From contig NZ_MEJH01000005.1 of assembly GCF_001953635.1 (NCBI RefSeq), positions 1 through 64,000 of the forward strand: a stretch of DNA of 64,000 nt, written 5' to 3'. Position 1 is the first letter of the stretch, and every line of letters starts with the position of its first letter. Positions 1-64,000 of this stretch are shown in pieces. A program made the position numbers and the translations under genes. Origin of the DNA: Alteromonas abrolhosensis. Its GTDB lineage: Bacteria > Pseudomonadota > Gammaproteobacteria > Enterobacterales > Alteromonadaceae. Below the pieces are notes generated by a model that was not told the DNA's origin, did no database searches, and worked only from the letters and a program-made list of their open reading frames with translations.

Positions 1-1
1 G

Positions 2-217
2 TCTAGGAAAGGAAACTGTTTAGACAATGCCGTTGCAGAGAACTTCTTCGGCATATTAAAAACTGAGATGTATCACAATGAAACGTTCAAAGATGCGAAT
101 GAGCTCATTGAAAACATCAAAGAATATATTGATTACTACAACAACGAACGCATTAAGCTAAAACTAAAAGGCCTGAGTCCGATACAATATCGAAATCAGG
201 CCTTGGTTGCCGCTTAG
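2..217 (+). CDS. IS3-family transposase (OrfB), C-terminal fragment cut by window edge
   Basis: An open frame runs in from the left edge and ends in TAG at 215-217, giving 71 residues. It contains the C-terminal part of an rve/DDE integrase core. The stretch GNCLDNAVAENFFGILKTE carries the last catalytic Glu, followed by the usual EYIDYYNNERI and KGLSPIQYR segments of IS3-family OrfB proteins. The remainder of the element lies outside the window, so I cannot say whether the transposase is intact. It is followed at once by a terminal inverted-repeat-like sequence (221-247), which supports this being the right end of an insertion sequence. Confidence 0.9.
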   Translation, partial: SRKGNCLDNAVAENFFGILKTEMYHNETFKDANELIENIKEYIDYYNNERIKLKLKGLSPIQYRNQALVAA

Positions 218-220
218 AAA

Positions 221-247
221 TGAGTCCAACTTAATGGGGTCACTTCA
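221..247. repeat. Right terminal inverted repeat of the IS3-family element (putative)
   Basis: The sequence directly after the transposase stop starts TGAGTCCAACTTAATGGGGT and ends at TTCA near 247. Read inward from the outside it begins TGAAGTGACCCC, the TG...CA type of end seen in IS3/IS150-group elements. The left end is outside the window, so neither the repeat pair nor a target duplication can be checked here. Confidence 0.6.
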
Positions 248-316
248 AAACCGAAGCCTTTATTACAACTAGATTTGATATCTATACTAGCCAGAGGCTA
301 AGTATTAAGTCCCTTG

Positions 317-2137
317 TTACCAACCACACTGGCGTGTAGCGTTTTGCTCATCTAGCCATGTCTTAAGTGGTGCAAAGTAGTCAGCAATAGTGCTTGCATC
401 CATTTGTGGCGAACCTGTTAGGGTCTCCAAGGCATTCTGCCATGGCTGGCTCATGCCCATTTCTAACATTTCGTTAAGTGCTTTACCGGCTTCTTCACTG
501 CCGTAAATAGAGCAGCGGTTAAGAGGGCCTTCATCACCAGCTATGTCACACAGTGCTTTATGGAACTGGAATTGAAGGATATGCGCTAAGAAATAGCGAG
601 TATATGGCACATTCGCAGGCACGTGATATTTGGCACCTGGATCAAATGCATCTGCGCTGCGTTCAACTGGTGCCATAACACCTTGATACTTCTCTCTCAA
701 TTCCCACCATAGCTGGTTATATTGTTCAGGTGTCACTTCACCCGACATTACTTTCCAGCGCCACTGGTCAACCATTAAACCAAATGGAATGAAGGCAATT
801 TTGTCTAACGCGACTTGCATCAACATTCCAATGTCGTTCGATGCATCTGGGATCTCATCAATTAAGTTGATTTGCTTAAGGTACTTAGGCGTGATTGATA
901 AAGCGATAGTGTCGCCAATGGCTTCGTGGAAGCCGTCATTCGCCGAACCGCGATAAAGAAGAGGCTGGTCTTTATAAGCACGCTGGTAGTAGTTGTGACC
1001 CAACTCGTGGTGAATAACGTTAAATTCTTCCCCCGTCTTCTGAATACACATCTTTATACGAAGATCGTCTTTGTCATCCAAATCCCACGCCGATGCGTGA
1101 CACTGAACGTCACGACCCTCAGGCTTTTGAAACATAGAACGTTCCCAGAATGTATCAGGAAGTTCCTCAAAGCCAAGTGAAGAGAAAAACGACTCTGCTT
1201 GCTTTACCATAGCGACTTCATCGTAGCCTTGCTCAACAAGCGCACCCGTTACATCAGGTACTGTCATTTCTTGCTGCGGTTTGACGATATCGTAAATGTT
1301 GCCCCACGACTGAGCCCACATGTTACCTAATAAATGGGCAGGGATGGGCTTGTCTTGAGGTACTACATCTTCGCCATAGTGCTCGCCTAGTTTAGCGCGA
1401 ACGTGGCAATGTAGTGACTCGTAGAAAGGCTCCACTTGTGTCCACAAGCGATCCAGTTCTTTAGGGAATTCGTCAGCTGGCATATCGTACTTGCCACGCC
1501 ATAAGGCGCTGACATTTTCAAAACCTAGCTCTGCAGCACCTTCGTTCGCTAGCGATACCTGTTCTGCGTATAGTCCAGCCATAGGTTTAGAAACCTCGCG
1601 CCAGCCTGTCCAGTACTCGAGTAGTTTGTCGGCATCGCGTAGCGTTGCCATTTCTGAACTCATTTCAACTAAGCTTTTGCACGTTCCATCTTCACTGCAA
1701 TACTCACCTGAACCGTACATAGCGCTCAAGTCTGAGCCAATTTTTGCTAAGCGTTCTGCTTTGGCAGCATCTGCCGGTGGTGGCATTGTTAAGCTGTTTT
1801 TGAGTAAATCAAGCTGTCTGCGGGTGTCGGCATCAACGTCAACATCATTAAATTTAGCCGCTTCCTTCGCCAAGTTGGCAACCTTTGTTGAAAGCACTTC
1901 ATTGAAATAAGCACTGACTGCAGCGGTGTCAAAATTGATATTTGTTGCGTAACTCCATTCCGCATGTGCGGCAGGAACTTGCATTTTTGCGATATCATTT
2001 TGAGCTTGCTGTAAGAATTGCTTAGCGTCTTGAGCGGTTAATTGAGGTTTAGCTTCTGTCTGAGTAGTACTTTCGCCACATCCCATAAGCGATACGCTTA
2101 CTAATGCTGCTATCAGAGTACGTTTGTGATTGAGCAT
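317..2137 (-). CDS. M2-family zinc peptidase (ACE-like peptidyl-dipeptidase), lipoprotein
   Basis: The product has 606 residues, the normal length for single-domain bacterial M2 peptidases, which remove C-terminal dipeptides in the periplasm. The zinc site is visible: HELGH at residues 377-381, with the third ligand Glu405 in FHEAIGD, 24 residues later as in angiotensin-converting enzyme. The N-terminus is a lipoprotein signal, with Cys20 in the lipobox LMGC followed by GES, so outer-membrane or periplasmic anchoring is likely. The start is supported by AAGGA seven bases upstream. It is a single gene with no operon partner; its 3' end faces the IS end at 1-247. Confidence 0.92.
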   Translation of the reverse strand: MLNHKRTLIAALVSVSLMGCGESTTQTEAKPQLTAQDAKQFLQQAQNDIAKMQVPAAHAEWSYATNINFDTAAVSAYFNEVLSTKVANLAKEAAKFNDVDVDADTRRQLDLLKNSLTMPPPADAAKAERLAKIGSDLSAMYGSGEYCSEDGTCKSLVEMSSEMATLRDADKLLEYWTGWREVSKPMAGLYAEQVSLANEGAAELGFENVSALWRGKYDMPADEFPKELDRLWTQVEPFYESLHCHVRAKLGEHYGEDVVPQDKPIPAHLLGNMWAQSWGNIYDIVKPQQEMTVPDVTGALVEQGYDEVAMVKQAESFFSSLGFEELPDTFWERSMFQKPEGRDVQCHASAWDLDDKDDLRIKMCIQKTGEEFNVIHHELGHNYYQRAYKDQPLLYRGSANDGFHEAIGDTIALSITPKYLKQINLIDEIPDASNDIGMLMQVALDKIAFIPFGLMVDQWRWKVMSGEVTPEQYNQLWWELREKYQGVMAPVERSADAFDPGAKYHVPANVPYTRYFLAHILQFQFHKALCDIAGDEGPLNRCSIYGSEEAGKALNEMLEMGMSQPWQNALETLTGSPQMDASTIADYFAPLKTWLDEQNATRQCGW

Positions 2138-2658
2138 ACTTTGTCCTTTAATTTTTTTGTTTTTAATGTGAATCGATGTTCACATAGACATGCTCTAGCA
2201 TTGTGTAACGCGGCGTGACTTTTGTAAAACAAATTTGGCGCAATGCTCCAGTTTAAGCGTTAAAACGCTTCCGCTCTCATCTCATTGCTGAAACTGCAAT
2301 AGCCAGCGTGAACAATAACGCGATATGTTTAGGTTTCAATAGCATGTTCACCTCTTCTTTTTACCTTCAAATTACTGCTAAGTTTTAAGATAGGCTTTAA
2401 AGAGGTGTCGCGCTATTCTCAATTAGTATAATTGTCTCGTTTGTCACAAATGTCACGTTTTCAAATGTGTTGAAAGCCTAGTGAGTTCAATGTGATTAAT
2501 TGCATACGAATGCGCTAATAAGAGCAACGATTGTTGTTTGATAGATAGGGGAAGCTGTTTTTTTACAAATGATAAGTTGCTTAACAGTAAACTCTTGAGT
2601 CGCTAAGCTGAGGAGTTGCCAAGAAGACTGAATAAAAACACGAGTAGTGGTTTTAAAA
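2138..2658. other. Intergenic region upstream of the M2 peptidase
   Basis: This is about 520 bases between the peptidase start and the end of the next minus-strand gene. It is AT-rich and should hold the peptidase promoter. The only coding candidate I see is a 22-codon hydrophobic frame at 2277-2345. A hairpin AAGCG-TTTTAA-CGCTT lies near 2254-2271 but has no T-run on the minus strand. Confidence 0.5.
2277..2345 (-). CDS. Candidate 22-residue hydrophobic small protein
   Basis: A short minus-strand frame encodes MLLKPKHIALLFTLAIAVSA followed by Met-Arg and a stop. It has a lysine-bearing N-terminus and one hydrophobic segment, like a small single-span membrane peptide. It is preceded by AGAGG five bases before ATG, a good ribosome binding site. 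Nothing else supports it. It could be a leader peptide for the downstream peptidase gene, a free small membrane protein, or chance. Confidence 0.3.
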   Translation of the reverse strand: MLLKPKHIALLFTLAIAVSAMR

Positions 2659-2934
2659 TTACTTCGCGCTAAAGCGGTTGCTTGGTAATACGCCGTGAAT
2701 TAGGTATTGGCTTTTGAACGGTTTGCTGTTTTGAGACGACATATTGGCTGCACGCTTTACTGTGCTAAGGGCTAGCGATTTATTTTGACGCTGCTTTTTT
2801 AGTAGTTGTGAAGAGGATACGTCTTTTATATCTACCAGAGTTGGTTGAACTTCTTGCGCGACACTAACATTGACAAGCGAGCATGCTACACAAAACGTTG
2901 TAGCTAAAAAAATGTTTTTACTTGGCTTTTTCAT
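2659..2934 (-). CDS. Small secreted protein of unknown function
   Basis: This 91-residue protein has a clear Sec signal peptide: MKK start, hydrophobic core, and probable cleavage after SVA before QEVQP. The mature part of about 64 residues is polar and basic (LLKKQRQNK and similar) with no motif I recognise. I chose the ATG at 2934 over the GTG one codon earlier because AAGAG lies nine bases before it. It stands alone between the peptidase region and the SDR operon. No function can be given. Confidence 0.65.
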   Translation of the reverse strand: MKKPSKNIFLATTFCVACSLVNVSVAQEVQPTLVDIKDVSSSQLLKKQRQNKSLALSTVKRAANMSSQNSKPFKSQYLIHGVLPSNRFSAK

Positions 2935-3147
2935 CACATTTTTCTCTTATTTTATGAGTTAATCGCTAGATAAATGGGTTGAGCGTTTGCTTAGTTGTTA
3001 CTTAGCTGGAGTTCGATTGCAGAGGCGGTTGCACTCGCCTCATTCATCGATTTTGTTTGTTCCTCTTCATTACACCGAAAGTAGAATGAAAACGAAACAT
3101 GGCGTGTCATACTAAGGTATGTCTAAAAATACCTTTTGAGGTGTGGT

Positions 3148-3179
3148 CCTTCTGACATGTTGTCCTTTTGATATGTTGT
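3148..3179. repeat. Tandem 16-bp direct repeat
   Basis: Two adjacent 16-base units match at 14 of 16 positions: CCTTCTGACATGTTGT at 3148-3163 and CCTTTTGATATGTTGT at 3164-3179. They lie just past the 3' end of the SDR gene, on the side away from its promoter. The function is unknown. Confidence 0.6.
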
Positions 3180-3209
3180 ATAGATGGCAGCTAAGAGTAT
3201 GGTAGAGCT

Positions 3210-3974
3210 TTACCACGCCGTTACACCACCATCTACTGCTATGGTTTGCCCGTTCATGTAAGAGTTCCCTGGGGAAAGCATTAGCATCATTGTGTTAACG
3301 ATTTCTTGCGGTTCTCCTAGTCGTTTCATGGGGCTGCCCATGCCTAATTGCTCTCGTGCTTCAGGCGTATTATAACCATCCAGATTCAATATATTGGTCG
3401 GGCTGTAAAAAGGGCAAATAGCGTTAACGCGAACATTCTTACGACCGTATTCAACTGCAGCGGTACGGGTTATTCCTGACACCGCGTGTTTTGCCGCGGC
3501 GTAAGCCCCACCTTTAGGCGCACCGCCTAAGCCAGCGAGTGAGCTAACATTTAGAACGTGACCTTGCTTTTGTGCAAGCATAACCGGTATTTGGTACTTC
3601 ATGCCAAACATCACGCCTTTAACATTCACCGCAAACTGGGAATCCATGATTTCCTCGGTCATTTGATGAATTGGGGCTGGGTTATGCGCTATGCCTGCAT
3701 TATTTACCGCAATATCCAGTCGGCCAAACGTTTCCATGGCTTTTTCAACCAAGGCCTTGTTGAGTGATTCGCTTGCGATATTACCTGCTAGCACCACGAC
3801 GTCAGTAAGTGCCTTTACGTCTTTTGCTGTCTCTTCAAGGGCGGTTTCGTTAATGTCCGAAAGAACAAGTTTCGCTCCTCGGTTGGCAAGACCCAACGAT
3901 AGCAAGCGGCCAAAACCGCTGCCTGCGCCGGTAATTAATACTACTTGTCCAGAAAAATCGAGTAGAGCATCCAT
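3210..3974 (-). CDS. SDR-family NAD-dependent alcohol/ketone oxidoreductase
   Basis: This 254-residue classical short-chain dehydrogenase has the cofactor motif TGAGSGFG at 15-22 and the structural motif NNAG at 91-94. The catalytic set is Ser144/145, Tyr158 and Lys162 (YAAAK). Asp40 at the end of the second strand (LVLSDI) points to NAD rather than NADP. AGGAG stands six bases before the ATG. It follows the haloalkane dehalogenase gene by 44 bases on the same strand, so the two are probably co-transcribed. Oxidation of the alcohol released by dehalogenation is a reasonable role, but it is an inference; the substrate cannot be read from sequence. Confidence 0.88.
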   Translation of the reverse strand: MDALLDFSGQVVLITGAGSGFGRLLSLGLANRGAKLVLSDINETALEETAKDVKALTDVVVLAGNIASESLNKALVEKAMETFGRLDIAVNNAGIAHNPAPIHQMTEEIMDSQFAVNVKGVMFGMKYQIPVMLAQKQGHVLNVSSLAGLGGAPKGGAYAAAKHAVSGITRTAAVEYGRKNVRVNAICPFYSPTNILNLDGYNTPEAREQLGMGSPMKRLGEPQEIVNTMMLMLSPGNSYMNGQTIAVDGGVTAW

Positions 3975-4018
3975 GATAATCTCCTATTAGTAATTATTTA
4001 ATGTCAGTTAAAACGTGG

Positions 4019-4933
4019 CTATTTATGCTGCGTTTGGTTTATAAATTGAATAAGTAAATTGGCGAGCATTTCCCCTTGGTCTTCCTGAATAAAATGGCCG
4101 CCGTTTTCTATCAGTGTGTGTGACATGCCGTTGCAGCCAGGAACAAGTTTTTGAAACACTTTTTCTCCACCTTTTGTCACAGGGTCGCTGTCTCCAAATG
4201 CTGTAATAAAGGGTTTATGGTATTGCTTCAGTTTTTCCCACGCTTGTCGATTCGCCTGTGCCTCAGCGTTGTCAGGGCTTGTAGGAACAAGAAGGGGAAA
4301 TACGCGGGCTCCCGCTTTGTAGCTTTCGTTGGGAAAGGGGGCGTCGTAGGCAGCCAGTGTCGTTTCGTCTAATTCGGTGGTTGTAGCATTTTGGATAATG
4401 GTTGAAGTCGGAAATTCGGGCACATCTTGAGAGAAGCGGCGCCATTTAATGAATGCGTCAGTGGGTGCGTGATCGCCGGTGGGCAATTCGGTGTTTGACA
4501 CCATCACGCCCGAAAAGCGATCAGGCATATCAGCAACAAGACGTAAGCCCAATAATCCTCCCCAATCTTGACAGAATAATGTAACAGGGCCTTTCGTCGT
4601 CTGTGAAAACCAATCTTTTAGCCATATCACATGCCGAGCATAGGAATAATCTTCTTTTCTTACTGGTTTGTCCGAGCGGCCAAAACCAATTAAGTCTGGC
4701 GCAAGAACATTGAAGCCGGCATCACCCAGTATTGGCATCATCTTGCGGTACAAATATGCCCACGTAGGCTCACCATGCATTAAAAGAACAGTGTGTCCGT
4801 TTTCTGGTCCGCATTGGTAATGGGCCATTGTGATTTCGCTGCTTACGGTATCTGTTATGTCTGTAAAGCAGGGAGCGTAAGGAAAGTCTGTGATCTTTTC
4901 AAAGGCACTTTCCGGTGTTTTGAGCACTTGCAT
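4019..4933 (-). CDS. Haloalkane dehalogenase, subfamily HLD-I
   Basis: The product is an alpha/beta hydrolase of 304 residues that closely follows the DhlA/DhmA pattern, hydrolysing carbon-halogen bonds to give an alcohol and halide. It shows HGEPTWAYLYR (residues 53-63), nucleophile Asp123 with halide-binding Trp124 in CQDWGG, and a second halide-binding Trp164 in the cap. The probable acid is Asp250 in GDSDPVT and the base His280 in NGGHF. These tryptophans separate it from epoxide hydrolases. The ATG at 4933 fits an AAGGA nine bases upstream better than the TTG two codons earlier. It is the first gene of a two-gene unit with the SDR and is divergent from the beta-oxidation cluster. Confidence 0.9.
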   Translation of the reverse strand: MQVLKTPESAFEKITDFPYAPCFTDITDTVSSEITMAHYQCGPENGHTVLLMHGEPTWAYLYRKMMPILGDAGFNVLAPDLIGFGRSDKPVRKEDYSYARHVIWLKDWFSQTTKGPVTLFCQDWGGLLGLRLVADMPDRFSGVMVSNTELPTGDHAPTDAFIKWRRFSQDVPEFPTSTIIQNATTTELDETTLAAYDAPFPNESYKAGARVFPLLVPTSPDNAEAQANRQAWEKLKQYHKPFITAFGDSDPVTKGGEKVFQKLVPGCNGMSHTLIENGGHFIQEDQGEMLANLLIQFINQTQHK

Positions 4934-5178
4934 AGCCAACCATCCTTTTGTAAATAAAATGTAATAACAAGTGTTGCTCGCTTAACAAAAACACCGGTTT
5001 AATTTTCTGTCAAATAAACCTTAGGCAAGGTAGAACAGGGTCTGCATGAAGAAATGAATTCAGAAAGGGGCTAGCGGTGAATATTAAATATTATGATAAA
5101 TGTCTATAACACCAATAAACTTGGATGATTGACAACACTGCAATAACATCCAGTTAACGTGATAAACAGGACATGGTT

Positions 5179-7302
5179 ATGACTGAGATGGAAAATAAAG
5201 CCGTAGAATATGCAGTACAACAAGGCGTCGCTACACTGACAATGCAAAGCGCACCCGTAAATGCGCTTTCTCGCGCAATCAGAGTAGGACTGATAGAAGG
5301 CATAAATAACGCGTTGGAAGACGATAGCGTCAGTGCCATTGTTATTACTTCTTCACTACCTATTTTTTCGGGTGGTGCTGATATTAGCGAATTCTCTGGC
5401 GGTGACTTATCTCCCATGCTGCCTGAAGTGTTAGACAAGATAGAAAATGCGTCTAAGCCCGTTGTTGCTGTTCTCCCTGGACCAGCATTCGGCGGTGGCT
5501 TAGAAGTGGCGTTAGCCTGTCATCATCGCATTACCTTTGCCGACAACAAAGTGGGTCTGCCTGAAGTCAATCTAGGTATTCTGCCTGGCGCTGGAGGCAC
5601 CCAACGTCTTCCGCGATTAGCCGATGCACAAACGTCGTTAGAAATGATCGTAACCGGCAAGCCAACGTCGGTGGTTAAGCTTCCAGGTGTCTTCGACAAA
5701 ATTTCCGATAAGCCTGAGCATCTACTTGAAGATACAAAAGCGTATTTGCAAGCATTAACCCCAGATAAAGCGATAAAACGAACTTGCGACATCACGCTGT
5801 CCATGTCCGATGAAACGCAGGCGGTGTTTGACGCTGTTACAGCGCAAACGAAAAAAGCTGCCCGTGGTTTCTTTGCACCCCTAAAGTGTATCGAAGCGGT
5901 ACGCGGTGCCTACACGCTCGCTTTTGAAGACGGCCTTAAAAATGAAGGTAAGCTCTTCATGGAGTGCATGAATACCCCACAGGCGCGTGCCCAACAGCAT
6001 TTCTTCTTTGCTGAGCGCGCGGCAGGCCATGTGAGTGACTTTGATAAGAATACGCCAGAGCGCAATATTGAGAAAGTCGCCATTATTGGTGCAGGTACTA
6101 TGGGCGGCGGTATCGCGATGAACTTCGCTAACGCCGGTATCCCAGTCACTATGCTTGAGCTAAAAGAAGAAGCGCTAGAGAAGGGATTAGCGCTTATCAG
6201 AAAGAACTACGAAAACTCAGCGAAAAAAGGCAAGTTAACCCAAGAACAAGTAGAGAGCCGTATGGCACTGCTTTCTGGTACTACATCGTATGACGATTTA
6301 GCGGATGTAGACCTTGTCATCGAAGCTGTGTTCGAGAAGATGGAAGTAAAGAAAACCGTATTCTCGACGCTGGATAAAGTGTGTAAGCCGGGGGCTATTT
6401 TAGCCTCGAATACGTCGACCTTAGATATTGATGAAATTGCTACTGCTACATCGCGTCCTGAAGACGTGATCGGTCTTCATTTCTTCTCGCCCGCTAATGT
6501 CATGAGACTGCTAGAAGTGGTTAAGGCAGAAAAGACATCTGCTGAAGTCATTAAAACTTGCATGAAGATGGCTAAACGCATCAAGAAGGTTGCGGTATTA
6601 GTAGGCGTTTGTTTCGGGTTCGTGGGCAACCGCATGATTGAGCCTTACGGACGTGAAGCTAACCGTTTAGTACTTGAAGGTGCTACGCCTGAACAAGTTG
6701 ACCGCGTGTTAACCGAATTCGGTATGCCAATGGGACCATTCACTATGGGCGACATGGCAGGGTTAGATATTGGCTACTATGTACGTCAATCTCGCCAGGA
6801 GCATATTGCACACGATCCAGCTTACGGTGCTGTGGCAGATCGCTTGGTTGAAAAGGGGCGAAACGGACTTAAAGCCGGTCGCGGTGTTTACAATTATGAG
6901 CCCGGCAGTCGAGTTCCTATTCCAGATCCTGAAGTACTAGAAATTGCTAAGCAAGAAGCAGAGCGCTTAGGTGTGGTTCAGCGCTCAGACATCAGCGATG
7001 AGGAAATTCTGGTTCGCGTGATGTACTCATTGATAAACGAAGGTGCAGCCATCTTGGAAGAGGGTATTGCAGCTAAATCTAGCGATATCGATGTAATTTA
7101 TGTTTACGGTTATGGCTTCCCAGTGTATCGCGGCGGCCCGATGCAATACGCCGACGAAGTAGGGCTTGGCACTATTTTGGACAAGCTGACTACATATCGC
7201 GATCAGTTAGGTGAGTACGGAAAAATGTGGCTTGAACCAAGTGATTTGTTGGTGAAGTTGGCTCAGAGCGGCGGCACATTTAAAGGCTATAAGACAAAGT
7301 AG
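5179..7302 (+). CDS. Bifunctional enoyl-CoA hydratase / 3-hydroxyacyl-CoA dehydrogenase (beta-oxidation alpha subunit type)
   Basis: The product of 707 residues has an N-terminal crotonase domain (about 10-190) with both catalytic glutamates, Glu109 in GGGLE and Glu129 in GLPEVNLGILPGAGG. The 3-hydroxyacyl-CoA dehydrogenase part follows, with NAD motif GAGTMGGG at 304-311, catalytic His434 in GLHFFSP, and two C-terminal helical domains. It catalyses hydration and NAD-dependent oxidation of fatty acyl-CoAs. The architecture matches FadJ/peroxisomal bifunctional enzymes. I place the start at ATG 5179 because AGGA at 5168-5171 is seven bases away; the ATG at 5173 would be only one base from it. 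First gene of a three-gene fatty-acid oxidation cluster. Confidence 0.93.
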   Translation: MTEMENKAVEYAVQQGVATLTMQSAPVNALSRAIRVGLIEGINNALEDDSVSAIVITSSLPIFSGGADISEFSGGDLSPMLPEVLDKIENASKPVVAVLPGPAFGGGLEVALACHHRITFADNKVGLPEVNLGILPGAGGTQRLPRLADAQTSLEMIVTGKPTSVVKLPGVFDKISDKPEHLLEDTKAYLQALTPDKAIKRTCDITLSMSDETQAVFDAVTAQTKKAARGFFAPLKCIEAVRGAYTLAFEDGLKNEGKLFMECMNTPQARAQQHFFFAERAAGHVSDFDKNTPERNIEKVAIIGAGTMGGGIAMNFANAGIPVTMLELKEEALEKGLALIRKNYENSAKKGKLTQEQVESRMALLSGTTSYDDLADVDLVIEAVFEKMEVKKTVFSTLDKVCKPGAILASNTSTLDIDEIATATSRPEDVIGLHFFSPANVMRLLEVVKAEKTSAEVIKTCMKMAKRIKKVAVLVGVCFGFVGNRMIEPYGREANRLVLEGATPEQVDRVLTEFGMPMGPFTMGDMAGLDIGYYVRQSRQEHIAHDPAYGAVADRLVEKGRNGLKAGRGVYNYEPGSRVPIPDPEVLEIAKQEAERLGVVQRSDISDEEILVRVMYSLINEGAAILEEGIAAKSSDIDVIYVYGYGFPVYRGGPMQYADEVGLGTILDKLTTYRDQLGEYGKMWLEPSDLLVKLAQSGGTFKGYKTK

Positions 7303-7423
7303 CCCTAACGCTAGTTAACAAAAAACTTGAGGACGAGAGCCTATATCAGCTTTCGTCACTTCACATTTGAATTTAGTAAAGCTAGGAACGTTTCGAAGAA
7401 GTACGAATCTTTAGTTTAACTTT

Positions 7424-7452
7424 GGCTGAACTTTCAGCCCAACTGAAAGGAA
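7424..7452 (+). promoter_or_regulatory. Two mutually exclusive hairpins over the thiolase ribosome binding site
   Basis: GGCTGA (7424-7429) can pair with TCAGCC (7434-7439) around an ACTT loop. Alternatively CTTTCAG (7431-7437) can pair perfectly with CTGAAAG (7443-7449), covering part of the Shine-Dalgarno AAAGGA. The two structures share bases and cannot coexist, so this looks like a small translational switch ahead of the thiolase ATG at 7460. It is structural inference only. Confidence 0.45.
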
Positions 7453-7459
7453 CATAAAC

Positions 7460-8641
7460 ATGCGTGATGCAGTTATTGTAAGTACAGCACGTACGCCAAT
7501 CGGGCGTGCCTACAAAGGTGCACTGAATAACTTACCAGCCCCTTCATTAGGCGGACATGCCATTCAAAACGCGGTAGCACGCGCAGGGATCGACCCTGCC
7601 AGTGTTGATGACGTGGTAATGGGCGCAGCGCTAACCCAAGGCAGTGGCGGCATGAATATTGGCCGCTTGGCTGGCCTAGCGGGTGGTTTACCGGTCACCG
7701 TAGCGGGTATGACACTCGACCGCCAATGCAGTTCTGGCATGTATGCCATTGCTACCGCAGCGAATTCAATTCGTACAGGCGATACCAACATTATGGTTGC
7801 GGGTGGCTTAGATTCTATCTCTTTAGTGCAAAACAAGAATATGAATATGTTTCGTGCAGTAGACCCTGCACTGGTTGCTAAGCACAAAGATATTTATATG
7901 CCAATGCTTCAAACGGCAGAAGTGGTAGGCAAGCGTTATAACATTAGCCGTGACGTACAAGATGAATACGGTTACCAGAGCCAAATGCGCACCGCAGCTG
8001 CGCAAGAAGCGGGTAAGTTTGATGATGAAATCGTTCCCATTACCGCAGTTCAAACCGTTTTTAATAAAGAAACAGGCGAAACCTCTGAACGTGAAGTGAC
8101 CTTGTCAAAAGACGAAGGTAACCGCCCTGAAACAACACTAGAAGGGCTTAAGGCGCTAAACCCAGTAATAGAAGGCGGTTGTATTACCGCAGGTAATGCC
8201 AGTCAGCTTTCTGATGGTGCAAGTGCGACAGTAATTATGGATGAGCAAACAGCAGCGAAGGGCAACGCTCAACCTCTTGGTATTTATCGCGGTATTGCAG
8301 TGGCCGGCTGTGAGCCAGATGAAATGGGAATTGGCCCAGTGTTCGCTATTCCTAAGCTATTAAAGCAGCATGGATTGACCATGGACGATATCGGTCTATG
8401 GGAGCTTAATGAAGCGTTTGCAGTACAGGTACTGTATTGCCGCGATAAGTTAGGCATTCCAGACGAATTATTGAACGTAAACGGCGGTGCCATTTCTATT
8501 GGTCACCCATACGGCATGAGCGGTGCTCGCATGGTGGGTCATGCACTCATCGAAGGTAAACGACGCGGTGCGAAATATGTTGTTTGCACCATGTGTATCG
8601 GTGGCGGCATGGGCGCTGCTGGTCTATTTGAAGTAATATAG
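7460..8641 (+). CDS. Acetyl-CoA C-acyltransferase (thiolase)
   Basis: This 393-residue thiolase has acyl-accepting Cys90 in DRQCSSG, His349 in GHPYGMSGA and the second catalytic Cys379 in [10 protein letters not shown]. It cleaves 3-ketoacyl-CoA to acetyl-CoA and a shortened acyl-CoA, the last step of beta-oxidation, in the cytoplasm. It lies 157 bases after the bifunctional enzyme that makes its substrate, and nine bases before the acyl-CoA dehydrogenase. The SD AAGGA is eight bases from ATG and can be masked by an upstream hairpin. A biosynthetic acetoacetyl-CoA role cannot be excluded, but context favours degradation. Confidence 0.93.
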
Positions 8642-8650
8642 GTATTGGGT

Positions 8651-10450
8651 ATGGAAGGTTATAAAGCTCCACAACGTGACGCCATGTTTGTAACACATGA
8701 GCTACTAAATTATCAAAATCACTATCAAAAGCTAGGTTTCGACGAAGCATCAGAAGACTTGGTGTCGGCGATTTTCGCTGAAGCTGCAAAGTTTTCAGAG
8801 AACGTACTGGCACCCATCAATGCATCAGGCGATGAAGAAGGGTGTAAGTGGGTTGATGGTGAAGTAACAACGCCTAAAGGTTTTAAAGAAGCTTATCAAA
8901 CGTATGTTGAGGGCGGATGGCCAGGAATGTCTCACCCTGAGGAATTTGGCGGTCAGGCATTACCATATTCATTGTCATCTATCATTGCTGAGTGGTTTTC
9001 AGGCGCAAACCATTCTTGGGCGATGTACCCAGGTCTAAGCCAGGGCTGTATGGCAACAATAAAAGCCCATGGCTCTGAATTGCTACAAAAAATGTTCCTT
9101 GAAAAACTGGTTAGCGGTGAGTGGACAGGTACTATGTGTTTGACCGAGGCACACTGCGGTTCAGACCTTGGCATGTTGAAATGTCGCGCGGAACCTCAAG
9201 AAGATGGTACCTACAGCTTAACAGGAACGAAGATTTTTATTTCGGCAGGTGAACACGACTTGTCTGAAAATATCGTACACATTGTGTTAGCTCGATTGCC
9301 AGATGCGCCAGAGGGTACCAAAGGTATTTCACTATTTGTTGTGCCTAAGTTTAACGTGTCTGAAGATGGCGAAAAGCTAGATAGAAACGCAGTAGGATGC
9401 GGAAGCATTGAACATAAAATGGGTATCAAAGCCAGCGCAACCTGCGTGATCAACTTCGATGGCGCAAAAGGTTATTTGATTGGGCCACCAAACCGCGGCC
9501 TAAATTGCATGTTTACGTTCATGAATACCGCACGTATTGGCACTGGTCTAGAAGGCTTGGCATCATCTGAAGCAGCATTCCAAGGTGCGCTTCGCTACGC
9601 AAAAGATCGCATTCAGTTCCGTTCATTAACAGGGCGTAAAAATCCTGATGGCCCAGCTGATCCTATTATTGTGCACCCTGATGTACGTCGTATGCTGTTA
9701 ACGCAGAAAGCGTTCGCGGAAGGCAACCGAGCGCTTGCCGCTTACTGTATGCAGTTAGTTGACGTTACTTTGTATGGTAGCGACGAGGCTGAGAAGCAAC
9801 TTGCGGATGCAAAACTTGCATTCTTAACGCCAATCGTGAAAGCCTTCTTAACTGAAACCGCGCAAGAAGCCACGAGTTACGGTATGCAGGTTTATGGCGG
9901 CCACGGCTTTATCAAAGAATGGGGCATGGAGCAGCTAGCTCGCGATACCCGTATCTGCACCATGTATGAAGGTACTACAGGTATTCAAGCCGTTGACCTA
10001 TTAGGTCGTAAAGTAATGGGCTCTAATGGCGAATTGCTTAATGTGTTTGTCCAAGAAGTGCGCGACTACTGTAATTCATTGCGCGACAACGCTCAGTTTA
10101 GTGCTTGGACTAACGCGCTAAACTCTCACCTTGACGAGTGGCAGCAGATCACTATGGACATCGGTAAGGCAGCAGCATCGAACCCAGATGAAATTGGTGC
10201 AGCGTCTGTCGATTACCTAATGTATTCAGGTTATGTCACCGTTGCTTACTTCTGGCTAAAAATGGCAGTGAAAGCACAAGAACAGCTTGATGCAGGTAGC
10301 ACCGAAACCGAGTTTTATAAGAGTAAAATCTTAACAACGGGCTTCTACTTTGACCGTTTGTTAACCCGTACTCGCTCACTGGTTTCGGCAATGCAATCAG
10401 GCGCAGACAACTTGATGTCTATGCCAGAGAGTATGTTCGCTATCGAGTAA
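8651..10450 (+). CDS. Acyl-CoA dehydrogenase with extended C-terminal domain
   Basis: The product of 599 residues is longer than the usual 380-400 because of a short N-terminal extension and a C-terminal helical domain after about residue 460. The core has CLTEAHCGSDLG (163-174), QVYGGHGFIKEWG (413-425) and the probable base Glu440 in MYEGTTGIQ. It introduces the first double bond into acyl-CoA using FAD. I use ATG 8651, with AGGT eight bases upstream, rather than the TTG at 8645. It is the third gene of the beta-oxidation cluster and is closed by a strong terminator, so the cluster appears self-contained. Chain-length preference is not deducible. Confidence 0.92.
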   Translation: MEGYKAPQRDAMFVTHELLNYQNHYQKLGFDEASEDLVSAIFAEAAKFSENVLAPINASGDEEGCKWVDGEVTTPKGFKEAYQTYVEGGWPGMSHPEEFGGQALPYSLSSIIAEWFSGANHSWAMYPGLSQGCMATIKAHGSELLQKMFLEKLVSGEWTGTMCLTEAHCGSDLGMLKCRAEPQEDGTYSLTGTKIFISAGEHDLSENIVHIVLARLPDAPEGTKGISLFVVPKFNVSEDGEKLDRNAVGCGSIEHKMGIKASATCVINFDGAKGYLIGPPNRGLNCMFTFMNTARIGTGLEGLASSEAAFQGALRYAKDRIQFRSLTGRKNPDGPADPIIVHPDVRRMLLTQKAFAEGNRALAAYCMQLVDVTLYGSDEAEKQLADAKLAFLTPIVKAFLTETAQEATSYGMQVYGGHGFIKEWGMEQLARDTRICTMYEGTTGIQAVDLLGRKVMGSNGELLNVFVQEVRDYCNSLRDNAQFSAWTNALNSHLDEWQQITMDIGKAAASNPDEIGAASVDYLMYSGYVTVAYFWLKMAVKAQEQLDAGSTETEFYKSKILTTGFYFDRLLTRTRSLVSAMQSGADNLMSMPESMFAIE

Positions 10451-10495
10451 CGACATAAAAGTAATACACGTGCGTTACTAAAAGACGTACGAAAG

Positions 10496-10570
10496 GCCGA
10501 GCAAATAATGTAGCCGAGAAAATGATTTAACCAAATAATCATTGGATACGTTATTTTGCTCGGCTTTTTT
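10496..10570 (+). terminator. Terminator of the beta-oxidation cluster
   Basis: GCCGAGCAAA near 10496 pairs with TTTTGCTCGGC ending at 10564, extended by further AT pairs, and is followed by TTTTTT. The loop is large (about 40 bases) and contains a second GCCGAG. Confidence 0.75.
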
Positions 10571-10724
10571 GTTTCTTAAAAAAACATAGAGGAAGCGAGC
10601 ACAGTAATTGTTTCAAAGTACGCGAATGTTGAGGGGGCTCACATTCAATATTTAATCCGAACGCGTCGCATTGGTTACACCGGGAAAAGCCTGAATGGGT
10701 ACAAAAAGAAGCGATAAATTTTAC

Positions 10725-10828
10725 AGGGGCCTAGAAAGGGGTGAGGCCCCTAAAAGGGGCCTCCAGTGCGGCATCCTGCCGCTACCATGTTGAATCGTTA
10801 CATCACATGGTGTGACTATATCTTCTTA
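10725..10828 (-). promoter_or_regulatory. Structured 3' UTR of small-protein paralogue 1 (anti-start element)
   Basis: Read on the minus strand after the stop codon, the UTR has TCACA, then ACCATGTGA (10803-10811 on the plus strand), then TTCAACATGGT (10784-10794). It then has the stem GCGGCA-GGA-TGCCGC (10768-10782) and a GC-rich region. In that region AGGGGCCTC (10743-10751) can pair either with GAGGCCCCT (10755-10763) or with AGGCCCCT (10725-10732). TTCAACATGGT is the exact complement of the start region of its own gene (11220-11230). Upstream of it TAACGA also matches, with a two-base bulge. Paralogues 2 and 3 carry the same layout. Confidence 0.6.
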
Positions 10829-11227
10829 TTAAATTCTGCCGTTAAGCTCTGCTGAGATTGGTGAGCTCTGTAGACCTTGCTCTGCAATCCACGCTTGAAG
10901 TGTTTTGCCGTCTGATTCAGGTTCTGCTAGGTCTTTGCTTGGCATTTTCTTAACTAACAGCGTACCTACTTCAACTGCATTGTTAGTAATAGCAGTACGG
11001 ATTAGGCTTTGACCGTTACAAGAAATACCAGAGTAGTAATCGCGAAGCTTAAGCTTGTAGTCTGATTGAACGCTACGCATTTTCTTGCGAAGTTCGCCTT
11101 TGTCATCGGCTTGAACGATAGTGCAAATATTTGCTAGTGCTTCGTTAATGTCGTTAGCTTGTGCTGCGTTAGAAAAAGCTAAAGTAGATGCTGCAATTAC
11201 TAGAGAAGTTTTAACGATTTTCAACAT
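10829..11227 (-). CDS. Small secreted protein, DUF3718-like, paralogue 1
   Basis: This 132-residue protein has a Sec signal peptide (MLKIVKTSLVIAASTLAFSN, probable cleavage after AQA). The mature domain has CTIVQADDKGELRKKMR, two cysteines (ICTI and ISCNGQSL) and a C-terminal LQAWIAEQGL. I think it resembles the DUF3718 family, whose function is unknown; that assignment is from memory and moderate. It is about 85 percent identical by eye to the tandem neighbour at 11525 and clearly related to the copy at 17743. The periplasmic disulfide-bonded location is inferred. AAGGAA lies just before TTTAACCATG, a leader shared by all three copies. Confidence 0.85.
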   Translation of the reverse strand: MLKIVKTSLVIAASTLAFSNAAQANDINEALANICTIVQADDKGELRKKMRSVQSDYKLKLRDYYSGISCNGQSLIRTAITNNAVEVGTLLVKKMPSKDLAEPESDGKTLQAWIAEQGLQSSPISAELNGRI

Positions 11228-11436
11228 GGTTAAATTCCTTCGGTCGTTGTTATTAAGATTATGTTTGTTCGTTGAGATGCATTAAACCTGAATCTAACTG
11301 ATTGAAAAACATGCTGTAAAATAACATGGTATGCCAAATTATACTTATTGGCAGCCATATGGCTGAGAATGCCAGGTATGTGTGTTTGTGAGGGGGCATT
11401 TACAGAATGGTAGAACGGCAAAAGTACAACGGAAAT

Positions 11437-11524
11437 AAAAAAGGCCCCGTAGCAGTGGGGCCTTTCAGCGCAGCATTTGCTGCAACCATGTTGAATCGAC
11501 TCACATGGTAATGTGAAATAGTGC
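11437..11524 (-). promoter_or_regulatory. Structured 3' UTR of paralogue 2 (anti-start element) with terminator
   Basis: On the minus strand the elements are TTCACAT (11511-11517 on plus), ACCATGTGA (11501-11509) and TTCAACATGGTT (11484-11495). Next come the stem GCAGCA-AA-TGCTGC (11470-11483) and a terminator: AAAGGCCCC, an eight-base loop, and GGGGCCTTTTTT (11437-11466). TTCAACATGGTT is fully complementary to the gene's start region at 11916-11927. The sequence and spacing of the elements match paralogues 1 and 3. Confidence 0.65.
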
Positions 11525-11923
11525 TTAAATCCTGTCGTTAAGCTCAGCTGAAATTGGAGAGCTTTGTAAGCCTTGCTCTGCAATCCACGCTTGTAGTGTT
11601 TTGCCGTCAGCTTCTGGCTCAGAAAGATCTTTACTTGGCATTTTCTTTACAAGCAGTGTGCCTACTTCAACCGCGTTGTTGGTCAATGCTGTACGAATAA
11701 GGCTTTGACCACCACATGTTACGCCAGAGTAATAATCGCGTAGTTTTAGTTTAAAGTCAGACTGTACGCGACGCATTTTTTTACGTAGCTCACCTTTGTC
11801 ATCTGCCTGAACAATAGTGCAGATGTTTGCTAGGGCTTCATTTACATCATTTGCTTGTGCTGCATTTGAAAAAGCTAAGGTTGAAGCTGCGATGACTAGA
11901 GAAGTTTTAACGATTTTCAACAT
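11525..11923 (-). CDS. Small secreted protein, DUF3718-like, paralogue 2
   Basis: This 132-residue tandem copy of the protein at 10829 has the same signal peptide and the same mature layout. Most changes are conservative (CGGQSL for CNGQSL, NDRI for NGRI at the end). The two genes are about 300 bases apart on the same strand. A terminator sits between them (11437-11466), so each is probably an independent transcription unit and not one operon. The leader contains CGAACAAAC about 45 bases before ATG, as in the other two copies, and a GGAAATTTAACC ribosome-binding region. The function is unknown. Confidence 0.85.
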   Translation of the reverse strand: MLKIVKTSLVIAASTLAFSNAAQANDVNEALANICTIVQADDKGELRKKMRRVQSDFKLKLRDYYSGVTCGGQSLIRTALTNNAVEVGTLLVKKMPSKDLSEPEADGKTLQAWIAEQGLQSSPISAELNDRI

Positions 11924-12254
11924 GGTTAAATTTCCTTCGTTGTTAGTTTAATTAATCAGTTCGTTTGTTCGGGATTAATTAAAAAACAACCAAGTCGATT
12001 AAAAAACATTCATTCAAATAACAAGGTATATCAAACAATACGTTATACTAAAGGTGTAAGAGAGATGAAACTCGCTGTAGCCTTTAGTAGTAAAGGGATG
12101 GAGCATACAGTAATGCATCGAGTGGCTAGATCAATAAATCGTCAAATAAAGCATAAAAAAACAGCGGAAAAACTGTTTTTTTAGCTTTTATTGAAGTTAC
12201 TGCGTATGAAAAGTGCGCTAATTTGAGAATCGTTTAACAAGAATAAAAACGAAA
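11924..12254. other. Intergenic region upstream of paralogue 2
   Basis: This 331-base AT-rich region holds the leader and presumed promoter of paralogue 2, transcribed leftward. Its right part contains the terminator of the SorC-type regulator gene (12155-12182). I see no further gene. Confidence 0.5.
12155..12182 (-). terminator. Terminator of the SorC-regulator unit (bidirectional shape)
   Basis: AAAAAAACAG and CTGTTTTTTT flank an eight-base loop. On the minus strand it ends in a T-run, about 70 bases after the regulator stop codon. Confidence 0.7.
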
Positions 12255-13211
12255 TTATGGAAGAACTAATGCCGCTGCTGTGCGCTCTGTTGTAATTAAA
12301 CCATTTAGGAACTTCGAGCGAAGGGCTCCCCTTATTGCTTTCAATTTATTGTCACCCGATGCAACACCTATAACCGGCCTCTCAGGCGTTGCCTTTAACT
12401 TAAAACTGGTCACTCTCTCATTAATATCGCAGTTAATAAGAGCGCCTTCTTCATTAAATATCCAACTTATGATCTCGCCGCTTGCTCCAGACTCTGCAAG
12501 TGTCGCTAAATCATCGTCGCCGATGAACCCATCCTTATATAGCGGAGATACGCTGCCTAAATTGCCGATACCTACAAAGCTGATGTCAGCTTGTTCTGCA
12601 AGCGCGTGAATACGGGAAATGTGCTTTTGCCCTTGCCATATTTCCCTTTCTGATTGGCTTGAAGCAATAACAGGTGTTGGCATAGGGTAGTGTTGTGCCT
12701 TAACTCTGTCGGCTACGTGTACCGCAACGTCGTAGCGCGTGGCTTCGCCATTTTCAGCAATGTTACCAACAAGAGAAACAATTTTATGTTGAGGACAGTG
12801 CAGCATCGACAGTTCATCTGCGCACGCACGAAGTACGCGACCTGTGCCAAAAGCTATCGTTTTGGGGACGTCGGATTTTAACGCTCTTTCTATTGCTGCT
12901 GCACCCGCCTGGCCAAGCCCTCGAGTGGTATTGGGGTCATCATCTACGTTAGGAACAACATCGCAATATGTTAATCCAAATTTTTCTTGGAGCCGTTGTG
13001 CTAATTCCATACATCTAGCGATTGGGTGCTCTAAACGTACTTTTACAAGACCTTCTGACATAGATAACGCTACCAAGCGCTGTGCGCTCTGGCGCGACGT
13101 TTTAAGTGTTTTAGCTATTTCATCTTGCGTTTTCCCGCCAACATAGTACATCCATCCTGCTCTGGCGGCTTCGTCAAGTTTATTGAGTTCGTTCTGCGCT
13201 TTCTTACTCAT
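12255..13211 (-). CDS. SorC/DeoR-type sugar-responsive transcriptional regulator
   Basis: From the start used here (MSKKAQNELNKL) the protein has 318 residues. An N-terminal winged helix-turn-helix (GKTQDEIAKTLKTSRQSAQRLVALSMSEGLVKV) is followed by the SorC sugar-binding domain (CDVVPN, FGTGRVLRA, GIGN, GEIISWIFN, VIGVASGDNKLKAIRGAL). Such proteins bind a sugar phosphate or polyol phosphate and control nearby catabolic genes. I chose ATG 13211 over a start 18 codons upstream because it overlaps the stop of the HAD gene as ATGA, a translational-coupling arrangement. It most likely controls the divergent permease and mannitol dehydrogenase genes. Confidence 0.88.
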   Translation of the reverse strand: MSKKAQNELNKLDEAARAGWMYYVGGKTQDEIAKTLKTSRQSAQRLVALSMSEGLVKVRLEHPIARCMELAQRLQEKFGLTYCDVVPNVDDDPNTTRGLGQAGAAAIERALKSDVPKTIAFGTGRVLRACADELSMLHCPQHKIVSLVGNIAENGEATRYDVAVHVADRVKAQHYPMPTPVIASSQSEREIWQGQKHISRIHALAEQADISFVGIGNLGSVSPLYKDGFIGDDDLATLAESGASGEIISWIFNEEGALINCDINERVTSFKLKATPERPVIGVASGDNKLKAIRGALRSKFLNGLITTERTAAALVLP

Positions 13212-13879
13212 TTTATATTTCTCACGTCGAATATGTTGGGCCAGTAACCGTAAAGCTCGTCCCATGTTTTTATAGTGTGATCAGATGATGTGTTACCACT
13301 GTGTAAGTGTGCGCCACCTGTATAATGTAAATAGTGCATACCCGCACTTTTAGCGGCGGAAATTCCTGGCTGAGAGTCTTCGATAACTAAGCAATTTGCC
13401 GGATCAACGCCCAGGGAGTTTGCAGCGTATAAAAATAAATCGGGCGCTGGCTTTCCTCGTTTTACTAATGAGCGTGTATAAACTCGGCCTTCAAAAAAAT
13501 CATGAAGTCCTGTACGGTTTAGCGCCTTTGCCGTTCTTTCTGGGGAACTGCTGGTCGCGATGCAAAAAGGTATTGTTAGCGCTGAAAGCACAGACTCGAT
13601 TCCAGGTGTTTGCTGAAGAAAGTGCTCGAAGTTTTTGAACAGTAATGTATAGAAGTCTTCTTTCATAGCAGTAGTAAGAGTAAGCATGAAATCTTCTTTT
13701 AACTTAAACTGAACATGTTCCATGCTTTTTCCAAGGAAGTGTTCAATAAAATAGTCCTTTGATAGGGTAATGTTGTAACGAGACAAAATGGTTTGCCACG
13801 TCTCCATCGACAATACTTCGCTATCGATAAGTACGCCATCGCAATCAAAAATTACTAAATCAACGGTCTTTATTTGCAA
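13208..13879 (-). CDS. HAD-superfamily sugar/polyol phosphatase (beta-phosphoglucomutase-like)
   Basis: This 223-residue HAD hydrolase has motif I DCDGVLIDSE (nucleophile in FDCDGV), motif II Ser in CIATSSSPE, a motif III lysine in KRGKPAPDLFL, and motif IV in VIEDSQPGISAAKSAG. Helical cap residues between motifs I and II fit the sugar-phosphatase/beta-phosphoglucomutase group. It is first in a two-gene unit; its TGA overlaps the regulator's ATG. In this polyol locus it could dephosphorylate a polyol or sugar phosphate, or remove a phosphorylated inducer. The actual substrate is unknown. Confidence 0.87.
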   Translation of the reverse strand: MQIKTVDLVIFDCDGVLIDSEVLSMETWQTILSRYNITLSKDYFIEHFLGKSMEHVQFKLKEDFMLTLTTAMKEDFYTLLFKNFEHFLQQTPGIESVLSALTIPFCIATSSSPERTAKALNRTGLHDFFEGRVYTRSLVKRGKPAPDLFLYAANSLGVDPANCLVIEDSQPGISAAKSAGMHYLHYTGGAHLHSGNTSSDHTIKTWDELYGYWPNIFDVRNIK

Positions 13880-14329
13880 GAATCACCTTTCCTTAATTTC
13901 TGTTTTTCACACACTCGCTTTTGTTAGACGACTATTAGACCATCAAAGAATATATCTAAACAGATTGAACATTTGCCTAAGTGTAAGGTAATTGGTGTTA
14001 ATTATTCTACCTAAACGCACCTTTCTCCAGTGCTATGTTCAATATCCCTTCGAATATCTAGCAATTTACATACTCTCGGGAATGTATTTTTTCTATTTTA
14101 GAAACAATTATTTAAATTCTTATAGACGTTTGTGTTTCTTGTTTTAGCACAGTTTTTAAAGTGTTAATGAAGTGGCAATGCGCCAACTTATTTTGTTAAT
14201 GGCTGTTTACAAGAATCAGGGGCTGTGTAAATATTCACGCATAAATGAGATAAATCCCAGGTTGTGAGCAAATGCTCTAAATGGCATTTTAGCGCAAAGG
14301 GAAAACCACCTACAACACGAGATCTGAAG
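13880..14329. promoter_or_regulatory. Divergent control region of the polyol locus
   Basis: These 450 bases separate the leftward HAD-regulator unit from the rightward permease-dehydrogenase unit, so both promoters should be here. Candidate operator sequences are the separated inverted repeat ATTGAACAT (13964-13972) / ATGTTCAAT (14035-14043), a direct repeat TTAGAC at 13924 and 13935, and an imperfect palindrome TGCTCTAAATG/CATTTTAGCGCA at 14273-14296, close to the permease start. I cannot decide which is used by the SorC-type regulator. Confidence 0.4.
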
Positions 14330-16048
14330 ATGAAGTCGACGTCTAGTGATATTGATATTTCGCAAATTAGTGACGAGCAACTCCCTGTCGCTAAACATAA
14401 ATTGAAAGGCTGGAAGCATTTCATGGGTTTGTATGCTGGCGAACATGTCGCCGCAACAGAGTTTGTATTTGGGGCCACTTTCGTTGCACTTGGCGCCACC
14501 ATGATGGATATCTTGTTGGGGTTGCTTATTGGTAATTTACTTGCCGTACTAAGTTGGACTCTCATTACCACACCTATTGCTGTGGAAACCAGATTGAGCC
14601 TTTACTCTTACCTGCAAAAAATTGCGGGAGATTCAATGACCAAGCTCTACAACTGGGCAAATGTGGTGATATTCACTGTTATATCGGCAGCAATGATCAC
14701 CGTGTCTGCCACCGCCGTGCGTTTTGCCCTTAATATTCCTGCCCAGTTGAACTGGTATCCTACAAATTTAGCTTTTGTCGCTGTGGTTCTTGCAGTTGGC
14801 GTTATCGTTGTTTTCGTCGCTATGTATGGTTTCAATGCCGTATCAGACTTCTCCCGTATTTGCGCTCCTTGGCTTTTCACCATGTTTATTTGTGGCCCTC
14901 TAGTGTTAATGCCAGCACTCGCAGAATCTGTAATTGGGCAGACTTTTATCTCATCGTGGAGCGACTTTGTACATATTGGTAGCACATCGGTATGGACGGG
15001 GCTGACTCAAAACGGAGAGCCAGGGATCGGATTACTAGAAGTTATTGGCTTTTCCTGGGCGGCCAATACTATTACACACTTTGGTTTAATTGATATGGCA
15101 TTGCTTCGTTTTGCTAAGCGCAAACGTTATGGACTGTGTACGTCTGCAGGCATGCTATTTGGGCATTACATTGCGTGGATTTCAGCTGGCATTATGGGCG
15201 CGGGGACTGCGGTCATAGTGCAGAAATCAATTGTGGAATTAGACCCAGGTGATGTTGCCTTTCATGCTCTGGGGTTATCGGGCCTTGTCATCGTTATTGT
15301 TGCTGGCTGGACTACAGCAAATGCTAACCTTTATCGAGCTGGTCTTGCTGCCCAAGCTATTTTTAAAGATAAATCTCGCCATAAAACTACCGCCATAGTC
15401 GGCATGGTAACCGTGGCTATTGCTTGTTTTCCCTTTGTATTTACTAAGCTACTTCCTCTTCTTACTTATGCCGGGTTGCTGGTGGTGCCAGTTGGAGCGA
15501 TTGTATTTGCAGAACATACTATTTTTCCTCGTATTGGCTATACACGATATTGGGCTCATTACCAGAGCTTAACGCATAGCACACCAGCCGTAGCGAGTTG
15601 GGGCGTAGGTCTTGCTTTTGGATTCGGGCTTAATGCGTTGAATGTTATGTCATTCTATTATGTTTTCATCCCCACGTGGTTTTTCACCATTGCTGTCTAC
15701 ACAGGGCTAGCCGCTAAATATGGCGCAAAGCGTGAATATCCAGAGCAGGTAGCGCAAGTAAGCGCATTCGATCAGCGAGTAGAAGCACATCAGCAAGCCG
15801 AAGCCGCTAAAACAAAGGAAGATGTAAAGGACAGCCGTGCTTCTTCTACGCTACTACGCATCGTATCTGTAGCGAGTCTGGTTGTTTCTATCGCATTGGC
15901 TTTCAACACGTTTTCTCTTAGTGACACGCTGAGCGCCTACGAGTCTAATCGAGACCTTTTCTTTAACGTCGGGTTTGCGTGCACGGTTATTTATTTCGTT
16001 ACTGCATATTGGGCGATGCGTCGTCATAAAGCATTTCAAAACACATAA
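14330..16048 (+). CDS. NCS1-type permease (nucleobase:cation symporter fold) in a polyol locus
   Basis: From ATG 14330 the protein has 572 residues and about 12 hydrophobic segments, then a hydrophilic loop near 490-520 and two more helices. Early GEHVAATEFVFGATFVALGA, the long hydrophobic helices and DFSRICAPW resemble cytosine/purine permeases of the NCS1 family. It is followed seven bases later by mannitol dehydrogenase and is divergent from a SorC regulator and HAD phosphatase. Import of a polyol is therefore more likely than import of a nucleobase, but this is context inference. The GTG 22 codons upstream lacks a clear SD. The last two helices look like an addition to the usual core. Confidence 0.78.
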   Translation: MKSTSSDIDISQISDEQLPVAKHKLKGWKHFMGLYAGEHVAATEFVFGATFVALGATMMDILLGLLIGNLLAVLSWTLITTPIAVETRLSLYSYLQKIAGDSMTKLYNWANVVIFTVISAAMITVSATAVRFALNIPAQLNWYPTNLAFVAVVLAVGVIVVFVAMYGFNAVSDFSRICAPWLFTMFICGPLVLMPALAESVIGQTFISSWSDFVHIGSTSVWTGLTQNGEPGIGLLEVIGFSWAANTITHFGLIDMALLRFAKRKRYGLCTSAGMLFGHYIAWISAGIMGAGTAVIVQKSIVELDPGDVAFHALGLSGLVIVIVAGWTTANANLYRAGLAAQAIFKDKSRHKTTAIVGMVTVAIACFPFVFTKLLPLLTYAGLLVVPVGAIVFAEHTIFPRIGYTRYWAHYQSLTHSTPAVASWGVGLAFGFGLNALNVMSFYYVFIPTWFFTIAVYTGLAAKYGAKREYPEQVAQVSAFDQRVEAHQQAEAAKTKEDVKDSRASSTLLRIVSVASLVVSIALAFNTFSLSDTLSAYESNRDLFFNVGFACTVIYFVTAYWAMRRHKAFQNT

Positions 16049-16055
16049 GGTTTTT

Positions 16056-17573
16056 ATGAAAACTCAAACACCTATCTTATTGAATAGAGCTAATCTGGCG
16101 AAAATGCCGGCAGATTTTAAGCGGCCTTCTTATAACGTAGAAAATGTTAAAACTGGTATTGTTCACATTGGAGTGGGAGGGTTTCACCGCGCGCACGAAG
16201 CTATGTATGTAGACAGACTCATGGCGAAAACCGGGGATTTGTCCTGGGGAATTTGCGGTGTAGGCCTTCGTGAAAATGACCGGGCCATGAAAAAAGTGCT
16301 CGACGAACAAGATAACCTGTATACCCTGATTGAAAAGTATAAAGATGGTACCCGCAAAGCATCGGTCATCGGTGCTATGACAGGTTTTCTTATGGCGCAG
16401 GATAACCCTCAGGCGGTTATTGATAAGATGGCTGAACCCGAGGTACACATCGTTTCGTTAACCATTACTGAAGGTGGATATAATTTCGACGCGTCTACAG
16501 GGGAATTTATCGCCGCTAACCCAGACGTTATCCATGATATTGAAAACCCGAGAAGCCCTAAATTAGTTTTTGGTTATCTTGTTGCTGCGCTTAAAAAACG
16601 CAAGGAAAATCAGATTAAGCCTTTTACCGTTATGTCATGTGACAACATTCAACACAACGGACAAGTGCTGAAGAAAATGCTGCTTTCTTTCATAGAGTTA
16701 TTCGACACCGCATTAGCTGACTGGGTAAACGAAAACGTAAGTTTCCCAAACTCGATGGTAGATAGAATAACGCCTGCGACGACAGAAGAAGACATCACAA
16801 CGTTAAAATCAAAAGGCGTGGAAGATGGCTGGCCCGTAGTCTGTGAGCCTTTCGAACAGTGGGTTATCGAAGACAGTTTTTGCAATGAAAAACCAAAGTT
16901 TAACCTTGTTGGCGCACAATTTGTGGATGATGTAGCACCTTACGAGAAACTAAAACTTCGCATGCTCAATGCGGGTCACTCTGTACTTGGCCTGGTAGGT
17001 TCGGTAGCTGGACTCGACACAATTCATGAGAGCGTTGATGTAATGCAGCTTAAGCGTTTGCTTTCCGTTTTTATGGAGAAGGAAGTGATGCCAACGCTGG
17101 ATATGGTAGAGGGAATAGATGTTTTTGAGTACAGAGATACATTAATTTCTCGTTTCTCCAACCCGTTTATAAAAGACACGCTCGCGCGAATTTGTCTTGA
17201 AAGCTCGGCAAAATTACCTGTGTTTTTGCTACCAACTGTACGAGATAATTTGGCGAGCGGCAGGAATGTTAGTATAAGTGCTCTAGTTATTGCATGCTGG
17301 GCTTACTATTCCGATAAACACTCTTCCCAAGATGGGAAACCACTTGAAGTCAATGATGTGATAGCCGAGACGCTACACGGTGCGGCGGTCGATAACCACC
17401 TTGATAGTCTCAGCTTCTTAAAACTAGAAGCGGTATTTGGTTCGCTGGTAAACCAAAACCAGTTTACTGTTTGTTATAAAGCGTATGTTGAGCGTCTGTA
17501 TCAGGGTGAACCGGTATTATTGATTTGTGAAGAGGTAGCAAACAACGTACTTGAACTCGCCAAAGCTTGTTAA
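16056..17573 (+). CDS. Mannitol/polyol 2-dehydrogenase (long-chain MDR-type mannitol dehydrogenase family)
   Basis: The 505-residue protein matches the length of long-chain mannitol dehydrogenases, which oxidise D-mannitol or related polyols to ketoses with NAD. It shows the NAD-binding start IVHIGVGGFHRAHEA, the SCDNIQHNG motif, SMVDRITPATT, and the active-site region KLRMLNAGHSVLG, with the catalytic Lys and the Asn/His pair. AAGG precedes ATG 16056 by five bases, and the gene follows the permease closely, so the two form one unit. Mannitol, arabitol or sorbitol are all possible substrates. I leave the gene symbol empty for that reason. Confidence 0.92.
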   Translation: MKTQTPILLNRANLAKMPADFKRPSYNVENVKTGIVHIGVGGFHRAHEAMYVDRLMAKTGDLSWGICGVGLRENDRAMKKVLDEQDNLYTLIEKYKDGTRKASVIGAMTGFLMAQDNPQAVIDKMAEPEVHIVSLTITEGGYNFDASTGEFIAANPDVIHDIENPRSPKLVFGYLVAALKKRKENQIKPFTVMSCDNIQHNGQVLKKMLLSFIELFDTALADWVNENVSFPNSMVDRITPATTEEDITTLKSKGVEDGWPVVCEPFEQWVIEDSFCNEKPKFNLVGAQFVDDVAPYEKLKLRMLNAGHSVLGLVGSVAGLDTIHESVDVMQLKRLLSVFMEKEVMPTLDMVEGIDVFEYRDTLISRFSNPFIKDTLARICLESSAKLPVFLLPTVRDNLASGRNVSISALVIACWAYYSDKHSSQDGKPLEVNDVIAETLHGAAVDNHLDSLSFLKLEAVFGSLVNQNQFTVCYKAYVERLYQGEPVLLICEEVANNVLELAKAC

Positions 17574-17598
17574 GTCGCGTCGTTAATCACTGTGGGTG

Positions 17599-17629
17599 AA
17601 GAGAGTAGGGATGTGCTCTCTTTTTTTTA
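17599..17629 (+). terminator. Terminator of the polyol permease-dehydrogenase unit
   Basis: AGAGAG (17600-17605) pairs with CTCTCT (17616-17621), followed by a run of T. Confidence 0.7.
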
Positions 17630-17654
17630 GTAGTTCAAAATTATTGGGTACCAC

Positions 17655-17742
17655 AAAAGAAAAAAGCGACCCGAGGGTCGCTTTCTAAAGTGCAGATTTC
17701 TCTGCAACCATGTTGAACTGATTCACATGGTGTGAAATTGTC
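17655..17742 (-). promoter_or_regulatory. Structured 3' UTR of paralogue 3 (anti-start element) with terminator
   Basis: On the minus strand, TTCACA (17731-17736 on plus), ACCATGTGAA (17722-17731) and TTCAACATGGTT (17706-17717) come first. Then the stem GCAGA-GAAA-TCTGC with a GNRA-type loop (17692-17705), then a terminator AAAGCGACCC-TC-GGGTCGCTTT with a T/A-rich tail (17655-17684). TTCAACATGGTT is exactly complementary to the gene's start region at 18128-18139. This copy is 6 kb from paralogues 1 and 2, yet keeps the same order of elements. Confidence 0.65.
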
Positions 17743-18135
17743 TTATAGACGGTCGTTGATTACCGCAGCAATAGGGTTGTCTTGTAAACCGTTTTCCGCA
17801 ACCCAAGCTTGAAGTGTTTTACCGTCAGCTTCTGGTGCTTCTAAATCGCTCTTAGGCATTTTCTTTACAAGCAATTCGCCAGCTTCCACAGCATTATTAA
17901 GTAACGCTGTACGAATTAGGCTGTTGCCGCTACAGCTGATACCAGCATAGTAGTCTTTTAGTTTCATGCGATAGTCAGATTCAACTGAACGCATTTTCTT
18001 ACGTAGTTCGCCTTTATCGTCTGCTTGAACGATAGTGCAAATATTCGCTAGTGCTTCGTTAACATCAGCCTGTGCTACGCCCGACACACCTAATGTCGCT
18101 GCAATAACAAGAGAAGTTTTAACAATTTTCAACAT
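17743..18135 (-). CDS. Small secreted protein, DUF3718-like, paralogue 3
   Basis: This 130-residue third member of the family has a signal peptide starting MLKIVKTSLVIAATLGVSG with cleavage probably after AQA. The mature part keeps NEALANICTIVQADDKGELRKKMR, the second cysteine in ISCSGNSLIRTAL, and LQAWVAENGLQ. It is more diverged than the tandem pair but aligns end to end. The leader has CGAACAAACGAACAAAC and ends GGAATTAACC before ATG. It has its own terminator and probably its own promoter. The family-wide leader and 3' UTR suggest shared control. The function is unknown. Confidence 0.85.
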   Translation of the reverse strand: MLKIVKTSLVIAATLGVSGVAQADVNEALANICTIVQADDKGELRKKMRSVESDYRMKLKDYYAGISCSGNSLIRTALLNNAVEAGELLVKKMPKSDLEAPEADGKTLQAWVAENGLQDNPIAAVINDRL

Positions 18136-18262
18136 GGTTAATTCCTCAAGTATTTGTGAGTTTGTTTGTTCGTTTGTTCGAGTGGATTAAACGACAAAAT
18201 GCGGAGCTTGAAAACGTTCTAAGCGATACTTAGGTATGCAGTTTCATAACCAACAACAGGGC

Positions 18263-18288
18263 AAAAAAAAGCGCTCTTAAAGAGCGCT
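18263..18288 (-). terminator. Terminator of the LysR regulator gene
   Basis: On the minus strand AGCGCTCTT pairs with AAGAGCGCT and is followed by eight T. It begins about 17 bases after the LysR stop codon. Confidence 0.8.
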
Positions 18289-18304
18289 ATAGAGGAAAGC
18301 ATTG

Positions 18305-19207
18305 CTAATGAGATTTGTAATTACTGGCCACTTCCATGATTTGCTCGCGCATCCACATATGAGCGTGGTCGTGGTCAGCACTAACGTGCCAGTAAAGAAA
18401 ATATTCTACTGGTGGTAGGTCAAAAGGCACTTCATAAAGAGCAAGGTCGTAATGCTTTGCTAGGTGATACGGCAAGCAAGCGATGAGGTCAGTTTTAACT
18501 ATCGTACTTGGCACGGTTAAAAAATGTTGCCCTCGCATCACTTCTTTGCGTCTTTTACCAATTTTATCCAACGCAATTTCTATTGGTCCTACGCCCGATT
18601 TTCGTTGTGACACATTGATATGTCCTAGTCGAAGGAAAGTGTCTAAATCAAGGCCGTTTTTTAGTGCAGGATGATTTTTTCTTGCTAGCACGACTAACCT
18701 GTCTTGTGCGATTTTTTCTTTACATAGGTGAGGATCGGTAAATGTTGATGCGTCTGAATAAAAGTCCAGTGCCCCTGAAGCCATCGCTGAAACCACTTGG
18801 CTTCTTGGGATCTCGTAGTTAGTAAGTCCGATGTTTGGCGCAAGATTCTGCAGACGTGAAATTAACCGAGGCATAATACTTACCTCTAGCAAATCCCTAC
18901 TAGCAAAATTAAACGATTTTTCAGCAGTTAGCGGATCAAATGTATGGCTTTCTTGAACACTTTTACGCAATAGAGCCAAGGCTTGACGAGCAGGAACAAT
19001 AATATTTTGGGCAACGGGAGTAGGTGTCATACTGTGGCCAGTTCGAACAAACAAAGGGTCGTTTAGCATTTCCCTAAGCCTTGCTAATGAGTTACTCACC
19101 GCAGGTTGGGTGATGCATAAGACATCGGCTGCCTTGGTTAAGCTTCCTGCCGTATAAATGGCGTCGAATACTGCAAAAAGGTTCAAATCGATTCTATTGA
19201 GATTCAT
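18305..19207 (-). CDS. LysR-family transcriptional regulator
   Basis: From ATG 19207 (MNLNRIDLNLFAVF) the protein has 300 residues, the normal LTTR length. The N-terminal winged HTH is clear (GSLTKAADVLCITQPAVSNSLARLREMLNDPLFVRTG), followed by the periplasmic-binding-like effector domain from about residue 90. AAGGA lies six bases before this ATG, which decides against the upstream in-frame start. It is divergent from the MaoC-like hydratase gene, with palindromes in between, so it probably controls that gene and itself. The effector is not predictable. Confidence 0.92.
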   Translation of the reverse strand: MNLNRIDLNLFAVFDAIYTAGSLTKAADVLCITQPAVSNSLARLREMLNDPLFVRTGHSMTPTPVAQNIIVPARQALALLRKSVQESHTFDPLTAEKSFNFASRDLLEVSIMPRLISRLQNLAPNIGLTNYEIPRSQVVSAMASGALDFYSDASTFTDPHLCKEKIAQDRLVVLARKNHPALKNGLDLDTFLRLGHINVSQRKSGVGPIEIALDKIGKRRKEVMRGQHFLTVPSTIVKTDLIACLPYHLAKHYDLALYEVPFDLPPVEYFLYWHVSADHDHAHMWMREQIMEVASNYKSH

Positions 19208-19269
19208 AACTAATCCTTTAAGAGCGAGTGCCCTGAAAAAAGCCAATAGATGAAGCGGCGCTGGTTTGT

Positions 19270-19315
19270 ATCACAGGGTTTTGAAGATAAGCTGTGATGC
19301 AATGCTACATAGCAT
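19270..19315. promoter_or_regulatory. Palindromes between the LysR and MaoC genes (candidate LysR operator)
   Basis: Two palindromic signals lie in the divergent intergenic region: ATCACAG (19270-19276) and CTGTGAT (19292-19298) separated by 15 bases, and the 14-base palindrome ATGCTACATAGCAT (19302-19315). LysR-type regulators usually bind such sites between themselves and a divergent target. No binding evidence exists here. Confidence 0.4.
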
Positions 19316-19437
19316 CTACGAATAATTTACGTTAGTGTAACAAGAATATTTATAAATACCTATTATTAAAAGTTAATTGAAACATTCAAGCGAATAATAG
19401 TAGTTTTGTCGATAGTAAACGGATATTGGACTCAAAA

Positions 19438-19887
19438 ATGAAAACACTTTTAGACTTAGCAGTAGGAGATACCCTTGAACAGCCTGAGTGGTTAACCGTC
19501 ACACAAGAGATGACTAATCAATTTGCTGACGCTACTGGGGACCATCAGTGGATACACTTGGACGCTGCACGCTGCGAAAGAGAAAGTCCATTTAAAACAA
19601 CAATTGCACACGGTTTTCTCACTGCCAGCCTTATGCCCAAAGCATTTGCTGAAGTCATTGCACCTAATGAGCGAATCGCTTCAATGATCAATTATGGTAT
19701 TGATAAGTTACGTTTTCTTGAACCTGTAAAAAGCAATGATGCTGTGAAATATCAATTCAAGCTGGTTGATGTCTCGGAAAAAGCGCAAGGAAAACTGTTC
19801 AAAGTGGAAGCGAGTTGCCTGTTGAAATCGAGTGGGAACCCTGCACTGGTAGGCAGTTTTCTTATGCTTGCAGTGCTTAAACCTTAA
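19438..19887 (+). CDS. MaoC-like (R)-specific enoyl-CoA hydratase
   Basis: This 149-residue single hot-dog domain protein of the MaoC/NodN type has the hydratase signature FADATGDHQWIHLD (Asp and His of the catalytic pair) and the partner segment TTIAHGFLTASL. It probably hydrates trans-2-enoyl-CoA to the (R)-3-hydroxyacyl-CoA. I use ATG 19438 over the TTG at 19426; TTGGA precedes it by about eight bases. The gene stands alone, divergent from a LysR regulator. Whether it feeds polyhydroxyalkanoate synthesis or fatty acid breakdown cannot be told, since no pha gene is nearby. Confidence 0.88.
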   Translation: MKTLLDLAVGDTLEQPEWLTVTQEMTNQFADATGDHQWIHLDAARCERESPFKTTIAHGFLTASLMPKAFAEVIAPNERIASMINYGIDKLRFLEPVKSNDAVKYQFKLVDVSEKAQGKLFKVEASCLLKSSGNPALVGSFLMLAVLKP

Positions 19888-20037
19888 TTAAAAAGTGCGT
19901 GAGACTAAACACGTTAAAAGCAAATACGCTATTGATGTAAACGTGGCGTGTATCATTTTCCACGAAGTGTATGCATATGACTTACCTTGTGAAAGGTCTC
20001 TTCACCCGCTTCAGAAAATAGTAAGGCGAAAAGATTT

Positions 20038-20074
20038 AAAGCCTGAGTTGCTAGGTTAGCAATCCTCAGGCTTT
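20038..20074 (-). terminator. Hairpin terminator after the entericidin-like gene
   Basis: AAAGCCTGAG and CTCAGGCTTT form a stem enclosing a second one (TTGCTA/TAGCAA). On the minus strand the T-rich tail is weak and interrupted (CTTTAAATCTTTT). Confidence 0.6.
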
Positions 20075-20112
20075 TGCTATTGTGATTTAGTTTAAACTCG
20101 ATAGATGTGGTG

Positions 20113-20277
20113 TTAGTTAGACGCTTCCTCTGCGCCTTCTTCAATCGCTTCTCCTGCGCTTTGAATATCCTTACCCGCACCTTCAACGGTGGCACATCCA
20201 CCTAAAGTGCCGAAACTTGCTGCTAATATAAGTACTAAAAAAGCGTGTTTAAGTGTTTTTGAATTTAACATTTCCAT
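20113..20277 (-). CDS. Entericidin-like small lipoprotein
   Basis: From ATG 20277 the product has 54 residues: a lipoprotein signal ending LGGC (Cys28), then ATVEGAGKDIQSAGEAIEEG. The GAGKDI...AGEAIE pattern is that of the entericidin A/B family, small membrane lipoproteins linked to envelope stress and cell lysis. AGGAG at 20284-20288 lies six bases before this ATG, which selects it among several in-frame ATGs. The gene starts 16 bases after the MscS-type channel gene, so both are probably in one transcript. Co-location with an osmotic channel fits an envelope-stress role but does not prove it. Confidence 0.82.
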   Translation of the reverse strand: MEMLNSKTLKHAFLVLILAASFGTLGGCATVEGAGKDIQSAGEAIEEGAEEASN

Positions 20278-20293
20278 TTGCATCTCCTTAGTT

Positions 20294-21280
20294 TCATTCT
20301 TCTGCGGGGTGCTCAGGGTCATCACCCGCCTTTACATCAGACTGCTTTGTTGATGAATCCGTTTTATCCTTACTCTTACCGTGCTCGTTTTGCTTCTCCA
20401 GCATAGTATTTAATTTATCCCCTCCCTTGGCGTTGAAATCCAATGTTCTGATAGGGAAAGGAATGAGAATATCGTTTTCTTCCAATACAGTTTTAACAGT
20501 ACTGACAGCGTCATGACGAACGCTCATAAATCCGGGGTCTCCCGGGTATCTAATCCAAAACCACAACAGCAGGTTAATACTCGAATCTCCAAACGACTCT
20601 GCATAGACTGCGGTTTCTTCCTTTCTGATAACGTAATCCTTTTCATTCATCGCGTCAGTGATGACCCTAGCGGCTTCCTCTATATCATCTGCATAGGAGA
20701 TACCCACGGGAACTTCTATCCTGCGATAACCCAAATAGGAGTAGTTAGTTAGTATATTCCGAAACAGTATTTTGTTGGGTATAACTTCAAGTTGACCATA
20801 AAAGGTTTCAACCAAAGTGTTTCGAAGGTTAATCTCTTTAACGTTACCGAATACTCCTTCTGCTTCAATAACGTCGCCAATTTCAAAGGGCTTCCTAATA
20901 CCCATGGCTACACCGGCAATGAAGTTTTCTGTCATGTCTTGAAACGCAAAACCAATGGCCAACCCCACAATACCTGCGCCGGCTAATAAAGAGGTAACAG
21001 TTCCCTTAAGGCCAACAAAATCAAGCGCAATGAAAATACCCGCTACTAAAATGATAGATTTGATTATGGAGGTCAGGAGGCTTGCAATTTGTCGCGACTC
21101 AAACGTTCTGCGCATGAGTTTGCCGGCAACATTGCCAATTACTTTTGCGATAATGCCAAATGCAATGGCAATAAAAAATGCAACAACAATGTTAGGAAGT
21201 AGCGTGATACCGCCTTCTATCCACGACTCTAACTTCTCGCTTAAAAGTTTATAAACCTCATCTAACTTTGGAAACTCCAT
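20294..21280 (-). CDS. Small-conductance mechanosensitive channel, MscS family
   Basis: This 328-residue protein has three N-terminal membrane helices (about 25-50, 65-90, 95-125) and a cytoplasmic beta/alpha domain, the MscS layout. The pore helix is evident in SLLAGAGIVGLAIGFAFQD, rich in the Gly/Ala packing pattern, followed by IRKPFEIGDVIE and the beta domain IPNKILF. The C-terminal tail after about residue 290 is charged and low in complexity (KSKDKTDSSTKQSDVK). It releases solutes on hypo-osmotic shock. It appears to head a two-gene unit with the entericidin-like lipoprotein. Confidence 0.92.
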   Translation of the reverse strand: MEFPKLDEVYKLLSEKLESWIEGGITLLPNIVVAFFIAIAFGIIAKVIGNVAGKLMRRTFESRQIASLLTSIIKSIILVAGIFIALDFVGLKGTVTSLLAGAGIVGLAIGFAFQDMTENFIAGVAMGIRKPFEIGDVIEAEGVFGNVKEINLRNTLVETFYGQLEVIPNKILFRNILTNYSYLGYRRIEVPVGISYADDIEEAARVITDAMNEKDYVIRKEETAVYAESFGDSSINLLLWFWIRYPGDPGFMSVRHDAVSTVKTVLEENDILIPFPIRTLDFNAKGGDKLNTMLEKQNEHGKSKDKTDSSTKQSDVKAGDDPEHPAEE

Positions 21281-21701
21281 AGACCTCGTAGCACCTTTAT
21301 ATAAAGTGATGTTGATATTTCAAAAATCATTCCTTCTCATGCTTGCGATTAAGTTGTTGAAATATATGGAGTAAATGCTTTCTCGGCTGAAGGGGGATGC
21401 TAGTAATGGTGAATAAATTACCCACATCGGGAAACATATTCTCATTAGGGTAAATGCGCTTTAACCCACCGGTAGTCGGCTGTTATCCATAAAGATATCT
21501 GGTCAGACCATGTGTAAAATTAATGTAAACATATTATTCACAATAAATTTACAAAGATGGAATTCGAGCATAGTATCAGATTTGTAGGTCAATATTTGTT
21601 CATGGCCTCAAACAATAACAACACGAAATCGAACAGCCTGTCGCTAGCGGAAAGTGTGGGTAGTATGCCGGTAGTGATAAGCCCAGATTTGGAATCACAC
21701 T
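21281..21701. other. Divergent intergenic region, MscS channel and TonB receptor
   Basis: These 421 AT-rich bases should carry promoters for both flanking genes. I find no clear operator, no Fur-like box and no additional gene; a convincing -35/-10 pair could not be singled out. Confidence 0.4.
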
Positions 21702-24407
21702 ATGAAATTTAAAACGCGTAAGACAGCAGTGGCTGCAATGGTCGGTACTGCTTTATTTTGCTCACCTTACATCGCATCAGCCCAAGAAGCTGACGTAGAA
21801 AGTGAGCAAGATGCTAAGAAAGACGTAGAACTCATTTTGGTTACGGGTAGTTTTGTTCGCCGTAGCGAAAACTTCGAATCTCCATCACCACTTGCCGTAG
21901 TAGATAGCGTGGCTATCGACGCGATAGGTGCAAAAAACATTGCGGATATCACGCAAACACTCACCATTAACACCGGCGCCGAAAACAACCCAGATGCTTT
22001 TACTCAAAATGCGACTGCGGGTACGTCGAATATCAACCTCCGTGGTTTGGGCGTAGCGTCAACATTGGTTTTGCTTAACAACAAACGTCAAGTTGTTACT
22101 GCCCAACCCACAAACGAAGGTTTGAACTTCGTTGATACCAGCTCACTTGTCCCTATGATTGCCATCGACCGTATGGAAGTGGTTAAAGACGGTGCCTCTG
22201 CTTTATATGGTTCGGATGCGGTTGCGGGGGTAGTGAACTTTATCACTAAACGCAATTATGACGGTGCAATGGTAAGCCTTGATTATCAAGACGGTGCTCA
22301 TGGCGATAATAAAGAATACATTCTGCAAGGCTTATGGGGTGCGACAGGAGATAACGGAAGTGTTTTAGCGGCTATTAGCTATACCAACCGTTCTCCGCTT
22401 TTCCTAAGTGATAGACGTCTTAGTCGTCCACAAGACGATACCAGTGCGTTAGGAAACCCTGGCTCGTTCTTTTTGAACATTCCTGGAGCAGGTGCACTTC
22501 CTATTATTGACCCATACGGGTGTGAAGAGTTTGGCGGAGCGCCAAGATTACTTGCACCAAGTGGTACAGTGCCTGGATTAGACATTGGTTTCTGTGGCTT
22601 CGATTTTGGTAAGTTCTACTCGTACGTAGCCGATGAAAGTCGTACGAACGCTTATGTGCGCGCAGATTACGAATTCCAAAACGATATAACATGGTCTGCG
22701 GAATTCAGTTTGGCTAGAAACCGCGCTGAACGTGGTGGCGCCCCAAGTTTCCCAATACTTACCTCGCCAATAGTTCCAGATTATCATCCGCAAAACCCGT
22801 TTGGTCAGTCTGTTGCTTTCTTTGGACGAGCTGAAGGTAACGGTTTCCCTGGTGACCCAGCTAATACCGAATCAGATACCTTCCGCTTTAGTACGAGTTT
22901 ACAAGGTGTGACTGATACTGGCTTCTGGGAAGTGAGCTATACACGTGCGGTTAATGACTTCATTTTTAGAGTGCCTGATGTTCTTAACACCGAGTTCCAA
23001 CTAGCGCTATATGGCCTAGGCGGTTCAAACTGTGATCCTATTGCCGGAACGCCTGGAGTAGGGAACTGTGAATTCTTCAACCCATTTGCAACGTCGTATA
23101 CTTCAGCACCAAACTCAGATTACGTAGTGAGTTCATTCACTGGAACTGAAGTTATCGACTCTAAAGCTGACCTAGAAGTATTCGAAGCGTTCACGTCCTT
23201 TGACGTGTTTGAAATGGGCGGTGGCTTTGCTGCTTTAGCGTTGGGTGTTCAGTATCGTGAAAATCAATTAAGCCAAGATTACGATGATCTTGCTAACCAA
23301 GATAGCTTCACATTCGTTATTGGTAACCCAGACATTGATGGTAGCCAAGATGTATGGGCTGCATTTGGTGAACTTGCTCTACCGATAAATGATGAATTAG
23401 ACATTCAGTTAGCTGTTCGTTACGAAGACTACGGCGGTACTATTGGAAGCACGGTTGATCCTAAGCTCGCTATTTCGTGGCGTGCTACGGATGAGTTTTC
23501 ACTGCGTGGTTCTGTATCGACGTCGTTCAGAGCGCCAACTGTGTTCTTAGCGCAAGGTGGTTCAACATCGCTACAACAACTTATTGACCCTGTTCAGGGG
23601 GCCACGGCGTTCGTTGCGGTGCGCACTTCAGGTAACGAAGAGTTAAAGCCAGAAGAATCGACGGCGTATAACATCGGTTTTTCTTATGAACCATTTAGAG
23701 ATCTGTCTATAGAAGTTGATTATTGGAACTTCAAATTTGAAGACCTGATCATTCAGGAGAATGCACAAGCAGTATTGAATGACGACCCAACTAATACAGA
23801 CAGAGTAGTTAGAGCCGGAGATCCAGTAACAGGGCCGGTACTGCAAATTAACAATACTTATGTAAACGCAAGTTCTCTAGAGACGTCAGGTCTTGATTTT
23901 GTGACAAGTTATAAAATAGAGACGGATTTTGGTAACTTCACGCCTACATTGAACGCGACGTACATAACTAAGTACGACTTGACGGACCCTCAAGCAGGGA
24001 ACATTGATGGCGCTGGACGTCGTAACTTTAATAACATTGGTGTGTCTTCACCTGAGTTGCGAGCGAACCTAGGATTAGCGTGGCAAAATGATATTCACGC
24101 TGCGAATATTTTCCTACGCTACATCTCATCTTACGATGATGATCAAAACTGTGCTGACGGCACAGCTAACGTGGCTGGTTGTTCTGGTGGTTTCTATGAG
24201 GTGGATAGTCACCTAACGGTAGACGCTCAATACAATATTGATTTGGGTGGTTTATATGACACTGAACAAAGCTATGTGTTGACGTTAGGTGCAATCAACA
24301 TGTTTGATGAAGATCCTCCACAGCTATTCACTAACAGTGGATTTGACTCAAAGGTTCACGATCCTAGAGGTCGTCAGATCTATGCGCGTTTAGCTATTGA
24401 GTTTTAA
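21702..24407 (+). CDS. TonB-dependent outer-membrane receptor
   Basis: This 901-residue protein has a signal peptide (cleavage after ASA before QEADV), a TonB box near ELILVTGS (about 42-49), a plug domain (about 55-170, with NLRGLG, RMEVVKDGASALYGSDAVAGVVNF), and a large beta barrel ending in IYARLAIEF with a C-terminal Phe. In the Alteromonadales such receptors often take up oligosaccharides, peptides or other large substrates. The class with an RRSENFESPSP-type plug start is not a typical siderophore receptor. No Fur box or substrate-processing gene is adjacent, so the ligand is unknown. It is closed by a strong terminator. Confidence 0.93.
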   Translation: MKFKTRKTAVAAMVGTALFCSPYIASAQEADVESEQDAKKDVELILVTGSFVRRSENFESPSPLAVVDSVAIDAIGAKNIADITQTLTINTGAENNPDAFTQNATAGTSNINLRGLGVASTLVLLNNKRQVVTAQPTNEGLNFVDTSSLVPMIAIDRMEVVKDGASALYGSDAVAGVVNFITKRNYDGAMVSLDYQDGAHGDNKEYILQGLWGATGDNGSVLAAISYTNRSPLFLSDRRLSRPQDDTSALGNPGSFFLNIPGAGALPIIDPYGCEEFGGAPRLLAPSGTVPGLDIGFCGFDFGKFYSYVADESRTNAYVRADYEFQNDITWSAEFSLARNRAERGGAPSFPILTSPIVPDYHPQNPFGQSVAFFGRAEGNGFPGDPANTESDTFRFSTSLQGVTDTGFWEVSYTRAVNDFIFRVPDVLNTEFQLALYGLGGSNCDPIAGTPGVGNCEFFNPFATSYTSAPNSDYVVSSFTGTEVIDSKADLEVFEAFTSFDVFEMGGGFAALALGVQYRENQLSQDYDDLANQDSFTFVIGNPDIDGSQDVWAAFGELALPINDELDIQLAVRYEDYGGTIGSTVDPKLAISWRATDEFSLRGSVSTSFRAPTVFLAQGGSTSLQQLIDPVQGATAFVAVRTSGNEELKPEESTAYNIGFSYEPFRDLSIEVDYWNFKFEDLIIQENAQAVLNDDPTNTDRVVRAGDPVTGPVLQINNTYVNASSLETSGLDFVTSYKIETDFGNFTPTLNATYITKYDLTDPQAGNIDGAGRRNFNNIGVSSPELRANLGLAWQNDIHAANIFLRYISSYDDDQNCADGTANVAGCSGGFYEVDSHLTVDAQYNIDLGGLYDTEQSYVLTLGAINMFDEDPPQLFTNSGFDSKVHDPRGRQIYARLAIEF

Positions 24408-24428
24408 TCATTAATACTAATGAAGTAT

Positions 24429-24457
24429 GGCCGGCCTTTATAAGGCCGGCTTTTTTG
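24429..24457 (+). terminator. Terminator of the TonB receptor gene
   Basis: GCCGGCCTT and AAGGCCGGC flank a short loop and are followed by six T. Confidence 0.9.
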
Positions 24458-24590
24458 TAAACCATAGCCACCACCTTAAGTTTGTATTTTTAGTCACGCC
24501 CACTTCTTTTATTAAACCAGTCATTTAAAGTGTCATATTCAAACCTAAAGATATCGCGTACATCATTATTATTGTTTAAAGGAGAACATA

Positions 24591-24893
24591 ATGGCGACAA
24601 AGCTGTCTGAAAAAGAAATTAATGAAAGTTTGAATGCGCTAAACGCACTAGTTTCAGATGACACTCCATGGGAGCAAAGTGGTGACTGCATCAAAAAGAC
24701 ATTTACATTCAAGAGTTTTATCCGTGCATTCGGGTGGATGTCACAGATTGCGATTTGGGCGGAGAAGCTAAAACATCACCCAGAGTGGTTCAACGTATAT
24801 AACAAAGTAGAGGTTACGCTAACTACTCACGATGCCGGTGGACTGACTGAACTTGATTTTGCGCTTGCTGAAAAAATGGAAAAATTCAAATAG
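24591..24893 (+). CDS. phhB: Pterin-4a-carbinolamine dehydratase
   Basis: This 100-residue cytoplasmic enzyme dehydrates 4a-hydroxytetrahydrobiopterin, recycling the pterin cofactor of phenylalanine hydroxylase. The family pattern is complete: [20 protein letters not shown] with His62/His63, [21 protein letters not shown] with His80/Asp81, then FALAEKME. The start is certain, with AAGGAG seven bases before ATG. No phenylalanine hydroxylase gene is next to it here; it is followed by the initiator tRNA cluster. Confidence 0.93.
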
Positions 24894-25011
24894 TTCGAAA
24901 ACTGCGTTAAATAAATGGGACTGAATACCTGTAAATTCGTATTAACTTTGCACAGGTTGGTCAATTAAAGCGCGAACAGTCAGAAAAGTGAAATATTTCG
25001 CATCTTGGCAC

Positions 25012-25039
25012 TTGTGTTGAGAAAGTCCCTATGTATAAT
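25012..25039 (+). promoter_or_regulatory. Promoter of the initiator tRNA cluster
   Basis: TTGTGT (25012-25017), a 16-base spacer and a perfect TATAAT (25034-25039) precede the first tRNA by 56 bases. A GC-rich discriminator (ACGCACC) follows, as is usual for growth-rate-controlled stable RNA promoters. Confidence 0.7.
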
Positions 25040-25095
25040 ACGCACCACGTTGAAGCGAGGCACATATTGAAGCGCTTTCATCGTTAATTTTCTGG

Positions 25096-25172
<77 letters not shown>

Positions 25173-25225
25173 CAGAAAATGACCAGAATTTCAAAGCATT
25201 GCAAAGGCAAGCTTTACCGTACAAG

Positions 25226-25302
<77 letters not shown>

Positions 25303-25353
25303 ATTTAAGACCAGAATTAAAAAGCACTGCATTTGCAAGCTTTACCGTACAGT

Positions 25354-25430
<77 letters not shown>

Positions 25431-25437
25431 CCTTTAA

Positions 25438-25462
25438 AACCCAGCTTTGGCTGGGTTTTTTC
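25438..25462 (+). terminator. Terminator of the tRNA cluster
   Basis: AACCCAGC and GCTGGGTT around a short loop, followed by TTTT. Confidence 0.85.
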
Positions 25463-25601
25463 TTTTCCGACGATATAACACTTGAGCTCTTCCTGATTTA
25501 AACGATAATTTTGAATTAATTACTACACTGTGTATGCGAGTGTGCTAAGTTAACTTCACGCCACCATTGAAAATTAGACTAATAGGTAGTTTGGCCGCGT
25601 T

Positions 25602-28600
25602 ATGATCTCTCGTTTTTTTACGTTCGAAGAACATGCCACCTTAGTTGAAGGTGCTTATCATTTCCCATTGGTTGTGCTCTCATTGTTGGTGGCAGTATTT
25701 GCGTCATTCATGGCGTTCAATGTAGCGGGACAAGCCGCGATTACAGAAGACAAAATTAGAAGAAATACCTTATTAGGCACCGGTAGTATTGCGCTAGGTG
25801 GTGGCATTTGGTCGATGCACTTTTTAGGCATGACCGCGTTTGATTTGTGCTTACCCGTCAACTACGACCCATTTATCACCGGACTATCTGCAATTCCAGG
25901 AGTTGCGGCAGCGTGGGTGGCGCTTCATCTTTTAATAAAAACTCGCATTAGCATTGCAGAGATAGTTTTGGGTGGCGTGTTAGTAGGGGCGGGCATCGGC
26001 ACAATGCACTACAGCGGTATGGCCGCTATGGAGATGGCACCTCTTCTTCGTTATGACCTTGGCATGTTTGCCCTTTCTATTATAGTCGCTGTGTGTTTAG
26101 CCATGCTGTCACTGTGGATTAAGTTTGGTATTACTGCTGCGACTAAAGCCAAGAGACTGTTAGGTAAACATGTATTGCTAGCCAGTATTATTATGGGCTT
26201 GGCCATTTCTGGAATGCACTATACCGGTATGGCAGCTGCTAGGTTCGTGTTACCACCTGGCATGGAAACTTCCGGTCAGTCCTCAGATATAGCGGTTTTC
26301 CTCGCTATTTCCATTGCTATTGTTACTTTGATACTCATCACTATGGTACTGGGCATTAGCTTGCTCTTTAAATACCGCGATGTAATGGTTCGTGCCATCG
26401 AGAGTGAGCGCATTCAAAGCGCTATAACAGATACTGCTGTCGATGCCATCCTTACTGTAGATGATAAAGGTATTATCAAAACCGCGAACCCTGCTGTAGA
26501 ACGTATTTATGGTTACACTCAGCAAGAAATTATCGGTATGCACGCGCTCGACATTGTGACGCCTGAGAGACGCCATTTATACGGTGATGACTTTTTTAGT
26601 CAGCGGGTAGTACCAACAGAACAAATTATTGGCGCTGGTAGGGAAGTTGAAGTTTTACGTAAGGATGGCGAGAGGATACCCGTTAGTATAGGGGTAGGTT
26701 ATACAAAAATTGAAGGGAAACCTGTTTTCGTGGCGTTTGCTTCTGATTTGCGTAAACGCAAAGAAATGGAAGATGCTTTACGTGAAAGTGAGGCCAAGTT
26801 TAGAAGCCTTATTTCAAACATTCCCGGTATGGCGTATCGCTGCTTGAATATGCCAGGCTGGCCTATGGTATTTATCAGTGACGCTGTAATAGAGGTTACT
26901 GGCTACCCGCCGGAGGATTTTACTCTACCTAATCCGAAACGCTCATTTGCTGATCTTTATCATCCTGAAGATGCTGAGCGTCTTTCTACCATAAGCCCTG
27001 AGGTAGGAGAATTCTCATATGAATATAGAATCATTGCGAAATCTGGCGAAGTTAAGTGGGTTACAGAGCATGGCGTACAGGTTAAAGATGACGAAGGCAT
27101 GGTACTGTATGTAGACGGCTTCATATCTGATATTACGCACCGAAAAGTCATGGAAAATGAGCTAAAATCAGCAAAGGAAAAAGCTGAACAAGCCGCCGCC
27201 GCACGTACTGCTTTTCTAGCGAATATGAGCCACGAAATTAGAACGCCAATGAATGCAATTATTGGTTTTAGTGACTTGATGTTAGGCGAATCGCTTCGGG
27301 AAGAGCAGAAATCCCACCTTACTACCATTAATCGCTCTGCTCGTTCATTACTCCACCTTCTTAACGATATCCTCGATAGTGCTAAGCTAGATAAAGGAAA
27401 GCTCGACTTGGATTATCGCGATTTTCTTATTCGCGAAGAGTTAGATTTGGTCATTTCTACATTTTGGTTAGAAGCTAAACGCAAGAAAGTTGGACTTGTA
27501 CTCAATGTGGATGATTCAGTAGCTAATGGGTATAGAGGCGTACCCGAGCGCATGCGTCAGGTACTCAACAACCTTATTGGTAACGCCGTTAAATTTACCC
27601 ACGAAGGTGAGGTGACAATTAACGTAAAAAGCGACGATAAATTTGTCTACTTTGATGTGTCAGATACGGGTATTGGTATGACGCAAGAGCAAGTGGAACG
27701 CGTCTTCGATCCATTTTCGCAAGCCGATGCGTCAATGAGTAGAAAATACGGTGGCACGGGGCTTGGCACTACTATTTCCAAGCAGTTGGTCGAACTGATG
27801 GGCGGGAATATTTTCGCACGCAGTGAAAAAGGCAAAGGCACAACATTTACATTTAGACTTCCGCTGAAAGTTGTGGAAATAGATGAGCATATTTCGAGTG
27901 ACACAACGTCAAAAGCTACGCGAATAGAAACCACATTAAATGTACTTGTTGTCGATGACGTCCAACAAAATCTAGAGCTTCTTTCATTGTTATTGAAGCG
28001 TGCTGGTCATAATGTAGATACCGCAACTGATGGTTTGATTGCATTAGATAAAATGCAATCACAGTCATATGATGTTGTGCTAATGGATTTACAGATGCCC
28101 AAGCTAGACGGTTTGGAAGCAGCCAAACAGCGTCGAGAATTTGAAAAGGAAAATAGCTTACCTCCGACGCCCATTGTTGCGCTTACGGCTAGCGTATTGG
28201 TGCAAGATAAGCATGCTGCACAGCAAGCAGGCATGGAAGGATTTGCTAACAAGCCAGTCGATTTTGCACAGCTGATGGAAGAGGTGGCGCGCGTACTCAA
28301 TATAGATACAAACGTGATAGATAATGCCAAGGAAAATCCAGTAATTGGCACATCTGAACCATCGCTTAAAGTCGATAAAAACGTATTGGATTTGAAAAAA
28401 GCGGTGGATTTGTGGGGAAGTGAAGAAGCCATCCTACAAGAAGTTGATAAATTCTCATCAACATGTAGAGATAAGATAGATGAGCTAATGGGAGCGGCTA
28501 TTCGAGAAGATTACAAAGCTGTCGCTACGCTGTCCCACGGATTGAAAGGAACGTCAGGTAATCTCTGTTTAACCACTTTTTACCATACCACCAGAGAAAT

Positions 28601-28937
28601 TGAAGCGCAGGCTTTGAAATCGATAGTTAATATTGAAGAGATCAACCGTCTTCGCGATGCGTTAGAAAGAATCGAATTAATGTTAAGTGAATCGCCACTG
28701 TACGCCGAGAATGCAATTAATGAAAGTATCGACAATGCGTTGCTGCTTAGTCATCTGGAAGCTATGCTCGATAGTGTAGAGCAAAACATGGTAGATGAAG
28801 AGGAATTGACATTTTTACGCGAAGTTGGATGTTCGAGTCATAAAGAACAGATTACGCAAATACTTTTAGATATCGATGATTTTGAGTTTGAGTTAGCGCA
28901 TGAGCGCATCTCTACACTGATAAAAGAATTAAAGTAG
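25602..28937 (+). CDS. MHYT-PAS hybrid sensor histidine kinase with receiver and HPt domains
   Basis: This 1111-residue membrane kinase starts with an MHYT sensor of about seven helices (1-250) carrying MHFLGM, MHYSGM and MHYTGM, a motif proposed to bind a metal and sense a gas or redox state. Two PAS domains follow (about 275-395 and 400-520). Then come HisKA with His544 in MSHEIRTPMN, an ATPase with GTGLG, a receiver with Asp829 in LMDLQMPKLDG, and an HPt with His979 in LSHGLKGTSGN. All phosphorelay residues are present. The HD-GYP regulator starts 14 bases after it, so the pair probably links the signal to c-di-GMP breakdown. Confidence 0.93.
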   Translation: MISRFFTFEEHATLVEGAYHFPLVVLSLLVAVFASFMAFNVAGQAAITEDKIRRNTLLGTGSIALGGGIWSMHFLGMTAFDLCLPVNYDPFITGLSAIPGVAAAWVALHLLIKTRISIAEIVLGGVLVGAGIGTMHYSGMAAMEMAPLLRYDLGMFALSIIVAVCLAMLSLWIKFGITAATKAKRLLGKHVLLASIIMGLAISGMHYTGMAAARFVLPPGMETSGQSSDIAVFLAISIAIVTLILITMVLGISLLFKYRDVMVRAIESERIQSAITDTAVDAILTVDDKGIIKTANPAVERIYGYTQQEIIGMHALDIVTPERRHLYGDDFFSQRVVPTEQIIGAGREVEVLRKDGERIPVSIGVGYTKIEGKPVFVAFASDLRKRKEMEDALRESEAKFRSLISNIPGMAYRCLNMPGWPMVFISDAVIEVTGYPPEDFTLPNPKRSFADLYHPEDAERLSTISPEVGEFSYEYRIIAKSGEVKWVTEHGVQVKDDEGMVLYVDGFISDITHRKVMENELKSAKEKAEQAAAARTAFLANMSHEIRTPMNAIIGFSDLMLGESLREEQKSHLTTINRSARSLLHLLNDILDSAKLDKGKLDLDYRDFLIREELDLVISTFWLEAKRKKVGLVLNVDDSVANGYRGVPERMRQVLNNLIGNAVKFTHEGEVTINVKSDDKFVYFDVSDTGIGMTQEQVERVFDPFSQADASMSRKYGGTGLGTTISKQLVELMGGNIFARSEKGKGTTFTFRLPLKVVEIDEHISSDTTSKATRIETTLNVLVVDDVQQNLELLSLLLKRAGHNVDTATDGLIALDKMQSQSYDVVLMDLQMPKLDGLEAAKQRREFEKENSLPPTPIVALTASVLVQDKHAAQQAGMEGFANKPVDFAQLMEEVARVLNIDTNVIDNAKENPVIGTSEPSLKVDKNVLDLKKAVDLWGSEEAILQEVDKFSSTCRDKIDELMGAAIREDYKAVATLSHGLKGTSGNLCLTTFYHTTREIEAQALKSIVNIEEINRLRDALERIELMLSESPLYAENAINESIDNALLLSHLEAMLDSVEQNMVDEEELTFLREVGCSSHKEQITQILLDIDDFEFELAHERISTLIKELK

Positions 28938-28951
28938 CCAAGAGACACGGC

Positions 28952-29953
28952 ATGTTAGAAATTGAAATCACAAAACCTACTTTACTCCTCGTTGACGACG
29001 AGCCGGTAAACCTGCGGGTTTTAAAGCAGCTTCTCGCCAATGACTACCAACTAATTTTCGCCAGAAATGGTGAGGAAGCACTAAAACTAGCACAAACAAG
29101 ACAGCCTAACTTAATACTTCTAGACGTTATGATGCCAGGCCTGACTGGTTTTGAAGTGTGTCGTCAGCTTAAACAGCTTTCAAGTACAAGGCATATCCCT
29201 GTTATATTTGTCACAGCGCTAAATGACGAGCACGAAGAGACAGAAGGTTTTGAAGCTGGCGCGGTGGACTATATTACAAAGCCTATATCACCAGCCATTG
29301 TAAAAGCGCGGGTTAAAACTCATCTTAGCTTAGTACAGGCAGACGAGTTGCTGAACAGCCGATTACAAGTTGTTCAGCGTTTGGGGAGAGCAGCAGAATA
29401 CAAAGATAATGAAACGGGCATGCATGTCATGCGTATGAGCCATTACTCTAAAGAGCTTGCGCTAGCCTATGGACTTACAGATAAACAGGCGGAAATTCTG
29501 CTTCATGCGGCACCTATGCATGACATCGGCAAAATAGGTATTGCTGATAGCATAATGTTAAAACCAGGGAAGCTTACCGACGAAGAGTTTGCCACTATGA
29601 AACATCACCCTGAGATTGGTGCGGAAATCATTGGTGATTGCGGTGATTCTTTGTTATTGAAAGTCGCTAAATCTGTTTCGTTGACCCACCACGAAAAGTG
29701 GGATGGGACGGGTTACCCCAAAGGGCTTGCCGGTGAAGACATTCCTATTGAAGGGCGTATTTGCGCTATCGCTGACGTGTTCGATGCTCTAACCAGTAAA
29801 CGACCTTACAAAGACGCGTGGAGCATTGAAAAGACGGTAGATTTCCTGCAAAGCCAAAAAGGTAAACATTTTGAACCTAAACTTGTCGACCTTATGCTAG
29901 AGATAATGCCAAAAATACTCGACATAAAGGCAACATTTAAAGACGAGGATTAA
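28952..29953 (+). CDS. Response regulator with HD-GYP domain (c-di-GMP phosphodiesterase, RpfG-like)
   Basis: The 333-residue protein has a receiver domain (about 10-125, LLVDDEP, phosphoacceptor Asp58 in LLDVMMPG, Lys in ITKPIS). An HD-GYP domain (150-325) follows, with His190-Asp191 in HDIGKIG, HHPEIG, HHEKWDGTGYP and DVFDALTSKR. HD-GYP proteins with these residues hydrolyse c-di-GMP to GMP or pGpG. It lies 14 bases after the MHYT hybrid kinase on the same strand and is its likely partner. Confidence 0.94.
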   Translation: MLEIEITKPTLLLVDDEPVNLRVLKQLLANDYQLIFARNGEEALKLAQTRQPNLILLDVMMPGLTGFEVCRQLKQLSSTRHIPVIFVTALNDEHEETEGFEAGAVDYITKPISPAIVKARVKTHLSLVQADELLNSRLQVVQRLGRAAEYKDNETGMHVMRMSHYSKELALAYGLTDKQAEILLHAAPMHDIGKIGIADSIMLKPGKLTDEEFATMKHHPEIGAEIIGDCGDSLLLKVAKSVSLTHHEKWDGTGYPKGLAGEDIPIEGRICAIADVFDALTSKRPYKDAWSIEKTVDFLQSQKGKHFEPKLVDLMLEIMPKILDIKATFKDED

Positions 29954-29972
29954 CAGCAGACTCTATTGGCTG

Positions 29973-30001
29973 TTGCTTAATCCGGCGCCTAGACGTATAA
30001 T
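29973..30001 (+). promoter_or_regulatory. Promoter of the RNA upstream of rimP
   Basis: TTGCTT (29973-29978), a 17-base spacer and a perfect TATAAT (29996-30001). It lies just past the HD-GYP stop codon and points into a non-coding segment ending in a terminator. Confidence 0.65.
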
Positions 30002-30007
30002 GTGCGT

Positions 30008-30168
30008 ATTACGTGATGAGAGCGGGCTCCCTCAGTACAGGAAAGTAACGCACTTATCATTAGCAAGCTATCACCTAACGGTGGTTTTACCCATAGGTTT
30101 GCAACTGCCCATGTTGGCAGGTATGGGTTCAGAATTTTAATAAAAGCCCCGCTAGTCCGGGGCTTTTT
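30008..30168 (+). ncRNA. Candidate structured RNA / leader upstream of rimP
   Basis: About 160 bases run from a good promoter to a strong terminator and contain no open frame of note. Local stems are CACC-TAAC-GGTG (30072-30083) and a nested hairpin ACCCATA/TATGGGT (30089-30095 with 30122-30128) enclosing CTGCC/GGCAG. GTAACGCAC at 30045-30053 could pair with GTGCGTATTAC at 30002-30012, though that begins before the predicted +1. Many gammaproteobacteria have a tRNA here; this segment does not fold as one. It may be an attenuated leader of the rimP-nusA-infB operon or an independent small RNA. Confidence 0.5.
30142..30168 (+). terminator. Terminator between the leader RNA and rimP
   Basis: AAAAGCCCC and GGGGCTTTTT around an eight-base loop. 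Confidence 0.85.
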
Positions 30169-30215
30169 GTTGTATTAAAACCTGGAGTCAGCCTCGCTGA
30201 GCCGGGTGATGACAG

Positions 30216-30236
30216 GTGGGCTTTAGGCCCTTTTTT
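30216..30236 (+). promoter_or_regulatory. Second terminator-like hairpin directly before rimP (rimP-leader-like attenuator)
   Basis: GGGC-TTTAG-GCCC followed by six T lies 18 bases before the rimP start codon. Gammaproteobacterial rimP genes are known to carry a premature terminator in the leader. This hairpin is short, so partial termination is the likely outcome. Confidence 0.5.
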
Positions 30237-30254
30237 CGTTTTTGGAGGTTTGCA

Positions 30255-30713
30255 TTGGCAAAACTTGAAGAGAAACTAACCGAAATGTTAGAGCCGGGTG
30301 TTGAAGCACTAGGTTTCGAATTGGTTGGTATCGAGTTTGTACGAGCGGGGAAACATTCGATTCTTCGTGTTTTTATTGATCATGAAAACGGTATTACCGT
30401 AGATGATTGTGCAGATGTAAGTCATCAGGTTAGCGCAATTTTGGATGTTGAAGATCCAATTAGCACTGAATACAACTTGGAAGTGTCATCACCAGGTATG
30501 GACAGACCGCTTTTCAAAGAGAAGCACTATATCGAGTCTGTGGGTGAAGTGGTTCAAATTCGTTTGTCTATGCCAATGGATGACAGACGTAATTTTAAAG
30601 GCAAAGTACTCGCGTGCGAAAATGGCATTGTAAGTATTGAAGTGGATGGCCAGCAGTTCCAGTTAGCTGTGGCGAATATCGAAAAAGGTAACGTTGTTCC
30701 CACGTTCGATTAA
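30255..30713 (+). CDS. rimP: Ribosome maturation factor RimP
   Basis: This 152-residue protein is needed for 30S subunit assembly. The family pattern is clear: EALGFELVGIEFVR, DDCADVSHQVSAILDVEDPI, YNLEVSSPGMDRPLF. The start is TTG at 30255, preceded by GGAGG with a six-base gap; the predicted N-terminus AKLEEKLTEML matches the family, while starts further upstream would run into the attenuator hairpin. It is the first gene of the rimP-nusA-infB cluster. Confidence 0.96.
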   Translation: MAKLEEKLTEMLEPGVEALGFELVGIEFVRAGKHSILRVFIDHENGITVDDCADVSHQVSAILDVEDPISTEYNLEVSSPGMDRPLFKEKHYIESVGEVVQIRLSMPMDDRRNFKGKVLACENGIVSIEVDGQQFQLAVANIEKGNVVPTFD

Positions 30714-30758
30714 CGGAACAGCTCTGCTTTCATCGACGAAAGCAAAAGAGAGGCGAAA

Positions 30759-32255
30759 ATGAATAAAGAAATTTTGTTAGTGGCGGAAGCCGTTTCAAAT
30801 GAAAAACAAGTGCCTAGAGAGAAAATTTTTGAAGCGCTAGAGTTTGCGATCGCTAGTGCAACAAAAAAGAAAAACGAAGGCGAAATTGAAGTTCGTGTAA
30901 GCATCGACAGAACGTCTGGTGACTTTGATACATTCCGTCGCTGGTTGGTTATTCCTGATGATCAAGAACAGGAAAACCCATTTGCTGAAATTACGATTTC
31001 TGCGGCACAAATCGACGAACCAGAGATTCAACTTGGCGATTATGTGGAAGAACAGATTGAATCTATAAAATTCGACCGCATAACTACGCAAACCGCAAAG
31101 CAAGTGATCGTACAAAAAGTACGTGAAGCTGAGCGTCAGCAAATGATTGCTGAGTACGAAGACAAAGTGGGTGAACTAGTTACCGGTACGGTAAAGAAAG
31201 TTAACCGCGACAATATCATCATCGATTTGGGTAACAACGCTGAAGGCGTTATCTACCGCGATGACATGCTTCCTCGTGAAACTTTCCGTCCGGGTGACCG
31301 TGTACGTGGTCTTCTATACGTTATCCGTCCAGAAGCACGTGGCGCACAGCTATTCATTAGCCGTACGCACCCAGACATGCTAGTTGAATTATTCCGCTTA
31401 GAAGTGCCAGAAATTGCGGAAGAAACACTAGAAATTAAATCTGCGGCTCGTGACCCAGGCTCTCGTGCAAAGATTGCGGTTAAAACTAACGACAAACGCT
31501 TAGACCCAGTAGGTGCGTGTGTTGGTATGCGTGGTTCACGTGTACAAGCCGTATCGGGTGAACTTGGCGGTGAGCGTGTTGATATCGTGCTATGGGATGA
31601 AAACCCAGCGCAATTCGTTATCAATGCAATGGCACCTGCTGAAGTTGCGTCTATTGTTGTTGATGAAGACAGCAACACAATGGACGTTGCGGTTGAAGCA
31701 GACAACCTAGCTCAGGCGATTGGCCGTAGTGGTCAAAACGTTCGCTTAGCTAGCCAGCTGACTGGCTGGGAACTTAACGTGATGACGGTTGACGATCTCA
31801 ACAAGAAGCACGAAGAAGAAAACGCGAAGGTACTTAATCTATTTACTGCTGGTTTGGACATCGACGAAGAGTTCGCGTCTGTCCTGGTAGATGAAGGCTT
31901 TACAACGCTTGAAGAAGTGGCATACGTGCCTGCAAGTGAACTTCTAGCGGTTGAAGGGTTAGATGAAGAAATGGTTGAAGAGCTGCGCAACAGAGCGCGT
32001 GCTTTCCTAACCACGCGTGCACTGGCGAACGAAGAATCGCTTGAAGGTGCAGAGCCTACAGAAGCCTTATTAAATCTTGAAGGTATGAGTAAACACGTGG
32101 CCTATGTGTTGGCCAGCCGCGGTGTTACTGACCTGGAAGAATTAGCAGAACAAGGTACCGATGATATCAGTGATATCGATGAACTAGACGAAGAGAAAGC
32201 CGGTGCATTAATCATGGCGGCTCGTAATATCGTATGGTTCAGTGAAGAAGAGTAA
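30759..32255 (+). CDS. nusA: Transcription termination/antitermination factor NusA
   Basis: This 498-residue protein has the N-terminal RNA-polymerase-binding domain (1-130), S1 domain (about 135-200), two KH domains ([36 protein letters not shown]) and two C-terminal acidic helix-hairpin-helix repeats (about 365-425 and 440-495), the gammaproteobacterial length and layout. It modulates pausing, termination and antitermination. It lies 45 bases after rimP with GAGAGGCG before ATG. E. coli NusA represses its own operon; the leader hairpins here could serve that. Confidence 0.97.
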
Positions 32256-32279
32256 GGTCAACAGGGGGAAAATTACGTA

Positions 32280-34886
32280 ATGGCAGATGTATCTATTGAA
32301 AAGCTCGCCAGCGACATTGGTACGACCGTTGACCGATTGGTTGGCCAGTTTAAAGACGCGGGTATCACTAAGAGTGCCGGCGATCAGGTAAACGAAGACG
32401 AGAAACAAAAACTATTGGATCATTTAAGTAAGCAACACGGCAGCGCAGCTGAACCGACGCGTATGACACTTAAGCGTAAGACAACCAGCACATTGAGTGT
32501 TGGTAAGTCTAAAGAAGTGAAAGTGGAAGTACGTAAAAAGCGCACTTACGTTAAACGCAGCGACATTGAAGAGCAGCAGCGTCAAGCGGAAGAAGAGGCG
32601 AAGCGTCTTGAAGAAGAAGCACGTCTGAAGCGCGAAGCGGAAGAAAAAGCAGCGGCTGATGCCAAAAAAGCGGCTGAAGAGAAAGCGCGTAAAGCTGAAG
32701 AAGCGAAAAAAGCCGCTGAAGAAGAGCGCGCTCGTCGTGCTGAGCAAGCGAAGAAAGAAGCTGAAGCACGCAAGAAAGACGAACCAGAGCTAACGGAAGC
32801 TGAAAAAGCGGAAGCAGAAGCGGCTCGTCAGGAAGAAGAGCGTCTTCGTAAAGCGCAAGAAGAAGAAGCGCAGAAAAAGCTTGAAGAAGAAGCAAAGAAA
32901 GCGGCTGATGAAGCGCGTAAACTTGCTGAAGAAAACGAGCGTCGCTGGAAAGAAGAAGAAGAGCGTCGTAAGAAAGAAGAAGCTGAAGAAGTTCACTTGC
33001 ACTCTAATCGTTATGCTCAAGAAGCTGAAGACGAAGAAGATATGCAGGTTGAGCGTTCATCTCGCCGTCGTCGTAAGTCGAAGAAAAATGCGGGTGAGCA
33101 CCTTAAGCAAGGCTTTAACAAGCCAGCTGCACCTGTAGAGCGTGTAGTTAAGCTTGGCGCAACCATCACCGTTGGCGAACTTGCAAGTAAGCTTGCAATT
33201 AAGTCTAACGAAGTTATCAAAACGATGATGAAGATGGGCGAAATGGCAACCATTAACCAAGTACTAGACCAAGATACTGCGGTACTAGTGATTGAAGAAA
33301 TGGGCCATAAGTACGAGCTTGTTAACGACAACGCACTTGAAGATGAGTTGTTGGCAGACGGCACCGGCGGTGAAAAAACCACACGTGCACCTGTTGTAAC
33401 CATCATGGGTCACGTTGACCACGGTAAAACGTCATTGCTTGACTACATTCGTCGCGCGAAAGTTGCCGACGGTGAAGCCGGTGGTATTACCCAGCACATT
33501 GGTGCATATAAAGTAGAAACAGAGAACGGTGAAATTACGTTCCTAGATACACCTGGACACGCCGCGTTTACTGCAATGCGTGCTCGTGGTGCTACGGCGA
33601 CAGATATAGTTATTCTTGTTGTTGCTGCAGATGACGGCGTAATGCCTCAAACGAAAGAAGCGGTACAGCACGCTCGCGCTGCTGGCGTACCTCTTATCGT
33701 TGCAGTAAACAAAATGGATAAAGAAACCGCTGACCCTGATCGCGTTAAAACTGAGCTATCTCAACTAGAAGTTATCTCAGAAGAGTGGGGTGGTGAGCAC
33801 CAGTTCTGTAACGTTTCTGCGAAAACAGGTATGGGCGTAGACGAATTGCTTGAAGCTATCGTTCTACAAGCTGAAGTTCTTGACCTTAAAGCAGTAGCTG
33901 AAGGCCCAGGTCGCGGTATTGTTATTGAATCTCGCCTTGATAAAGGTCGTGGTCCAGTAGCTTCTGTATTGGTTCAAGAAGGCCAATTACGCGCTGGTGA
34001 CATTCTACTTTGTGGTGAAGAGTACGGCCGTGTTCGTGCAATGCGCGACGAAAACGGTAATGAAATTAAAGTTGCTGGCCCTTCTACACCTGTGGAAGTA
34101 CTTGGCCTGTCTGGTGTTCCGGTAGCGGGTGAAGACGCAGCTGTTGTTAAAGACGAGCGTAAAGCGCGTGAAGTAGCAGCTAAGCGTCATCAGAAGAAAC
34201 GTGAACTTAAACTTGCTCGTCAGCAAAAAGCGAAACTTGAAAACATGTTCGCGAACATGGAATCAGGTGATGTTAGTGAACTGAACATCGTACTAAAAGC
34301 TGACGTACAGGGCTCTGTAGAAGCAATTTCTGAATCACTTGTTAAGCTTTCTACGTCTGAAGTGAAAGTGAACATTGTAGGTAGTGGTGTAGGTGGTATC
34401 ACTGAAACTGACGCGACCCTTGCGGCTGCATCAGGCGCTATCGTACTAGGCTTTAACGTTCGTGCTGATGCTACAGCGCGCCGCGTACTAGAAGCTGAAG
34501 AAATTGATTTACGTTACTACAGCGTTATCTATAACCTAATTGACGAAGTGAAAGCGGCCATGAGTGGTATGCTTGCACCAGAATTCAAGCAGGAAATCAT
34601 TGGTCTTGCAGAAGTACGTGACGTGTTTAAGTCACCGAAACTGGGCGCAATTGCGGGCTGTATGGTTACTGAAGGTAACGTTAAGCGTAGCAACCCAATC
34701 CGTGTACTTCGCGACAACGTAGTAATTTACGAAGGTGAGTTAGAATCACTACGTCGCTTTAAAGACGACGTACAAGAAGTACGTAACGGTATGGAATGTG
34801 GTATCGGCGTTAAGAACTACAACGACGTGAAAGTAGGCGACCAAATCGAGGTCTTCGAAATCGTTGAGGTTAAGCGCGAAATTTAA
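32280..34886 (+). CDS. infB: Translation initiation factor IF-2
   Basis: This 868-residue GTPase places initiator tRNA on the 30S subunit. Layout: an N-terminal IF2N domain (1-50), a long charged Glu/Lys/Ala/Arg helical stretch (about 95-245), a second IF2N (about 290-340), the G domain with G1 GHVDHGKT (377-384), DTPGHA and NKMD, then domains II-IV. The charged region is typical of enterobacterial-type long IF-2. It starts 24 bases after nusA. Shorter forms from internal starts are known in E. coli and may occur here. Confidence 0.97.
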
Positions 34887-34910
34887 TTGCCTTAGTTAAT
34901 TCGGCATGTG

Positions 34911-34941
34911 AAAAACGGGGGCCGAGTGCTCCCGTTTTTGT
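34911..34941 (+). terminator. Terminator between infB and rbfA
   Basis: AAAAACGGG and CCCGTTTTT flank an 11-base loop. Some readthrough or a separate rbfA promoter must supply the downstream genes. Confidence 0.75.
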
Positions 34942-35001
34942 CTGTATTTAGTCAATAAATTCAAATCATGCTCGACATTTACATAAGGAAAGGAGAGTAC
35001 A

Positions 35002-35403
35002 ATGGCCCGTGAATTTTCACGTACCGACAGAGTCGCTCAGCAAGTTCATAAAGAAGTGGCGAGCATTCTGCAAAACGAATACAAGCACCGCGTTGGCGAT
35101 ATGCCTTTGATCACGGTTTCTGACGTAGATGTATCGCGCGACTTAGCGCATGCAAAAATCTTTGTGACTATCTACAACAGCACCGAAGAGGAAGGTAAGG
35201 CGCAAATTAAACAACTGGCAGAATACAAAAAGTTTATCCGCAGTATTCTAGCTAAACGTATTCGCATGCGTTCAGTACCAGATCTTCACTTCTTTGAAGA
35301 TAAGTCGATTGTTGAAGGTATGCGTATCTCTAATCTTGTGTCACAGACCATCGCAAAAGATGAGTCAAAGCGCGATAAAGACGAATCACAAGAGCAGGAG
35401 TAG
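35002..35403 (+). CDS. rbfA: Ribosome-binding factor A
   Basis: This 133-residue KH-like fold protein binds the 30S subunit during 16S rRNA 5'-end maturation. Start MAREFSRTDRVAQQVHKEVASIL and the central PLITVSDVDVSRDLAHAKIFVT are family hallmarks, as is VPDLHFFEDKS. The last 20 residues are a charged tail. AAGGAGAG stands before ATG. The stop codon abuts the ATG of truB, so the two are translationally coupled. Confidence 0.96.
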   Translation: MAREFSRTDRVAQQVHKEVASILQNEYKHRVGDMPLITVSDVDVSRDLAHAKIFVTIYNSTEEEGKAQIKQLAEYKKFIRSILAKRIRMRSVPDLHFFEDKSIVEGMRISNLVSQTIAKDESKRDKDESQEQE

Positions 35404-36378
35404 ATGGCAAGACGTCGTAAAGGCCGTGAGATTAACGGCATAGTATTGCTTGATAAACCGCTTGGTGGGTCATCTAACCAACTGCTACAAAAAGTGCGCT
35501 GGCTGTACAAAGCGGCAAAAGCCGGGCACACAGGCGCACTTGATCCGCTTGCCAGTGGTATGCTGCCGCTCTGCTTGGGTGAAGCCACCAAGTTTTCTCA
35601 GTTTCTTCTGGATGCTGAGAAGACCTACGAGGTAACTGCTCAATTAGGCGTACGCACAACCACATCTGATGCGGACGGTGAAGTAGTTGAAGAAAAACCT
35701 GTTGAAGTAAGCGAAGAACAAGTGCGTGATGCATGTTTGGCGTTCTTAGGTAAGAGCAAACAAATACCATCCATGTTCTCAGCGCTTAAACATCAAGGTA
35801 AGCCGCTTTATCATTATGCTCGTCAAGGCATAGAAATTGAGCGTGAGCCCCGCGATATTGAAGTGTATGAACTGGATGTACTGCGTATTGAACTGCCGTT
35901 TGTAGAAATGCGCATTAAATGCAGCAAAGGCACCTATATTCGCTCTATCGTGGATGATTTGGGTCAAAACCTTGGCTGTGGCGCCTACGTAACTCGCTTA
36001 CACCGCACGGAAGTAGCAGACTATCCCACAGATAAAATGGTATCGCTGGATAAGTTGATTGAAATTCAGGAATCACTGGAAGAAGGTGACTTCAAAGCGC
36101 TGGATGACTTATTGATTCCTATGGATACGGCTGTAAGTCGCTTACCATTTGTGACTATTAACGATGCGGAAAGAAACCGCTTTGATAACGGTCAATCTGT
36201 AAAAGGGGTATGTAGCGAATCACTTATTGAAGGTATGTCTTACCGCGTTTACCACGGTGAAGATACTAGTGGTATTTTCTTAGGCGTAGGGGAAGGGGTT
36301 CTTGACCCGAAAGACCAAGGTATCCCTAAACAAGAAGTGTTTGTTAACCCAAAACGTCGAGTTGTTTATCCATCTTAG
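35404..36378 (+). CDS. truB: tRNA pseudouridine(55) synthase
   Basis: This 324-residue enzyme modifies U55 in the T-loop of tRNAs. The catalytic Asp47 is in [12 protein letters not shown], followed by [17 protein letters not shown], the [13 protein letters not shown] motif and a C-terminal PUA-like domain. ATG directly follows the rbfA stop with no gap. The N-terminus [19 protein letters not shown] is the usual one. Confidence 0.96.
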
Positions 36379-36408
36379 CTGCGCTGGTAAATAAAGACGG
36401 TTTATGGC

Positions 36409-36436
36409 TTGCTAAGTCTGTAAACGTCATTATAAT
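36409..36436 (+). promoter_or_regulatory. Promoter of rpsO
   Basis: TTGCTA (36409-36414), a 16-base spacer and TATAAT (36431-36436), 63 bases before the rpsO ATG. Confidence 0.65.
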
Positions 36437-36498
36437 ACGGCGCTCATTCCGCTTTGCTGAATTAGTGATCGGCGAAGCATTAATATTAGGAGAATGAT

Positions 36499-36768
36499 AT
36501 GTCACTAACTAAAGCAGAAACCGCAAAAATCATTGCTGAGTACGGCGTTAAAGAAGGCGACACTGGTTCACCAGAAGTTCAAGTTGCTTTGCTTACTCAC
36601 AACATCAACAAGCTTCAAGGTCACTTTGCTGATCACAAGAAAGATCACCACTCACGTCGTGGTCTTCTACGTATGGTTAGCCAACGTCGTAAGCTTCTAG
36701 ACTACCTTAAAGGCAAGAACGCTGAGCGTTACCTTGACCTTATCAAGCGTCTAGGTCTACGTCGATAA
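36499..36768 (+). CDS. rpsO: 30S ribosomal protein S15
   Basis: This 89-residue ribosomal protein shows the full S15 pattern ([46 protein letters not shown]). It binds 16S rRNA helices 20-22 in the central domain. TAGGAG lies before ATG, and codon use is that of a highly expressed gene. It ends in its own terminator. In many relatives pnp follows; here a leftward cyclase gene follows instead. Confidence 0.97.
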
Positions 36769-36782
36769 GACTAGGTTTCAAG

Positions 36783-36809
36783 AAAAGCGCCCAATGGGCG
36801 CTTTTTTTT
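36783..36809 (+). terminator. Terminator of rpsO
   Basis: AAAGCGCCC-AAT-GGGCGCTTT plus further T, directly after the stop codon. Confidence 0.92.
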
Positions 36810-36896
36810 ACGAAGTAATATAGTAACTTCGTTTGTGCAGTGCTAATTCAAGATGTTAGCCACCTGACGTAATAGGGTAAGCGTAAAAGGGTAAGA

Positions 36897-39269
36897 TTAA
36901 TTGCTGTTTAGCTTCTTATCCTCGAACATCCTTTCATCAGCAACAAATATGAGTTCTTCTAAAGTCTTTCCCTCAATAGGGTAACTTGCATGACCAATGC
37001 TGACGCCAACACTGAACGTACCGTGAGCTGTGGAAATAGGTTGGGTAAGGTTTTTAGCTAACCGTGTCTTTAGTGCTTCTACGCTAAAGTCCTTGTTTAG
37101 CTCTGTGATAACAACGATAAATTCGTCACCGCCAACGCGCGAAGCGATGTCATACACGCGGCACATTGACTGAAGCCTTTGTGCAAGCTCCACTAATACT
37201 TCATCACCTGTCGTGTGCCCATACTCGTCATTAATTGGCTTAAATCGATTGAGGTCCAAATATAAGAGAGTACACAGTTTATTGTTCCTCTCTAAGCGAG
37301 CAAGCTCATTACGCATGTAGGTAGAAAGCGCAAGTCTATTGGCTAAACCCGTTAACGTATCGCTATTCGCTAGCTTCCTAATTTGCTGCTCAGCCTCCAC
37401 CTGTTCGGTAATATCAACATTGATACCAAACATCTTGTTGCCTTCTATACGTCCATACGCGCTTATGTGGCGGTACTTGTCGCTTGCCGCTTTTACCCGA
37501 AAGGTCGCATGAAAGCCTGAGCTTTCCTGTATGGCCTGATTAATCTTTTTCTTTACGTTAACGATATCGTCACAGTGGACCGTACTTTCCCAGTCACTAA
37601 ATTGGCCACTAAACCCCGCCTTGGTGACACTGTAAATTTTATGCATCCAATCGTCCCAAATGAGCTCGTTAGTGGAAGTGTCCCATTCCCACACGCCTAT
37701 GTGAGCAGCATCTGCGGCCATAGACATACGTCTGTTTAGTGTTTTAAGTGTATGCTGTGCTTCACGCCATTTGGTTACATCTTCAGAAAGCGCCAAGATG
37801 TATTGCGGCTTACCATAATTATCATCAATTACGATTTTCTTTGTTTCAAAAAAGCGCGTTACACCGTCAATGTTGAGCTCGAACTCGTTTACGTTTTGCT
37901 TTTCAGAGCTCGAAAGCAATTGTTTGTCGTCCGAAATGAATTTTTTAGCTTCTGTCTCGTCGAAAATATCAAAATCTGATAACCCGACGAGAGAGGCTTT
38001 ATCAGCACCTAATATTTTGCTTCCCGCGTCATTTACGTGGGTGATAGAAAGGGTGTCGGCACGTTTGACAATCAGCATATTGGGTAGCGCGTCAAATACC
38101 GTTTGAGCAAAGACCTCCTGATTTTTGACATCAGATAAATCCTTCACCGTACACACATAGGATATGTCATTGCCTGGCAGAAGGTTGATACGTAGTGTTA
38201 ATGGGAAAATCTTCCCGCTTTTTCTTATTCCATCTAGCGTTAGTGGCATATGATGTATTGCGCTATTTCTTGCTGCTTTTTTCAATCCAATCAGGAGTGG
38301 CTCATGTACGTGCTGAGAAGGGCTTACAAGTTCTCTTATATGGACAGTTTGAGGTGTAATAGCATCAAGTCCAAACATGCTTAGCGCGACAGGGTTTGCG
38401 AATTCAACCATACCAGCATTGTCAAAGGTCAGTACGCCTTCCTGAACAGTATTTAATACCGCGTTATAGCGCTCCAGCAATAAAGTTCGGGCTCGCAATT
38501 CGATAAAGATAAGGATAGTAAACGCGAAAAGCATCACCATTAACATGACCAGGTAAGCGAGGTTCTTTGTTTCCGGCTCTTGTAGTATTTGCGTGGAGGG
38601 CAGTGCATACACGTGCATAGACAGCATTCCGGTGTAATGCATACCGGATATAGCGCAGCCCATAATGATTGCAGGTACAATTTGCTTAGTAATTCGCAGC
38701 TGAGACGTGGTCACGTATTCATGGGTTTTTAACGCTATACCAGCTAATCCTACGGCAACCACTATTGATAGACAGAAGTACCAGCCGTCATAGGCCATGA
38801 CGGCATCCATCTGCATTGCCATCATGCCAATATAGTGCATGCTGCCTATACCAAGGCCCATATATAAGCTTCTGAGCCAGAGCGAGTTAGCTTTGTGTGG
38901 CAGTTTGCTCATCACAACGATACTCGCAAGAATAGCGGGTAAAACCGACAGCAATGTAACAAACGGGCCATAGGAAACTTCAAGGGGCAGCTGATAAGCC
39001 AGCATTCCGACAAAATGCATTGCCCAAATGCCGAAACCGAGGAAGCACGCCGAAGCCAGCGACCAAAAAGAACGCTCGTTTTGTAGCTCTGTCTGCGACA
39101 TCTTTGCAGACAGTACGAAAGAGATAAGAGAAGCCGAAATCGCAATAACAACAGAGGCCACTACGAAAGTAAGATCGTAAGTAGCCAATATTTCAGTGCT
39201 CGGTGGGAAATCCTTTACCGAAAAAAAGTGATAATGTCCGTTTTTCAAAGTCTTAAATTGTGTTTTCAA
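36897..39269 (-). CDS. MHYT-PAS-GGDEF diguanylate cyclase
   Basis: This 790-residue membrane protein has an N-terminal MHYT sensor (about 25-255; MHFVGM, MHYIGM, MHYTGM), three PAS-like domains (about 265-630), and a C-terminal GGDEF domain with intact VGGDEF near residue 710. An RVYD inhibitory I-site lies five residues before GGDEF. It should make c-di-GMP with product inhibition. There is no EAL domain. The frame starts with TTG at 39269; no ATG or clear SD exists near the family N-terminus, and a 9-bp hairpin sits just upstream. The gene begins 29 bases after rluF and may be co-transcribed with it. Confidence 0.9.
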   Translation of the reverse strand: MKTQFKTLKNGHYHFFSVKDFPPSTEILATYDLTFVVASVVIAISASLISFVLSAKMSQTELQNERSFWSLASACFLGFGIWAMHFVGMLAYQLPLEVSYGPFVTLLSVLPAILASIVVMSKLPHKANSLWLRSLYMGLGIGSMHYIGMMAMQMDAVMAYDGWYFCLSIVVAVGLAGIALKTHEYVTTSQLRITKQIVPAIIMGCAISGMHYTGMLSMHVYALPSTQILQEPETKNLAYLVMLMVMLFAFTILIFIELRARTLLLERYNAVLNTVQEGVLTFDNAGMVEFANPVALSMFGLDAITPQTVHIRELVSPSQHVHEPLLIGLKKAARNSAIHHMPLTLDGIRKSGKIFPLTLRINLLPGNDISYVCTVKDLSDVKNQEVFAQTVFDALPNMLIVKRADTLSITHVNDAGSKILGADKASLVGLSDFDIFDETEAKKFISDDKQLLSSSEKQNVNEFELNIDGVTRFFETKKIVIDDNYGKPQYILALSEDVTKWREAQHTLKTLNRRMSMAADAAHIGVWEWDTSTNELIWDDWMHKIYSVTKAGFSGQFSDWESTVHCDDIVNVKKKINQAIQESSGFHATFRVKAASDKYRHISAYGRIEGNKMFGINVDITEQVEAEQQIRKLANSDTLTGLANRLALSTYMRNELARLERNNKLCTLLYLDLNRFKPINDEYGHTTGDEVLVELAQRLQSMCRVYDIASRVGGDEFIVVITELNKDFSVEALKTRLAKNLTQPISTAHGTFSVGVSIGHASYPIEGKTLEELIFVADERMFEDKKLNSN

Positions 39270-39271
39270 CC

Positions 39272-39294
39272 AACTACTACTAAATGTAGTAGTT
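39272..39294 (-). promoter_or_regulatory. Perfect 9-bp hairpin between rluF and the cyclase start
   Basis: AACTACTAC and GTAGTAGTT flank TAAAT in the 29-base gap, immediately before the TTG start codon of the cyclase. No T-run follows on the minus strand, so it is more likely to affect translation or mRNA processing than to terminate. Confidence 0.45.
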
Positions 39295-39298
39295 TCAT

Positions 39299-40057
39299 TT
39301 ATTTACGCAACTCGGCATTGCTAGCTGTTTTACTTGAAGTGCGAACCGCGTTTTGCATTATAGCGAGTTCACGGCTTGTCAAATTACGCCACTGACCTGG
39401 TTTTAATGAATCAAGTTCAAGGTGCATAATGCGAGTTCGCTTAAGTTTCGTAACCTCGTAACCTAAAAACTCACACATTCTGCGAATTTGTCGATTAAGC
39501 CCCTGAGTTAGAATGATGGTAAACTTATTCTTACCGGTAGGCTTTACCACACAAGGTTTAGTCACTGTGCCAAGGATCGGTACACCGCGTGCCATACGAT
39601 TAACAAAGCGCTCACTTATGGGCTGATTCACCGTAACTTCATACTCTTTATCATGGGCATTTTCAGCACGCAGGATCTTGTTCACGATGTCTCCATCGCT
39701 GGTTAAAATGATTAAGCCTTCCGATGGTTTATCTAACCTTCCAACGGGGAAAATACGTTCCTTGTGACCGATAGCGTCAATAATGTTGCCTTTTACATGG
39801 CGCTCTGTGGTGCAGGTAATACCAATGGGTTTGTTGTAAACAATGTATACGCGGTCTGACTTATCTGATGCAACGGCACCAACCACTTTTCCGTCTACTT
39901 TTACGGTATCGCCAGGCCCCACTTTGGTGCCAAGTTCCGGCGGTTGGTTGTTAACGGTAACGCGGTTTTGCTCAATGAGTTTATCGGCTTCACGGCGAGA
40001 ACAAAGGCCAGTGTCGCTGATATATTTATTTAAACGTTTGGGCGCTTGGTCACTCAT
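39299..40057 (-). CDS. rluF: 23S rRNA pseudouridine(2604) synthase RluF
   Basis: This 252-residue enzyme of the RsuA/RluB/E/F group has an N-terminal S4 domain (RLNKYISDTGLCSRREADKLIEQNRVTVN, about 8-60) and the catalytic Asp109 in FPVGRLDKPSEGL. The C-terminal GLNRQIRRMCEFLGYEV is characteristic. GLCSRREAD with the GRLDK-SEGL pattern fits RluF best; RluB or RluE are less likely. It is expected to modify U2604 of 23S rRNA, and possibly a tyrosine tRNA as reported for the E. coli enzyme. Confidence 0.9.
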   Translation of the reverse strand: MSDQAPKRLNKYISDTGLCSRREADKLIEQNRVTVNNQPPELGTKVGPGDTVKVDGKVVGAVASDKSDRVYIVYNKPIGITCTTERHVKGNIIDAIGHKERIFPVGRLDKPSEGLIILTSDGDIVNKILRAENAHDKEYEVTVNQPISERFVNRMARGVPILGTVTKPCVVKPTGKNKFTIILTQGLNRQIRRMCEFLGYEVTKLKRTRIMHLELDSLKPGQWRNLTSRELAIMQNAVRTSSKTASNAELRK

Positions 40058-40105
40058 TGCGCATTAAGTCCTATAGATTTTAAAAAGAGTGCAATACTAT
40101 CACGG

Positions 40106-40140
40106 CAAAAAGAAAGGGGCGATTCGCCCCTTTCTTTTTT
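40106..40140 (-). terminator. Terminator of the coiled-coil membrane protein gene (bidirectional)
   Basis: AAAGGGGCGA and TTCGCCCCTTT with A-rich and T-rich flanks on both sides, about 60 bases after the stop codon of the gene at 40202. Confidence 0.85.
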
Positions 40141-40201
40141 ACTCATTAAACAGTGCTTGTTGCGGTCGTTTGACTGTTTTTACACTAAGTGGTGTTTGCT
40201 A

Positions 40202-41011
40202 TTAATTACCCGTAGGCGAGGGTGCAGAACCGCTACCACCTGTCGAGTTGCCACTTGACACGACTTTGGTGGCAATATCGCGTATTTCATTTTCTAGGCT
40301 GGTAATGCGCCCCGATAATGTGGTGTTGCGTTGCTCTAGCACTGACAGCTTGTCGGTTAAATTGCGCACGCTTTGCTGAGCACTTTGTTTGTCACTTGCT
40401 GCTTGTTCAAGTTGAACATTAACAGCTAGCAGTTCGTCAGCTAATGATGCGAGCTGATTTTTCACAGAACCAATGGCTGCTGCTTGCGATTTAACGTTTT
40501 CTGAAACTGAACTGATATTTTTGTTCAACGAATTCTGAACATTGCCCACGCGGTCGCCAAGATCAGCTATTTCTTGCTGATTGCGACGCCAAGCCGATGC
40601 CCACAGCTTATCCATTTGCTCCCATAGCTCGTTTGTTTTATTTGTCAGTTCAGTGACTTTAACTTGTAAGGCTACGGTAGATTCGCCGATTTCTTCACCG
40701 GTGGCAGATAGCTTGTTTTCTAGTTGCAAAATGCGTTGTTCCGCTTGCTCGGCAACTGCTTTTTGATGCTCAAGCAGGGTGTACAGGTAATAGCAACCAC
40801 CACAAGCAGCTAAAGCGATAACGGCAACTAATACAACCCAGATTCCATTACCGTTTCCGCTACCAGAAGGCTGACGGTTGGCGGAAGGGGAAGATGACGG
40901 CGGAGGCGTTGTCTTTGTTGGAGCTGCCTGACGTTTGGTTTGATAATCACGACGGTCTTCTTCATCCAATCTAATGGTTGGGAACTCATCGTTTTTCGAA
41001 TTATTTGCCAT
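40202..41011 (-). CDS. Membrane-anchored coiled-coil protein of unknown function
   Basis: This 269-residue protein has a polar, Pro/Ser/Gln-rich cytoplasmic N-terminus (1-55) and one membrane helix at about 57-78 (IWVVLVAVIALAACGGCYYL). A long coiled coil follows (about 80-250, with heptads such as ILQLENKLSATGEEIGES and LTDKLSVLEQRNTTLSGRI). It ends in a Gly/Ser tail. No catalytic motif is visible. Topology and coiled coil suggest a scaffold reaching into the periplasm, perhaps with a division or envelope role, but this is a guess. It is a single gene with its own terminator. Confidence 0.75.
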   Translation of the reverse strand: MANNSKNDEFPTIRLDEEDRRDYQTKRQAAPTKTTPPPSSSPSANRQPSGSGNGNGIWVVLVAVIALAACGGCYYLYTLLEHQKAVAEQAEQRILQLENKLSATGEEIGESTVALQVKVTELTNKTNELWEQMDKLWASAWRRNQQEIADLGDRVGNVQNSLNKNISSVSENVKSQAAAIGSVKNQLASLADELLAVNVQLEQAASDKQSAQQSVRNLTDKLSVLEQRNTTLSGRITSLENEIRDIATKVVSSGNSTGGSGSAPSPTGN

Positions 41012-41201
41012 AGTAAATTAATAGTCTCGTTATGTAGTGTTCTCTTCACTGCATTAACATGCTTAATTCAATAAGAAGACAACACATTTATATTTGCGCG
41101 CATAAGCATGTTATCGCTAAATTAAAGGAAATTCTATGGCTTATGTTGAATGTCAATTATACATAAGCCACAAAAAGTTAAAATTGCGTTAACCCTTGGC
41201 T

Positions 41202-42758
41202 TTATTGCTTATCGCCAATCCACTCAACGCGATACAAATCCCGTCTTCTATCCAGGTAGTTGCGCACTGAACCTTCATTTTGAAGCTTGGTCAGTTTATC
41301 CAAATCCAAATCAACAATTAGCGTCATTTCTGTATTTGGCGTGGTTTCAGAGACAATTGCGTCATGTGGGAAAGCAAAATCACTGGGAGAAAATACCGCA
41401 GTTTGGCCATACTGAATGTCTACATTATCAACTTTAGGTAAGTTACCTACGCTGCCTGCAATTGCCACGTAGCATTCGTTTTCAATTGCACGGGCTTGTG
41501 CACAGCGGCGCACACGTAAGTAGCCATTTTTAGTGTCTGTCCAAAATGGTACAAACAAAATCTGCATTTCTTGATCGGCAAGAATACGTGCAAGTTCTGG
41601 AAACTCCACGTCGTAACAAATCAATACACCAATTTTACCGAAATCGGTATCGAAGGTTTTAAGGCTATTGCCCCCTTTCATGATCCAATCTTCTTTCTCG
41701 TGGGGAGTAGGGTGCAACTTATATTGGCTCTCTATGGTCCCGTCGCGTTTACAAATGTAACTCACGTTGTAAAGCTCTTCCTCTTCTACCACAGGCATAG
41801 AACCCGCGATAATCGTGATGTTATACGACACGGCTAAATGAGACACCGCCGTGAGGATTTCATCGGTATAGGTGGCCAAATGCCAAATCGCATCAATTGA
41901 TGAATCAGAAGGGCTTAAGCCCATCAACGGCGCGTTGAAAAATTCAGGAAAGAGGGCAACGTCACACGAGTAGTCAGATAACGCGTCGACGAAATACTCT
42001 ACTTGCTGTAGGAGCTCCTCAACATTATTGAAATAACGCATTTGCCACTGAATACACCCGATACGGGCGCTGGTTTTTCTACTGGCGATGAGAGACGGTG
42101 TGCCCGGTTCGTAATATATATTGTGCCATTGAAGCAACGTTGCGTAACCTTGAGAGGCCTCATCTTCTGGAAGATAAGCCGACATTACCTGTTTTACTTC
42201 AAACCCATTTGAGAGTTGGAAAGTTAAAATGGGGTCGTATATATCTTTAAGTTTTACTTGTTCAATGTACTCATAAGGCGACAATTCATGCGCGTGATTT
42301 TTGTAATTCGGGATTCGACCGCCAGCCATGATGGATTTCAAATTAAGATTGCGGCAGAGTTCTTTGCGCGCTTCATATAAACGCCGTCCCAAGCGAAGCC
42401 CTCGGTATTCAGGTGATACAATTACCTCAACGCCATAAAGCACGTCTCCATTTGGATCGTGTGTAGTTAAGTAAGCGTCACCGGTTATTTCATCGTAGCT
42501 GTGTTTATCCCCAAATTGGTCATAATCTACAATCACCGAAATGGCAAATGCGACCACTTTGCCTTTGTCTTCTATGCATATTTGGCCATCGGGAAACGTT
42601 GTAACTTGAGCTTTGTAATTAGAGTAAGGCCACGCGCCCCCAACGTTGGCGTATACCTCATCCATTAACGCTTTCACATCGTTGTAGTCGTCCAGTCTCA
42701 AGTTTCTTAAGTCTAGATGATGTTCCGTTTCTTCTATTTGTGTTTGATCTTGACTCAT
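41202..42758 (-). CDS. GNAT acetyltransferase fused to carbon-nitrogen hydrolase
   Basis: This 518-residue fusion has residues about 10-200 as a GNAT domain (VIVSPEYRGLRLGRRLYEARKEL is the acetyl-CoA pyrophosphate loop). Residues about 225-510 are a nitrilase-superfamily amidohydrolase with the Glu in ALFPEFFNAP, Lys in YKLHPTPHEKEDW and Cys381 in GVLICYDVEFPELAR. All three catalytic residues are kept. The two-domain architecture occurs in many proteobacteria, but substrate and role are unknown. AAGAG lies seven bases before ATG. Gene neighbours give no clue. Confidence 0.9.
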   Translation of the reverse strand: MSQDQTQIEETEHHLDLRNLRLDDYNDVKALMDEVYANVGGAWPYSNYKAQVTTFPDGQICIEDKGKVVAFAISVIVDYDQFGDKHSYDEITGDAYLTTHDPNGDVLYGVEVIVSPEYRGLRLGRRLYEARKELCRNLNLKSIMAGGRIPNYKNHAHELSPYEYIEQVKLKDIYDPILTFQLSNGFEVKQVMSAYLPEDEASQGYATLLQWHNIYYEPGTPSLIASRKTSARIGCIQWQMRYFNNVEELLQQVEYFVDALSDYSCDVALFPEFFNAPLMGLSPSDSSIDAIWHLATYTDEILTAVSHLAVSYNITIIAGSMPVVEEEELYNVSYICKRDGTIESQYKLHPTPHEKEDWIMKGGNSLKTFDTDFGKIGVLICYDVEFPELARILADQEMQILFVPFWTDTKNGYLRVRRCAQARAIENECYVAIAGSVGNLPKVDNVDIQYGQTAVFSPSDFAFPHDAIVSETTPNTEMTLIVDLDLDKLTKLQNEGSVRNYLDRRRDLYRVEWIGDKQ

Positions 42759-43253
42759 GGGTTACTCTTATTGCTAAAGATTTCTTATACGTGTTTTACG
42801 TAGATTTCTACTAAACCGTGATGTAATCGGTTTTTCAACTGTTTATTACAGTTCGACCGCTACATTTGTAGTATCAGTGTTACTAAGTAGCAATAAGTAA
42901 TTTCTTTCGAACATTTGTCGTGATCAGAATATAGTTTTACTTATTGATTTACTTAGCCCACTAGCTTTGCTGGACTGTCTCGCGCTTAAAAGACTTTCAT
43001 GTAGACCAAAATTCGAAAACTAAAGGTCAACAGTCCCTAATTAAAACAAAGTAAGCAAGAAGCGTGCGATTTCGCTACACCAATTATAGCGACAAATATT
43101 TTTTCTTTTGTCGATAAAAAAATAACGCGCAAAATATGAGTACATGCAATTGCCACCACGCAAAACCCCGCGTATAAGTTCGCTAATTTCCACCGTACCC
43201 AACCTAAACCTAATAACATAATTAGTGCATTGCTATAAGGTAACAACACGCTA
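42759..43253. other. Divergent intergenic region, GNAT-nitrilase and 2OG oxygenase
   Basis: These 495 AT-rich bases should contain both promoters. A hydrophobic minus-strand frame (43037-43222 or 43249) is present but lacks a ribosome binding site. No repeats or convincing operator were seen. Confidence 0.4.
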
Positions 43254-43925
43254 ATGAATAGAGAACAACTTGCGTCGTATCAGCCTCTACACGTTTTTGA
43301 TGAGACGTTGTTTGAAAATATCGTCGACGACCTGGTCGCTAAAGGCTTTTCTGTTCAAGAGAATGGATTACCGGATTTTATTACACAAGCACTTTTGTCA
43401 TGCCAGCGTTCAATCTCGGACACTGAATACAAAGCCGCTGGTATTGGTCGTGCAGAAAATTATCAGAAGGCTGAAAAGGTAAGAGGTGACGAAATCTGCT
43501 GGATTACAGGTTCCTCAGAAGAAGGCGCGCTATGGTTATCTTGGTGTGAGGCCTTGCAGCAATACATAAATCGCTCTCTTTTTATGGGGCTTTTCTCATT
43601 TGAAAGTCACTTTGCGTGCTATGAAGCGGGTAAATTTTACAAGCGCCATGTAGATGCGTTTAAAGGGCAAGGGAACCGTGTGTTATCTCTCGTAGCCTAT
43701 TTAAATGAAGATTGGACTAAGAACGATGGGGGCGAACTTGTGCTATATGCGGACGAAAGCGACCAGATTGGTACAAGAGTTTTGCCAACAAAAGGCTCTT
43801 TCGTTGTCTTTTTGAGTGAAGAGTTCCCCCATGAAGTATTACCTGCAGTGCGTACTCGTCACTCTGTGGCAGGGTGGTTTAGGGTAAACGGCAGTATAAA
43901 CGACGCTATTGATCCGCCTCGTTAG
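43254..43925 (+). CDS. 2-oxoglutarate/Fe(II)-dependent oxygenase (prolyl-hydroxylase-like)
   Basis: This 223-residue double-stranded beta-helix protein has iron ligands His132 and Asp134 in YKRHVDAF and His193 in FPHEVLP. Arg202, nine residues later, likely binds the 2-oxoglutarate carboxylate. The GELVLY and RHSVAGWFR segments match the SM-20/PHD-like prolyl 4-hydroxylase group. Bacterial members hydroxylate ribosomal proteins or EF-Tu in some cases; the target here is unknown. AAGG precedes ATG 43254. It is a single gene. Confidence 0.88.
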   Translation: MNREQLASYQPLHVFDETLFENIVDDLVAKGFSVQENGLPDFITQALLSCQRSISDTEYKAAGIGRAENYQKAEKVRGDEICWITGSSEEGALWLSWCEALQQYINRSLFMGLFSFESHFACYEAGKFYKRHVDAFKGQGNRVLSLVAYLNEDWTKNDGGELVLYADESDQIGTRVLPTKGSFVVFLSEEFPHEVLPAVRTRHSVAGWFRVNGSINDAIDPPR

Positions 43926-44069
43926 CCGCTTGTTGTAGGTTGTGGCATGCACTTGTATCTAAACCCCAAGACTTATGTATAATAAGCTCAGGCTACATGC
44001 GCGCTATTATAAGAATTGGTTAGAATTACTGGCCAGCGCCTTTCGCGCAGAGCTCGCGCAATATTGTGC

Positions 44070-44099
44070 CGTCGTAATTACAAATGATTCATTACGACG
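44070..44099 (+). promoter_or_regulatory. Perfect 9-bp hairpin in the leader of the receiver-TPR gene
   Basis: CGTCGTAAT (44070-44078) and ATTACGACG (44091-44099) with a 12-base loop, about 30 bases before the ATG at 44132. No T-run follows; role unknown. Confidence 0.35.
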
Positions 44100-44131
44100 C
44101 TTAGGGAAAAGACGTTAGAAGTGATTGGTTA

Positions 44132-45817
44132 ATGCTGGAAAAAATACCTGCCCCAACCCCAAGAGAAGATTTGCATGTACTGGTTATCGATAACCAGGGG
44201 CTTGTACACGATGTTGTGACATCGGCCTTGCATGAGATTGGAATAAAAAATGTAAGCAGTGCCTTTAATGCCTTTCATGCTAAAAGGCTTTGTGCTGCGA
44301 GGCAATACGACTTTGTGTTGCTGGCTTTTAATGTCAGTCACGATAAAGATGGTTTCCATCTTTTTGAAGAACTTAAACACCTCAATCATATCAACGACAC
44401 CACCACGGTAATCTTTCTTAGTGCAGAGACCTCGCCTGAACTGGTTAACTGCATTGTAGAATTGCAACCGGATGACTTTTGGGTAAAACCTCTTCAGCGT
44501 AACAAGATAGAATCGCGGTTAGAGTACCTTATTCAAATAAGACTTAAACTGCATAAAATGCTTCACTGTATGCAGATGGGGGATTACTCCACTGCAATGT
44601 ACTATGCAGAGCGCCAGTTAAAAGACCCTTCGCTATCGGAATACCACACCAGAATAAAACGGTTAATCGGCGATTGTTTATTACAGCTTCGCGATTATCA
44701 GACGGCAGAGGATTATTTTAGAAGCTTATTACAAAGCATGGATCATGCGTGGGTGCATATTGGTTTAACTCGCTCGTTACTTCGACAAGATGAACTAGAA
44801 GAAGCTCAGCTGCTGGTTGACGACTTGCTACAACGCCACGATACGCGATTTTTAACTTTTGACTTACTCGCGCAATACTTTATTGAAAAAGAGCAGTTCG
44901 ATATTGCTTACGAGCAGATGAAAGAAGCAAGTCGACTGGCGCCACGCAATATCGAGCGAAATAAAAGGCTATGGGATTTGGCCAGATTGAACCACGATAA
45001 AGCGGGCCAACTATCTGCTGTACAGAATATGGCGAAGTTCGCCAAAAACTCTATTCACGACTCGCCACAACTTACCTTGAATGTTATTCGTTCTACAATT
45101 GATTTGGCAACCAGCTTAGGCAGCGCCGAGGGCGACCGTTATATTAAGCGCGCAGAGTCCGAGCTGGAAGAGTTGAAACAGCAAAAAGGTATGCAGTCTC
45201 AACTGGGCGAACAGATTGATGTAGTTAAAGCACGAGTTTTGTGTCTTCGAGATGACAAGAAGGGCGCAGAAAAACTCATGAAGGAACGCTCTGCTTCTAC
45301 TGATGGTCTGTCGATGGAAGATAGCCTCGACAAGATGAAAGCGTTTCACGAGCTGGGTATGCGTGAACACTGCGTGAGTATTTTAGATAAGCTGAGAAAG
45401 CAGATCGAAGGTGATACCTTTACTTCGCAAGTAGTAAATGAATATCTGAACCAAGAGTCGATTGAGCGTACTGAAATTCAATTTACAACAAAAGAGCTTA
45501 AGCAAATGGCGGCGGTAAATTATAAGGAAAACAGGTTATTACCTGCTTTTAATAATTTGCGCCAGGCACTTACGCTCTCGCCGAAAGATAAACAAGTCGC
45601 GCTTAGTTTACTGAAAGTTATTACTCAAATTCATTTAGGTGATAATTTATCTGACGAACAGATGAAAGCAGCGACAAAAGCGGCGACCCTTCTCTCTAGC
45701 AGCGATTTATCACCCACACAAGCGGAAAAGCGTGATCAGTACATAGCCAGAATTGGTATTGAAATAGAAAACAGCAATGCTGCTGACTTGGTAGGAATGG
45801 TGGCTGTGAAAGCCTAG
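44132..45817 (+). CDS. Degenerate receiver domain fused to TPR repeats
   Basis: This 561-residue protein has an N-terminal receiver-like domain (about 13-135) that keeps Asp20 of the acidic pocket (VLVIDNQ) and the conserved Lys in WVKPL. Ala65 (FVLLAFNV) stands where the phosphorylated Asp should be, so ordinary phosphotransfer is unlikely. The rest is helical with TPR-like repeats (MGDYSTAMYYAERQL, LRDYQTAEDYFRSLL, EEAQLLVDDLL, FDIAYEQMKEASRLAP). It is probably a protein-interaction adaptor whose receiver acts without phosphorylation. Ribosome binding is weak. Convergent with exeM. Confidence 0.85.
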   Translation: MLEKIPAPTPREDLHVLVIDNQGLVHDVVTSALHEIGIKNVSSAFNAFHAKRLCAARQYDFVLLAFNVSHDKDGFHLFEELKHLNHINDTTTVIFLSAETSPELVNCIVELQPDDFWVKPLQRNKIESRLEYLIQIRLKLHKMLHCMQMGDYSTAMYYAERQLKDPSLSEYHTRIKRLIGDCLLQLRDYQTAEDYFRSLLQSMDHAWVHIGLTRSLLRQDELEEAQLLVDDLLQRHDTRFLTFDLLAQYFIEKEQFDIAYEQMKEASRLAPRNIERNKRLWDLARLNHDKAGQLSAVQNMAKFAKNSIHDSPQLTLNVIRSTIDLATSLGSAEGDRYIKRAESELEELKQQKGMQSQLGEQIDVVKARVLCLRDDKKGAEKLMKERSASTDGLSMEDSLDKMKAFHELGMREHCVSILDKLRKQIEGDTFTSQVVNEYLNQESIERTEIQFTTKELKQMAAVNYKENRLLPAFNNLRQALTLSPKDKQVALSLLKVITQIHLGDNLSDEQMKAATKAATLLSSSDLSPTQAEKRDQYIARIGIEIENSNAADLVGMVAVKA

Positions 45818-45854
45818 CAGTTTATACAGACTGTTATCAAAATAACGTAAATAC

Positions 45855-45886
45855 AAAAAAGCTGCCTCAATGTAGGCAGCTTTTTT
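45855..45886 (+). terminator. Terminator of the receiver-TPR gene (bidirectional shape)
   Basis: AAAAAAGCTGCCT and AGGCAGCTTTTTT around a six-base loop. Confidence 0.88.
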
Positions 45887-45893
45887 ATTGGGT

Positions 45894-45918
45894 AAAGCAC
45901 ACAGCGAGCGTGTGCTTT
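45894..45918 (-). terminator. Hairpin downstream of exeM
   Basis: AAAGCACAC and GTGTGCTTT around a seven-base loop, 12 bases past the exeM stop. The neighbouring hairpin at 45855-45886 supplies the T-run on this strand. Confidence 0.6.
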
Positions 45919-45930
45919 ATCTATTACTTC

Positions 45931-48510
45931 TTACTTTTTAGCAGTAGCAGAACGACGACGAAAGCCAATCGCTGCAGCTAGCAGGGCAAGAATTCCTCCC
46001 ATTGCGCCGCCAGAGCTATCGTTACTTTCTTCTTCTTCAACTACATCCGCTTGTAAATCGAAAGTCGCGATGAACGGGTCATGATCTGAGCTTCTGAATG
46101 GACCAACGTCAGTGAACGCGTAGCCGTCTTCATCCGGGTAGTAACGAAGTGCTTGATCGTACTGTAACTGATAAGCTTCAACCGAGTTGATATTCCAGTG
46201 CGCGCCATCAATAGCGTCTGCAAGCATGGCTTCACTCGCTAGAACGTGATCTAAACTACCCACTTGTTCAGTACCGTAGAACCAATATGAGAAACCCTCT
46301 GCGTCGAACTCTTCAGCCAAGTTGTGATAACCAAATCCAGCTTCAACTTCAACTGATTCACCTTCGTCCATACCAGTATTAACTGCTGTAGTGATGGTGT
46401 ATCCGCGAGTTTCAGGTGTGTAATCAGTCAGAACAGCTACTGGATCTTCAGCGCTATATGCGTTTAAGTCACCTAGGATAACCTTACGCTCTGGCAGACT
46501 TTCATCACTTAGCGCATTGCCTAGTGTGATAGCTGCTGATACACGAAGAGCGTTACAGCTGCCTTGAATAGTAGTGATTTCAGACGGTGCTTCTGCCACG
46601 TCTTCAGCACACTGTGAACCCTTAGATTTAAAGTGATTCACAGCAACTAGGAACGATTTGCTGCTTTCTGCATGTACAAAAGATTGAAGAAGGCTTGGGC
46701 GCATACGTGCCAGGCTATCTTCATCAATTTGCTGCTCTGGCATAGCCACAACCATCGCGTCACCTTCTGGCGTTACTACAGAAGCTTTATACAGCAAGCC
46801 TACAGTAATAGCATCAGTACCAATTGCACTGCCATCACTGGTAGCGATAAATGAATATTGTTCAGTTTCACCGAGTTCAGCATTGATAGCATCAACAAGA
46901 GATTGGATGGCGCTATCTTCACCGAAACCGTCGTTTTCAATTTCCATTAAGCCAACAACGTCAGCGTTTAGGTTAACGATTGCTTCAACAATACGACCTT
47001 GTTGTAATTCAAACGCCACTTCGTCGTTTGCACCACGGTTTTGGTCATAATCAAACGTTACGTCGCCGTTTTCGTCTACTTCGCCATTAAAGTAGTTAAG
47101 TACGTTAAACGTGGCAATTGATAGGTTGCCTTCTGTAACCACTGGGTTCGCTTCGCGAGAAGAAGTTACTTCGATAACGTCGCTTGGATTAATTCTGTAT
47201 GTGCCGAAGCTGTAGTTTAGCGGGCCAGATGCAGTAACTGTATCACCAATACGAATAGCGTTAGCGTAGCTGAAAGTAGGGAAGTAATTAAGTGCATCAG
47301 GGTACTGCGAGCTGCTGTTATCTTCGATGGTAAGAAGGCTAGTTTCGCTCGCTTCTTCAGCCGCCGCATATGCTTCCGATAGAGGAGCCGCTACGTCGCT
47401 TGGCTGGCGCTTAATTGTGTCACTAACAACAATTTCGCCGTAACGCCACAAGTTGTTTGTGCTAGTTACCGTTGCGTCACTAACGCTAACTACCATACCT
47501 TCAACCGTTTCAAGGTCAACCTCGTAAGGCATAGATAGTTCTACTGCTGCAACTGCATCTACAGTTCCACAATCAAGAGCAGTTACGTCGCTATCCATGG
47601 CAAGCGTTGTCATGCCGTAGTTTTCTTCTACTTCACCATAAAGGCGAACTACGTTGCCTGTTTCAACATCAACAGTACCTTCTACAAATAGGCCTTCAGA
47701 CGTTGCGTCGTCAGCGTCGTAATCAGAAGCTTCTTCCTGTACAAAGAAACCGCCAGCACGTGTGCCAGTTACAATAGCTTCAATAATAACGCTGTTGCCA
47801 ACTTCAGCAGAGCTGCTTTCACTGCCTTGAATAGCACTGATAAGAGTAGCTTCGGCGCCACATACACCTAACTCAACAGCAGGTTCCTCTGGAACTTCTA
47901 CAACATCGCCGCCGCCTTCAGTAGTAAAGGTACCTGCTGGAAAAGGTGTTGCAGCATCTGCATTGGTAGTTGAACCGTCTAGCGCGTCAACACCGCTGTA
48001 AGTCCAGTTAGATGCTTCAAAACTTCCGCCATTAGCGCTTTGACCTGACGTGCGATACGCCCAACCGTCTAAATACTCCCAAGGGGTGCCATTTCCGTCA
48101 GTATTGATATCACCGAAGGTATCGATAACGCTGCCATCTTTGAAAAGCTCGATAGCATCATCACCGTTAATTCCCATTGATGAAGTGTCATAGTCTGGCG
48201 CTGAACCGAAAAATGCGGTGAAACCGTCAATTTCAGATGCTACATAAATATAGCTTCCTGCACTTGCTGACGTGCCAGCCGGGAAAGTAAATTCTTCGCC
48301 GTCAGTACCACCACCATTGTTGGCAGTACCAATGCCATAAGCTGATAAATCTGCGATGTCATTGACTACGAAAAGTTCGACTGCTTTTGGAACACCACCG
48401 CTTAACGGTCCATCGATAACACCACTAATGACCAAATCGTTAGCTTGGATGGCGGTTGAAGAAAGTGCAGAAATGATTCCTGCAGATAGTAAAGTTAATG
48501 ATGTTTTCAC
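45931..48510 (-). CDS. exeM: ExeM/NucH-family extracellular endonuclease with GlyGly-CTERM tail
   Basis: This 859-residue secreted nuclease has a signal peptide (cleavage after IQA), a lamin-tail-like domain (about 25-165), an OB-fold-like region (about 215-440), and an endonuclease/exonuclease/phosphatase domain (about 465-825) with NVLNYF, LMEIENDG, NHFKSKG, LGDLNAY and SDHDPFIATF. The tail SSGGAMGGILALLAAAIGF followed by RRR is a GlyGly-CTERM signal, usually processed by rhombosortase. It degrades extracellular DNA, as for ExeM of Shewanella. The start is GTG at 48510 with AAAGGG eight bases upstream; an overlapping two-codon frame ATG-ACG-TGA lies in between. Confidence 0.92.
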   Translation of the reverse strand: MKTSLTLLSAGIISALSSTAIQANDLVISGVIDGPLSGGVPKAVELFVVNDIADLSAYGIGTANNGGGTDGEEFTFPAGTSASAGSYIYVASEIDGFTAFFGSAPDYDTSSMGINGDDAIELFKDGSVIDTFGDINTDGNGTPWEYLDGWAYRTSGQSANGGSFEASNWTYSGVDALDGSTTNADAATPFPAGTFTTEGGGDVVEVPEEPAVELGVCGAEATLISAIQGSESSSAEVGNSVIIEAIVTGTRAGGFFVQEEASDYDADDATSEGLFVEGTVDVETGNVVRLYGEVEENYGMTTLAMDSDVTALDCGTVDAVAAVELSMPYEVDLETVEGMVVSVSDATVTSTNNLWRYGEIVVSDTIKRQPSDVAAPLSEAYAAAEEASETSLLTIEDNSSSQYPDALNYFPTFSYANAIRIGDTVTASGPLNYSFGTYRINPSDVIEVTSSREANPVVTEGNLSIATFNVLNYFNGEVDENGDVTFDYDQNRGANDEVAFELQQGRIVEAIVNLNADVVGLMEIENDGFGEDSAIQSLVDAINAELGETEQYSFIATSDGSAIGTDAITVGLLYKASVVTPEGDAMVVAMPEQQIDEDSLARMRPSLLQSFVHAESSKSFLVAVNHFKSKGSQCAEDVAEAPSEITTIQGSCNALRVSAAITLGNALSDESLPERKVILGDLNAYSAEDPVAVLTDYTPETRGYTITTAVNTGMDEGESVEVEAGFGYHNLAEEFDAEGFSYWFYGTEQVGSLDHVLASEAMLADAIDGAHWNINSVEAYQLQYDQALRYYPDEDGYAFTDVGPFRSSDHDPFIATFDLQADVVEEEESNDSSGGAMGGILALLAAAIGFRRRSATAKK

Positions 48511-49321
48511 GTCATTTTCCCTTTGTAGTTTTCATTATTCTTTAATTCACATACTGCTTATCTATGCCATTGCTGGAGTAGAAAAAACAGGTTTACACGT
48601 GAGGCGCAATTTTCTTATTGCTTGTTCTACACTAAGGGGATTTGGGATGGATAGGAATGACTTAACCTTATTCAAGCTGTTTTTTAAATTCTGCATTTAA
48701 AACAATGGCTTACTGTCTATAGATAAATTTACTTATAGCTTTAACTCTTAACCATGCAACCAGAAAGGCGTTAAGTAACGCTATTGACGGAAAGCTTGAG
48801 ACCGTATGAAAAGATAAAATCGTATTAAAGGTATTCCTTTTCTTGCAAACAACCTGCAAAAAGTAAGTAATCATCAACTGCTTGTTCTGTATAAATATTT
48901 GCTATTTTTACGAGCAGGCTTTTGACTTGCCAAAGTGCGAGATGGCGCGTGAGCATCGATTACGCTCGTGACCATCAATTACCATAATCTCGTCTGATAC
49001 ACGCTGTAGCCGGGAGTACGTCATATTTTTCCCATTCCGCAAGGTGTTGACCGGGAAACCGTATTAAATTGCACAGCAATCATTCTATTTTGACTCAATT
49101 TTCATCGTTCAATTCAATAACCTGATTAAGCGATTCATTTTTACCAATTAGTTTTTTGTGATTGTGCGCGCTATTCTTATCACCAGTTTCGAGAGACATG
49201 ATTTCGCGTTAAGTGAATATCTTCACAAAACTGCAAAACCATGTCGACACAATAAACGTAAAGTTTGTATCCGTACGCACTATGTGTGCGGAAATAATTT
49301 AAACCAAATGGAGAATTAAAC
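48511..49321. other. Long divergent intergenic region, exeM and ahpC
   Basis: These 811 bases separate two outward-facing genes, so both promoters should lie here. I see a pair of similar 13-mers, GAGCATCGATTAC (48951-48963) and GACCATCAATTAC (48970-48982), spaced 19 bases, and a hairpin near the ahpC ribosome binding site. ahpC is usually OxyR-controlled, but I could not identify a clear OxyR site. A 17-codon frame near 48649 is too weak to call. Confidence 0.4.
49276..49290 (+). promoter_or_regulatory. Hairpin in the ahpC leader
   Basis: CGCAC-TATGT-GTGCG, about 30 bases before the ahpC start codon and ahead of its GGAGA. It may stabilise the mRNA. Confidence 0.35.
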
Positions 49322-49885
49322 ATGGCATTGATTAATACTGCTATCAAACCTTTTAAAGCAACTGCATTTAAAGACGGTGAATTTATTGACGTAAGCAGTG
49401 AAGACATCAAAGGTAAATGGGCAGTTTTCGTATTTTACCCAGCAGACTTCACTTTTGTATGTCCTACTGAGCTTGGCGATATCGCTGATAAGTACGAAGA
49501 ACTTCAGTCACGTGGCGTAGAAGTATTCTCAGTATCTACTGACACACACTTCACTCACAAAGCATGGCACGATTCTTCAGACACGATCAATAAAATCAAG
49601 TTTGCAATGATTGGCGACCCAACTGGTGAGATTACACGCAACTTCGATTGCATGCGTGAAACAATGGGCCTAGCTGACCGTGCAACTTTCGTTGTTGACC
49701 CAGAAGGTATCATCCAAGCGATGGAAATCACTTCTGAAGGTATCGGCCGTGACGCAGACGACCTAGTACGTAAAGTTAAAGCTGCACAGTATGTAGCAAG
49801 TCACCCAGGTGAAGTTTGCCCAGCTAAATGGAAAGAAGGCGAAGCAACACTTGCTCCTTCTCTTGACCTAGTAGGCAAAATCTAA
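49322..49885 (+). CDS. ahpC: Alkyl hydroperoxide reductase peroxiredoxin subunit AhpC
   Basis: This 187-residue typical two-cysteine peroxiredoxin has peroxidatic Cys47 in [12 protein letters not shown] and resolving Cys166 in [11 protein letters not shown], with the usual [15 protein letters not shown] end. It reduces hydrogen peroxide and organic peroxides and is recycled by AhpF, encoded 180 bases downstream. ATG 49322 follows TGGAGA with eight bases between. Codon use looks like that of a highly expressed gene. Confidence 0.97.
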
Positions 49886-50065
49886 GCATCACGCTTAGCA
49901 CTTAGTACTGGAAGTAAAGCGCTATAAGCACTGAACAGTATTAAGCATTATATTGGTAGGGAGTGGGTCTCCACTCCCTGACGTTAACTTCCTATTTCCG
50001 CTTATGTTGTTGACCTTTTCAAAGGTTGGCGGGGATCGGCGTGTCGAAAATAAGGCAGAATAACC

Positions 50066-51655
50066 GTGTTAACTAAAGAAATTTTACAAGCATTGAAATC
50101 ATATGCTGAATCAATGCAGAAAAACGTAACCTTTGTCGTACAGACCGGTGAACATAGCAAGCGTGAAGAGCTTGTGAAGTTTCTGTCCGACATTGCTTCA
50201 GTAAGCGACAAATTAAATGTAGAAGAGCGTGATACTAATGGTGAATTGCGCAGCGCAATCAGCTTTTTATTAGAAGCTGACGGTGAAGATACGGGAATTC
50301 GTTTTTCTGGTATCCCTGGCGGCCATGAGTTCAACTCTCTTGTACTAGCCATGCTGCATGCAGCAGGTACTGAACTTAAGCTAGATGATAGCGTTAAGTC
50401 GATGGTGAAAGCAGTAAATGAACCTCTTAACTTTGAAGTCTTCATTAGCTTGAGCTGTCACAACTGCCCAGAAGTCGTACAGGCACTTAATCAATTTGCT
50501 TTGATTAACCCTAATATCAAGACCGAAATGATCGACGGTGGGCTATATCAAAACCTAATTCAAGAGCGCGACATTCAAGGTGTGCCTAGCGTATACCTGA
50601 ATGGCGAGCTGTTCGCGAACGGTAAAGTTGATGCTTCTGTGCTTATCAACAAATTAATCGAACGCGACCCTAGCCTCAAAGAAGCGAATAAAGGCGATGC
50701 ACTACCGCTTCAAGACGTAACTGTTATCGGTGGTGGTCCAGCAGGTGTAGCTTCGGCGATTTACAGTGCGCGTAAGGGGCTTAAAGTAGCGATTGTTGCT
50801 GAAACCTTTGGCGGTCAAGTTAAGGATACCATGGGTATCGAGAACCTTATCTCTGTACCTAAAACAACCGGTCCTGAGTTGGTAGGCAACTTGATGGAAC
50901 ATGTGCGCGATTACGAAATTACGCTTAAAGAGCACGTACGTGTTGAAAGCATTGAGAAAGGTAACATCAAAACAATTACGCTTTCTTCTGGCGAGCAAAT
51001 TCGCACTCGCACGGTTATCGTAGCAACAGGTGCACGTTGGAGAGAGCTTGGTGTACCGGGCGAAAAAGAAAACATCGGTAATGGTGTGGCGTATTGCCCA
51101 CACTGTGACGGACCTTTCTTCAAAGGTAAAGACGTAGCGGTAATTGGCGGTGGCAACTCAGGTATTGAAGCGGCACTTGACCTTGCAGGCATCGTAAAAT
51201 CGGTGACGGTATTTGAATTTATGCCAGAACTTAAGGCTGATAAGGTTCTTATCGACCAAGCTGTTAAACGGGATAATATTACCATTATCAAAAATGCCGC
51301 GACGCGCCAAATTACGGCAGAAAATGGCAAAGTGAACGCTATTGAATACCAAGACCGTTCAACCAATGAAGTACACACTCGTGAACTTGCAGGTGTATTT
51401 GTTCAAATTGGACTAGTACCTAACAGTCAGTTTATGAAGGGCACGGTAGACATGACGCAGTATGGCGAAATTATCGTGGATACTAAGTGTCATACATCTG
51501 AGCCGGGTATATTTGCAGCGGGTGACGTAACAACAGTACCATATAAGCAAATTGTTATTTCAATGGGTGAGGGCGCAAAAGCATCGCTTGCTGCATTTGA
51601 ATATTTATTAAGTCACGAAGTAGTTGAATCAGACGAAGAAAGTGAAGCAGCTTAA
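50066..51655 (+). CDS. ahpF: Alkyl hydroperoxide reductase flavoprotein subunit AhpF
   Basis: This 529-residue NADH-dependent disulfide reductase has an N-terminal double thioredoxin-like domain with Cys131/Cys134 (SCHNCPE), FAD motif [12 protein letters not shown] (220-231), the second redox pair Cys344/Cys347 ([10 protein letters not shown]) and the NAD motif [17 protein letters not shown]. It transfers electrons from NADH to AhpC. The start codon appears to be GTG at 50066. It forms a peroxide-defence pair with ahpC and ends in a strong terminator. Confidence 0.96.
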
Positions 51656-51684
51656 TATATAGCTTGCCTATATTGGTAAGAGTA

Positions 51685-51717
51685 AAGCCGGACTAACTAT
51701 GTTAGTTCGGCTTTTTT
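51685..51717 (+). terminator. Terminator of ahpF
   Basis: AAGCCG-GACTAAC and GTTAGTT-CGGCTT around a three-base loop, followed by T. Confidence 0.88.
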
Positions 51718-51814
51718 GTTGCCCTAAACAAAAGTGCTAGGGAGCCCTTCGTACTTTTAATTAAGTCTTAAGAACTGCGATGTGTTGTCTACGCTTTTTA
51801 ATTATGCAAATGTT

Positions 51815-51833
51815 AATGATACTGGTTATCATT
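51815..51833. promoter_or_regulatory. Fur box upstream of the siderophore receptor
   Basis: AATGATACTGGTTATCATT is a near-perfect 19-base palindrome close to the Fur consensus GATAATGATAATCATTATC. It lies 108 bases before the receptor ATG, so iron repression of the receptor and the two genes after it is expected. Confidence 0.75.
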
Positions 51834-51941
51834 AATGTAAAAGTTTGCTAAATTAGACAAAAGCATAATGCGGCTCATTGATCACTTCTTTTCAGCGATA
51901 GGCGATTAGTGAGCTCAAATAACTAACAGACAACACTCAAC

Positions 51942-54104
51942 ATGAATAAAAAATTACTAAGTTTGGCGGTAACGGCTATATTAATGTCGCACGCACAGGC
52001 CCAGGAAGATGAAAGTGGCAATGGCATAGCTATAGAGCATCCAGCGGCAGCAACGGAAAAAGCAGAAAAGAATGCCGTTGAAAAGATTGAAGTAGTGGGC
52101 ATGCGCTCTCCGTTTGGCGCAACAAAAACAAATACACCGATTGTTGAGCTAGCCCGTACAATTTCCATTGAAACCGCATTAGATTTAAAACAAAAGGGTG
52201 TATTAAACCTTTCTCAGTCCGCCACTTATATGGCGGGTGTGACGGGAGAGTCTTACGGATACGCCACCCGAGTCGATTCAATTTCTTCCAGAGGATTAAG
52301 TATTCCGCGCTATCGCGACTCAATTCAAGAGTTGTTTGGCAGCTATAATTCTACGCGAGCCGAAATCTACACAATGGAACAGGTTGAGCTGCTTAAGGGG
52401 CCAGCCTCCGTACTTTATGGTCAGGGTTCTCCTGGCGGCATAATGAATTATGTGTCCAAAACGCCTACGTTGGGCAAAGGAAGTGAAGTCGTCTTGTTAT
52501 ACGGAAGCTTTGACCGCGCGCAAGTTGGGGTGGATGTAAACGGCAGCCTGTCTGAAGATGATAAGTGGATAGGGCGTTTTGTTGGTATTTATCGCAATGC
52601 TGACTCTCAGGTTGATTACGTTAGCGACGACACCCAAGTATTAATGCCGTCACTGTCCTTTATGCCTTCTGACAATACAACGCTAACACTTATCGGGTTA
52701 TTCCAAGATACTGATAGCGATACAGCTGCGCAATTTATTCCTGTGGAAGGCACATTACTGCCTTTGGCTGACGGCACTTATTTACCCGATCAGGATGTTT
52801 ACGCAGGCGAACCAGGGTTTAATAAATTTGATACTAAGTCGAATCAAGTTACCTTGCTTGGCGAGCACTTGATTAACGATACAACGTCACTTTCATTTAC
52901 TGCCTTATGGAGAGATGGTGAGGCAGACTACCACCAAGCATGGGCTACGTTTACTGGCGGTACGAGATATCTAAATGCTTATGTTGGCGCTCCGGTTGCA
53001 CCTACCGACACATTTGTTCCAAGAACGTTTTATCAGGCAGACAATACCTTCAGCCAAGACGCCTTTGATGTTCGCGTAAACAAGGGCTTTGTAACAGGTT
53101 CTTTCGAACACGAGTTACTTGCGGGTGTCCAATATCAAAATGTAAAAACTGACGCCAACTCTGCATACTACGCAGGTGGCGGGGTATTACAGGGTGACTT
53201 TAGATACATTCTGGACTTGGCAAACCCCGAGTACACCGGCGCACCAGAACAAGCCATTTTCGATGCAATTTATAACGACGCGCCTGAGCAGACGGTTACG
53301 GACACGGGGTTATATCTATCAGACCAAATTTCCTATGAAAACTGGCGGGTAACGCTAGGTCTGCGTCACGACCGCGTTGACAATGATACTGGCGTAACGG
53401 AGCAGGATGACACGCAAACATCTTACTCAGCTGGAATTTTGTACCGCTTTGACAACGGTATTTCCCCCTACCTTAGTTACGCTGAGTCATTTGAGACGGT
53501 AGTGGGATTAGATAACAATAACAACCAGCTTAAGCCAGAAGAAGGCCGTCAATACGAGGCAGGGATTAAGTATGAACTATCGTCAATTCCTGGTTTTATC
53601 ACGCTGGCGTATTACGATATTGAAGTTTCAAATCTTCCTAATCCCAACGGATTACCAGACGAAGCGGCGCAACAGCAAGGCGTAACGACCATAGAAGGGT
53701 TTGAGCTAGAAGGGCGCGTAGACTTTGGCCAAATTACAGCGCAGTTTGCTGCATCGGTCATGGACGCTGAAGATCCTAACGGTTTCTCGTTGTCAGCACA
53801 GCCAGATAGCAATGCATCCCTATGGATAAATTATTCTCCACTCGAGCTTGAAGCGCTGACCGTAGGAGCAGGTATTCGCTACGTAGGAGAGTCGGTTTCT
53901 GAAAACGGGGTTATTAGATACGACACACCTAGCTACACCCTTGGTGACCTGATGGTGTCGTATGAGCTTTCAGATAATTTGGATTTGCAGCTGAATGTAA
54001 GAAATGTGACCGATAAAAAGTATCTCACATCGTGCTTATTCAGAGGTGACTGTTTCCCTGGGGTGCGCAGAACAGTGAACGCGTCGCTAACTTATTCGTT
54101 TTAA
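51942..54104 (+). CDS. TonB-dependent siderophore receptor
   Basis: This 720-residue outer-membrane receptor has a signal peptide (cleavage after AQA before QED), TonB box EKIEVVGMR (about 47-55), a plug (about 65-170) with SISSRGLSIPRYRDSI and MEQVELLKGPASVLYGQGSPGGIMNYVSK, and a barrel ending NASLTYSF. The ELLKGPASVLYGQGSPGG signature is that of the FhuA/FpvA-type ferric-siderophore group. The gene follows a Fur box and precedes a small membrane protein and a PepSY reductase at 9 and 10 bases, so the three form an iron-uptake operon. The particular siderophore is unknown. Confidence 0.93.
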   Translation: MNKKLLSLAVTAILMSHAQAQEDESGNGIAIEHPAAATEKAEKNAVEKIEVVGMRSPFGATKTNTPIVELARTISIETALDLKQKGVLNLSQSATYMAGVTGESYGYATRVDSISSRGLSIPRYRDSIQELFGSYNSTRAEIYTMEQVELLKGPASVLYGQGSPGGIMNYVSKTPTLGKGSEVVLLYGSFDRAQVGVDVNGSLSEDDKWIGRFVGIYRNADSQVDYVSDDTQVLMPSLSFMPSDNTTLTLIGLFQDTDSDTAAQFIPVEGTLLPLADGTYLPDQDVYAGEPGFNKFDTKSNQVTLLGEHLINDTTSLSFTALWRDGEADYHQAWATFTGGTRYLNAYVGAPVAPTDTFVPRTFYQADNTFSQDAFDVRVNKGFVTGSFEHELLAGVQYQNVKTDANSAYYAGGGVLQGDFRYILDLANPEYTGAPEQAIFDAIYNDAPEQTVTDTGLYLSDQISYENWRVTLGLRHDRVDNDTGVTEQDDTQTSYSAGILYRFDNGISPYLSYAESFETVVGLDNNNNQLKPEEGRQYEAGIKYELSSIPGFITLAYYDIEVSNLPNPNGLPDEAAQQQGVTTIEGFELEGRVDFGQITAQFAASVMDAEDPNGFSLSAQPDSNASLWINYSPLELEALTVGAGIRYVGESVSENGVIRYDTPSYTLGDLMVSYELSDNLDLQLNVRNVTDKKYLTSCLFRGDCFPGVRRTVNASLTYSF

Positions 54105-54113
54105 GGATTTATC

Positions 54114-54650
54114 ATGCTTTCAGTTGCAGCGGGTGGTTTAACACTCGCAGCCTTAGGAGTTATTTATAAAAGTTGGCGCGCTCAAGCGTCAACGTATCTT
54201 TATTTAGGTCTTGTCGTATGGCTTATCTCAGCAGTGTGCTGGTCTTATGCACAAGGCTGGGAATTTGGTGTGCTGTATGCGCTGTGTATTCCTTCCATAT
54301 TAGTGTGGCCTTTTATTGCGTTTAACCAAACGCATTTACCTCAGCCAAAAAATGTACCTCAGCCGAGGAGCTTTGACTTCTCGCGACGTACAGTGCTAGG
54401 GAACATCGCAAACTACATCGTGGTGCTGGTTGTTTTATTGGTTGTGAGCGTTTTATTAACGCTAGGAATATGTGCGCTACTCCCATTCTCAATAGCAGGG
54501 AAGTTGGCTACAGGTATCGTGCTGTTGCCAATTTTGTGGGGTCTTATTGTTTATCACTACCTTGCCACCGCCCACAAAATTAAAGTTGCTGTTGCTTACG
54601 CAGTTTTGGCTGCGCTTTGCCTACCAATACTTATTTTCTTTCCCATGTAG
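54114..54650 (+). CDS. Polytopic membrane protein of siderophore operon
   Basis: This 178-residue very hydrophobic protein has about six membrane segments (near 3-18, 26-44, 52-67, 97-122, 126-145, 155-175) and a short polar loop PQPKNVPQPRSFDFSRR. I recognise no catalytic motif. It begins nine bases after the receptor stop and ends ten before the PepSY gene, which ties it to siderophore handling. Such small membrane proteins are often found between receptor and PepSY genes, but their role is not known. Confidence 0.75.
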   Translation: MLSVAAGGLTLAALGVIYKSWRAQASTYLYLGLVVWLISAVCWSYAQGWEFGVLYALCIPSILVWPFIAFNQTHLPQPKNVPQPRSFDFSRRTVLGNIANYIVVLVVLLVVSVLLTLGICALLPFSIAGKLATGIVLLPILWGLIVYHYLATAHKIKVAVAYAVLAALCLPILIFFPM

Positions 54651-54660
54651 GTGAATATCG

Positions 54661-56145
54661 ATGGATAAAATAACAAAACAAAATGCATTAAATGCACATA
54701 CTTGGGTAGGCGTTTTTCTAAGTGTACTTCTCTTTTTGGTGTGCTTATCTGGGACCGTGGCGGTTTTTCACTTAGAGTTTGAAAGGTGGGAGCAGCCGCA
54801 TATTGAAGAAATGAAAAATGTTTCTCCTGACGTTGTTGAAAAGGCAATGGACACCTTTTTAGCTCAGAATACGCAAGAGTCTCACCATCTCTATGTGGTT
54901 TTCCCTACATCAGATATTCCTCGGTTGGTGGTAGAAAACGATCATGCTGCTTACTTTGCCGACAGTGAAGGTAACTTATTAGAGCAAGAAAGCGTGTCTT
55001 TTACCGAAATGCTCGTGAACTTGCACTTGTATCTAAATTTGCCACAAAGTTGGGGAATGATTTTGGTCAGTGCACTGGGCGCTATCATCTGTACCCTTGT
55101 CGTCACTGGAATTATTGCTCACAAACGAATAGTAAAAGATGCTTTTAAACTTCGACGGGGTGGCAACGGTCAGCAAGCACAAATTGATTTGCACAACCGT
55201 TTTGGACTATGGGCTGCGCCTTTTCATTTAGTTATAGGTATAACAGGCGCATATTTTGGTATGGCAGGGATCATTTTGGTGGTTGTTGCCTCACTAAATT
55301 ACGAAGGCGATCGCGACGCGGTTATCCAGAAAATCTTTACGCCAGACCCTGTACTAGCGCCACAGGAAGGTAAACCGGCTATTGGTAGAGCGTTTGCGCA
55401 AATGGAAACGCTAGCGCCAGAAAAGTCGCCCATATTTTTAACAGTACACGAAGTGGGTGAGCCTGAGCAGTTCATCGAAATATATGCCAAGGCACCCAAT
55501 AGAATGATCTACGCAGAAGGCTATCGATTCGATACGGCAGGTAACTTTATCGGTGTGGCCGGCTATGAGTTCGGTGAATGGGGTAAGCAGTTGGTATGGG
55601 CAATGTACCGTTTACACTTTGGTGACTTCGCCGGCCTTACCAGCAAATGGCTGTACTTTGTTCTTGGTGTCATGCTGACCATGCTTTGTGTGTCGGGTAT
55701 AGAGATTTGGCTGTCTAAGAAAGCGCATCCGCCGCTAGCAAGCAGACTTTGGTACAGCACAGTGTGGGGTAGTGTGAGTGCACTCGCATTAACGGCTGTG
55801 GCAGATATGTTTTTTACAGGCTCGCTCATCGCCGTTTTTTGGTGCCTTATGCTATTTAATACCGGCATTACAGTGGGAGTTAAATCACTCACTAAGCCCA
55901 TATGGTTGCTTATATCAGGCATAAGCGTAATGGTGTTACTCATCGCTTACGGGTCTGTGCACCAAAGCGCGACGCTATCGGTTGCGTCACTTCAGCTAAA
56001 TATACCTATGGCTGCGTATGTGGTGTGGAGTGTTTATCGTGCTAATACGCTACTTAAGCGGGCTAAAAATGCAGAAAGTCAGGTTGAAGGCGACGCGAGT
56101 AACAACACGCCTCAATCAGCGCAAGAAAAAAGAGTGAATGCGTAA
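54661..56145 (+). CDS. PepSY-associated membrane protein (putative ferric-siderophore reductase)
   Basis: This 494-residue inner-membrane protein of the PepSY-TM/PiuB type has a first helix after HTWVGV (conserved His), a periplasmic PepSY-like region (about 45-125), a second helix pair, HNRFGLWAAPFHLVIGITGAYFG with two conserved histidines, and further helices at about 330-460. Family members such as FoxB and FiuB-like proteins are thought to reduce or release iron from siderophores using heme-ligating histidines. It is third in the Fur-boxed operon. The C-terminal 30 residues are polar. Confidence 0.88.
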   Translation: MDKITKQNALNAHTWVGVFLSVLLFLVCLSGTVAVFHLEFERWEQPHIEEMKNVSPDVVEKAMDTFLAQNTQESHHLYVVFPTSDIPRLVVENDHAAYFADSEGNLLEQESVSFTEMLVNLHLYLNLPQSWGMILVSALGAIICTLVVTGIIAHKRIVKDAFKLRRGGNGQQAQIDLHNRFGLWAAPFHLVIGITGAYFGMAGIILVVVASLNYEGDRDAVIQKIFTPDPVLAPQEGKPAIGRAFAQMETLAPEKSPIFLTVHEVGEPEQFIEIYAKAPNRMIYAEGYRFDTAGNFIGVAGYEFGEWGKQLVWAMYRLHFGDFAGLTSKWLYFVLGVMLTMLCVSGIEIWLSKKAHPPLASRLWYSTVWGSVSALALTAVADMFFTGSLIAVFWCLMLFNTGITVGVKSLTKPIWLLISGISVMVLLIAYGSVHQSATLSVASLQLNIPMAAYVVWSVYRANTLLKRAKNAESQVEGDASNNTPQSAQEKRVNA

Positions 56146-56153
56146 ATCTTATC

Positions 56154-56190
56154 GTAACTATTAGGGGCTCACAGGTAGCCCCTTAGTTAC
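56154..56190. terminator. Long hairpin between the convergent PepSY and zinc-ribbon genes
   Basis: GTAACTATTAGGGGCT and AGCCCCTTAGTTAC pair around a short loop with a two-base bulge. It overlaps the stop codon of the minus-strand gene and has no T-run, so termination is uncertain. Confidence 0.45.
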
Positions 56191-56383
56191 ACTTCTTTCG
56201 TTTCCATGTACCGCCATACATATAGCCATTGCTGGCCTTTGCTCGTTCTTGACAAGCTTTGCATACTATACGCCACGTGTCTTCATCACCACACCGAATA
56301 CGAAACTGTGTGTCGGCATTGATACCGCAGTTGTCACAGGGCCTTGACGGCCTAACTCTGCCCTTTTTCCCCACTTCAAGCAC
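56183..56383 (-). CDS. Small zinc-ribbon protein
   Basis: This 66-residue basic protein has two cysteine pairs, CDNC (about 16-19) and CKAC (about 41-44), 21 residues apart, and an additional Cys (FRIRCGDEDTW) between them, ending KRKKCN. This is a zinc-ribbon layout as in small nucleic-acid-binding or chaperone-like proteins. The frame starts with GTG at 56383; a second GTG three codons later has a better-spaced GAG upstream and may be the true start. No operon partner. The specific function is unknown. Confidence 0.65.
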   Translation of the reverse strand: MLEVGKKGRVRPSRPCDNCGINADTQFRIRCGDEDTWRIVCKACQERAKASNGYMYGGTWKRKKCN

Positions 56384-56459
56384 GTCTCTTTCGTTTTAAT
56401 TAACAGACTTTCTGATACCTATTTTGTAATTACAGGTCACCGCACATAAGCTCAAAACC

Positions 56460-56775
56460 TTAAATCAGTTTTGCGATTGCAACGGCAATTGAAGAGCCTT
56501 TTTCAACGGCTGCGCCCCATAATTTCATTAATAACGACGGCCTTTTTGTCATTAGGATCAGCGCTTCATCTCTGTGATGTTGTTCATCTGCTTGGCATTG
56601 TCTAAACCGATTTATAACGTTTGAAGGGGGGATGGTTAACGCAGAAATGCGCTTACATTGTTCTTCGTAATGCGAATCTACGAACTGCTCCCGTCTCTCC
56701 CGCGTGGCTCGCACGTAGCTCTTTGTCTACTTGCTTAGCATAATTATCTCCGAGTGTTTTTGCATAAAATGGCAT
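56460..56775 (-). pseudogene. Broken coq7-like (demethoxyubiquinone hydroxylase family) gene with central deletion and frameshift
   Basis: From ATG 56775, preceded by AGAGG, the frame reads MPFYAKTLGDNYAKQVDKEL and then RASHAGETGAV, the start of a Coq7/DMQ-hydroxylase (HAGE.GA with an iron-ligand Glu). It then runs to a stop after 40 residues. In the next frame (56460-56714) the C-terminal part follows: EQFVDSHYEEQC, then RFRQCQADEQHHRDEALIL with the DExxH ligand motif, and SIAVAIAKLI at the end. About 80-90 residues normally lying between GAV and the DSHYEEQ helix, including the central ExxH ligand, are missing. Hence a deletion joined the two ends out of frame and the enzyme cannot be made. 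Confidence 0.75.
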
Positions 56776-56980
56776 GACGTACCTCTGCAGCATTTTATAA
56801 ACAAACGATCTGAAGGGGGGAATGGATGCTACCTAACGAATTTGTAATGCATTTCAAAATATGCGCTATTTAGAAAGCTTTGAATGATAGTGTTCTATTT
56901 GTAAACGAAAGCAGAGTAATGGGGAGTTGCTTGCTATGGTTGATACACACAGAACATGCGTTGCTTGTAGGAGAGTATAA

Positions 56981-58051
56981 ATGAAGGTATTCGGCGGAGT
57001 GCTCATAGTCATTTTAGGGTATTTACTACTTTGGCCAGTACCCATTGCGCCAATGATCTGGCAAGCGCCTACCAGTAACGGGTTTTCAGGGCAATTCGCT
57101 GAGAACACACGTTTGTCAGGTCTTACGCTCATTGCATTAGACTCAGATAATGGGCCGGAGGATTTTGCTATAAATGCTGCGGGAACTATTGCAACAGCTA
57201 CCCACTCTGGAGCGGTATTGTTAAAGAAAAAAGGAGACGCAACATTTACTCCATGGATTAACACGGGTGGACGTCCGCTGGGTATCGAGTTTGATGCAGA
57301 CGATAACTTATTAATCGCTGACGCCCATCGCGGATTGCTAATCGCAAACCCTGAGGGTGAATTAACGGTTCTGGTTAACCAAGTTGACCACACGAAAGTT
57401 GTGTACGCCGACGATGTGGATGTTGCTAATAACGGCAAGATTTACTTCACTGACGCAACCACGAAGTTTTCAGCCACGGAATATGGAGGAACGGTGCAAG
57501 CTAGCCTGCTAGAAATTTTGGAACATAGAGGGAACGGCAGGCTCATAGAGTACGACCCAACACTTAGAAAAAGTAACGTATTGATGGATGGCCTTGTTTT
57601 TGCCAACGGTGTCGCAATCAGCCATGATCAGAATTCAGTATTAGTTAACGAAACCGGTAAATATCGCGTGTTGCGCTATTGGCTAACTGGGCCAAAGCAG
57701 GGCCAAGTGGAAGTCGTAATTGATAACTTGCCCGGATTTCCTGACAACATTAGCCAGGCAAATAACGGCGGCTACTATTTGGGTCTTGCTTCGCCCCGTT
57801 CTGCTCCCGTTGACGCTCTATCTGACAAGCCTTTCATCCGTAAAATTGTACAGCGTCTGCCGCAATTCGTACGCCCGCAAGGTCAAGCATACGGACACCT
57901 CATTAAAATAAGCGAAAATGGAGAGGTTTTACAAAGTTACCAAGATCCTAGCGGTGACTTTCCATTCGTTACAGGCGCATTAGATACCAGTGAAGGCGTA
58001 TATGTCAGTAGCTTAACCGCGCCGGCGGTGGGATTGTTGAAGCTAAATTAA
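56981..58051 (+). CDS. SMP-30/gluconolactonase-like (strictosidine synthase-like) beta-propeller, membrane-anchored
   Basis: The 356-residue protein has an N-terminal membrane helix (FGGVLIVILGYLLLWPVPIA, about 4-23) and a six-bladed propeller with GPEDFAI, GGRPLGIEFDADDNLLIADAHRGL, YADDVDVANNGKIYFTDAT, LVFANGVAISHDQNSVLVNETGKYRV and NLPGFPDNIS. This repeated pattern fits the APMAP/strictosidine-synthase-like branch of the SMP-30 family, which includes lactonase or arylesterase-type hydrolases. It is probably periplasm-facing. TAGGAGAG lies before ATG. Substrate unknown. Confidence 0.87.
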   Translation: MKVFGGVLIVILGYLLLWPVPIAPMIWQAPTSNGFSGQFAENTRLSGLTLIALDSDNGPEDFAINAAGTIATATHSGAVLLKKKGDATFTPWINTGGRPLGIEFDADDNLLIADAHRGLLIANPEGELTVLVNQVDHTKVVYADDVDVANNGKIYFTDATTKFSATEYGGTVQASLLEILEHRGNGRLIEYDPTLRKSNVLMDGLVFANGVAISHDQNSVLVNETGKYRVLRYWLTGPKQGQVEVVIDNLPGFPDNISQANNGGYYLGLASPRSAPVDALSDKPFIRKIVQRLPQFVRPQGQAYGHLIKISENGEVLQSYQDPSGDFPFVTGALDTSEGVYVSSLTAPAVGLLKLN

Positions 58052-58306
58052 CGAACGAAATAGGCAGTTTTTTGCAGCTCAATAAGCAATCTTATTTATC
58101 ACCGGGAGAGCGCTAAACGCCTCGTGAATGTGTTTGTTTTATCTAGTTCTTAAAACGTTTTCTTACATTTAGAAACATTTTAAGCATTTGTAATGTAGTT
58201 AGGCTGAGAAGGATGTGTCACTATTCGCTATGCTAACCATAGATGTAGTTAGCATTAGTTTTTTAGTTTTCAGCTAGCCGTTGTATTAAAAGGACATTTT
58301 TGAATC

Positions 58307-59962
58307 ATGAAAGCGTATATGTATTCCTCTGTTGCACTTGCAGTCACGATTTCTCTTCTAACTGGATGTGGAGGCGGCTCAGGCTCGTCAAATAACCCTC
58401 CTGTAGTAACTACCCCAACAACGCCTGGAACATCAGAGCCAGAGTGGGAAGCAGGTGTTTTTGAACCGCAGTCTCAATATATTGCAAAATGCGAAACGCC
58501 GAGAAGCGGCGTAGACCCTTACACGGGAAATCCTTATCCCGATACTCAAGGCACGGCCATGGATGAGAAGCTGTGGTTACGCTCTTGGACTAACGATACT
58601 TACCTATGGTACGACGAAGTAGAGGATAACGACCCGGAAAATTACTCAGTGTTGAGGTACTTCGATCAACTTAAAACCACTGAGTTGACACCGAGTGGTA
58701 CGCCAAAAGATAACTTCCATTTCTCTCAAAATACTGCCGAATACAATGAACTGTCTCAGTCAGGAATTTCATCGGGTTACGGTTTTGACTGGGAATTTGG
58801 TTCTACAACCGTGCCCAGAGTGCTAACGGTGCGGTTTACTGAACCTGGTTCTCCTGCGGCTGCTGCCGGTGTACCAAGAGGCGCCACGCTTTCAAAAATT
58901 AATGGTGTAGATTTCGTTAATGACAACACACAGCAGGGCGTGAATACTATCAATGCTGCTTTATTCCCAGCGGATGCAGGCACAGTCACAAGCTTTGAGT
59001 TTAAGCGGGTGGACGGCTCTACGCTAGCGGTAGATATTACTTCAGGCGACATCAGCGTAACACCGGTTCAAAATGCGAAAGTACTAGATACCGAAAACGG
59101 CAAAACGGGTTATTTCCAATTCAATACCTTTATTGTTACCGCGCAACAAGGGTTGATTGACGCGTTTGATATGTTTGTTGAGGAGAACGTTACCGAGCTT
59201 GTTATTGACCTTCGCTACAACGGCGGCGGACGTCTGGCATTGGCATCTCAACTTTCATATATGATTGCTGGGCCAAATCAAACCAATAATGCAATTTTTG
59301 AAACCTTGAGATTTAATGATAAAAACCCCACAACGAACCCTATTACGGGTGAAACCATTCGTCCAACGCCTTTCTATGCCAATGTAATCGACTACAACGC
59401 AGGTTATCTTGCTGATACGCTGCTGCCTAGTTTGTCTCTTACCAAGGTTTACGTAATAGCCACAGGCGCAACATGTTCTGCCAGTGAAGCGGTGATGAAT
59501 GCCCTTCGCGGTATTGACGTGGAAGTGGTGCAAATTGGCTCTACAACCTGTGGTAAACCTTATGGATTCTATCCTACAGACAACTGCGGCGAGACCTATT
59601 TCTCTATTCAATTCCAAGGCGTGAATAATAAAGGTTTTGGTGATTATGCGGACGGCTTCATGCCGACAGCCACACCTGACTTTGATTTCGAATTACCAGG
59701 TTGTGAAGTAGAAGATGATTTTACCGCAAGCTTGGGTGATACAAATGAGGGGATGCTGTCTGCTGCCCTAGAATACGCTGCAACAGGATCATGCCCTGAA
59801 GTGGTATCTGGCAATGGTACTGCAGATGTGAACGCGCTGCGCAGTAATCAAAGTTCGCTAGTGGGTGAAAAGCTTATTGCTATCGATAAGCCTGAACAAC
59901 GTAAAGAGAACTTAGTTCTACAAAACAAAATCTATCAGCCTGTTATTCAGGAGCGCAAGTAA
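58307..59962 (+). CDS. S41-family C-terminal-processing-type peptidase, lipoprotein
   Basis: This 551-residue protein has a lipoprotein signal (SLLTGC, Cys21) followed by a Gly/Ser/Pro/Thr-rich linker, an N-terminal helical domain (about 75-140), a PDZ-like domain (about 155-245: GSPAAAAGVPRGATLSKING) and the S41 core. The nucleophile Ser393 is in TCSASEAV and the general base Lys417 is in CGKPYG, 24 residues later as in CtpA/tricorn-like enzymes. The DLRYNGGG motif is near 305. Several cysteines suggest disulfides. The next gene starts in its stop codon. Confidence 0.9.
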   Translation: MKAYMYSSVALAVTISLLTGCGGGSGSSNNPPVVTTPTTPGTSEPEWEAGVFEPQSQYIAKCETPRSGVDPYTGNPYPDTQGTAMDEKLWLRSWTNDTYLWYDEVEDNDPENYSVLRYFDQLKTTELTPSGTPKDNFHFSQNTAEYNELSQSGISSGYGFDWEFGSTTVPRVLTVRFTEPGSPAAAAGVPRGATLSKINGVDFVNDNTQQGVNTINAALFPADAGTVTSFEFKRVDGSTLAVDITSGDISVTPVQNAKVLDTENGKTGYFQFNTFIVTAQQGLIDAFDMFVEENVTELVIDLRYNGGGRLALASQLSYMIAGPNQTNNAIFETLRFNDKNPTTNPITGETIRPTPFYANVIDYNAGYLADTLLPSLSLTKVYVIATGATCSASEAVMNALRGIDVEVVQIGSTTCGKPYGFYPTDNCGETYFSIQFQGVNNKGFGDYADGFMPTATPDFDFELPGCEVEDDFTASLGDTNEGMLSAALEYAATGSCPEVVSGNGTADVNALRSNQSSLVGEKLIAIDKPEQRKENLVLQNKIYQPVIQERK

Positions 59963-60366
59963 TGCCGCTTTGTAATAGAAAAGGAAGACTGCTAGCAGCA
60001 CCTATCGCCATACTTTTGCTATCGGCGAGCGGATGCGCCACAACGAAGGAAGCTGAGTTACACGAGGCAATAACCAAATCCATCAGTGTGAGTCAAAAGC
60101 AAACCATTGAAGATAAAATTAGTAAATGGTTTGGTGGGGTGAGCATTACGCTAGCAGATGATGTATTCAGCCAAACTGCTAGTATTACTATCGAGCGTAA
60201 GGCAAAGGTTGATGGCAGGGGATTACCTATTGACGGAAGACACGACAACCCTGTTTATAGCTTCACGCTACTAAGCGATGGTAAGCAGTGTGTGTTGCGT
60301 AACGACCAAAGTGGGGAACTTGCTGAGCTTGAAAATGTGAAGTGCTATATTGTGCACGAGGCATAA
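59962..60366 (+). CDS. Lipoprotein of unknown function coupled to S41 peptidase
   Basis: This 134-residue protein has a lipoprotein signal ending SASGC (Cys25). The mature part contains ISKWFGGVSITLADDVFSQT, an IERKAKVDGRGLPIDGR loop and two further cysteines (KQCVLRN, VKCYIVH). The ATG overlaps the peptidase TAA by one base (TAATG), so the two are translated together and likely act together, for example as peptidase and inhibitor, chaperone or substrate. I recognise no family. Confidence 0.78.
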   Translation: MPLCNRKGRLLAAPIAILLLSASGCATTKEAELHEAITKSISVSQKQTIEDKISKWFGGVSITLADDVFSQTASITIERKAKVDGRGLPIDGRHDNPVYSFTLLSDGKQCVLRNDQSGELAELENVKCYIVHEA

Positions 60367-60413
60367 GCCGGGGAATCGACAAAAACGAAATGTAATCGTC
60401 GACAGTAGGGCTT

Positions 60414-60451
60414 AAAAAAACGCCCAGAGTTAAAAAGCTCTGGGCGTTTTT
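60414..60451. terminator. Bidirectional terminator between the lipoprotein and ygiQ-type genes
   Basis: AAACGCCCAGAG and CTCTGGGCGTTT around an eight-base loop, with A- and T-runs on both sides. Confidence 0.88.
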
Positions 60452-60455
60452 ATTG

Positions 60456-62798
60456 CTATCGTTTGTGCATGCTTGGCTGCTTTTGCGTGCGGCCGCGGCT
60501 GTTGCCACTGCTATTATTTCCTTTTGAAGCATTGCCTCTGTTCTTATTCCCGCCGGTGTCGTTACGCTGTTCTGCTGTGTTACCACGACCTTGCTTGTTA
60601 GTGTTGGCGTTACGTCGGCTCTTATTCACGCCGTTACCACTTTTGCTGTTCTTGCCCTGAAAGGTAGGTGGAAGCCCAGTATGTTTGGTTAGCGCGCGTT
60701 CACCGCGACGACCTTTCTGTGCTTTTTGGCGCTTCTCATCAGCCGTTTCCGGTGGAACAAGGTGTTGAGGGCCGCGGCCTATCAAATCTTCTCGCCCCAT
60801 ACGTGTAAGTGCTTCGCGAATTTGTGCAAAGTTTTTCGGGTCGTGATAACGCAGCATCGCCTTGTGTAATCGACGGTGAATCTCACCTTTAGCGGAAGGT
60901 ACTTCTTCACTGTCTTTAGTGACTTTGCGTAGTGAATTTACCTCGGTGTGGTACATAGTAGTCGCCGTGGCCATTGGCGACGGATAAAAGTTCTGTACCT
61001 GATCGAGCTTAAATTTATTTTCTTTAAGCCATATCGCAAGGCTTAGCATGTCTTCGTCGGTGGTACCCGGGTGCGATGCAATAAAGTAAGGAATCAGGTA
61101 CTGCTTTTTCCCAGCTTCTTGTGAGTACTTATCAAATAGCTCTTTAAAGCGGTAGTAGCTGCCCATGCCCGGTTTCATCATTTTTGAAAGCGGGCCGTCT
61201 TCGGTGTGTTCTGGAGCGATCTTTAAGTAGCCGCCTACGTGGTGAAGGGCAAGCTCTTTTACGTATTCCGGGTCTTCTACTGCTAGGTCGTAACGCACGC
61301 CTGAAGCAATCAAGATTTTCTTGATGCCCGGCAAATTGCGGGCACGACGATACAGGTCGATTGTTGGCTTATGGTCGGTATCCATATGTGCGCAAATACT
61401 TGGATATACACATGAAGGGCGACGACAGGTGGCTTCAGCTTTCGGGCTCTTACAACGCAGGCGATACATGTTCGCCGTTGGTCCGCCCAAATCAGAGATT
61501 ACGCCGGTAAAGCCTGGGACAGTGTCGCGGATCTGCTCAATTTCACGAATAATAGAGTCTTCAGAACGACTTTGAATAATACGCCCTTCGTGCTCGGTAA
61601 TAGAGCAGAACGTACAGCCACCGTAGCATCCGCGCATAATATTAATACTGAAGCGGATCATGTCGTAAGCGGGGATTTTAGCATCGCCATATACAGGGTG
61701 AGGAACACGCTGATACGGTAAGTCAAATACCGCGTCCATCTCTTCTGTTTCAAGCGGCATGGCCGGTGGGTTAATCCAGATGTGTCTGTCGCCGTGGCGC
61801 TGCATCAGCGCGCGAGCACAACCAGGGTTGGTTTCTTGGTGCAAAATACGCGACGTATGGGCGTATAACACCTTGTTGTCTTTTACTGTTTCGTACGCGG
61901 GAAGTTTGACGTACACGTTCTCCCACGGCTTGCGTTTTTCTTTTTCTTTCTGAGCTGGCTGAATAACGATAGGCGCAGCTTCTGGCGCCTCGCTGCTTTT
62001 GGTGTCTTTATCCTGCGAATCGCACTCAGGCTCCATCTGATAAGGGCTTGGGATAGCGTCAATCTTGCCCGGCCTGTCTAGAGAGGTCGAGTCAACACCT
62101 TGCCACTCAGGTAAGGCTTCTTTTACGATAATTGCCGTACCGCGAATGTCTCGCAAATCAGCAATATCTTCACCTGCCGCTAAGCGATGAGTTACTTCAA
62201 CAAGAGGACGTTCGGCGTTACCGAAAAAGAGCATATCCGCTTTAGAATCGAACAATACAGAGCGGCGTACTTTTTCACTCCAGTAGTCATAATGCGCAAT
62301 ACGACGCAAGCTGGCTTCTATGCCACCAACAATAACAGGTACACCTTTAAACGCTTCACGGCAGCGCTGTGAATACACGGTAACTGCGCGGTCAGGACGC
62401 TTGCCACCTACATTGCCTGGCGTATAAGCGTCGTCGTGACGAAGTTTCTTGTCAGATGTGTAGCGGTTAATCATGGAGTCCATATTGCCGGCTGTTACGC
62501 CGAAATACAGGTTGGGTTTACCCAGCTTCATGAAGTCGTCTTTGCTGGTCCAGTCTGGCTGAGAAATAATGCCAACGCGAAAGCCGTGAGCTTCAAGTAC
62601 CCGGCCAATTACCGCCATACCAAAACTAGGGTGATCTACATACGCATCGCCCGTTACCAAAATAACGTCACAGCTGTCCCAGCCGAGGGCATCCATCTCT
62701 TCCTTTGACATAGGTAGAAACGGCGCAGTACCCAGGCAGTGTGGCCAATATTTAGGGTAGGAAAACAGACCGCGGTCGGCCTTAATGGTGGCTTGCAT
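60456..62798 (-). CDS. YgiQ-family radical SAM protein
   Basis: This protein of about 780 residues has an N-terminal B12-binding-like domain ([30 protein letters not shown]), a radical SAM core with the iron-sulfur motif Cys391-xxx-Cys395-xx-Cys398 ([19 protein letters not shown]), and a DUF3362-like C-terminal domain. It ends in about 80 residues of Asn/Gly/Arg/Lys-rich disordered tail ([19 protein letters not shown]). The family is widespread but its reaction is not established to my knowledge. I use ATG 62798; a GTG three codons earlier is possible and neither has a clear SD. Confidence 0.9.
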
Positions 62799-63116
62799 AG
62801 TAATCACATCTAGATAAATCAGGGAGTTGCTGAACTTAAAATAGGCAGAAGCTCAGAATAAGTGCGTAATTATAGCAGTCTTGGCCAAGCTAAGGTATAG
62901 CACTGTCATTAAATTAAAGAGCTTTGTATACTCTGTGATATAAAAAAGCCGCAAAGTTAAGTGTGGGCGCGCGTTTGGGTTAGAGTCCGGTTCTAGTGAA
63001 CATGTTAATTAATGGCTTTTTCATAAGCGAAACTCAACCATTAAACGCCTTTTAAATCCCCGTATTTAGCGTATGTAAGGCTTGTCTACTCACAACGAAG
63101 AGAAACAACAACGACT
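62799..63116. other. Divergent intergenic region, ygiQ-type and EVE genes
   Basis: These 318 bases should hold two divergent promoters. It is AT-rich with no repeat, terminator or reading frame that I would support. Confidence 0.4.
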
Positions 63117-63578
63117 ATGGCGTATTGGCTATTTAAAACAGAACCTGATGCATTTTCTATAGACGACCTGGCAAGCCGCCCAGACCAAACTGAACCGTGG
63201 GATGGCGTTAGAAATTACCAAGCTCGCAACTTTTTAAGAGACGGTGTGAAAGTGGGGGATAAGGTATTTATCTATCACTCTAGCTGTAAACATGTAGGTA
63301 TTGCGGGCGTTGCCGAAGTGGTGAAAGACGGGTACCCAGACAGCACGCAGTTTAATCCTGAATCGAAATACTACGACCCAAAATCCAGCCAGGAAAACCC
63401 CCGTTGGTATCGCGTTGATGTCAAGTTCGTAGAAAAGTTTTCCAGTGTACTCCCACTTTCAGTTATCAAAGCAATGGATGGTATTACTGAACTGCCTTTG
63501 GTCAAAAAAGGCGGAAGGCTGTCGATCATGCCAGTAGAAGAGGCTGAATGGCAGCAACTCTACGAGGCGGCTAAATAA
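63117..63578 (+). CDS. EVE-domain protein
   Basis: This 153-residue single EVE domain protein (PUA-like fold) covers the full length of the family: MAYWLFKTEPDAFSIDDL, the conserved WDGVRNYQARNFLRD, GDKVFIYHSSCKHVGIAGVAEVV and YPD, then WYRVDVKFV. EVE domains read modified bases in DNA or RNA (the human homologue THYN1 is related). Bacterial single-domain members are often encoded near cell-division or 5-formyltetrahydrofolate genes, which is not seen here. The ligand is unknown. Confidence 0.92.
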   Translation: MAYWLFKTEPDAFSIDDLASRPDQTEPWDGVRNYQARNFLRDGVKVGDKVFIYHSSCKHVGIAGVAEVVKDGYPDSTQFNPESKYYDPKSSQENPRWYRVDVKFVEKFSSVLPLSVIKAMDGITELPLVKKGGRLSIMPVEEAEWQQLYEAAK

Positions 63579-63611
63579 TAGTTAGAACACCTAGGGCAAC
63601 ACTCGCCTTTG

Positions 63612-64000
63612 TCACATCATTGAAAGTGACTTATATACCAAATAACCTGTTCCTAGTTGAAGCAAAATACCTACTGTGAGAAACACGCCATCTCGGTTTG
63701 TCATGCCAAGCGCAGTCATACATAGAGCAAATGCGGGTAAAACTACTGCAAAAGGTATTGCTTCTAATGGGATCATGGAAAGGGATGCGAGGGCACAGTA
63801 TCCTGCAATAAGGTTTTTAGCTGGTTTTTGGGACAGGACGGTGCCACGGGGTTTCAGCAGCTTTTCTATTTTATTTACAAAGGGTTTAGCTTTATCAATA
63901 GCCGACTCTAACTTGTGTGAACTGACCTTTTTTCGTTTTAGCGCGTTTGGTAGCCAGGGGCTTTCCCTTCCTATTGCTACTTGTATACAGATGAAAAATA
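63612..64000 (-). CDS. ExoD-like exopolysaccharide synthesis protein, 5' part outside window
   Basis: An open minus-strand frame enters from the right edge and ends in TGA at 63612-63614, giving 129 residues without the N-terminus. It shows the pattern I associate with ExoD (PF06055): GRESPWLPNALKRK, a helix with KIEKLLKPRG, NLIAGYCALASLSMIPLEAIPFAVVLPAFALCMTALGMTNRDGVFLT, then a final membrane helix. Membrane protein related to exopolysaccharide production in rhizobia; its exact role is unclear. The start lies beyond the window. Confidence 0.75.
   Translation of the reverse strand, partial: FFICIQVAIGRESPWLPNALKRKKVSSHKLESAIDKAKPFVNKIEKLLKPRGTVLSQKPAKNLIAGYCALASLSMIPLEAIPFAVVLPAFALCMTALGMTNRDGVFLTVGILLQLGTGYLVYKSLSMM

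Follow-up and report, generated by a model that had tools for sequence, protein, structure and literature searches.

The window analysed here, a 64,000-nucleotide stretch of DNA from Alteromonas abrolhosensis, contains three genes of the DUF3718 family (Pfam PF12514), all with the minus strand as the coding strand and coding for small, probably exported proteins, which score 70.9-77.2 bits against the PF12514 profile (gathering score 22.5). The start region of each gene reads AACCATGTTGAA (minus strand, 11220-11231, 11916-11927 and 18128-18139), and each 3' UTR carries on the same strand TTCAACATGGT (10784-10794) or TTCAACATGGTT (11484-11495 and 17706-17717). In all three genes TTCAACATGGT is exactly complementary to ACCATGTTGAA of the start region, as an earlier sequence-only reading had claimed; the coordinates were re-read and confirmed, and the additional pairs beyond a two-base bulge which it had described for copies 1 and 2 are also present, giving duplexes of -20.2 and -19.2 kcal/mol. 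With at most one mismatch allowed, the 12-mer occurs in the 64 kb at exactly these six sites, compared with 0.43 expected from shuffles, and in the whole genome (4.43 Mb) the exact 12-mer is found six times, five of them in the window. The 3' segment, hereafter the seed, lies in the predicted folds within a local hairpin (SL1) whose opposite arm mimics the start region with ACCATGTGA; downstream of the seed come a stem-loop (SL2) and then a terminator-like hairpin (Table 1).

Table 1. Positions of the DUF3718 genes and their start-region and 3' UTR features within the window.
Feature	Position	Strand	Basis
Copy 1, DUF3718 protein, 132 aa, signal-like N-terminus	10829..11227	-	ORF; PF12514 E 1.2e-21
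Copy 1 target, start region ACCATGTTGAA	11220..11230	-	sequence
Copy 1 complement TTCAACATGGT, proposed seed, 34 nt past stop	10784..10794	-	sequence, conservation
Copy 1 hairpin SL1, can cover seed (ACCATGT...ACATGGT)	10784..10811	-	fold
Copy 1 stem-loop SL2, directly 3' of seed	10768..10782	-	fold
Copy 1 terminator-like hairpin, U-tract weak	10743..10763	-	fold, terminator scoring
Copy 2, DUF3718 protein, 132 aa	11525..11923	-	ORF, PF12514 match
Copy 2 target, start region ACCATGTTGAA	11916..11926	-	sequence
Copy 2 complement TTCAACATGGT, proposed seed, 29 nt past stop	11485..11495	-	sequence, conservation
Copy 2 stem-loop SL2	11470..11483	-	fold
Copy 2 intrinsic-terminator-like hairpin and U-tract	11440..11465	-	fold, terminator scoring
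Copy 3, DUF3718 protein, 130 aa	17743..18135	-	ORF, PF12514 match
Copy 3 target, start region ACCATGTTGAA	18128..18138	-	sequence
Copy 3 complement TTCAACATGGT, proposed seed, 25 nt past stop	17707..17717	-	sequence, conservation
Copy 3 stem-loop SL2	17691..17706	-	fold
Copy 3 intrinsic-terminator-like hairpin and U-tract	17663..17684	-	fold, terminator scoring

The AlphaFold model of the DUF3718 protein is helical (mean pLDDT 81.6), and ankyrin repeats rank highest among its PDB matches, though at E about 0.1 and TM about 0.5, which makes them only a hint to the function.

For the comparison with relatives, 79 named loci were drawn from 80 relatives, the best of 105, and found by DNA patterns from peptides including MLKIVKTS, which gives a bias towards MLK starts but none on the 3' UTR side. 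In the family sample, 106 of the 113 listed places were examined (103 and the three window genes); five matches that were partial or lay at contig ends, and two other places, were left out. Start codons were chosen by a script, and two clade B starts were reassigned. In G149 and G200 the A element was found at contig ends, and both were counted as having it, the DUF3718 C-termini having been recognised by reading; C-termini were re-checked for L390, L397 and L402, while L383, L401 and L406 have too little upstream sequence to be judged alone.

Among the 82 homologues of the named sample, the exact 11-mer is found at most 300 nt from the stop codon in 70, and with one mismatch in four more (74/82), while its flanks have drifted at most positions, the majority carrying less than 0.5 bit. 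The sequence-only reading had named homologues lacking the segment, or drifting freely in it, as evidence that would count against it; eight of the 82 lack it and the rest differ by at most one mismatch, which leaves the idea standing. A Watson-Crick complement of at least 10 nt between start region and 3' UTR is present in 74 of the 82, whereas the 105 DUF3718 genes listed at the order level outside the MLK-start subfamily reach 9 nt at most, so that the complement was rejected as a general feature of DUF3718. A chance match was rejected as well, on the window shuffles, the conservation of the 11-mer and this difference in complement length.

On the start side, codon 2 is TTG in all 82 homologues as against 150 of 1058 (14%) other Leu codons, and ATG is preceded by ACC in 79 and by GCC in three; ATC precedes it in four seeded genes of genus g5. 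Both of the latter triplets, GCC and ATC, can still form pairs with GGU by way of G-U. Plain mismatches are represented by CCC before ATG in one seeded gene and by the altered seeds of L075, L078, L081 and L091. No compensatory double change was seen within clade A, where the start/seed pair is frozen. The Val5 codon is likewise GTT in 82/82, so start-side conservation reaches beyond the seed and part of it has another cause. Two near-identical copies in G160 keep the 3' seed and have the site ACCATGTTGA between positions -20 and -11 relative to the apparent start, and this site extends into the Shine-Dalgarno sequence. The best control duplex of clade A is -18.2, and controls overlap the real duplexes at the tail. 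The 3' complement is judged to be under strong selection, and the comparative evidence, that from clade B (below) included, points to its base-pairing with start regions.

In all of 73 sequences a stem-loop begins at most 6 nt from the seed and a terminator-like hairpin lies downstream, with a T-run of at least four in 59; such a run was not scored in copy 1 and 13 other sequences, in four of which it lies inside the scored stem. RNAalifold predicted no consensus pair on the MAFFT alignment of clade A, probably because loop lengths vary, and the folds of this clade were judged from single sequences in place of a consensus fold. In 58 of the 73, a local hairpin formed with upstream sequence can take up at least five seed nucleotides, which would compete with target pairing. 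As far as predicted folds go, the order of the parts, seed first and terminator-like hairpin last, is the one of small RNAs derived from 3' UTRs. A search of Rfam 15 with the region 10400-18900 (E up to 1) gave no match at the gathering score and one below it (17653-17686), and five clade B loci gave RNase P RNA only.

The sister clade in the protein family, clade B (branch support 100/100), differs from clade A both in its start regions and in its 3' element, which is a hairpin: its stem covaries, and the core of its loop, TTGACGCCTC, is invariant and complementary to two sites of the clade's own mRNAs, the Shine-Dalgarno and 5' leader motifs. The stem was assessed on alignment A1, which holds 13 of 16 hairpins (G173 and two near-duplicates omitted): eight of 11 stem pairs have changed on both sides, and the loop core is identical in 13/13. 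The weakest measure is this count of pairs with changes in both arms, eight against 5.7 in shuffles, with 26 of 500 shuffles reaching it; for the other measures, 0 or 15 of 500 did so. The loop was found in 16 of the 41 genes examined and a 17th hairpin came from a further search; the hairpin model search scored 150 first-look candidates in each genome, out of some 900-1400. The best control duplex is -23.3 in this clade, where controls also overlap the real duplexes at the tail. The A element is present in 24 of 25 type-A genomes and the B element in 11 of 12 type-B genomes, with no mixing of the two types seen among them. Clade B is shown to carry a second, different and also matching pair of element and target.

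It is likely, in our view, that the 3' UTR element is antisense to the initiation region of its own and paralogue mRNAs, most likely as a small RNA of ~70 nt limiting DUF3718 output. The 3' end would be cut from the mRNA as this ~70-nt RNA, consisting of the seed UUCAACAUGGU, SL2 and the terminator hairpin; it would pair with ACCAUGUUGAA across the start codon and block ribosome entry, and all DUF3718 genes together would be held back in output in proportion to the small RNA's own transcription. We infer the processing, help from Hfq or ProQ, repression instead of activation, and action in trans instead of in cis. A cis fold-back or a trans small RNA had both been suggested by the sequence-only reading; selection and base-pairing are supported, and trans seems to fit better than cis, given the anatomy of a 3' UTR-derived small RNA and the retention of the target ACCATGTTGAAA by 14 of the 20 copies without the seed in the family sample. 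The process is probably negative feedback by base-pairing of a trans small RNA with its own and sister mRNAs. Counting against it are the frozen pair and plain mismatches of clade A, the competing local hairpins, the sequences with no scored T-run, the start-side conservation beyond the seed, the lack of a consensus pair in the clade A alignment, the overlap with control duplexes, and G187, which keeps GCCATGTTGAAA while no seed was found there beside a DUF3718 gene.

Action in cis only, where an intact mRNA would bend its 3' end onto its own start region and block initiation in the manner of icaR, perhaps as an RNase III substrate and with no free small RNA, is rather unlikely. It would be served by the same complement; only 420-456 bp separate start and seed in the 33 pairs counted, which come from the 17 genus genomes with complete match lists of the 59 searched, and single-gene genomes such as G121, with one DUF3718 gene found, have both sites. 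Against this stand, besides the element-less copies that keep the target, the window seeds, which are predicted to pair with paralogue starts about as well as with their own, and the two leader sites of clade B, whose order is the reverse of that of the loop halves, so that they cannot both be used in a single intramolecular duplex. Long-distance cis pairing was also excluded by the authors of the OppZ work (PMC7398697).

It is improbable that the segment instead has a stabilising or activating role, with the pairing of 5' and 3' ends, or SL1 and SL2, protecting the mRNA end and the start match serving stability or circularisation and not repression. Both stem-loops are predicted in window copies and one clade B site is close to where the leader probably begins, a position which is itself inferred; however, the pairing lies across the start codon of clade A mRNAs and the Shine-Dalgarno sequence of clade B mRNAs and should therefore hinder ribosomes, and the letters of SL2 and the terminator vary while the antisense letters do not. 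Even less probable is an ancestral chance complement kept for some other reason, e.g. as a processing or RNA-binding-protein site, although clade A taken alone, having no co-change, and the local hairpins open to 58 of the 73 seeds would agree with it: clade B has a different element, again complementary to its own leaders, and seeds only a few nucleotides past the stop codon, where the 3' UTR leaves no room for a hairpin arm, still hold the 11-mer. The same closely spaced pairs are also short inverted repeats on either side of the coding region; that they act at the DNA level, in protein binding or as a site of recombination (inversion), is hardly credible, because a Shine-Dalgarno-like motif at -20 to -4, marking the leader and not the terminator side, is found in 82/82 genes, so that a search of these for copies in both orientations saw no flipped one, and because the clade B element is an RNA-like hairpin with a covarying stem and a loop matching two separate leader motifs.

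Possible further targets were looked for in the same genome, where the exact 11-mer has 13 sites, namely the three starts, the three seeds and seven others. The search for other mRNAs beginning with ACCATGTTGAA, proposed by the sequence-only reading, gave one start, which belongs to a DUF3703 gene preceded by an AAGG motif (G000:C6:121178, locus L198) and may be a target of the proposed small RNA or a chance match. The other six sites are unlike starts, four opening only 6-37 codons and two lying inside long frames. Among one-mismatch sites, 17 of 150 were inspected and no start-like site was seen among the 17.

The sequence-only reading knew of no description of the arrangement, which is not supported: OppZ and CarZ of Vibrio cholerae are autoregulatory 3' UTR-derived small RNAs (PMC7398697), named as the first autoregulatory examples in a review of small RNAs from mRNA 3' ends (PMC9438474), and in Staphylococcus aureus the 3' UTR of icaR pairs with the Shine-Dalgarno sequence of its own mRNA, giving an RNase III substrate (PMC3868564). 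The principle is therefore already known. The DUF3718 element has in common with OppZ and CarZ its 3' UTR origin, a complement to the initiation region of the same transcript, conserved in clades A and B, and a proposed negative feedback; its end at an intrinsic terminator can be read from the letters, weakly in copy 1. Unlike OppZ and CarZ, the DUF3718 genes are single genes in several paralogous copies with one common seed, so each copy could act on all; their seed spans the start codon, and that of the sister clade is unrelated. With icaR they share a 3' UTR motif complementary to their own initiation region, clade B also the predicted pairing with the Shine-Dalgarno sequence, whereas icaR is one gene and DUF3718 a gene family whose 3' ends are terminator-like and whose target is kept in most element-less copies. 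A short pairing RNA from the mRNA 3' end, of the kind treated in the review, is predicted for DUF3718. The literature search found no paper on the family-wide, twice-rebuilt form and none naming DUF3718.

Quite possibly, though we advance this only tentatively, the DUF3718 genes of Alteromonadaceae form a self-limiting family in which each element-bearing copy represses all, output is buffered against copy number, and element and target have been changed as a matched set, with a start-codon seed in one clade and, in the other, a hairpin loop with one stretch of ~18-20 nt against two leader sites. Few cases of autoregulation by 3' UTR RNA are known (OppZ, CarZ, icaR), and this one, if true, would be traceable over many genera. 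Its natural variants, i.e. copies with and without the element, one- and many-copy genomes and two unrelated pairing solutions, make cis versus trans action and gene-dosage buffering directly testable, and the case would also give a first handle on DUF3718.

The three DUF3718 genes of the window lie on the minus strand and encode proteins of 130-132 aa with the domain PF12514, all of which have an apparently signal-like N-terminus as read from the sequence. The source genome is Alteromonas-like, and the best named relative of copy 2 belongs to Alteromonas portus (96% identity). The start regions of copies 1-3 read ACCATGTTGAA, and their 3' UTRs carry the exact reverse complement TTCAACATGGT 25-34 nt past the stop, both at the positions reported by the sequence-only reading, which were confirmed in all three genes; duplex computation also reproduced the extra pairing beyond a two-base bulge that it had claimed for copies 1 and 2. 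Any seed (the 3' UTR 11-mer) of the three copies can be combined with any of their starts, and the nine resulting duplexes have energies of -17.6 to -20.2 kcal/mol. AlphaFold models copy 2 as a helical protein; the closest structures in the PDB, ankyrin repeats, match it weakly (E about 0.1).

Coordinates of the DUF3718 elements and associated features (plus-strand numbering within the window; the genes are on the minus strand)
Feature	Location	Remark
Copy 1, 3' UTR element	10784-10794	
Copy 1, start region	11220-11230	
Copy 2, 3' UTR element	11484-11495	
Copy 2, modelled DUF3718 gene	11525-11923	AlphaFold
Copy 2, Val5 codon	11909-11911	GTT, minus strand
Copy 2, start region	11916-11927	
Copy 3, 3' UTR element	17706-17717	
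Copy 3, start region	18128-18139	
DUF3703 gene (PF12487)	G000:C6:121178; L198:1504-1881	window's own genome (G000)

Chance explains the match poorly, as the 12-mer at no more than one mismatch occurs six times in the window vs 0.43 expected. Conservation was followed in 82 genes of clade A, the subfamily with MLK starts, comprising the three window genes and 79 named loci (from the best 80 of 105 relatives) from Alteromonas, Aliiglaciecola, Paraglaciecola, Aestuariibacter, Salinimonas, Marisediminitalea and MAGs. The exact 11-mer is present within 300 nt past the stop in 70 of them and with one mismatch in four more. In the seed-anchored alignment, where the 2 bits within the seed are given by construction of the anchor, most flanking positions stay below 0.5 bit, the exceptions (1.0-1.25 bit) being -5 and, where the next stem opens, +12, +13 and +15. 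The longest stretch of 3' UTR with Watson-Crick complementarity to the start region measures 10-14 nt in 74/82 genes, 5-9 nt in other DUF3718 genes in the order (n = 105) and 4-9 nt, with a single exception of 11 nt, in 600 controls that set a clade A start against a foreign 3' UTR. The duplex of the seed with its own start averages -17.3 kcal/mol (70 genes) vs -8.1 in 525 control pairings, the best of which reaches -18.2. A genus-wide search for ACCATGTTGAA covered 59 genomes, and in the 17 with complete match lists, on which the counts rest, it gave 144 matches including 33 facing pairs spaced 420-456 bp, at least one in every genome; five other neighbouring matches 350-650 bp apart have different orientations.

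The target side is constrained too. Codon 2 is the Leu codon TTG in all 82 genes (150 of the 1058 other Leu codons of these genes are TTG), codon 3 is always AAA, and ATG is preceded by ACC (79/82) or GCC (3/82). ATC stands there in four seeded genes of one genus (g5), and both GCC and ATC still pair with GGU through G-U; CCC in one seeded gene is a mismatch to the seed. Val5, outside the 11-mer, is GTT in 82/82, so conservation on the start side cannot have a single cause. A DUF3703 gene also starts in the ACCATGTTGAA context, with an AAGG motif upstream, and is possibly an extra target of the seed or a chance match.

In all 73 sequences with TTCAACATGG, a stem-loop of varied sequence opens at most 6 nt from the seed and is followed by a second, terminator-like hairpin, with a T-run of at least four in 59 (the run is weak in copy 1 of the window). 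Small RNAs processed out of 3' UTRs commonly show this succession of seed, stem-loop and terminator. At least five seed nucleotides are predicted to pair locally with upstream sequence in 58/73, the upstream arm in many Alteromonas copies being ACCATGTGA, which mimics the target. Some Aestuariibacter copies have the seed only 3-7 nt past the stop, in a 3' UTR without room for a hairpin arm, so this local hairpin is not the reason the 11-mer is kept.

The strongest evidence comes from the sister clade, clade B. A family sample was obtained by searching 118 genomes with copy 2, of which 38 matched, and 106 of 113 places were examined, window genes included; a clade B query was then run on 345 genomes. 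Clade B (genera g76, g109, g85, g91, g68 and g103) is a branch with 100/100 support in a tree of 111 rows and few columns, and its genes mostly have MKK starts. Most of its leaders contain two motifs, CGTCAAGAC(C) at about -40 (motif I) and (TTA)AGAGGC as Shine-Dalgarno (motif II); GTCRAGR and GAGGC occur together in 32/41, and the pattern GTCAAGAC-N8-24-AGAGGC-N5-10-ATG gave 12 matches in five g76 genomes vs one for the reversed control. CGTCAAGAC lies close to the probable mRNA 5' end in leaders such as L257, L271 and L273, and complements half of the 3' loop. That loop, of the type GGTCTTGACGCCTCTTAATT, crowns a 3' UTR hairpin in 16/41 genes, its 5' half being complementary to motif I and its 3' half to motif II. 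Among 13 aligned hairpins both sides have changed at 8/11 stem pairs, 97.1% of cells pair vs 80.2% in shuffles (39-52% in slid controls), the covariation score is 0.650 vs 0.305 in shuffles, and the loop core TTGACGCCTC is identical in 13/13. With G-U allowed, loops track leaders: GATTGTCTTGACG in g85 faces leaders of type CGTCRAGACAATC, GGTCTTGACG in g76 and g109 is matched by CGTCAAGACC, and CGACGCCTCTT in one genome (G173) by AAGAGGCGTCG of its own gene. Mean duplex energies are -19.8 kcal/mol with the own leader (16 genes), -17.3 with leaders of same-genome paralogues (42 pairs), -10.6 with clade A leaders (320, best -18.9) and -13.0 with other DUF3718 leaders (320, best -23.3). A covariance model, scored on the best 150 first-look candidates per genome in 13 genomes, placed at least 16 hairpins in ten of them, 16/16 behind DUF3718 genes (one cut by a contig end); it missed the G173 hairpin, which was found through its loop motif.

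No mixing of the two types was observed. The clade A element was found in 24 of the 25 family-sample genomes with a clade A start, all except G187; 22 were counted in a first tally, and G149 and G200 carry it on copies broken at contig ends, assigned by DUF3718 C-termini read upstream of the element. The clade B loop was found in 11 of the 12 genomes with clade B leaders (not in G150). The other clade's element was seen in no family-sample gene; within 300-400 nt of the stop, TCAACATGG occurs in 0/41 clade B genes and GACGCCTC in 0/82 clade A genes. Two near-identical copies in G160 use a later ATG (MKKFTKAS). In these, the site ACCATGTTGA occupies -20 to -11 and extends into the Shine-Dalgarno, and the seed is retained about 75 nt past the stop; Met-Leu-Lys coding cannot account for this match, though a six-codon upstream frame may still begin at the ATG of the site. 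DUF3718 copies with a 3' element also lie at contig ends in G149, G200 and G167 (L383, L390, L397, L401, L402, L406, L380), which suggests near-identical multicopy genes breaking assemblies, and copy numbers may be underestimated.

The claim that the arrangement was wholly undescribed does not hold, since the principle is already known from OppZ and CarZ, described as 3' UTR products of RNase E processing that repress translation of their own transcripts, with long-distance cis pairing excluded by a mutant for OppZ (PMC7398697), and from icaR, whose 3' UTR pairs with its own Shine-Dalgarno region (PMC3868564). According to a 2022 review, OppZ and CarZ are the first examples of this kind of self-control by sRNAs (PMC9438474). 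Our literature search found no paper on DUF3718, and the family was absent from the titles and abstract openings among the matches listed for autoregulatory 3' UTR sRNAs, icaR-like pairing and Alteromonas sRNAs. As far as seen, the family-wide form is new, combining one start-codon seed that the genes share with a second pair, of different sequence, in the sister clade.

Pairing across the start codon in clade A, or the Shine-Dalgarno in clade B, would block initiation. The clade B leader has motif I before motif II, and the loop halves are so ordered that one antiparallel duplex cannot use both, which favours pairing at a single site at a time or the involvement of two RNA molecules. Element-less copies mostly retain the site (ACCATGTTGAAA in 14/20 of the family sample; ACC or GCC before ATGTTGAAA in each of the 12 genes of the 82 whose element is missing or altered), and by the duplex energies of the window copies the seeds fit paralogue starts too; we therefore favour a 3' end released as a small RNA, which would act on the whole DUF3718 gene set and provide both negative feedback and cross-talk.
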